The position numbers and the translations under genes were made by a program. A stretch of DNA of 26,810 bases from a virus: the IMG/VR virus record IMGVR_UViG_3300022413_000035, positions 1 through 26,810 of that record. One strand, written 5' to 3'. Under the pieces are notes generated by a model, which was not told where the DNA came from, ran no database searches, and saw nothing but the letters and a program-made list of their open reading frames with translations. Positions 1 to 26,810 of this stretch are shown piece by piece; position 1 is the stretch's first letter, and each line of letters opens with the position of its first letter.

Positions 1-25
1 TCAGAATGAATAGGCTGTAGCTCAT
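1..25 (-). CDS. Start of a gene running off the left edge (partial)
   Basis: An ATG at 25-23 overlaps the stop of the upstream HExxH gene as ATGA, the junction type used repeatedly in this window. A run of nine G residues just upstream could serve as the ribosome binding site. Only eight codons (MSYSLFIL) are visible, so no function can be given. The hydrophobic start would fit a signal peptide or membrane protein, but this is a guess from very little sequence. Confidence 0.5.
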
Positions 26-471
26 TCCCCCCCCCAGCAAATAGTCGGTAACCGTTGCGCCAATACTGCTCGGTCCACCTTGCTCAGTCGCATCATGCGC
101 CGCCACAAAGGCGTCACGCCCATAATGGTTTCCCCCATCAGCGCCCACTTAACTTTTTCTCGGCTTTGATGGTCATTCCAGCGCGGGTCGTTGCCAAGCA
201 TTAAATGCATCAGCTCATGCCACCACCCCGGACGATGCTTGTTCATCACGGCCACTTCGCCCGGAGTCCCACGGCCTCGCTCGTCGATGAACCGGATCAC
301 TTGCCAGCGGTCCAGTTTGCGAATAATCATTCTGGCGTGTTGTGGCTCGACGATGGGAAAGCAAGCGGGCACATGGTCACGGCGGAACATTCTCTGCCCG
401 CTATGTATCCCCTTCCACGTATCTGCCCACCCGAACCCGATCACGGCAACCGGGATCACCGCCTCGTTCAT
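22..471 (-). CDS. Small HExxH-motif protein, putative zinc metallopeptidase
   Basis: This 149-residue protein carries HELMH at residues 85-89, the classic zinc-binding and catalytic motif of zincin peptidases. It is preceded by GWW and followed by a GND segment. The spacing does not match the strict metzincin HExxHxxGxxH pattern. Glu114 or His101 could be the third ligand, which is inference. There is no clear signal peptide, although the first 15 residues are hydrophobic. Its ATG overlaps the stop of the cysteine-rich gene as ATGA, so it belongs to the end of the late operon, after the tail genes. A role in envelope penetration, lysis or virion processing is possible but not shown. A chance HExxH in a protein of unknown fold remains an alternative. 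Confidence 0.65.
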   Translation of the reverse strand: MNEAVIPVAVIGFGWADTWKGIHSGQRMFRRDHVPACFPIVEPQHARMIIRKLDRWQVIRFIDERGRGTPGEVAVMNKHRPGWWHELMHLMLGNDPRWNDHQSREKVKWALMGETIMGVTPLWRRMMRLSKVDRAVLAQRLPTICWGGE

Positions 472-683
472 TGGGCGCTGCCGATCTCCAGCACATAAAC
501 GAACTCATTTGATGTGCCAGAAATGTTGTGATTGTTCGGAACAGTAAAAGTATTCGAGGCTGTAAAAGTATTCGCGGCTATTGTGATCGTCCGGGTCCGA
601 TGGTCACATGGATGCTTGCAACAACATCCGCACTCCGGGCATTGCAAAGTACAACAAAACCAATTCGTTTTCGTCATATTCAC
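468..683 (-). CDS. Cysteine-rich small protein, unknown function
   Basis: This 71-residue protein has two unlike halves. Residues 10-26 contain eight cysteines (C10, C11, C15, C18, C20-C22, C26) plus His24 and His28, which could bind metal or form disulfides. The C-terminal half is Thr/Asn-rich and looks like beta strands, with ANTFT/SNTFT encoded by an imperfect 18-base tandem repeat at about 544-579. The start is taken as the GTG at 683, which overlaps the glycosidase-like gene stop as GTGA. A strong AGGGAGGT lies about 9 bases upstream. An ATG at 677 is the alternative. I do not recognise the family. Its position between a possible glycosidase and an HExxH protein suggests a part in the same virion-tip or lysis module. 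Confidence 0.65.
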   Translation of the reverse strand: MNMTKTNWFCCTLQCPECGCCCKHPCDHRTRTITIAANTFTASNTFTVPNNHNISGTSNEFVYVLEIGSAQ

Positions 684-1654
684 TTGTCGCTACCTCCCTT
701 GCGTGGCGGTCGAGTCGGAGTCGGGCCGGGGCGCGTCGGGACAGTACCGGCGCCGCCCTGAATGTAGATTATCGCCGCGTCGATAGCAATCGGCGCCCGG
801 TGCCGGATCTCACGCAGACGCTTGACGGTCGCAACCTTGCCGAGGCGTGGTTTTCGGCCCGGTGCTGGCCCTGGGGTCGGGCGTGGTGCCGGAGAAGGCC
901 CGGGAGTCGGCTTCACAGGCCCGCCACCCCGATTCGCGCCATTCCCGGTACTATGAGCCCCACCAGACAACGCAGCGTCGCCTAGCGCCCGCGCGCCCGC
1001 TGTCGTGGCGCTCTTGTGATACTCGGCGGCGACGAACGGACGCCCGAGCAACTGGCGCACCTGGCGGCTCTCAGCGGCGATCTGAGCGGGCTTCTGGTCG
1101 AATCCGTACTGGTGAAACCACTCTTGACCCAACGACGCCCAGGCCCGGAGCTGTTTCGGATTCTTCTCAAGATCGCGGGTCGTGTGTATCCCGATCGGCT
1201 TGGAGCCCGACGCCCGGATCGCGTTGGAAATCGCCTTGGTCTTGGCAAATCCCATGTGCTCGTTCGCTTCCAGCGCCGGCACGTACCCGATCACGTAGGG
1301 ATCAATAATCGAGATCGTCTGTCGGACGTAGTTCGTCAACCTCGCGGTCGGCAGGGTCGAAATCGACTTCGAGTCGTCGGCAAAGAACCAGATGATCGGC
1401 CTCAACCCCATCGCGTTGAGTTGCTTCAAGAGCGGCACCCAGGTCCGCACGACGGCGAGCGATAGCTTTGTATTGACCGGATAGCGCTTGTCGTCGCCGA
1501 CGTTGCTTGCGTACAGATAGATCGCGTTGTCGCCGTTGCGCCTGCAACGTGCCCATATCCGTTGCCTCGATGACTTGCTGTGCTTGTGCGACAGCGTATT
1601 CATGACGCGGGTATTCGCCCCGTCGAGCAGAAACGACGCCCGGTGATTTTTCAC
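680..1654 (-). CDS. TIM-barrel-like protein, putative glycoside hydrolase, with proline-rich tail
   Basis: This 324-residue protein reads like a (beta/alpha)8 barrel over residues about 40-220, with alternating hydrophobic strands such as NAIYLYAS, RPIIWFFAD, IIDPYVIGYVPALE and KPIGIHTT. Two acidic residues sit at strand ends, as in clan GH-A glycosidases: Glu129 or Glu132 in LEANEH and Glu211 in AAEYHKS. After about residue 242 comes a Pro/Gly linker (PTPGPSPAPRPTPGPAPG), a short 30-residue segment and a second Pro/Arg-rich end. The start is a GTG directly after the TAG of the lipoprotein gene. It may cleave host glycan or peptidoglycan, as a lysin or a tail-associated enzyme. The fold and catalytic residues are inferred by eye. 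A catalytically dead barrel used for receptor binding is the main alternative. Confidence 0.6.
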   Translation of the reverse strand: MKNHRASFLLDGANTRVMNTLSHKHSKSSRQRIWARCRRNGDNAIYLYASNVGDDKRYPVNTKLSLAVVRTWVPLLKQLNAMGLRPIIWFFADDSKSISTLPTARLTNYVRQTISIIDPYVIGYVPALEANEHMGFAKTKAISNAIRASGSKPIGIHTTRDLEKNPKQLRAWASLGQEWFHQYGFDQKPAQIAAESRQVRQLLGRPFVAAEYHKSATTAGARALGDAALSGGAHSTGNGANRGGGPVKPTPGPSPAPRPTPGPAPGRKPRLGKVATVKRLREIRHRAPIAIDAAIIYIQGGAGTVPTRPGPTPTRPPRKGGSDK

Positions 1655-1960
1655 CTACTCGACCCGCATTTCGCACGTGTGCTCGGTCAGGATCAATACG
1701 CACTGCTGGTTAGCATCGCGGGCCACCTGCATCGCGGAACGCACGATCTCACCAATATCCACCCCGATCGGGATGTCATAGGGGATCTCGTCGGGTAGCA
1801 CATTGAACTCGCCGCCCCTATATTCTGCGCCCTCCGTGCGATGGCTCATGCACACCGACCACGCATCTGAACACGCGGCCATCTGATCCGGGTTCAATCC
1901 GCCGACGCCGCCGCACCCGGCGAGAACCACGACCAACGATCCAACCAAAACATACTTCAT
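1655..1960 (-). CDS. Small lipoprotein
   Basis: The 101-residue product begins MKYVLVGSLVVVLAGCGG, a short signal peptide with a good lipobox (LAGC) for signal peptidase II and lipid attachment at Cys16. The mature part is about 85 residues, acidic, with several further cysteines. The ATG at 1960 is preferred over a GTG at 1966 because AAGGAG lies five bases before it. It follows a coiled-coil membrane protein and precedes a possible glycosidase. It could be an outer-membrane spanin subunit, a superinfection-exclusion lipoprotein or a lysogenic-conversion factor. It is longer than typical Rz1 and not proline-rich, so spanin is only one option. Confidence 0.75.
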   Translation of the reverse strand: MKYVLVGSLVVVLAGCGGVGGLNPDQMAACSDAWSVCMSHRTEGAEYRGGEFNVLPDEIPYDIPIGVDIGEIVRSAMQVARDANQQCVLILTEHTCEMRVE

Positions 1961-1974
1961 AGTCACTCCTTATT

Positions 1975-2304
1975 TCAGGGGGACGGGTGTATCAACACCA
2001 CCCACAGCCACGAAAATATCACACCCAGTCCGATCGACCCGACAATACTATACACAACCCCCCGAACCGGCGCGAAATCCGACTTCGATACTTTAGTTTT
2101 CATATCTTCCTTGATGACTTTAATCAAGCCCTCGATCTCCGCCCTCAGCGCATCGAATTCCGGTTTATGGATCATTGCCGGCATTTGTTTCAAGACAAAA
2201 TCCATCCGCTCATCGAGCCGCGCCAATAGCTCGCGGTCAGGACCGTTAAACGGTTCTTTTGACGCAACATACCGCTCTTTTTGTTCTTCAGACATAACAG
2301 GCAT
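1975..2304 (-). CDS. Coiled-coil protein with C-terminal membrane segment (holin- or XhlA-like)
   Basis: This 109-residue protein has a charged, helical N-terminal region (about residues 20-80, heptad-like LLARLDERMDFVLKQM and LRAEIEGLIKVIKEDM). A single strongly hydrophobic segment follows at about residues 83-105 (VVYSIVGSIGLGVIFSWLWVVLI). This layout resembles XhlA/hemolysin-type phage membrane proteins that work beside a holin, but no signature is decisive. The ATG has AAAGGA about 8 bases upstream. The gene lies next to the lipoprotein and glycosidase-like genes, so a lysis role is reasonable. A membrane anchor for another protein, or an exclusion factor, is also possible. Confidence 0.65.
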   Translation of the reverse strand: MPVMSEEQKERYVASKEPFNGPDRELLARLDERMDFVLKQMPAMIHKPEFDALRAEIEGLIKVIKEDMKTKVSKSDFAPVRGVVYSIVGSIGLGVIFSWLWVVLIHPSP

Positions 2305-2408
2305 TGCCTTATCCTTTGCTCACCCACGGAGCACGATATAAAGTTCCCACATATCACACCCCAGACCAGCAATCTGTGAGAAACCCCACTTTTGTTATTA
2401 ATTGTTCG

Positions 2409-3494
2409 TTAAACAGACTCCTCAATGGTGCAACTGAATCGATTATGCGGGATTACGGTCCCATTCTTCAATTCCTCACGCCACGCGCTCGGCCCGTCCC
2501 AGCGCATCACGCGCCCGAGTAACCGATGCTCTGTCGCCCGGTCGTCTGATTCGGTCGGGTACACGTCCACGAATACGTCATTGCGCCGGCCGATGTCACG
2601 CGTCATAGTTCGCAGCTTGGTAGCGTCGGCGTCTGTCAGATCGAGGAACGTCATGTCCAACTGACGGTGAGAGGTTCGATCGTCTGACACAATACCGCCG
2701 TCCCACAGTCGCGTCGTCGAGCTACTGTCCACCCATGTTACATTCAGAGGCGATCGGGAATATCGCGGTAGGGCGATCTCGGTGTATTCGCCGATCTTGA
2801 TACGGCCTATCGTGTATTCGCCGCTACCAGTTGCGGTGAGTATTTGTATACCGTGTGCGCCCGATACAGTCGTAAAGTATTCTTCCTCATACTGTATTAG
2901 CCCTGTCTCCACCACCGGAACCACACCACCAGATATAAACGCCGTGAAAGCTAGGTCGGTGCCTTCTCCATGAACGCGCACGAACGTCGGGCGAGTCAAA
3001 GACGCAGTATCTAAAACATCAAAATTGTTTGCGTCGAAAATCGCTGTGATATGAAAAAAGTTACTAATCGATGGGAATTGCGCTGGCGTCGTATCGCCCA
3101 TGATGCGAACTACGTCACCGGCAGAAAAGGGATGCGCGCTATAATTTATTCTGTACGTGCCAGAGGACGGCTCCGTAACCGAGCATTGAACGCCGTCACC
3201 AGTAAGCACAATTTTATTTGCCGTATACGTTCCAGCGGCATTCTGTTTATGCCAGTTATACAATACCAGCGCGTCAAAATCCGACATGGCTACTGTCGAG
3301 CTTGCTGTTCCAACAGCCTTTGGATCAAGAAACATGCTGTGAGCGAAAACAGCAGTCCCTTGCTCAACATAAACCACACGAACATTCGTGTCCAATACAG
3401 CAGATGCGTCCCTTACCACTACCCCACCATTCGATCTTTGCATCGACACCGTGTTGATTTCGTCATCTAGCAACGTATCCCAAAGCATCCGCAT
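2409..3494 (-). CDS. Minor tail or tail-tip protein
   Basis: This 361-residue protein is rich in beta strands and has no transmembrane segment. It carries short Gly/Thr/Ser-rich turns typical of virion structural proteins. The region around residues 250-350 (PRYSRSPLNVTWVDSS, then a segment about positional changes and Arg/Asp-rich loops) looks like a compact domain that I cannot assign. The start is taken as the ATG at 3494, which overlaps the previous stop as TGATG, with GGGGGA just upstream. TTG and GTG codons further upstream are weaker options. Its place after the hub-like protein and chaperone-sized gene suggests a distal-tail or receptor-proximal role. Confidence in the gene is high and in the function low. 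Confidence 0.75.
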   Translation of the reverse strand: MRMLWDTLLDDEINTVSMQRSNGGVVVRDASAVLDTNVRVVYVEQGTAVFAHSMFLDPKAVGTASSTVAMSDFDALVLYNWHKQNAAGTYTANKIVLTGDGVQCSVTEPSSGTYRINYSAHPFSAGDVVRIMGDTTPAQFPSISNFFHITAIFDANNFDVLDTASLTRPTFVRVHGEGTDLAFTAFISGGVVPVVETGLIQYEEEYFTTVSGAHGIQILTATGSGEYTIGRIKIGEYTEIALPRYSRSPLNVTWVDSSSTTRLWDGGIVSDDRTSHRQLDMTFLDLTDADATKLRTMTRDIGRRNDVFVDVYPTESDDRATEHRLLGRVMRWDGPSAWREELKNGTVIPHNRFSCTIEESV

Positions 3495-3967
3495 CACGTC
3501 CCCCAATGCGGCGAGGCCGCTATCGTTTCGTCGTCGTAAACATCCGGATCAGGTGCCGCCACTATCTCTGCCTCAATCAATGTCTCGCCTTGCCATTTCG
3601 ACTCCAGCGCATCAAGATCGGACGCGAGCGATAGTAACGCCGGGTCGGTGGCATTATCAGTTAGCACAACAACGCGCGTTATGGCCTGACGCAATTTCTT
3701 CGAGTACCGCGCCAATAATACGTCGTTTCGTTTGCCTTCCTCGAATCGGCGTACCGCCTCTTTACGCAACCGCTGAATTGCCCCGGCCCGTTTGCTCGAT
3801 ACCAGCGCCGCGTCGAGCGTTGCCTGATCGGGAATCGCGCCGAGTTCAACAGGCCACTTCGCCGGATTGATTTCGCCATCGGATTTGTCCGGCAAACTGT
3901 ACATTGTCGCAATCGCCACGCCGGGATATAGATTCTGCAACGCCGCTGAGAGATCAAATATATTCAC
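3494..3967 (-). CDS. Tail-associated protein, possibly tail-fibre assembly
   Basis: This 157-residue product has an N-terminal part with WPVELGAIPDQATLDAAL, a pattern often seen in phage tail-fibre assembly or XkdW-like proteins. A long charged helical region (residues about 55-125) and an acidic end follow. The GTG at 3967 overlaps the preceding TGA as GTGA and has GAGGGG five to six bases upstream, so I prefer it to the GTG at 3973. It sits between two tail-tip genes and is probably co-translated with them. It may be a chaperone or a small structural part of the tail tip. The family assignment rests on a short motif only. Confidence 0.7.
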   Translation of the reverse strand: MNIFDLSAALQNLYPGVAIATMYSLPDKSDGEINPAKWPVELGAIPDQATLDAALVSSKRAGAIQRLRKEAVRRFEEGKRNDVLLARYSKKLRQAITRVVVLTDNATDPALLSLASDLDALESKWQGETLIEAEIVAAPDPDVYDDETIAASPHWGT

Positions 3968-5715
3968 ACCCACCCCTCGACCACTGCAAGGTCAGCGCCT
4001 ACGTTCTCATCTATCGAGATGCACACCATTTTTTTGCCCGCGTCACAACCGAAGCGTGGGAAGGTCAGCGTGAAAATGTCCCCGATGTCCAGATCCAAAT
4101 ATCCCTCCGAGAACGTCCGCTGACTGACCGGGATCGTGAATATCTGTCGCGGCACCTTACGCCATGCCAGTGTATTATCCCCTTCCGCGCCGGCGTCCGC
4201 CGTATCGGTGACGTATGTTTCCCACTGTTCTTCGATGGCATCCGGGTAATTGGTCAAAATGGTGGCATCGGTCGACACGTCCCATGTCGTAAGAGGTAAA
4301 TCGATGGAGTGCTTGTCTATGATCTTCTGCCAATCGGGCTCGGATGGCGGCTCCGGCGGCACGAACGGATCAGGGTTTTGCCCTATCGGTTCGTTCGGGT
4401 TCTTTGAGATGATATTCTGCCGTAGTTTCCATTTACGGTACTTCTTTTTGGTGTTCTTATCATATCGACGCAGCCGCTTCTCGTAACGCTTCGTTACCTT
4501 CTTTATCCGCTTGCGCCCGCGCCCGGTAAGTTCTCGCCCGCCAGCCCACTGCCGCTGTTGTTCATACAATATGGTCGCGGCAGGCTCCAGGTCATCGGTT
4601 CGGACTGACGGTTCCCTGACCAGATTGGCAGTGCCGATGTCGTAAACAGATGTCTCCCCGGACACGTCTGCGGGATAGCGGAAGAATTGCCATACCCCCG
4701 CGAGGTCCGGGAAGAAAACAACCTGCGGCTCTAGCAGGGTTTCCAGTATCTCAACGATAGTCATGTAGTCGTTGACCACGAACCCGACGACATTGTTGGT
4801 ACATGCCGTCGTCATCGAGGACTCGGACCAGTCGGATGATGTTAGCGGCCCTTCCGTTTCCAGGATGTACTTGATGATCGTTTCGCGTAGCGTCGGATTG
4901 CTGGCACCGCCCACATCATCGCCGGAATGGAATGCAGAAATCTCTACTCCTTCATAGCTTTCCCGGACCATCGTGGCCGATGTAAGGGTGAACTCGCCCG
5001 CTGATGCGTTCTCACTGATGGTATGCGTGCCGCCGGGCGTTGGGCGAGTAGGATAAGCGCTTGAATCCATCCCATCGATTCGCCAAGCCCCGGATATAAC
5101 GGAATCGGTAACACCATTACCACCATTAAATTGCCATGTCGGAGTTGTATCGGAGGCGATTGTTGTTCGGACGGCCGGACAGTTAAAGATTTGCCCGAAT
5201 GTTCTCTGAACTACCGTGCCTGTTAAATCCGTATTCGCGGGCGACGAGTACGTCGTTTCCTCAAACGGGACATCAAGATCCACTACGCCAGGTTCGATCG
5301 TCACCCGAACCCGCGTTAGCCCCGCCGACTGGAAATCGATGATCCGCCCGCCCATCTTTTGCTTCGTGTTCGTCGGCGCCGCGGTCCCATTGTAATCTCC
5401 TACCCAGACCTCGGCAGCGAATCCCTTGAACGATAGCGTGTGCGGGTCTATCAGATCATCAAAATCGAACTCCGTTCCGGCCTGTGAAAATACCTTCCCG
5501 GTGTGATTACGCTGAAATTCAGCCTCAACCAGTTGCAGCGAATCATGCTGCTCTCGATTGCGCGGGAGGGTGCGAACGACGTTGATGCTTGGGTCGAGCC
5601 CCGGCTGATAGTCGTCACTACCGACCGTCACCGGCCAATTAGCGAACCCGAAAACGGCCGCGCCCGTCCCGACGTGCCGACAATTCAGTTTCAGGTATAC
5701 AAGGCGTTGCGCCAT
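3964..5715 (-). CDS. Tail hub/tip structural protein with an internal basic segment
   Basis: This 583-residue protein lies directly after the tape measure, where lambda-like phages encode tail-tip and hub proteins. The first 280 residues are beta-rich (VYLKLNCRHVGTGAAVFGFANWPV at the start) and contain a GGRIIDFQSAG segment typical of proteins recording a path on a surface. Residues about 285-390 hold an alpha/beta part (LRETIIKYILETEGPL, DYMTIVEILETLLEP) like phage hub or baseplate domains. Residues about 397-433 are very basic (GRGRKRIKKVTKRYEKRLRR and on), followed by a Pro-rich linker. The ATG shares a TGATG junction with the tape-measure stop. The exact family is not recognised. Confidence 0.8.
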   Translation of the reverse strand: MAQRLVYLKLNCRHVGTGAAVFGFANWPVTVGSDDYQPGLDPSINVVRTLPRNREQHDSLQLVEAEFQRNHTGKVFSQAGTEFDFDDLIDPHTLSFKGFAAEVWVGDYNGTAAPTNTKQKMGGRIIDFQSAGLTRVRVTIEPGVVDLDVPFEETTYSSPANTDLTGTVVQRTFGQIFNCPAVRTTIASDTTPTWQFNGGNGVTDSVISGAWRIDGMDSSAYPTRPTPGGTHTISENASAGEFTLTSATMVRESYEGVEISAFHSGDDVGGASNPTLRETIIKYILETEGPLTSSDWSESSMTTACTNNVVGFVVNDYMTIVEILETLLEPQVVFFPDLAGVWQFFRYPADVSGETSVYDIGTANLVREPSVRTDDLEPAATILYEQQRQWAGGRELTGRGRKRIKKVTKRYEKRLRRYDKNTKKKYRKWKLRQNIISKNPNEPIGQNPDPFVPPEPPSEPDWQKIIDKHSIDLPLTTWDVSTDATILTNYPDAIEEQWETYVTDTADAGAEGDNTLAWRKVPRQIFTIPVSQRTFSEGYLDLDIGDIFTLTFPRFGCDAGKKMVCISIDENVGADLAVVEGWV

Positions 5716-8570
5716 CAGGAATACGCTGCAACGGTGCCGCTGACATTGCGAACGTCACCGCGCAATAGCTCGACTTGATAGAGTAATGCTTCGAGGAGGG
5801 TGTTCGAGGAACCGCCCGAAAATCCCTCAGTTGGATCTGACGGTCCCCCGGGAAGGTCACCGGGTTTTTCGCCGGTTGTCGTGTAGTTGGTATTTACGTT
5901 GATCTGAATATCTCGGGGAAGGCCGTTCAACGCATCGCCAAAAGCAGCCGCAAAGCGCTCGCCTTCCTCCATTCCGGGATTGGTTTCATCGCTCAGTATC
6001 CCGGCAAATGCCCGGATCTGATCTGCGGTACTATCAAATATTCCCCCCATGCGCTGACTTTCGCCCCCGAGCGCGTTCGTTGCAGACGACGTTCCGTCAA
6101 GGATTCCCTGCGCCGTTTGTAGAGTAACCCCATATATAGAAGCGACTTCCTTCGCCGTCACAACGCCATCGGCAAGTGCCCGAGTCTGTTGGTCAAGTCG
6201 CTGCGTGGCTTGCGTTGCGTTGTCAGCAGATACAGACAAAACCCTAAACTCGCCATTGACCTCGACCACCCGGGTCGCTGTCGCGCCGAATTCCTTACCC
6301 GCGCGTTGTAATGCACCAGTGACGCCGACTATTTCATTTCCAAATTCGTCATACCCTACAGTGATTACGGCTATGTCACTGCCCAAGGCGACGGCCTGTT
6401 CGCGCAGTGCTTCGATTTCCTCAGCCGTCCCCCGGAAGAACTCGTACCGTGATAGCGTTTGCTCTAGTTCATCGAACGCGCCGGTCATCGGCTCGGAAAA
6501 ATCGACTCGGCCGACGATATTAGCCCAAGTCGTGCGCAATATTTCATCGATCTGCGGCCCTTCCTTTTCGCCAAGTATCCGGATCGTCGTGGCGATTCCA
6601 ACGATCAGCGGTGCGTAGATTGCGCCACCTGCAGCGATTTTACCAAGCCCGACGCCGAACCCCTCGCCAGCGACTTGCCCGTAAATCTCATACGCCGTCT
6701 TGATTTTGCTGATCGTGTCGGTAATGTCGGAACCCCCGCCGCCACCACCGCCACCCGGAACCCCAGGAATCGGTATTTCAATATCCTTGAGTTCGCCGAG
6801 ATCCTCAAGCACCTCTTTGATCTGGCGATACCGTTCGATGACCTTCCCGAGTAGCGTGTCGGTCTTCACATATTTATCGATCAGATCAACCATATTTTCG
6901 ATCTGCGATTCTTCGCTACGGTTCTTCTCTTCGTGCGCTTCGGTGTATCCCTCGATGGTCTTTGTTGCCTTACGCGCCTCTGCCTGTTCTCGTTTCTGCT
7001 GGTCGACGTGCTTCTCGGTTGTGATGGTTGCTTCGGCAATCGCCTTGTCGACGTCCTTGTACGCATCCGCGAGTTCGCGCAACTCGCGCTGCAACTGTTT
7101 GGAACCTATTTCATTATCCTTGAACCGTTGCGTCAGCGCGTCAACGCGGTCGGCATATTCCTCAGCGCGTTCCGAATCGGTCTGAATCGCATCCGCCCAT
7201 TTCTCGGCCTCGGTGCGATCATCGATAACCGCTTGCGTTTGCTTACGCAGCGCGTCCGTCTTTTTCGGCATAATGACGCCGCCGAGATATGCCTCGTTCT
7301 GCGTCAACACTGCGATGGCCGCGGCGTGCTTGTCGAGTTCCCCCGTCGCCGCTACAACCGCTGCTGTATTGGTTTCGAGTTCAGCGGTTGTATCAGATAC
7401 GATTCGCGTGTATAGCTCCTGTTCACTTTGCAGCGCCCTTAGCTCGGCCTCATAGGCTGCCAGCTTTTGCCGTAGCCGCCCGTACCCCGCGTCGCCCTGA
7501 TCCTTCAGGATGCCGGTCAGCCTCTCTATTTCTATGCTAACCCGTTTCTGCTGCGCGTCGTTCTCGCGCAATGCCCGCGTATAGAACCCGATCTGACGCT
7601 GCGCTTCTGCGGCGTTCAGGCTTTCCAGCCCTTGCTTCGCCCGCACTAACGAGTCCACCCACTCCCCTGTTTTCGTTGTTGCTATAGCAACCTGCGTGGC
7701 GTAGTTCCGTATGGCGATTTCCGCACCGGTCGCGCCGCCAACCAGTATCGACAATCCATCCGCTAGGTCATTAGCTACCCTCCACGCGGAATCCATTGCC
7801 TCAATAACAATATCGAGCGCGGGTGCGAGTTGCTGTGTGAGGAAGTTTGCAACCCTCTCGATGGCCGGTGCGAGCTTTGCCAGTGCTCCGGTGATTAGGT
7901 TGCCGATGGCCTTGGTGAGTTTAGTCATTGCGTCGTTCGCCGCTTCCGACGCGCGCACCTGATCTTCCGTCATGATCGTAACAACCTCGCGTATCTCCCC
8001 TCGGAGGTCGTTAAACGCCACCTCGCCATCCTTGACCAGATTCGCCACCTTGATGCCCACTGTCCGGCCGAAGGCCGCAGCGGCCAGCGCCGCCCGTTCG
8101 GCAGGATCTTTTACGTTCGCAAGAGTTTTCAGGAATAGCTCTAACGCTTCCTCCGTGCTGTTGGTCGCTTTGAGCGAGTCCAACATTCCCGCATCGTACT
8201 TCCGCAGATGCGTGGTCAGCGCACCCGTACCGACTTGCGCCTCTCCTAAGCGCTTATTAAATGCACCCAGCGCCGAATCCATTTCCCCCTGAGAGATCGC
8301 GGCGAGTTCGCCAACCGCCGCGAGTTCCTGGTATGTCTCGACCGCGATGCCTGCCTGATCCGCACCCTTCCCGATCGCGTCCGCCGTATCCAAGGCGCGC
8401 TTCGTCATCAAGACTAACGCCGTGCCGGCAACCGCCATAGACGCAGCAATGACCTTTCCTACATCCCCCGCTTTCGTCGCCAGCCCGCCGAGCGAACGAT
8501 CAACCTCATCGAAGGCGCGCTTGGTCGCGTTCTTCGCGCTGATCTCTAGTTCGGCTTTATTTATTGGCAT
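5715..8570 (-). CDS. Tape measure protein
   Basis: At 951 residues this is the longest product in the window, and it directly follows the frameshifted chaperone gene, the standard place for a tape measure. The N-terminus (MPINKAELEISAKNATKRAFDEVDRSL) and the next hydrophobic stretch (IAASMAVAGTALVLM) are typical of phage tape measures. Long helical, heptad-like regions run through about residues 320-590. A glycine run (PGVPGGGGGGGG) at about 600 separates them from a hydrophobic patch near 635-660 (possible membrane segment) and a helical, more variable C-terminus. It sets tail length and is ejected to help DNA cross the membrane. Length would predict a tail of roughly 140 nm at about 1.5 angstrom per residue, from known practice in other phages. 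Confidence 0.95.
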   Translation of the reverse strand: MPINKAELEISAKNATKRAFDEVDRSLGGLATKAGDVGKVIAASMAVAGTALVLMTKRALDTADAIGKGADQAGIAVETYQELAAVGELAAISQGEMDSALGAFNKRLGEAQVGTGALTTHLRKYDAGMLDSLKATNSTEEALELFLKTLANVKDPAERAALAAAAFGRTVGIKVANLVKDGEVAFNDLRGEIREVVTIMTEDQVRASEAANDAMTKLTKAIGNLITGALAKLAPAIERVANFLTQQLAPALDIVIEAMDSAWRVANDLADGLSILVGGATGAEIAIRNYATQVAIATTKTGEWVDSLVRAKQGLESLNAAEAQRQIGFYTRALRENDAQQKRVSIEIERLTGILKDQGDAGYGRLRQKLAAYEAELRALQSEQELYTRIVSDTTAELETNTAAVVAATGELDKHAAAIAVLTQNEAYLGGVIMPKKTDALRKQTQAVIDDRTEAEKWADAIQTDSERAEEYADRVDALTQRFKDNEIGSKQLQRELRELADAYKDVDKAIAEATITTEKHVDQQKREQAEARKATKTIEGYTEAHEEKNRSEESQIENMVDLIDKYVKTDTLLGKVIERYRQIKEVLEDLGELKDIEIPIPGVPGGGGGGGGSDITDTISKIKTAYEIYGQVAGEGFGVGLGKIAAGGAIYAPLIVGIATTIRILGEKEGPQIDEILRTTWANIVGRVDFSEPMTGAFDELEQTLSRYEFFRGTAEEIEALREQAVALGSDIAVITVGYDEFGNEIVGVTGALQRAGKEFGATATRVVEVNGEFRVLSVSADNATQATQRLDQQTRALADGVVTAKEVASIYGVTLQTAQGILDGTSSATNALGGESQRMGGIFDSTADQIRAFAGILSDETNPGMEEGERFAAAFGDALNGLPRDIQINVNTNYTTTGEKPGDLPGGPSDPTEGFSGGSSNTLLEALLYQVELLRGDVRNVSGTVAAYS

Positions 8571-8576
8571 CGCGGG

Positions 8577-9106
8577 CTATCGTCCCCGGCGTCGTGCGGA
8601 TTCTTGTTCTTCGGCCTGCATATTCAGATACACAATCCATCCGGTGTATTCGTCAACGGTCATGTCATCGATCTGCGCGAGCGCCAGATTCAATCGGTCG
8701 GCGAGATAGTATCGCTCCCACTCGAATCCGCGCTCTCTGATTTTTTTTCGACTGACCTGACGTTGCCACTCAACGCGGGCGCCAGTTCCGTCGACAATCG
8801 GATCACGACCTCGGAATCGGCCTCATCGGACATCAACCAATCAACATCCGATTGACCGTTAAATACGCGCCGACCCTTTTCGTCCAGCGCGCACTCAACA
8901 ACAATCTGCGCCAGCGAGTGAATATCGCCTTCCTGCTGCAACCGAAATATCTTGAGCTTGGACCGCATGTTGATGACGCCGTAATATAGCGTACACCCCC
9001 ACTCCGGAACCTCAACCGGCGTCAGGCCCCGTTCTTCGCGTACTTTCTCCGCGTGTTCCTTGATCTTGTTTTTCAGGTCAGCGCGACCCGGTGACAGTTG
9101 CGCCAT
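8577..9106 (-). CDS. Tail assembly chaperone, long -1 frameshift product (gpGT-like)
   Basis: The 138-residue chaperone frame contains GAA AAA AAA at 8749-8741, with the heptamer A AAA AAA in phase for a -1 slip. After the slip the new frame stays open for 54 codons (IRERGFEWERYYLADRL at the start, MTVDEYTGWIVYLNMQ in the middle) and ends with TAG at 8579-8577, seven bases before the tape measure ATG. The fusion would be about 176 residues (122 + 54). The extension has no start codon of its own with a good site, as expected for gpT. In lambda and many long-tailed phages this G/GT pair binds the tape measure and tail tube during assembly. The frameshift is predicted, not observed. Confidence 0.85.
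8690..9106 (-). CDS. Tail assembly chaperone, short form (gpG-like)
   Basis: This 138-residue protein starts MAQLSPGRADLKNKIKEHAEKV and has an alpha/beta body with a conserved-looking EWGCTLYYGVINMRSKLK segment. Its hydrophilic Ser/Asp-rich tail is typical of the short chaperone made without frameshifting. It lies between the tail tube and tape measure genes. The upstream region has GGAGGGAACT before the ATG. Its 3' end holds the slippery A run from which a longer product is predicted. It is not expected in the finished virion. Function is assigned from position and architecture; the sequence itself would not prove it. Confidence 0.85.
   Translation of the reverse strand: MAQLSPGRADLKNKIKEHAEKVREERGLTPVEVPEWGCTLYYGVINMRSKLKIFRLQQEGDIHSLAQIVVECALDEKGRRVFNGQSDVDWLMSDEADSEVVIRLSTELAPALSGNVRSVEKKSESADSSGSDTISPTD
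8741..8747 (-). promoter_or_regulatory. -1 ribosomal frameshift slippery site
   Basis: The heptamer A AAA AAA (with eight consecutive A residues at 8748-8741) is correctly phased within GAA AAA AAA of the chaperone gene. The -1 frame is open to 8577. The usual gpG/gpT arrangement upstream of the tape measure supports use of this site. Confidence 0.85.
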
Positions 9107-9136
9107 AGTTCCCTCCAGCCTTTCAGCCCGTTGTGA

Positions 9137-9523
9137 TTAAACCGTATTTTCAGTTATCGCAGACGATCCGACCCAGCCGAACGCGACCGACACCATGTCC
9201 CCGCGATCCTGCGCGATTCCGCGCGATGTGATATTCGCGGTGACTTCGTAGTACGTGTCCGTGCTCACGTCGCCGTCCGGATACATCTGGAGCGTGATCT
9301 GCGCGCCCAACGACATCGCATCTTGCGCGGTATCCGCCGGGTCCAGTAACGCATCGATCGTTCCCGAGTTCGACGGGATGCCGACACGTTGATCCGCAAA
9401 CGTCTCGCCGCATACCCCCGCGTCGATCGTCGGGGCGGTTTCCTCGAATCCCCACGAGCGCAGATTGATTACGTCATTCGCGCCCACTTTCACGACGCCG
9501 TTTTTTCCGTTCAGCTTTGCCAT
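9137..9523 (-). CDS. Major tail tube protein
   Basis: This 128-residue beta-rich protein starts MAKLNGKNGVVKVGANDV. Strands alternate through YYEVTANITSRGIAQDRGDMVSVAFGWVGSS, the pattern of short tail tube proteins that stack as hexamers around the tail lumen. It sits between the tail terminator module and the chaperone genes, as in lambda-like phages. GGGAG lies six bases before the ATG, a strong site for a highly made protein. A GC hairpin at 9571-9588 lies upstream and could stabilise or punctuate its message. It is shorter than lambda gpV and lacks an extra Ig-like domain. Confidence 0.8.
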   Translation of the reverse strand: MAKLNGKNGVVKVGANDVINLRSWGFEETAPTIDAGVCGETFADQRVGIPSNSGTIDALLDPADTAQDAMSLGAQITLQMYPDGDVSTDTYYEVTANITSRGIAQDRGDMVSVAFGWVGSSAITENTV

Positions 9524-9570
9524 CTTCGTCTCCCGCCGGGTAAACCCCGATCTCGTATTAAATAAATGAA

Positions 9571-9588
9571 GGGCGCCCGAAGGCGCCC
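9571..9588 (-). terminator. GC-rich hairpin upstream of tail tube gene
   Basis: The 7-base stem GGGCGCC/GGCGCCC closes a TTCG tetraloop on the minus strand and is followed by the T-rich TTCATTTATTTAAT. It could be a partial terminator or a processing and stability element. The sequence is nearly the same as the hairpin at 12448-12471, and both sit just upstream of an abundant structural gene. Confidence 0.55.
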
Positions 9589-9620
9589 CTCAGCCTCGCC
9601 GGCTTATGCCGATCTTCTCG

Positions 9621-9800
9621 TTATTCCTCGCCCGCCGCGACTTCCTGTGCAACTACCGCAGCCTTCGGCGGCGGATACTTCTGCTTGACCTCCCAGCCTT
9701 GCGCCTCCAGTTGCGGCACGGAGTACGCTTCCACCCATACCTCTGTCCAGCCCTTCCTGCCCTCTCTCGTCATACACCAACGCTTACCACGATCTATCAT
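9621..9800 (-). CDS. Small basic-to-acidic protein between tail terminator and tail tube
   Basis: An open frame of 59 codons starts at an ATG at 9800 that overlaps the stop of the tail terminator gene as ATGA, and ends in TAA at 9621. The product starts MIDRGKRWCMTREGRKGWTE. It continues VWVEAYSVPQLEAQGWEVKQ, a short strand-helix pattern, then a Pro/Ala tail ending AAGEE. The upstream region reads CAGGGGTAGTAGC. Its 4-base overlap and unbroken frame make it more likely a gene than a chance frame. It fills the space between two tail genes, but I do not recognise it. Similar short proteins with a WxxVP core occur near phage tail tube genes; the role is unknown. Confidence 0.75.
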   Translation of the reverse strand: MIDRGKRWCMTREGRKGWTEVWVEAYSVPQLEAQGWEVKQKYPPPKAAVVAQEVAAGEE

Positions 9801-10243
9801 GCTACTACCCCTGTTGGATCTCTCAGACTGTACGATGTAATCAGGCGATACCGGATCTCCCGCGTTCCGATTTGCACCTGCCCTTCGTCTTCTAATTCGT
9901 CATCCGTAACGCCGGCCCACTCCACGGACGACGCCAAGCCATTCAGTTTCGGTTCGCCCGCCATCGCCGTTTGCACTTCCGACTGGATCGTATCGAGCGT
10001 GTTGACTAGGCTCGTACCCGACGCACGCGCCATAATCACTAGCACCATGTCGACGGTCATGTGATCGTCATCGGTGAGCGTTTCCTCGACAGGCTCTTCA
10101 GTTTCGATCTTCAATGCCAGCGCCGGCAGGTCCACGACGTCATACGGCAACACCCGCGACGCCGTGACGCTGGTGCCGGTCGTCGTGAGCCCGGTCAATA
10201 TCTGGGCGACGCGATCCCGGATCTGCTGGCGGACGTGACTCAT
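9797..10243 (-). CDS. Tail terminator protein (gpU-like)
   Basis: This 148-residue protein begins MSHVRQQIRDRVAQILTGLT. Hydrophobic strand segments such as LPALALKIETEEP, DMVLVIMAR and TREIRYRLITSYS follow, the pattern of minor tail proteins that cap the tail tube and meet the head connector (lambda gpU family and its relatives). It lies between the FII-like joining protein and the tail tube. Its ATG overlaps the upstream stop as ATGA. Length is slightly above lambda gpU (131 residues). The function is inferred from fold pattern and synteny. Confidence 0.75.
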   Translation of the reverse strand: MSHVRQQIRDRVAQILTGLTTTGTSVTASRVLPYDVVDLPALALKIETEEPVEETLTDDDHMTVDMVLVIMARASGTSLVNTLDTIQSEVQTAMAGEPKLNGLASSVEWAGVTDDELEDEGQVQIGTREIRYRLITSYSLRDPTGVVA

Positions 10244-10533
10244 TCGTGCAATACCAAAGTGACCGTTTCGCCATCGTCGATGCGTTGCTTGTCGATAATG
10301 GAATACGTGGTCCCATCAACGACCATCGACCCACCACGCGGATTCCCGGACACGTCCGATTCGGCGCAGCGAAACGTGACCGCGTAAGTGCTGGTCCCGT
10401 TCACGTCTATCCAATCTAGGCCCAGTATCCCGTTAACCGTGCTCGATGTGGACGCGCTCGGCGCGGTGTATGTCCCGGCAGTGCCGAAGTCGTCCGTATC
10501 GAAATAGACGCCCAGATCCTCAGACAGCGGCAT
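10240..10533 (-). CDS. Head-tail joining protein (gpFII-like)
   Basis: The 97-residue product starts MPLSEDLGVYFDTDDFGTAGTY, close to the usual start of FII-type head-tail attachment proteins. The rest is mostly beta (TYAVTFRCAES, TTYSIIDKQRIDDGETVTLVL), matching a small beta-barrel connector. It would sit beneath the portal complex and form the interface to the tail. Its ATG lies inside the end of the upstream AT-hook-like gene by 14 bases, and its stop overlaps the next start as ATGA. The length fits the family (lambda FII is 117). Confidence 0.75.
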   Translation of the reverse strand: MPLSEDLGVYFDTDDFGTAGTYTAPSASTSSTVNGILGLDWIDVNGTSTYAVTFRCAESDVSGNPRGGSMVVDGTTYSIIDKQRIDDGETVTLVLHE

Positions 10534-10717
10534 CTGCTTTCTTCTTCGGCCGGCCGCGTTTCTTGACCACCTCGCAGATCCCCATCTTCAACCACCGATC
10601 GCGCAACTCCGGGCGCGGATTCCTGATCGCACCCAACGGATGCCCCGGCAATCCTTTGATAATCCTCACCGCGGGCCAGGTCGGGCCACTCTCGCGGGTC
10701 GCATAATTCGTGATCAT
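10520..10717 (-). CDS. Small basic protein with AT-hook-like C-terminus
   Basis: This product of about 65 residues (MITNYATRESGPTWPAVRIIKGLPGHPLGAI and on) ends with VVKKRGRPKKKADAAV. RGRP flanked by lysines is the core of the AT-hook, which binds the minor groove of AT-rich DNA. The ATG at 10717 has GAGGGGG at a better distance than the ATG at 10723. Both frames overlap the neighbours slightly, as is normal here. Short proteins of this size often lie between decoration and head-tail joining genes in phages, where they may act in DNA retention or head completion. DNA binding is inferred from a short motif only. Confidence 0.7.
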   Translation of the reverse strand: MITNYATRESGPTWPAVRIIKGLPGHPLGAIRNPRPELRDRWLKMGICEVVKKRGRPKKKADAAV

Positions 10718-11898
10718 ATCCATACCCCCTCGGGCTTTCCGGATTTCTCAAATTCGCTCGGATGTTGATACATCGCCTGGAAGTTCTTGCTAGGCCAGCG
10801 CACCATCAATTCCGCATGTCCTATTGTGACGTGATTCGCCAGGTATAAGGTCTTACCGTATTCGCGCCACTTGCGCCAAAACGAAATATCATCATCAATG
10901 CGCCCATCGCCCCACTTCCCCCCGTCGCCCGGATGACTCCAGAACCACGGATTAGGAATGTCACGCAGCGCCGACGCCCGAATCAACGTCAGCCCGAAAT
11001 GCGCCGTCGTCACCTTCGTGATTTCCGGATGAAACGCATCGATCGGCGCCGAGCGCATCGGCATCCCCTCTTCATCGCACATCGTCATCAGCGGCGTCGC
11101 CTTGGTACGGTGCGCCTGAATCGGGACAAGCGCGTCTGCGTCCGTATCCCGCGCCAACTCCAGCAGATCACGTAACGCATCTTGCGTGAATACGGAATCA
11201 TAATCCGCCGTCAGGATCCACTCGCGCCCCTCATCGAGGCACGTCTGCATACCGTGTTCCAGGCATTGACCCCAGAACGCGCCGGTCAATTTCTTGAACG
11301 GTATGCCCATCGGCGCCAGCGCCCGGAACATGCAGAAGAAGTTATCCATGAACCCCAGGCGCGGCACACTCATCACGCACGATACATTCAGCGCCTTGAC
11401 GTCTTCCTTGGTCAACGGCCGCCGCTTGATCCCCTCCAGGTTCAACGAGATCGCGTAACTCGAACAGTCCGGCGCATCCGATTCCCATTTGCAGATCGAC
11501 CGCAGCCCCGCCGCGCGCATCAGATCCCGCAACGAATCCATATCGAATATCGCTTTGTGAAAGTCGCGCTCGTCCACCTGCCCGCCCATCACAAACCCCT
11601 CGGTCGGCATCTGCACACCGGACAGGTACGCCCGACTGATCGCCTCGAAGTCCGGTACCGCGATCTTGAGCTTTCCTCCGGGCTTCAATGCCCGCACCCA
11701 ATCGGCCAGCACATCCGGAATCTCCCGATGCCCGAAATGCTCCAGTATGTGCGAAGCGCGGATCTCGTCTACCGAGCCCTCTTGATAGAGTACCATCCCA
11801 TCCGGCGCGAGCAGCGGATATATTTCGTCTCCGCGCTTACCGTCAAGGTTTACATACCCGTCCAGTAACAGATCGCCACAGCCCAGATTCAACCGCAT
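10714..11898 (-). CDS. SAM methyltransferase-glycosyltransferase fusion
   Basis: This 394-residue protein has two clear parts. Residues 1-160 are a class I SAM-dependent methyltransferase-like domain: LNLGCGD at 3-9 (motif I), SHILEHF at 49-55 and LKPGGKLKIAVPDFE at 71-85. Residues about 170-385 look like a GT-A glycosyltransferase: a Rossmann-like start (NVSCVMSVPRLG), ILTADYDSVF with a DxD at 232-234, and an acidic DGRIDDD followed by an HAEL...WP end. The ATG at 11898 is chosen because GAGGG lies seven bases upstream; a TTG at 11925 is weaker. It sits in the head operon between decoration-like and AT-hook genes. It may add a methylated sugar to capsid or tail protein, or alter host surface glycans. 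The acceptor is unknown. Confidence 0.85.
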   Translation of the reverse strand: MRLNLGCGDLLLDGYVNLDGKRGDEIYPLLAPDGMVLYQEGSVDEIRASHILEHFGHREIPDVLADWVRALKPGGKLKIAVPDFEAISRAYLSGVQMPTEGFVMGGQVDERDFHKAIFDMDSLRDLMRAAGLRSICKWESDAPDCSSYAISLNLEGIKRRPLTKEDVKALNVSCVMSVPRLGFMDNFFCMFRALAPMGIPFKKLTGAFWGQCLEHGMQTCLDEGREWILTADYDSVFTQDALRDLLELARDTDADALVPIQAHRTKATPLMTMCDEEGMPMRSAPIDAFHPEITKVTTAHFGLTLIRASALRDIPNPWFWSHPGDGGKWGDGRIDDDISFWRKWREYGKTLYLANHVTIGHAELMVRWPSKNFQAMYQHPSEFEKSGKPEGVWI

Positions 11899-11990
11899 AT
11901 CTTTCCCTCTTGGTCCCTCTTGCAAGGACGCGGCAACGGAGAGAGGGAGTCCCCGCGTTCGGGGTCACCCCCTAGCCGCGCCCATGCCCG

Positions 11991-12422
11991 TTATCCGCTG
12001 GTGACGCCCTTCATGTCGCCCGCCGCGGTATCACCCGGCGCTTCGTCCCCGACGTACAGGTTCGCAACGGCCGCGATGACCTGAGTAGTCGTCGGCGAAA
12101 CACTCGTCTTGATATAGCGTTTCCGGCCGCGCAGGTCGACGTTGAACTTGTACGCCCAGTCGCCGCTGGTGACCGCATTCGGAATCGTGAACGCGGTGTC
12201 ACCCACAAACGCGGTGATGTCCGCGAAGTTCGTCACAACCGTATCGTCGGACTCGGACAGTTTCAGTACCGACGGATTGTTCGACGTGCTGTCACTGGTG
12301 GACATAAACACGTCCAGCGTCATCGCGTCGAAGCCGAGAGTATCGACGTTGCCGGACGCGGTGGCCGCATTGGTAAAGGATGCAGGCGTGATCGCCACGT
12401 CGCATTTAAAGGAAGGTCTCAT
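11991..12422 (-). CDS. Head decoration-like protein
   Basis: The 143-residue protein (MRPSFKCDVAITPASFTNAAT at the start) is beta-rich, with Thr/Ser/Val repeats and no hydrophobic helix. It contains AYKFNVDLRGRKRYIKTSVSPTT, a strand-loop-strand pattern typical of phage head-stabilising or decoration proteins. It directly follows the capsid gene, as decoration genes often do, and has AGGAG about eight bases before the ATG. A GC hairpin at 12448-12471 lies between the two. The short length matches lambda gpD-sized decoration proteins (about 110). Function is by position and composition. Confidence 0.65.
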   Translation of the reverse strand: MRPSFKCDVAITPASFTNAATASGNVDTLGFDAMTLDVFMSTSDSTSNNPSVLKLSESDDTVVTNFADITAFVGDTAFTIPNAVTSGDWAYKFNVDLRGRKRYIKTSVSPTTTQVIAAVANLYVGDEAPGDTAAGDMKGVTSG

Positions 12423-12447
12423 TATTATTTCTCCTGTTGAAAATGAC

Positions 12448-12471
12448 GAGGGCGCCCTAAGGCGCCCCCTC
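12448..12471 (-). terminator. GC-rich hairpin between capsid and decoration genes
   Basis: On the minus strand GGGGGCGCC and GGCGCCCTC form a strong stem around a TTAG loop. The following sequence (GTCATTTTCAACAGG) is only weakly T-rich, so it is more likely a partial terminator or an mRNA-processing and stability element than a full stop. Its core is the same as that of the hairpin at 9571-9588. Confidence 0.5.
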
Positions 12472-12489
12472 GACTCACGTCTCGGCCGG

Positions 12490-14448
12490 TTAGCTGGTGT
12501 TGCCAGTTAATGCGACAACCGGTCCCGCGTTCGTTGCGTCGCCCACGTCATGCACCACAATATCGAATCGCGTGGTCCCGAGAATCGCCAGCTGGTCGTA
12601 TTCGGCATAACGCTCGGTCAACACTCGCGCACTGAATCCGCGCCGATCGCCCATCGTTGCCGCCAGCGGGAAGTTACCGTACAGCATAACCACGACTTCA
12701 TCGTATGCGGTAGCCGCTGCCGGCATCGCCTGCGAGACCACGATCCGGTCGCCGAGATACGAGTCGGTCAGTTGCCCGCCGAGCATCACCTGCGTATTGC
12801 CACCGGCCGCCCGGGTAATCCCGTCGAACACGATATTCTTCGCGATCTTCGAGCACAACCAGTTCGCACCACCGCCACGGACCGCCGCATACAGCGGCAA
12901 AGTACCGCGCACCGTATCCAGATCGGCCGCGATGTACTCCGCCCACTGATCGTCGCCAGCCGTCGCCTCGATCGTGCCAGCCAGGCTCTCGGAGACCTTC
13001 AGCCGATCCCGAAACCCACGGATACCACCATACGTGCTAGTGCCGTCGCCATCGATCATGCACTGATCTTCCTTCAGCGCGAAGGAATAGGCGAACTCTT
13101 CGGCGAGATCCGACGCGACGTCGATGATCGCATCCTCGGCGTAGTCGGTGCTGAAACGAGTCAGGCACCCCATCTTGCGTGCCACAAGGTTCACGTCGTC
13201 CCAGGACTTGTCCGACTCGGTGATCGCGGTCAGTTCGTCCACGAAATAAGCGGTCACGCCGCCAGCACGTCGCGGAACGGTCAGGGTATCACTTCCCATC
13301 GTGACCACCCTCAGGAGCTGCCGCGCCACACCGTACTCTTCACGCAGATCGATGATGGCGTTCTCCATCTCCGTCGGCACCAATGCGCCGCCCTTCGTGA
13401 ACACCGATTCAGTCATCACGCGCATACCGTGCTCACCGCACCACGTCGCCGCCTTGCGGTCCCCGAGAAACATCGCACGCGCCCACTTTCCGGCACGGTA
13501 AGCATCCTCCTCGGAACGGAATCCACGCAACTTGCCGGTGTACTTTTCACGCACATCGACATACGGCACCGTCTGCGGCAACGGCTTGGCGTTGTTACGC
13601 TTGGCGAGGATCTGCTTGCACAGGTCATCCTCACTACCGCCCAACTCGATCACCTCCCGCGCCAATTCCGGCTCGCCGAATTTTTCACCGATCAAGCGGA
13701 TCTCTTCGACTTCCTCGGCACGCTTCACGGCCGCCTCGGCCGCTTCGAGTCGCGCCTTGCTATTATCATCCCCGGACACTTGATCGTCCACCGTCACCGT
13801 CACCGTCTCGGTGCCTTCCGCCCGCTCGTCTACCTCGGGCTTGCCTTTCTCTTTTAACATTGCAGTCCCCTGCTTGTTGTTGTGATCTCGCCCGACACCG
13901 ACGCTTGCATCCGCCGGCACGGCTACGAATGACACCTCAAGCGGCTCCCAATCCGTGATCCGGATCTGGTCAACACCTTCGGCCCTTCCCTCAACTTCTT
14001 TCCACGCGCGAATGGAATACCCAACGCTGATCTTGCTGCGTATCCCGTCCAACACATCCTGGAATATCTCTTGCGCGCGATCGCTCTTACTGAATCGCAC
14101 AGTCGCACGCCCCTTACCGCCCTCGACCCAGGCGCGCTCCACACGTCCGATCTGATCGCGGCCATTGTGATCCATGAGCAGCGCCGCCCCGTCATTCATG
14201 CGTGACAAGTCTGGCGTGCTCTTATCATGCGCGAGCACTTCGTCCCACACATCCCCGAAGAACTGCCGACGGATCGGCTCATCGCTCGAAAAGGCGATGT
14301 CTACCGTGCGCGTTTCCTCTTCGACGTGCTCGCGCTTAATCGACGCCTCACGATACTGCGTGGTACTCGCGTTCAGATAACCGGTACGGTCGGCGTGCTT
14401 CGTCGGGTCGACTTCACGGTCCCGCCTCATCATTCCCATCAAGTTCAT
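12490..14448 (-). CDS. Fused prohead protease and major capsid protein (HK97-like)
   Basis: This 652-residue protein joins three stages of the capsid pathway. Residues about 20-200 match HK97-type prohead protease (peptidase family U35), with a likely catalytic His94 in LLMDHN and Ser141 in SKISVGYS, then EPLEVSFVAVPADASV. Residues about 210-295 are charged and helical (KARLEAAEAAVKRAEEVEEIRL), like the delta or scaffold domain. The rest is the major capsid protein, with RGFRSEEDAYRAG, GGALVPTEMENAIIDLREEYG and a long coat domain ending VVALTGNTS. The ATG at 14448 has AGGAGAG about six bases upstream, so the 38 Arg-rich codons upstream (to 14562) are not used. Processing is expected to release the scaffold and protease. 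It overlaps the portal gene by 35 bases. Confidence 0.93.
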   Translation of the reverse strand: MNLMGMMRRDREVDPTKHADRTGYLNASTTQYREASIKREHVEEETRTVDIAFSSDEPIRRQFFGDVWDEVLAHDKSTPDLSRMNDGAALLMDHNGRDQIGRVERAWVEGGKGRATVRFSKSDRAQEIFQDVLDGIRSKISVGYSIRAWKEVEGRAEGVDQIRITDWEPLEVSFVAVPADASVGVGRDHNNKQGTAMLKEKGKPEVDERAEGTETVTVTVDDQVSGDDNSKARLEAAEAAVKRAEEVEEIRLIGEKFGEPELAREVIELGGSEDDLCKQILAKRNNAKPLPQTVPYVDVREKYTGKLRGFRSEEDAYRAGKWARAMFLGDRKAATWCGEHGMRVMTESVFTKGGALVPTEMENAIIDLREEYGVARQLLRVVTMGSDTLTVPRRAGGVTAYFVDELTAITESDKSWDDVNLVARKMGCLTRFSTDYAEDAIIDVASDLAEEFAYSFALKEDQCMIDGDGTSTYGGIRGFRDRLKVSESLAGTIEATAGDDQWAEYIAADLDTVRGTLPLYAAVRGGGANWLCSKIAKNIVFDGITRAAGGNTQVMLGGQLTDSYLGDRIVVSQAMPAAATAYDEVVVMLYGNFPLAATMGDRRGFSARVLTERYAEYDQLAILGTTRFDIVVHDVGDATNAGPVVALTGNTS

Positions 14449-15925
14449 CGGGCTCTCCTGTCGGTTGTTCTTGTTGTCCCACCATCGGCGCAATGCCCAG
14501 CGCTTCCATCGTCTCCTTCTCGGACGCGATCTCCGCAAATACTTCCTCGGGATCGCGGCCATCTTCGCGGATCATGTCGGACACCGAACGCGTCCGCAGA
14601 CCGTAGTCCATGCCCCGCGCTTGTGATTCCTTCAACGGATCAACCCACGCCCAACGCCGCGGCTGCCACACCACGCGCCGGAAGTCATCGATCCGACCAC
14701 GCGGCAACGGCTTTCCGCCTGCGTCCGTGATCGCATTACTAGCCAGCGCATAAAACAGCCAGTCGTTGTAGATCCGCTCACAGAATGATTCAACGAACCA
14801 GTCCTGAACCAGCATCCACACGTCGCGCTCGGTGAGCATCCCATGACGTAGAGACGTGTAGTTCACGCCCTCCAGGTCATTCGCCAAGGTGTTGTAGTTC
14901 ACGCCCAGGCCCGACGCGATCGAGCGCAGACACGCCCGCACGAAATCACTGTAGGCCGCGTTCGGATGGTCAGGATTCCACCCCGAAAAGTTCCACCCTT
15001 CCGGCAGTATCTCAAACTCGCCAGGGCGCGCATCCTGTATCGGATTGCCGGCCGCGTCCGCGGCGTCCCCAACGTACTTTCCGGCCCCGACTTCGCGTTC
15101 GTAAAATCCCATCTTCGCCGCGCCGATGCGCGATGCCGTCACTTCCGCGTCTTCGTACCCGCGCAGCATGTGCAACCGCAACATCGCCGTCGCAAGCCAC
15201 GGTGCGCCGCGCGTCTGATACGCAAACTCGGGCATGTACATGTGGTACATTTCATCGGCCGGCACCCGGAATCGTTCGCTGGTCGATACGACGTAGGCCC
15301 CGCGGTTCACGTCACGATCATCTTCGAGAAAGTGATACCCGACCGGACGGCGCCATGGATCGAGCTCCACGCCCATCACGATCACGCGCCCGTCTTTCAA
15401 ATCTTTGTTGTAGGACACATCGAGCCGCGCCGGGTCCATCATCTGCAAGGTGAACCCGAATCCATTGTCCCACGTCACCCGGCGCCATAGTGCCTCACCG
15501 TCGCGCGCCACCGTCTCGATCGCCTCGCGCTGAATCCCCTTCCATGACCGCGTGCCAGTCACGTCTGCCGATCCACGCTTGCCCCACTTTGTCCACGCTT
15601 CCTCGATGGCACTGTTGGCCCTGGCGTCCTGTTCGCCATTTATGCGGCGACGCACCCGGCCCTGCAACCGCACCCCATGCGGCCCGACCACATTCGTTCG
15701 CACTAACCGCAGAAAGTGCCGGACGTGATCGTTATTCTGTGCCTCGACCCGCGCGCGCGCGCGTAGTGTTTCAAGTCCGTGGCGTAGGTCGTAATCGATC
15801 GTCGTACCAGTACGCAACCAGTCCGCCGTAGTCAACGACGATTTCGCCGACTTCCACTCGCGCTTCGCCGGCAGCGTCAGCACCTGGCGAGTCGGGCGCC
15901 GCTTCTTGTAGGTGACTTCAACCAT
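14414..15925 (-). CDS. Portal protein (lambda gpB-like)
   Basis: This 503-residue product carries the lambda-type portal pattern. LETLRARARVEAQNNDHVRHFLRLVRTNVVGPHG is near residue 60, followed by WTKWGKRG, a central domain (VARDGEALWRRVTWDNGFGFTLQMMDPARLD) and GVNYNTLANDLEGVNYTSLRHGML in the wing. The portal is the dodecamer at one capsid vertex through which DNA is packed. The start is uncertain: the ATG at 15925 overlaps the upstream stop by eight bases and would give MVEVTYKKRRPTRQ, but lacks a clear ribosome binding site, and further in-frame ATGs exist upstream to 16012. The C-terminus overlaps the capsid gene, implying coupling. Confidence 0.92.
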   Translation of the reverse strand: MVEVTYKKRRPTRQVLTLPAKREWKSAKSSLTTADWLRTGTTIDYDLRHGLETLRARARVEAQNNDHVRHFLRLVRTNVVGPHGVRLQGRVRRRINGEQDARANSAIEEAWTKWGKRGSADVTGTRSWKGIQREAIETVARDGEALWRRVTWDNGFGFTLQMMDPARLDVSYNKDLKDGRVIVMGVELDPWRRPVGYHFLEDDRDVNRGAYVVSTSERFRVPADEMYHMYMPEFAYQTRGAPWLATAMLRLHMLRGYEDAEVTASRIGAAKMGFYEREVGAGKYVGDAADAAGNPIQDARPGEFEILPEGWNFSGWNPDHPNAAYSDFVRACLRSIASGLGVNYNTLANDLEGVNYTSLRHGMLTERDVWMLVQDWFVESFCERIYNDWLFYALASNAITDAGGKPLPRGRIDDFRRVVWQPRRWAWVDPLKESQARGMDYGLRTRSVSDMIREDGRDPEEVFAEIASEKETMEALGIAPMVGQQEQPTGEPDELDGNDEAGP

Positions 15926-16505
15926 GTAACCGCACTCGTATCCTGTGACCGCCACCCTCGCCTCGCGCAGCCCGTTCCGCGCGTTCATCACCATCAACCC
16001 GGCTCGCATATAGGTCACGTTGCTCGCGCAATTCGGGCAGATCGGTATACGTCATGCTGCGATCGCCGATCGAGTATGACCGGTGCGTTTTCGCCGCCAG
16101 CGCCTCGATCGCCGTCGTCAACAGATCCAACATCCGCCGATTGTGATTACGCGGATCGTCCGGATTCGCGTCTCGATTCGTGACCAGTTCCACGCGCCCG
16201 GTATCGACGGTGAACCGCTCCGAATCCGAGTCCCGCGTAATGTACGCCTGCCACTCGTACCAGCCAGCGTAGTGATCGTCCGTCGTCGTCGACGCGACGG
16301 CAACCAGATACTCGGTCCCACTGGCCGTCGCGGTGACGGTAACCTCGTCCCCGCTCCCGTACCGGCGCAGCGAATACGACAACGTGTACAGCGCCGGGTC
16401 ATAGTCCCCGCCGAGGTCCGTGCGCTTCCACACCCACCGATCGCCAATGACCAGATAGCCCGGAATCCCCTCCGGGTAATTGGTCGCATCGAATAAGTTA
16501 CTCAC
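15918..16505 (-). CDS. Structural protein with gpW-like C-terminal domain
   Basis: The product is about 195 residues. The N-terminal 115 residues are beta-rich (GYLVIGDRWVWKRTDLGGDY, then strand-rich EVTVTATASGTEYLVAVAS), a fold I do not recognise. The C-terminal part (MLDLLTTAIEALAAKTHRSY, then SIGDRSMTYTDLPELREQRD) matches lambda gpW-type head-completion proteins, which bind the portal and attach tails. gpW is normally a separate protein of 68 residues next to the portal, so this appears to be a gpW fused to a new N-terminal domain. The GTG at 16505 overlaps the large terminase stop as GTGA and is preferred to the GTG at 16511. Confidence 0.75.
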   Translation of the reverse strand: MSNLFDATNYPEGIPGYLVIGDRWVWKRTDLGGDYDPALYTLSYSLRRYGSGDEVTVTATASGTEYLVAVASTTTDDHYAGWYEWQAYITRDSDSERFTVDTGRVELVTNRDANPDDPRNHNRRMLDLLTTAIEALAAKTHRSYSIGDRSMTYTDLPELREQRDLYASRVDGDERAERAARGEGGGHRIRVRLHG

Positions 16506-18394
16506 GCCCACGACCCCACGTAGTTTTGACGGCGGCGTAACCGCGAGGGACTATCGATCTTATCTGCATCCGCTCTTTGCTCTTTCTGTTTTGCCAGCGA
16601 TTCATAGTCCGGATTCAATAGCCGCACCGCCGCGTGCGCCAGGATCCGGCAATCCAGCGCCTCGTTGCGCGGCCGAGTCTTGACCCATTCCCGGACAGCA
16701 TGACCGCGCACCATGCGCCGCTGCATCCGCTCCGCGGTCAGCTGATCGAAGTACTCTTCGTCCCGCGCGATCGGGAAGTGACAGTATCCCGCCCCCGGCT
16801 TCGTCATCAGTAACCGCCGAAACAAGACCGACTTGCCCTCGTCCACCCCAATCAATTCCGGCTTGTACCCCTGCCGGCTGCGCTTGCGTAACCGCAACGA
16901 CCGCTTATCCCGCCCCTCAATCAACGGACGCGTCGGGCCTTCTACGCCCTTTGTCGCCCACAGATGCGCGTGCCGCGCGCCCTTCACCCAATCGTACACA
17001 ACGCTCGCCATGTACCCCGAGTCGATACACCCGGCCGTTATCGAGTGCTTTCGTTCAAGGGATTCGTAGCGCGTCTCGGTAATGAACCGGTGCACCTCAT
17101 CCCACACCTCGCGCTGCGTCGGCTCACCCTCGAATATCTGGTAGTCCAGACTCCACGACTCTTCGCCCACACCCCACGACACCACCTCAAGCTCGATGCG
17201 GTCGGCCTGTACGTCGGCCCCGAAGGTCACCACCACACCACCCGGCATCTCCACCGGGTACTTTTCGCGGCGCTCCATCAACCAGTGACCGTCGATCGAC
17301 TCCCCCGGCTCGGTCCACGTCTCCGCGAACGCCGTATTGATGACCGTCCGGAGCTGTTCGGGATCGTCCTTCGACGCCAGGAACTCGCGCACCGTATCCG
17401 CCCAGGACGCGAACGGCGACGCCCACTGGTTGCACCAGAAAGCCTTGCTCAGTATCCCGTCATTCCGGACGCAGATCCATAAACCAGTCCGTTTGACGCG
17501 GGATTCATCGCTCGATTCATGCGCTGCGCCGCAATGCTCACAGGCATATCGCACCGTCCCCGGGTCCCCTTCGTCCCACACGAAATGCTTGAACTTCGGG
17601 AACTGCCGCGACTCGCAATGCAGGCATTGCAACTGCCACTCGTATTGCTGATCGCAGCGCTTGTACTCCGCGTCGATGCCGTCGTCTTCATAGGTCGGGC
17701 TCGACACTTTCAGTATCTTCCGGTTCCAGAATGCCCGCGACCGCTTCTCGGCCAGTCGCACCGGGTCACCTTCGCGCGTCGTCTCGAAACGATCCAACTC
17801 ATCGAAAAAGACATACCTGATCGGTCGAGAGGCCAGACCCGCCGGACTATTACTGCCCGCGACGCTGACGTGTCCGCCCGGGAAGGTCTTGTGCAGAATC
17901 GTGTTTCCGCTGTCCCGCTTGTCCGACGCCTTCACCAACCCCTTCAATACCGGCGTGTCGCGCAGCATCGGGGCGAGTCGGTCCTTGCTCCACGCTTCGC
18001 CCATCGGCTTCGCGCTCGGTTGCACAATCAGGATCGGCCCCGGATCGTAAGAGATCACGAACCCCACCGCGTTATTCATCACTTCGGTCTTGCCGATCTG
18101 GCTGCTGAACTTCAACACCACCAGCTCGCACGGATCGGACGGCCCGAGCGCGTCCATCGGCGCGACCAGATATGGCGTTCTAGTGTTTCGCCACCTTCCC
18201 GGCTCCGCGCTGCTTTCGGGACTTAGGTACCTTTCCGTTTCCGCCCATTGACTCACCGTCAGACTCGGCGGTGGCCGCAATGCCAAGGCGGCGCAACGAC
18301 TCAGCGCGCCAAGCGTCCGGGCCAGTCGATAGTTCTTCGAGCGCTTCCCGGATCTGCGCGTCGAGGACTGCTCGTTTCTGCTGTATTGTTCCAT
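16502..18394 (-). CDS. Terminase large subunit (GpA family)
   Basis: This 630-residue ATPase and nuclease pumps phage DNA into the prohead and cuts it. A Walker A-like SSQIGKTE lies at residues 97-104 and a Walker B plus catalytic Glu in YVFFDELDR at 194-202. A CxxC...CxxC pair (QCLHC and ACEHCG) follows as in gpA relatives. The C-terminal part from about residue 390 begins with TFGADVQADRIELEV, the acidic RNase H-like nuclease start, and ends with HAAVRLL. The PPPSLTVSQWAETERYLSPE segment is the usual family N-terminus. The ATG at 18394 lies inside the small subunit gene, giving a 215-base overlap. There is no strong ribosome binding site, so coupling or another start is possible. Confidence 0.93.
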   Translation of the reverse strand: MEQYSRNEQSSTRRSGKRSKNYRLARTLGALSRCAALALRPPPSLTVSQWAETERYLSPESSAEPGRWRNTRTPYLVAPMDALGPSDPCELVVLKFSSQIGKTEVMNNAVGFVISYDPGPILIVQPSAKPMGEAWSKDRLAPMLRDTPVLKGLVKASDKRDSGNTILHKTFPGGHVSVAGSNSPAGLASRPIRYVFFDELDRFETTREGDPVRLAEKRSRAFWNRKILKVSSPTYEDDGIDAEYKRCDQQYEWQLQCLHCESRQFPKFKHFVWDEGDPGTVRYACEHCGAAHESSDESRVKRTGLWICVRNDGILSKAFWCNQWASPFASWADTVREFLASKDDPEQLRTVINTAFAETWTEPGESIDGHWLMERREKYPVEMPGGVVVTFGADVQADRIELEVVSWGVGEESWSLDYQIFEGEPTQREVWDEVHRFITETRYESLERKHSITAGCIDSGYMASVVYDWVKGARHAHLWATKGVEGPTRPLIEGRDKRSLRLRKRSRQGYKPELIGVDEGKSVLFRRLLMTKPGAGYCHFPIARDEEYFDQLTAERMQRRMVRGHAVREWVKTRPRNEALDCRILAHAAVRLLNPDYESLAKQKEQRADADKIDSPSRLRRRQNYVGSWA

Positions 18395-18755
18395 CCAATT
18401 CCGGCGCCGCCTTCGTCGGGATACCCAATAGACGCGCCTTGACGTTCGTCAACACCACCGTCCACAGGTCTTGCACCGCTTCGACGTTCACTTGCTCCCC
18501 GCGTCGGATGGCATTCTCCATTTCTGCCCGGTCGGCTTGCTCCTTTGCCAGTCGCGCACGCTCCGCGGTCAGGTCAAGTTCTCCGTAATCCGCCCCACGG
18601 CCTGCTGCAATCGCCCGAATATGTGCGCAATACCTCAACAAACACTCGTCAAACCCGAGGGAAAGATCCATAATCCCCTTGCGGCAGTGCTCGGCGATAG
18701 TTTGCCGGGTCGTTCCTACTGCGTCGGCGAACTGCTGCTGCGTCAGTCGCTTCAT
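18180..18755 (-). CDS. Terminase small subunit (Nu1-like)
   Basis: The 191-residue product has an N-terminal helix-turn-helix (LTQQQFADAVGTTRQTIAEH, residues 4-23) and then the conserved ELDLTAERARLAKEQADRAE helix (about residues 59-78) of Nu1-type subunits. The C-terminal part is helical, then Gly/Lys-rich. This subunit binds the packaging signal on DNA and recruits the large subunit. GAGGG lies six to seven bases before the ATG. The upstream 240 bases carry repeated GTGGGGCG octamers that may be its binding sites. The 3' 215 bases also encode the start of the large subunit in another frame, so the sequence there is under double constraint. Confidence 0.9.
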   Translation of the reverse strand: MKRLTQQQFADAVGTTRQTIAEHCRKGIMDLSLGFDECLLRYCAHIRAIAAGRGADYGELDLTAERARLAKEQADRAEMENAIRRGEQVNVEAVQDLWTVVLTNVKARLLGIPTKAAPELDGTIQQKRAVLDAQIREALEELSTGPDAWRAESLRRLGIAATAESDGESMGGNGKVPKSRKQRGAGKVAKH

Positions 18756-18779
18756 TCATGCCCTCAATTTACGGGATGG

Positions 18780-19019
18780 CGCCCCACTTTTGCATTTTGC
18801 GAATGTGGGGCGTCCGCCCAATATTTAGCCCATATTCGCCCGTAAGTGGGGCGGCGCTACTCGCCGCACCCCCTCTAGAAAATTTTGTGGGTAAAAAAAA
18901 ATCGCACTCGCGAACTACCTGCGATTTCGACTTGAGAGAGGACCCGCGCCCACGTTTCTCGGCCTGGTAGTGGGGATCGTCGTCCGTTTTCTCCCCGTTT
19001 TCGCCGTGGAAGTGGGGCG
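18780..19019. repeat. GTGGGGCG octamer cluster, candidate packaging (cos/cosB) site
   Basis: Exact GTGGGGCG occurs at 18805-18812, 18846-18853 and 19012-19019, and its complement CGCCCCAC at 18780-18787. The near copy GTGGGGA lies at 18970-18976. The first inverted pair can form a hairpin. The flanks are often A or AA before GTG. Four exact copies of an 8-mer in 240 bases, next to the small terminase gene, resemble the spaced R sites bound by gpNu1 at cosB. An operator or unrelated repeat is possible. Confidence 0.45.
18893..18927 (-). terminator. Intrinsic terminator ending the accessory block
   Basis: On the minus strand, AAATCGCA and TGCGATTT form an 8-base stem around a 13-base loop, followed by a run of nine T residues. 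It would stop transcripts from the accessory genes just before the terminase genes. The stop codon of the 98-residue upstream gene lies in the loop. Reading through it may need late antitermination. Confidence 0.7.
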
Positions 19020-19211
19020 TTGTCCCATTCCCTTTGTGCTGTTCATAAAGCTCTCGCGTATCATCTGCCCGTACCTCATCGGCACCCTGAAGGACATCAC
19101 CCGATCACCGAACCCGAAGTGAACATAGCCCCACGCGCTGCCAACTGGATACGCGCGCAGCTTGAACCACCGCACCGAAGCCACAGGTATCGCGGTGTCG
19201 TAGACCATCAT
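18915..19211 (-). CDS. Basic protein of unknown function
   Basis: This 98-residue product starts MMVYDTAIPVASVRWFKLRA and has a strand-rich first half (GYVHFGFGDRVMSFRVPMRYGQMIRESF). A disordered, very basic tail (TAKTGRKRTTIPTTRPRN and on) follows. The ATG at 19211 has AGCAGGT at a usable distance; a GTG at 19214 and another ATG at 19208 are alternatives. It follows a gpZ-like gene and ends inside a terminator hairpin. The tail could bind nucleic acid or be a flexible virion part. I do not recognise a family, and its codons should be checked against neighbours. Confidence 0.5.
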   Translation of the reverse strand: MMVYDTAIPVASVRWFKLRAYPVGSAWGYVHFGFGDRVMSFRVPMRYGQMIRESFMNSTKGMGQRPTSTAKTGRKRTTIPTTRPRNVGAGPLSSRNRR

Positions 19212-19224
19212 CACCGTTACCTGC

Positions 19225-19833
19225 TCACCGTCGCTTATTCAGGACATGGCGCATCGCCTCATCGAACGCACCCTTAAAGTTCTTGCGTACATACTCCGTA
19301 CCCACCCTATGAAATGGGAAGCGCTTGGTATAACTGCGTCCGGTATTCCACCACGCCTGCGCCACCATCCGCTTCGACTTCTTGCCGCCTACCAGCTTGA
19401 ACACGCCACCCTCCCTACCGTGAAAGGATTTGTAGAACATGCCCTTGCGCTTCAAGCCAGTGCGCGCGATATTGCCTGCCGCATTGACCTTGACGTTATC
19501 GGGCGATGGCTTGAGTTCCGATGCTGTGCCGCCCTCTACTTGGTATTGCAGATACTTCCACTGGTCGGGCTGTATCTCCACGATTGCCGTTAGGCTCGTA
19601 GGTGATGCCTGCTTCGACACCTTAAACGCCCGCTTTGTGTATGTCGTCGGGCGATGCAGGTATTTATCTATGGCCTTTGTGTATTCCCCAGGCGATCCGC
19701 GCTTACCACCTAGCCCGAACGCCAAATTGTTGACCGTGGATTTGATCGCCCCCGGGACCTCTTTCTTGTGCAGCCGAGACAGGTCACGCCGTACCGCTTT
19801 TACGTCTGCACGTATGGATACGGTAGCGACCAA
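19225..19833 (-). CDS. gpZ-like minor tail / tail completion protein
   Basis: The 202-residue protein is very basic and starts (TTG) with VATVSIRADVKAVRRDLSRL, then HKKEVPGAIKSTVNNLAFG. Its end (YVRKNFKGAFDEAMRHVLNKR) recalls the helical end of lambda gpZ. The middle has strands, lysine-rich loops and an aromatic patch. gpZ-type proteins act when the tail joins the head. The TTG start is directly after the previous TGA and has AAGGCG at eight bases; no nearby ATG exists. In lambda gpZ lies between FII and U. Here those are adjacent at 9.8-10.5 kb, and the Z-like gene is on the other side of the terminase genes. Similarity is judged by eye. Confidence 0.6.
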   Translation of the reverse strand: MVATVSIRADVKAVRRDLSRLHKKEVPGAIKSTVNNLAFGLGGKRGSPGEYTKAIDKYLHRPTTYTKRAFKVSKQASPTSLTAIVEIQPDQWKYLQYQVEGGTASELKPSPDNVKVNAAGNIARTGLKRKGMFYKSFHGREGGVFKLVGGKKSKRMVAQAWWNTGRSYTKRFPFHRVGTEYVRKNFKGAFDEAMRHVLNKRR

Positions 19834-20190
19834 TCAGGACGCCTTATCCACCTGCACAGCCACGCACGTCACGCTGGTCGTGCTCTCCCAGCCCACCTCC
19901 ACGCGCCCGTTCGCATTGTTGAACGCGGTTGTGGAGAACGGTCCGAGCACCGAATCTTCCGCGGCGTTCACCGTCCACACCGCATTGGCCTTCGTGACCG
20001 AGCCCATCCCGGGTAACGTACCGGTCGTAGTCTGAGCGGTAATCGTCACGTCGACATCGCCCCCGGACGCGTTCTTAACAAGGAGTATCGTATCGCCATC
20101 ATTAGCGAACTCGTCACCACCCGCCGCGCACGCTCCGTAGGTCAAATCCACGCCCGTCTCGATTGCTGTCACTACCGTCAATGTTGCCAT
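19834..20190 (-). CDS. Beta-rich putative virion protein
   Basis: This 118-residue protein starts MATLTVVTAIETGVDLTYGA and alternates short beta strands with Gly/Asn/Asp turns (DGDTILLVKNASGGDVDVTITAQT, then GRVEVGWESTTSVTCVAVQV). The ATG follows GGAG at six bases. Such proteins occur often among phage head or tail accessory genes, for example near head-completion genes. No motif gives a specific role. It is followed at once by the gpZ-like gene and preceded by an Ig-like protein, so it is likely another structural component of this block. Confidence 0.7.
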   Translation of the reverse strand: MATLTVVTAIETGVDLTYGACAAGGDEFANDGDTILLVKNASGGDVDVTITAQTTTGTLPGMGSVTKANAVWTVNAAEDSVLGPFSTTAFNNANGRVEVGWESTTSVTCVAVQVDKAS

Positions 20191-20223
20191 GCTGTTCTCC
20201 GTCCGGTTATCCGGATCTCGTTG

Positions 20224-20574
20224 TTATGGTATCGCCGCTGTAAACGTGAGCCGGTCATCGTACACGACATCGAGATTGCCGGCGGCGTCTGTCACGCGCA
20301 CTTGATGGTCGTAGGTTTTCGCCGGCAGGCCCATATCAGCGGCCTTGAGTGTCACCGTCAGAATGCCGCCCGTATCGTCCGTGATGGCAGTCACACTCCC
20401 GGCCGCGCTCGCCACGCTAGTGACCGATAGATGGCGATGAGCATTGGACTTGTCCCCAACGCGGTACTCGATTGTGGCGCCGGTCAGGTCTTTGACCGTT
20501 GTTTTGGCTGCGTCCTCATAGACGGTCATCGTCAAAACCACGTCCTGACCCTGATGGATGGTCGTTTCAGCCAC
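20224..20574 (-). CDS. Ig-like or BppU-like beta-sandwich protein
   Basis: This 116-residue product begins at a GTG (AETTIHQGQDVVLTMTVYED), with GAGG six bases upstream. Its strand pattern (ATIEYRVGDKS, GGILTVTLKAADMG, TYDHQVRVTDAAGNLDVVY, DDRLTFT) is a typical phage Ig-like fold, as found in receptor-binding or baseplate proteins. It overlaps the preceding gene by eight bases. It may be a virion surface protein or an adaptor. The specific family is not proven. One of several small beta proteins clustered here, it may work with the repeat protein upstream. Confidence 0.65.
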   Translation of the reverse strand: MAETTIHQGQDVVLTMTVYEDAAKTTVKDLTGATIEYRVGDKSNAHRHLSVTSVASAAGSVTAITDDTGGILTVTLKAADMGLPAKTYDHQVRVTDAAGNLDVVYDDRLTFTAAIP

Positions 20575-20884
20575 TCAGCGCCTCGTCGATACTGGCCGCG
20601 ATCTTGTCCAGCTTGTCACCGAATACGGCATTGATCTCGTCCCGCACCTTGTCGGTCACGGCACCTTCCGCAAGTAACGCGACCAACTCGACAGACAGTC
20701 GCCGGCATTCAGCCGCCTCCTGGGCATTGCGTTCGTCGAGCACGGCGTCGCTGTGCAAGGTAAAGTTCGGGTCCGCTTTTCGGGCCTCCCGAGCCTCCAT
20801 ACTTTGCATTAGGCGCCCGCAACGCCCGATGTGGCGTGCGATCTTCTGGTCGCGGCTTGATGCTCCGATCGTTGCTTGATTCAT
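20567..20884 (-). CDS. Small helical protein of unknown function
   Basis: This 105-residue product is nearly all helical and charged. It starts MNQATIGASSRDQKIARHIG, with internal helices (MQSMEAREARKAD, CRRLSVELVALLAEG and KVRDEINAVFGDKLDKIAAS). The ATG at 20884 lies just after the previous stop and has AGGTG about nine bases upstream. An upstream start at 20929 would extend it into the previous gene. No membrane segment or motif is seen. It is the only strongly helical protein among beta-rich neighbours and may be a chaperone for them, which is only an idea. Confidence 0.6.
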   Translation of the reverse strand: MNQATIGASSRDQKIARHIGRCGRLMQSMEAREARKADPNFTLHSDAVLDERNAQEAAECRRLSVELVALLAEGAVTDKVRDEINAVFGDKLDKIAASIDEALSG

Positions 20885-20889
20885 AACTG

Positions 20890-21354
20890 CTACACCTGAT
20901 CCGTTGAGGTAATTCCGCTTATATTCCATGCAAGGTCGAAATCGCCGTTAGTCATATCCGTGTCCGCGCCGAAATCGACCGAGAACAGGCATCGCTTACC
21001 CGCGTCGGTGCTGTTATACGCGATCCCCCATCGCGCCGCGGTCGGATTGCTCGCATGCTGCGCTATGGTTGTGAGATCCGCCGCGTCCAGCACTGCCGCG
21101 CCGGCCGATAGCGTTACGGTGGGCGTGGCAATCGTCTCGCCGCCCGCCGTGTAGTTCCCGGACGTTTCCGAGACCTCGTTCGTCGAGAAATTCACAGTCC
21201 CACCCGCGCCCCATCGCGGATCAGCCGTCGCTGTCGTCGGTGTCGTCACGCTGTCCACGAACCCGATCTTGAGCACGTCCGTATCCAGATCGTGCAGTTT
21301 CAGTTGAACGTCGACCATCGCCTGATCGAACCAAATTACGTCGCCTTGTGCCAT
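20890..21354 (-). CDS. Beta-rich phage structural protein
   Basis: The 154-residue product starts MAQGDVIWFDQAMVDVQLKL and continues HDLDTDVLKIGFVDSV. It includes DPRWGAGGTVNFSTNEVSET and ends GDFDLAWNISGITS. This pattern (a short helix, HDLDTDxxKIGFV, then an ADPRWGAGG loop) is seen in phage virion proteins that lie near tail or fibre genes, from general familiarity rather than a search. Its ATG touches the end of the repeat-protein gene at 21354 (TAATG-type junction). It may be a short fibre or decoration protein. The function is not defined. Confidence 0.7.
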   Translation of the reverse strand: MAQGDVIWFDQAMVDVQLKLHDLDTDVLKIGFVDSVTTPTTATADPRWGAGGTVNFSTNEVSETSGNYTAGGETIATPTVTLSAGAAVLDAADLTTIAQHASNPTAARWGIAYNSTDAGKRCLFSVDFGADTDMTNGDFDLAWNISGITSTDQV

Positions 21355-23105
21355 TATCCTTCACCCCATAGTCCGGTTATTGAGAAACTTGTTTTATGGA
21401 CCCCTTCGAGGTCCGATTGTATTTGATACACACCATCCGCTGATCGCGCGATGTTGAATATCCCTTCGAGCGTAATTAAAACCGCCTGTATCTCTGCGAA
21501 AATGACCGCGTTTGCGGTGACCCCGATACTCTCCAGCGTCGCAACGATCGCCTTGTGCAGTGCGATAGCCGCCTGCTGCGATGTGATCCCAAGGCTTTCG
21601 GCCAGCGCGAGAACCACCTTATTCAGCCGCACGGTGGCACCCTGCGCGCTAACGCCGATCGTCTCCAGGACCGCTTGTATCTGAATCGCCGCATTCACGG
21701 TGGCCTGGTATTCGGTGATCGTCAGGCTTTCCAGCACCGTCGAGACGGTCTTGCTCTTCGTGATCGTGCCACCGGACGTCGTAACGTCAAGCGATTCCAG
21801 GGCGGCGGATAAGACCTTCGCCAGCGTCACCGCACATACCGCAGACGTCACCGCTATCGTTTCCAATGACGTCGTAACCGCCACGTTGCGCGTGATGTCC
21901 GCCTGCGATTCTGTGACCGCGACCGATTCCAGCGCAGCGTTGATCAACGTGTTATCGCCTGTCGTGACCGTCGCGATGCTTTCCGTCACTGTGATCGATT
22001 CCAGCGCCGCCACAATCTGCTTCGCCAACGTCTGCGTCGCCGCAGATTCCGTAACCGCGATCGATTCCACGGCAGCGGATACAATCTTCGATAGATCCTG
22101 ATCGACGCCGAAAGTCGAGACACCGATGCTCTCTAATAATGCCGCGACCGACTTGCTCAGGCCCGGGGTAGACTGGCCCCCGGTCACGCCGATGCTCTCC
22201 AGCACCGCTACGACCGCCTTGCTCAGTGTTTGCGTAGCCGCGCTTTCCGTCACGGTGATCGACTCAAGCCCCGCGTTAATCAGTGTGTTATCGCCAGTCG
22301 TGACCGTCGCCAGCGATTCCGTGATCGCGATCGACTCAAGCGCCCCATCAACCGACTTGCTAAGGGTAACGGTGACCGCGCTTTCTGTAACCGCAATCGA
22401 CTCGATCGAGCCCGAGACCAGCTTGTTTAGATTCTGATCCGCTGCGCTCTCGGTGACCGCCAGCGACTCAAGCGCCGCATTGATGATCATATTGGCTAGG
22501 ACCGTGGCCGCGCTTTCCGTCACGGCGATGCTTTCCAGCGCGCCGGATACCGCCTTGTTTAGATTCTGATCGGCTTGGATAGCTGTAACCGCGACCGATT
22601 CCAGGACCGCCGATACCACCTTGCCGAGCCTCTGAACCGATGCGTTTCCGGTGACTAACAACGATTCTAGGGCGGCGGATACTAGCTTGCCGAGCCTCTG
22701 ATCTGCCGCGTTCCCCGTAACTGCAATCGATTCCAGGGCGCCGCTGATCAACGTCTTGGCGTTGACCCCGGCCGGTAATTCAGAAACCGCGACTGATTCT
22801 AGGTTGCCGCTGATCAGCGTCTTGGCGTTGATGTCAGCCGCCGCCTCCGTCACGGCGACGCTTTCCAACGTACCGGATACCAGTTTATTCAGATTCTGGT
22901 CAGTCTGTAATTCAGTAACTGCAATCGATTCCAGGGCGCCGCTGACCATCTTTTGAATGTTGATCGTAGTGGCGAAGGTCGTAACGTCTAGACTCTCCAG
23001 GTTGCCACTGATCGATATGTCGCCCCCGACGGGAGGCCACATAGGCGCAGCAAGTCCTTTCCCCGCCCAGGGGATAAAGGACGGTCTACGCCACGTATGC
23101 CTCAC
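21354..23105 (-). CDS. 22-residue-repeat protein, putative fibre or beta-solenoid
   Basis: This 583-residue protein is mostly about 23 imperfect repeats of 22 residues (two of them 24), from about residue 33 to 545. A typical unit is SGALESIAVTESAADQNLNKLV, with conserved LES(I/V/L)xVT and a hydrophobic position near the end. The regular length suggests a beta-solenoid or stacked-strand fibre. The first 28 residues are distinct (RPSFIPWAGKGL), and the last 35 (LEGIFNIARSADGVYQIQSD and on) form a different C-terminal tip. Two copies of the 24-residue variant (TGDNTLINA) lie five units apart, as expected from segment duplication. It may extend from the virion to bind hosts or other virions. A GTG start at 23105 is used; an ATG at 23042 is the alternative. 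Confidence 0.8.
   Translation of the reverse strand: MRHTWRRPSFIPWAGKGLAAPMWPPVGGDISISGNLESLDVTTFATTINIQKMVSGALESIAVTELQTDQNLNKLVSGTLESVAVTEAAADINAKTLISGNLESVAVSELPAGVNAKTLISGALESIAVTGNAADQRLGKLVSAALESLLVTGNASVQRLGKVVSAVLESVAVTAIQADQNLNKAVSGALESIAVTESAATVLANMIINAALESLAVTESAADQNLNKLVSGSIESIAVTESAVTVTLSKSVDGALESIAITESLATVTTGDNTLINAGLESITVTESAATQTLSKAVVAVLESIGVTGGQSTPGLSKSVAALLESIGVSTFGVDQDLSKIVSAAVESIAVTESAATQTLAKQIVAALESITVTESIATVTTGDNTLINAALESVAVTESQADITRNVAVTTSLETIAVTSAVCAVTLAKVLSAALESLDVTTSGGTITKSKTVSTVLESLTITEYQATVNAAIQIQAVLETIGVSAQGATVRLNKVVLALAESLGITSQQAAIALHKAIVATLESIGVTANAVIFAEIQAVLITLEGIFNIARSADGVYQIQSDLEGVHKTSFSITGLWGEG
21420..23010 (-). repeat. Tandem ~66-base coding repeats
   Basis: About 23 diverged 66-base units (two of 72) make up most of the 583-residue gene. 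Codons differ while the residues LESI(A)VTES stay the same, so selection acts on the protein. Some adjacent units (for example the two RLGK units and the two NAKTLI units) are more alike, suggesting local duplication. The copies offer substrate for slippage or recombination that changes fibre length. Confidence 0.8.
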
Positions 23106-23108
23106 AAC

Positions 23109-23552
23109 TTACAATTCTTCCCACACCACGTAGCCATTGCAGGTTTCGCTTGCAGCGGACGTACTGAGATGTAGCGCGATCCGCCCGCCCTCTTGAACGA
23201 CTGGCATGATCTCCGGCGTCGGTTGATAGATCAGAGATCCAAGCTGCTCGTACTGCCACGCGGCCAGTGTCGTATCCAGCGTACCGGGCGCCGCAACGAT
23301 CGTGACCATTGCCGCAGTGATGGCGCCGTCGGCCTCGTCCAAATTTTCTTCGGTAACGGCTGTCCCGGTTCCCGTCGTCGAGCGCCGCACGAGCTGCAAA
23401 TTCAGTGCCGCCGCTGCTATTGCGCTCGTTGAAATCTCGAAATAGTGCAGTTTCAATTTATCGTTCGCGCCGGCCACGACTTGCCAGATGTCCATATCTG
23501 CATCGGTGCCGAGCGCAGCCGCTGAAAATGCGCCTACTACCATTCGTCCCAC
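23109..23552 (-). CDS. Beta-rich virion-associated protein
   Basis: The 147-residue protein starts at a GTG with GAGGA seven bases before it (GRMVVGAFSAAALGTDADMD). It has strands such as LKLHYFEISTSAI, a variable Thr/Gly loop (RRSTTGTGTAVTEENLDEAD) and an end of the type EGGRIALHLSTSAASETCNG followed by VVWEEL. This arrangement is common in proteins found near phage structural genes, whose role has not been established to my knowledge. It is followed three bases later by the repeat protein. A capsid decoration or fibre-adaptor function is possible. Confidence 0.7.
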   Translation of the reverse strand: MGRMVVGAFSAAALGTDADMDIWQVVAGANDKLKLHYFEISTSAIAAAALNLQLVRRSTTGTGTAVTEENLDEADGAITAAMVTIVAAPGTLDTTLAAWQYEQLGSLIYQPTPEIMPVVQEGGRIALHLSTSAASETCNGYVVWEEL

Positions 23553-23562
23553 AATTTATTCC

Positions 23563-24717
23563 TCACATTAAGCGTCGCACATCGGGTTGACGTGCATGGT
23601 ACGGCAAGAACGGCGCCGCAGCCGCAGCAGGAGCCGCAAACAGAATCGAGCAGCCTAAATCCCCGACTAATATTTCCCGTCCGCCGCTGTCTTTCTGCAA
23701 CCCAACCGCCGAGTATTGGCTGGTCGATGGTGTTTCGCCCGCAGTGTTGATCTGTGTAAATAACGCATACGCAGTGGTTAGGGTTTTTGCGTATACGCTC
23801 ATAGCGGCGCCGGAACGTCCGACCATGATGTAGTGAGTCGTACCCGATCCATTGCCGCGCTTCGCCCACATCATCGACATGGCGGCTTCGATTGTCCCTA
23901 TGTCGCTGTCACCACTCGGCCCGTTATACTGATTGCCCGAAGTCGCGTCACAGTCCCACCCTTCGTTTGCTTGCCCTGCTATTGTGATGCCAACCGGCGT
24001 TGCCTCCACAGTCCAAGGGCGGTCATCTAAATCCGCGACGCTTCCTTGATCTATTCCGCCACCGAAAACAGTATTCTGCGTCGAGCCCGTCCCCGGTTGA
24101 TAGGTCTTGACTCCGCACTCCCCGTCAATGCCGGTTGTGAAGTCGAGCGTGTCACCAGACTCGGCTTCCCAGGCGGCGAAGCTGTTTACGTGATGATTAA
24201 GACCGCGCCCACGAAATCGCACTTCATCGGGCGTCGTTCCCGTCGAGAAGTCCCCTGTCCCGGTGTATTCCGTCCCGCCGTTCACGCGGAAACCGTAAGC
24301 GCCCGTCGCACTTTCAACGAAATATAATTCAACAAAGTACCACGTATCGGCGCTGATAGATGGTCCTGTGTGTATATCGCTCCCGGTTTCATCGACCAAA
24401 GTCAACGTGTCAGAAACAGTGCGGAAACCTATACTGCCATCATCTGTTATGATGTCCCCGCTATTGCCGACAATAAAGGCTTTCGTGGTGGATGTGCTTG
24501 TGCCCTCGAACCGTATCCAGAAGCTAACTTTCCATCCGACCGGCGTCCCCACTGCCGACATATCAAAAACGACAAAATCGTTAATATCAAGTTCATAACA
24601 ATAATCATCGTATTGCGGGGTCGGCGTCGTAACTGCTGTCGGCGATCCATTAGTACGGGTGCAACGCGAAAGGTCACCCATTCCGCACCCATCGAAATTG
24701 ACAAGCGAAACCGTCAT
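23563..24717 (-). CDS. LamG/concanavalin-like putative adhesin
   Basis: The 384-residue product starts MTVSLVNFDGCGMGDLSRCT. The region of about residues 50-200 has the strand pattern of a jelly-roll lectin-like domain: VGWKVSFWIRFEGTS, GSIGFRTVSDTLTLVD, DTWYFVELYFVESATGAYGF, RVNGGTEYTGTGDF. This is as in LamG or concanavalin-like domains that bind glycans. The C-terminal third is strand-rich and ends with an alanine-rich hydrophobic stretch (LFAAPAAAAAPFLPYHAR) that may be a signal, tail or misfit. The ATG shares a TGATG junction with the gene before it. It may be a tail fibre or capsid-bound lectin. Confidence 0.75.
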   Translation of the reverse strand: MTVSLVNFDGCGMGDLSRCTRTNGSPTAVTTPTPQYDDYCYELDINDFVVFDMSAVGTPVGWKVSFWIRFEGTSTSTTKAFIVGNSGDIITDDGSIGFRTVSDTLTLVDETGSDIHTGPSISADTWYFVELYFVESATGAYGFRVNGGTEYTGTGDFSTGTTPDEVRFRGRGLNHHVNSFAAWEAESGDTLDFTTGIDGECGVKTYQPGTGSTQNTVFGGGIDQGSVADLDDRPWTVEATPVGITIAGQANEGWDCDATSGNQYNGPSGDSDIGTIEAAMSMMWAKRGNGSGTTHYIMVGRSGAAMSVYAKTLTTAYALFTQINTAGETPSTSQYSAVGLQKDSGGREILVGDLGCSILFAAPAAAAAPFLPYHARQPDVRRLM

Positions 24718-25145
24718 CAGTACGTCCGCTTTTGCTCGATGCTCAGAATCGGCTTATCCGCATCACCGCCCCCGCCGAGTGCGGGTAGTACGTCCGGTCC
24801 CTGGATTGTCGTATTCCAATACAACAGATCGCCGCTTTCAGTCTGGTCGTGAACGATCCCGGTTATCAATGCGACCCGAGTCACGACGTACCACGTCCCC
24901 TGCAGACGCTCCCAGAAATAATAGTTGGGTAACGCCGGATCAGTCGTACGGTCCGGATCGTCCGTCGGCAGATCGTCCCGGACTTGAAGTTGGTCTACGG
25001 CATCTTGTAAAAAGTCGATGGCCTTGTTGATCTTCTGCTGAATGTTGCCGGTCAACTGCGTCCACAACACCATCCAATCCACCCCGTCAACACGCACACC
25101 CCCGGCGTGCGTATCGGATGGCGGGTACACCAACTGGATAGCCAT
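24717..25145 (-). CDS. Paralogue 2 with DDPDR...DPALPNYY motif
   Basis: This 142-residue protein (MAIQLVYPPSDTHAGGVRVD at the start) carries a helical segment (IQQKINKAIDFLQDAVDQLQV), then LPTDDPDRTTDPALPNYYFW and beta strands to the end (GTWYVVTRVALITGIVHDQT). The same DDPDRxxDPALPN core and flanking helix occur in the gene just upstream. It has no signal peptide. The ATG at 25145 lies six bases after the previous stop; an earlier start at 25199 would overlap that gene. It is co-transcribed with the LamG-like gene. Function is unknown. The pair might be small virion parts or paired subunits. Confidence 0.75.
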   Translation of the reverse strand: MAIQLVYPPSDTHAGGVRVDGVDWMVLWTQLTGNIQQKINKAIDFLQDAVDQLQVRDDLPTDDPDRTTDPALPNYYFWERLQGTWYVVTRVALITGIVHDQTESGDLLYWNTTIQGPDVLPALGGGGDADKPILSIEQKRTY

Positions 25146-25150
25146 CGGCG

Positions 25151-25558
25151 TTACTGCGGAACCCTGAACTGCCAGATATACCCCTGCGCCGAATCCCAAG
25201 TCGCACTCACAACCTCACAGGGTCGGGCGATGATGTGCGACGAGAGCGCCACCTTTTTGCCATTGGCGTCACCGTGGAAAAAGTTTGGCAACGCCGGATC
25301 TTCACCCCGATCTGGATCATCAAGCGGTAAACTTGCCAAGGTGATGCGCTGGTCTAACAATTCCTGCATTCGGTCGACCGTGCGTTGCGGATGCTGGCCG
25401 GTGCCAGGATTACCCTGAATGTCCGCGTAGGTGATCGAATACACCACCCCGCCACGCGTCACCACAATGTCATCAACCGTCGTGACGATGGACGATATGC
25501 AGGCTCCCGCCTGCGCCGAAAACATAACGAGGATGGCAGACAGCCAGTACCGCACCAT
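25151..25558 (-). CDS. Paralogue 1 with signal peptide and DDPDR...DPALPNFF motif; first late gene
   Basis: This 135-residue product starts MVRYWLSAILVMFSAQAGAC, a Sec-type signal peptide. It may end at AQA (signal peptidase I) or at the weak lipobox AGAC. Next come strands (VVYSITYADIQG), a helix (TVDRMQELLDQRITL) and PLDDPDRGEDPALPNFFHG, shared with its neighbour. The end is again beta (SATWDSAQGYIWQFRVPQ). GGAGG sits seven bases before the ATG, so 25558 is preferred over 25585, which falls at the T run of the terminator with no ribosome binding site. It is the first gene after the late-control region. A secreted phage protein at this position is unusual; role unknown. Confidence 0.75.
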   Translation of the reverse strand: MVRYWLSAILVMFSAQAGACISSIVTTVDDIVVTRGGVVYSITYADIQGNPGTGQHPQRTVDRMQELLDQRITLASLPLDDPDRGEDPALPNFFHGDANGKKVALSSHIIARPCEVVSATWDSAQGYIWQFRVPQ

Positions 25559-25586
25559 GTCGAAACCTCCGCCTAGCCCAGGCATT

Positions 25587-25617
25587 AAAAAACCCGCTCG
25601 GCAGACCTGCCGGCGGG
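25587..25617 (-). terminator. Intrinsic terminator between late promoter region and first late gene
   Basis: On the minus strand CCCGC-CGGCAG and CTGCCG-(A)-GCGGG form an 11-base stem with one bulge and a two-base apex (a wider loop in practice), followed by six T residues. It lies about 30 bases before the first late ATG and about 35-60 bases after the possible promoter. This is where a Q-type antiterminator would act, as at lambda tR'. Confidence 0.85.
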
Positions 25618-25622
25618 CTCTT

Positions 25623-25645
25623 GATAGGCGTTTTGGTCACCTATC
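25623..25645. promoter_or_regulatory. Inverted repeat in the late leader
   Basis: GATAGG (25623-25628) and CCTATC (25640-25645) are perfect inverted copies separated by 11 bases. They lie between the possible -10 and the terminator. They could be an operator, a pause hairpin in the leader RNA or an antitermination recognition element. The stem is short, so chance is possible. Confidence 0.4.
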
Positions 25646-25650
25646 GGAAA

Positions 25651-25690
25651 AGTATAGCGGATTTTGCGCGAAAAAATCGCCGTTTGTCAA
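25651..25690 (-). promoter_or_regulatory. Possible late promoter (pR'-like)
   Basis: TATACT at 25656-25651 (minus strand) is a good -10. A consensus TTGACA occurs at 25690-25685, across the stop codon of the Q-like gene, but the spacing is 28 bases, too long for a normal sigma70 pair. A weaker -35 in the T run near 25671-25676 is possible. The position between regulator and terminator supports a late promoter. Confidence 0.4.
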
Positions 25691-26118
25691 GCCTTGAGGA
25701 TGCGCGCCCAATCTATCCAGCAGCCGAAAGCGCCCTTTGCATCGTCCAGCGCCCCGTAGTAGTCGTTGATCTGTAAGTGTAATTTACGCCGTTTACGATC
25801 CACGGACCACGATCGCGGCGCCGTGTAGTGGATCAGCAAAACCGCGCGATGCTTGGGCGGCAGCCACGCGATGATTCGCTCCACGGCATCCATCAAATCC
25901 TCATCGGCCCGCCAGACGCCCGGGCGGATCTGCCGGACGTTCTGACGCTGGATCGCGCCGAATATCGACTCGCGGCGCTGACCGCACAGGCTCTTGAATA
26001 TCGCCCCGGGTCGCCGCCACAGTGCCCAAGCCATCAGCAGGCAGTCCACGTCATCGGGCGGGCGAATCTCGCGCAGGTCGACGTGCTCGCCTCGCCGTGC
26101 GGTCATGGGCGTTGGCAT
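25687..26118 (-). CDS. Putative late antitermination regulator (Q-like)
   Basis: This 143-residue basic protein has an end of the type seen in Q or related phage late regulators. An AVERIIAWLPPKHRAVLLIHYTA segment (residues about 77-99) is followed by SVDRKRRKLHLQINDYYGALDDAKGAF, resembling a helix-turn-helix region that recognises DNA. The first half is less typical (LMAWALWRRPGAIF and an Arg-rich part). It lies just before a likely late promoter and terminator and after a DNA methyltransferase gene, as Q genes do. The ATG at 26118 has GAGGT about nine bases upstream; an ATG at 26106 gives an exact ATGA overlap but no site. Antitermination is inferred from family-like pattern and position. 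Confidence 0.6.
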   Translation of the reverse strand: MPTPMTARRGEHVDLREIRPPDDVDCLLMAWALWRRPGAIFKSLCGQRRESIFGAIQRQNVRQIRPGVWRADEDLMDAVERIIAWLPPKHRAVLLIHYTAPRSWSVDRKRRKLHLQINDYYGALDDAKGAFGCWIDWARILKA

Positions 26119-26810
26119 CGCGTCACCACCTCAGCCAGCAGAACATCGAACGCGACAGCCGCCACCAGAGGGACGACAGCGTTTCCGAGGCATCGGAGTT
26201 GATCGTTACGGAAGGCCATCCGATCGGGAGTCCCATCAGCCAGGTCACGAACATCGGATTCAATCGCCGGCGCGAGCTCGGGCCATTGATCGAGGATGTA
26301 GGCCCAGGCGTCGGCGTCGTTTGTGGTGGGCGGGAAGGCGTCGTGATCCCCGCCGCGCTGTTCAGCGTATCCGGTACTCCCCGGTGCGCCCCCGTCGATT
26401 CGCTGTCCTCGCTGCGGGGTGTCGGCCAAGTATGAATCTTCTCTTCTAGGTTGCATTTTCCCCGGTCGGTTTTCGTGTTGCGAGTCATATGGGTCCGTGG
26501 AATGGGCCAGTTCTCCGCCGCCCCGCTCAGTGTCGTGCCCCCTGTCTGTCCCGGCGTCGGGTTCTCCGCCGTTTGAGATTGACTGGTCACGGTCGCGGTA
26601 GGCCAACACCCACACCCGTTCCCGCCGATGCGGCGCGCCAACGTCTTTCGCACCCAGAAAGAGCGGTTCCGCGCATTTGTAACCCATGTCTGATAGTCGT
26701 TCCCGGACGGACTGAAAATGTCCACCTGTGACCCAGGCGCCGACGTTCTCAAAAAAACAGTATTCAGGCTGGACTTCCTCGATAATTCGGAGCATGGCGG
26801 GTATGGGTCC
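26103..26810 (-). CDS. C5-cytosine DNA methyltransferase, C-terminal part (runs off right edge)
   Basis: The visible 235 codons carry motif IV as CFFENV (just inside the edge), motif VIII as GAPHRRERVWVLAY and motif X as LRCLGNAVVP, the standard C5-methyltransferase set. The catalytic PCQ motif and SAM-binding motif I are upstream, outside the window. The frame is open to the last base, and the first internal ATG (26795) is not the true start. The target-recognition part is compact, typical of phage enzymes. The enzyme would methylate cytosines in a short DNA site and may protect phage DNA from host restriction. It overlaps the Q-like start by 16 bases. Confidence 0.88.
   Translation of the reverse strand, partial: GPIPAMLRIIEEVQPEYCFFENVGAWVTGGHFQSVRERLSDMGYKCAEPLFLGAKDVGAPHRRERVWVLAYRDRDQSISNGGEPDAGTDRGHDTERGGGELAHSTDPYDSQHENRPGKMQPRREDSYLADTPQRGQRIDGGAPGSTGYAEQRGGDHDAFPPTTNDADAWAYILDQWPELAPAIESDVRDLADGTPDRMAFRNDQLRCLGNAVVPLVAAVAFDVLLAEVVTRCQRP

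Follow-up and report, generated by a model that had tools for sequence, protein, structure and literature searches.

What does an enzyme that joins a methyltransferase (MT) and a glycosyltransferase (GT) do in the middle of a phage head operon? The question is raised by a gene in an IMG/VR virus record of 26.8 kb, hereafter called the window, which is the whole stretch of DNA (26,810 nucleotides) that we analyzed. An earlier note, made from the sequence alone, had placed such a fusion at 10714-11898, between the decoration-like and the head-joining genes.

An MT-GT fusion gene in the head operon

We found that the gene is real, is encoded on the minus strand and has exactly the coordinates given in that note. 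The open reading frame starts with ATG at 11898 and stops at 10716-10714, with an in-frame TTG at 11925. The motif LNLGCG was located at residues 3-8, and DYD at residues 232-234, where it had been reported. The gene does lie between a decoration-like gene (phrog_5707) upstream and the head closure gene Hc1 downstream, with a short ORF of 67 aa intervening before the latter. The features of the locus, with their basis in parentheses, are as follows.

10240..10533, minus strand: head closure protein Hc1 (phrog_82), the downstream border of the slot that MT-GT occupies (PHROG)
10520..10723, minus strand: 67-aa ORF with a 10-nt overlap with the end of MT-GT, ATGGATATGA (ORF list)
10714..11898, minus strand: MT-GT fusion gene, P0001, 394 aa (ORF, profiles, AlphaFold model)
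10717..11403, minus strand: predicted GT-A glycosyltransferase domain, C-terminal, residues 166-394 (VIA-align; profile relatives)
10816..10821, minus strand: GH, residues 360-361, with a candidate metal-binding histidine (conservation)
10888..10896, minus strand: DDD, residues 335-337, a candidate catalytic base in which D335 and D337 are invariant (conservation)
10993..11001, minus strand: HFG, residues 300-302, invariant, with a putative role on the acceptor side (conservation)
11197..11205, minus strand: DYD, residues 232-234, the DxD metal/nucleotide-sugar motif (invariant in 43/43 aligned sequences, present in 130/130 relatives)
11419..11898, minus strand: predicted class I SAM-methyltransferase domain, N-terminal, residues 1-160 (PHROG match at 5e-8; fold matches)
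11875..11892, minus strand: SAM motif I LNLGCG, residues 3-8 (sequence; retention in fused relatives)
11991..12422, minus strand: decoration-like protein (phrog_5707, a PHROG entry without a function label), candidate acceptor (PHROG, model)
12490..14562, minus strand: major capsid protein with a fused protease-like part; the other candidate acceptor (PHROG, relatives)

All head and tail genes recognized in the window share the minus strand. They follow each other in the order small and large terminase, portal, capsid with its protease-like part, phrog_5707 and MT-GT, and then the 67-aa ORF, head closure Hc1, tail terminator, tail tube, chaperone and tape measure. The 67-aa ORF is possibly translationally coupled to the MT-GT gene. 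A recent foreign origin of MT-GT was considered and is not indicated, since its base composition (GC 0.57-0.59, GC3 0.71-0.74) is similar to that of the adjacent head genes.

Three further genes of the window, all on the minus strand, were recorded. Upstream of the terminase genes, 21357-23105 encodes a 583-aa protein with many short repeats resembling LESIAVTESAA and no convincing family match. A 324-aa protein (683-1654) has no PHROG match and by eye resembles a sugar hydrolase of the TIM-barrel type, with a C-terminal part rich in Pro and Gly. Near the contig end, 26106-26795 encodes an incomplete cytosine-C5 DNA methylase.

Both halves of the protein are predicted to be transferases

We then asked what fold and family evidence says about the two halves. 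A PHROG methyltransferase profile matched the protein weakly, at 5e-8. The Pfam matches were also weak (GT2 at 6e-4 and Methyltransf_23 at 8e-4) and both fell below the Pfam cut-offs; for GT2 (PF00535), the score was 20.1 bits against a curated cut-off of 23.3. Sequence searches of the PDB gave no useful match. We aligned the window protein with 42 relatives, and in this 43-sequence alignment Methyltransf_11 was matched by 21 members and GT2, at E<=1e-3, by 4.

The same alignment was used to build an AlphaFold2 model of MT-GT (pLDDT 93.3), which was searched for similar folds. VIA-align identified a GT-A fold over model residues ~165-380, and GT-A enzymes filled nearly all of the top 50 rows of this search. 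The top structural match of the GT half was STIV A197 (PDB 2c0n; Z 17.9 over 161 aligned residues), and further matches included LH3 (Z 17.8), Mimivirus R699 (16.9) and COLGALT1 (14.7). COLGALT1 and LH3 are protein glycosyltransferases. For the N-terminal half, Foldseek gave matches to class I MTs, including 3e23, 1vlm and 3cc8; because the VIA-align rows span only model residues 134-379, the assignment of this half is based on the Foldseek rows together with the sequence profiles.

Twenty residues were found to be invariant in the alignment, including S177, P179, R180, D232, Y233, D234, H300, F301, G302, D335, D337 and H361. This invariance across the 43 sequences rules out chance as an explanation for MT-GT. 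The motifs DYD, HFG and GHx[EQ] were present in all of 130 GT relatives. By its modeled fold, the DxD motif and the further acidic and histidine residues, the C-terminal half is classed as GT-A, and the N-terminal half is classed as a class I MT by its modeled Rossmann-like fold and glycine-rich motif I; both activities are predicted. The view that an MT and a GT are joined in one chain is thus supported by modeled fold and by motif, and the fold search of the two halves pointed to a transferase in each.

Relatives are common in uncultured viruses

The earlier note had also held that this combination is not a standard part of lambda-like head modules. Among phage records this proved correct: tblastn of four family members against all 50,697 of them gave no match at E<=0.01, and in S-LBS1, which heads the list of phage records for the capsid protein, no GT is annotated behind the capsid gene. 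The statement did not carry over to the uncultured clade of the window phage, where a gene of the MT-GT type is common. A direct search of viral contigs with the single window protein gave no match. Relatives were found via the neighboring capsid protein, then by a phmmer scan of the capsid surroundings, and then with a GT profile (A3).

With this profile, we found at least 569 viral contigs encoding the GT. Eight loci were detected among 84,980 bacterial and archaeal genomes, all of which adjoin a phage capsid gene. One of the eight, L165, is a prophage integrated into an alphaproteobacterial contig. In the translated ORFs of L165 and its flanks L170 and L171, pheS/pheT and lepA lie at one end, and a repressor and a tyrosine integrase, followed by bacterial genes, lie at the other. 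The GT-bearing phage group therefore includes temperate phages. Two diverged GT copies were observed in L100 (5047-6426 and 7494-8687) and in L089 (1607-3208 and 7183-7953), the second copy lying further downstream among head-tail genes in both. A literature search found no paper describing the MT-GT family or its head-operon slot; the family, its fixed head-operon position and the recurrent fusion of MT and GT are new here.

The GT gene keeps its place behind the capsid and decoration-like genes

We analyzed the surroundings of the GT in loci selected by the GT alone (L082-L168), counting those with at least 500 nt upstream. The capsid gene and the phrog_5707 homologue were each found upstream of the GT in 76 of the 78 loci, the latter with a median gap of 12.5 nt. 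After near-copies were removed, the phrog_5707 homologue was upstream in 52 of 54 loci (43 of them with a gap of <500 nt) and the capsid gene in 53 of 54. The reverse, independent sample was selected by the capsid protein and comprised loci that extend for 2.5 kb or more downstream. Here, the decoration-gene homologue was present in 49 of 51 loci and the GT in 34 of 51 (28 of 37 non-redundant), so the GT is common and not obligatory; 9 of the 37 non-redundant phages lack it, so this head type does not depend on the GT. Both samples consist of the best 80 matches of each scan, and closer kin are therefore over-represented in these counts. The order of capsid, decoration-like gene and (MT)GT was near-constant across diverse phages.

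The decoration-like protein was examined as a candidate acceptor. It is predicted to be an eight-strand jelly roll (pLDDT 88.7). Its model showed a modest similarity to the BPP-1 cement protein (3j4u_H; Z 8.0, rmsd 3.3, 113 aligned) and also matched the Carin1 capsid chain 8cjz_A (Z 7.1). Generic jelly rolls score as high as these two chains, so that a decoration role is likely. The alignment of the decoration proteins was too divergent for profile scanning. We also compared their Ser/Thr/Asn content, which was 28% in GT-positive and 24% in GT-negative phages; as a mark of glycosylated lineages, this measure was dropped because it is too confounded by kinship.

The methyltransferase domain is swapped, decayed or absent

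In 65 non-redundant GTs, the MT was of the window type (type A) in 26 cases and of type B, which is Methyltransf_9/CmoB-like, in 14; 15 GTs were stand-alone, 5 carried a decayed type A domain, and 5 were other or truncated. On a quick GT tree, type B formed one clade, type A required 8 changes and the state without an MT required 5. By sequence comparison, the GT is constant while the MT is swapped between two unrelated types, decayed or absent. SAM motif I was retained in 59 of 61 fused type-A relatives. In the decayed MTs, motif I and SHxLEH were both gone and the GT motifs were intact. The lineages with a decayed MT or none show that methylation is dispensable. In one lineage (L117, L122, L125-L130 and L163), the SAM motif of the fused MT is gone, yet the domain persists at the N terminus of the GT, perhaps now in a structural or acceptor-binding role. 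In L088, a single ORF holds both types A and B, and the GT is encoded by a separate ORF behind it.

Further genes found in the slot

To characterize the slot, we also looked at what other genes it holds. In L233, which lacks the window-type GT, it contains a fusion of Methyltransf_24 (3e-21) with another GT (Anp1 1e-7, GT2 0.003) at 7248-8522. L185, which also lacks the window-type GT, has the reverse order at 7519-8973, with a GT-like part (by eye) preceding Methyltransf_24 (2e-15). Two further proteins are unrelated to the window GT: an MT with a second part without family assignment in L003 (3372-4772), and a slot enzyme after the capsid and decoration genes in L205 (7407-8180).

Sugar-modifying genes were found in some GT-positive loci. 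In the GT-positive L006, the stretch between the decoration gene and MT-GT (7577-10100) encodes a sulfotransferase (8e-15), a nucleotidyltransferase resembling HldE/Fkp and possibly an extra GT. This nucleotidyltransferase and an enzyme of L148 are cytidylyltransferase-like, of the heptose/fucose type and close to HldE/fucose-1-phosphate guanylyltransferase. A GDP-mannose 4,6-dehydratase gene was located in or beside the slot in L112 (2e-113) and also in L116. The FkbM-like ORFs of L086, L131 and part of L167 were, like the extra GT of L006, recognized by eye and had no Pfam match; those of L086 and L131, the two scanned against NCBIfam, had no match there either.

We see an even chance that this large uncultured tailed-phage group has a dedicated capsid-glycan slot immediately behind the decoration gene, repeatedly filled by fusions of GT and MT (from unrelated domains and in both orders) and by some sugar-nucleotide and sulfation genes. 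Such a slot would give a lineage-specific head glycan coat, methylated and in places probably sulfated, like bacterial serotypes.

Proposed function and alternatives

The domains and folds, the conserved active-site residues, the gene order, the swapping of MTs and the sugar-modifying genes in the slot were computed, and from them we infer the catalytic activity and the acceptor of MT-GT. Its position, its co-inheritance, the glycan-pathway genes in the slot and the recurrent fusion of MT to GT suggest that a methylated-sugar glycan is built on the head. We propose, with a probability of about 0.7, that MT-GT is a bifunctional late enzyme that adds a methylated sugar to the phage's own shell, most likely to the decoration-like protein, or else to the major capsid protein. 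The GT-A domain would use an activated sugar supplied by the host or, in some relatives, sugar nucleotides made by the phage, and would transfer the sugar metal-dependently via DYD and the conserved Asp and His residues. The acceptor would be a shell protein of the same operon, most probably the jelly-roll decoration-like protein, with the major capsid protein as the second choice. Using SAM, the fused class I MT would then O-methylate this sugar, or a precursor of it, and so cap the glycan. We infer late expression, the order of the two reactions and the sugar identity; the benefit to the phage could be altered surface chemistry, protection or attachment.

The earlier note had suggested that the phage decorates its own capsid or tail, or masks a host surface. 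The capsid option gained support from the near-fixed gene order and from the sugar-nucleotide and sulfation genes in the slot. The tail and host-surface options gained nothing, as the protein has no membrane segment and is linked to head genes.

It is unlikely that MT-GT modifies a host surface glycan, as gtr clusters do in seroconversion or superinfection exclusion, with its head-operon location being incidental. O-antigen-altering phage GTs are common, and polysaccharide clusters contain GT2-like folds as well as methyltransferases. However, the features of a gtr-type O-antigen cluster were absent: MT-GT has no membrane-like hydrophobic stretch (best 19-residue mean 1.1), and there is no flippase or anchor partner among its neighbors in the window. 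In addition, across very diverse phages the gene stays with those for the decoration and capsid proteins, which a surface modifier need not do.

Slightly less probable again is that the GT glycosylates a shell protein while the MT methylates protein (side chains of capsid, decoration or tail) and not the sugar. The class I MT fold does not fix the substrate, and different MT families are joined to the same GT. Nevertheless, the fused MT of PBCV-1 A064R acts on the sugar added by its GTs, the MT is lost or decayed in several relatives while the GT persists, and sugar-modifying genes accumulate in the slot. Glycosylation of DNA does occur in phages, and part of a cytosine-C5 DNA methylase is encoded at the window end, but it is very improbable that the enzyme puts sugar and methyl groups on phage DNA bases, given that T4 DNA glucosyltransferases have a GT-B fold whereas the GT half here is modeled as GT-A, that the MT half matches small-molecule-type MTs and not DNA MTs, and that the gene has head genes on both sides and is inherited together with the decoration gene. 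These three alternatives are each less well supported than a methylated head glycan.

If such a glycan is made, many uncultured phages encode a dedicated virion-glycosylation enzyme that has a fixed place in the head operon and is fused to a methyltransferase. To our knowledge, virion glycosylation has been documented in just a handful of cultured phages. The proposal predicts that the capsid or decoration protein is heavier by a methylated sugar, and, if true, it would raise the question of which role a methylated or sulfated coat plays for bacterial viruses in soil and water.

Comparison with known systems

We compared MT-GT with known enzymes and systems, among which STIV A197, mycobacteriophage virion glycosylation and PBCV-1 A064R serve as precedents for the proposed function. 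The GT-A fold of the window GT is common to COLGALT1, LH3 and Mimivirus R699 (Z 14 to 18; 10-19% identity), where the LH3 match spans LH3 residues 293-517 and may not be its catalytic domain; a fold common to the window GT and collagen GTs does not fix the acceptor. STIV A197 is an essential viral GT, and STIV has a glycosylated major capsid protein (PMC10551542). A197 has 15% identity to the window GT and differs from it in being stand-alone, without an MT.

The mycobacteriophages Che8 and Corndog are described as encoding GTs with which they glycosylate the capsid and tail tube of their own virions (Freeman et al. 2023, as cited in PMC11600133 and PMC12363180). As in the window, the GT gene of such systems is linked to structural genes. 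Cluster O mycobacteriophages are described in PMC11600133 as having an O-methyltransferase gene just upstream of three GT genes, which act on capsid and tail tube. There, MT and GT are encoded by separate genes, whereas in the window they form one chain. No sequence kinship of the window family to the known mycobacteriophage GTs was found (tblastn of four members against 50,697 phage records, E<=0.01).

PBCV-1 A064R is a GT-GT-MT chain that completes the glycan on the major capsid protein, its MT adding a 2-O-methyl to rhamnose (PMC9614988). In domain make-up, the MT of A064R is C-terminal and comes after two GT domains, whereas the window protein has an N-terminal MT and one GT. A064R belongs to an algal virus and acts on an N-glycan of a double-jelly-roll capsid, whereas the window represents a tailed phage with an HK97-type capsid. 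The two are alike in that GT and class I SAM-MT domains are joined in one viral chain.
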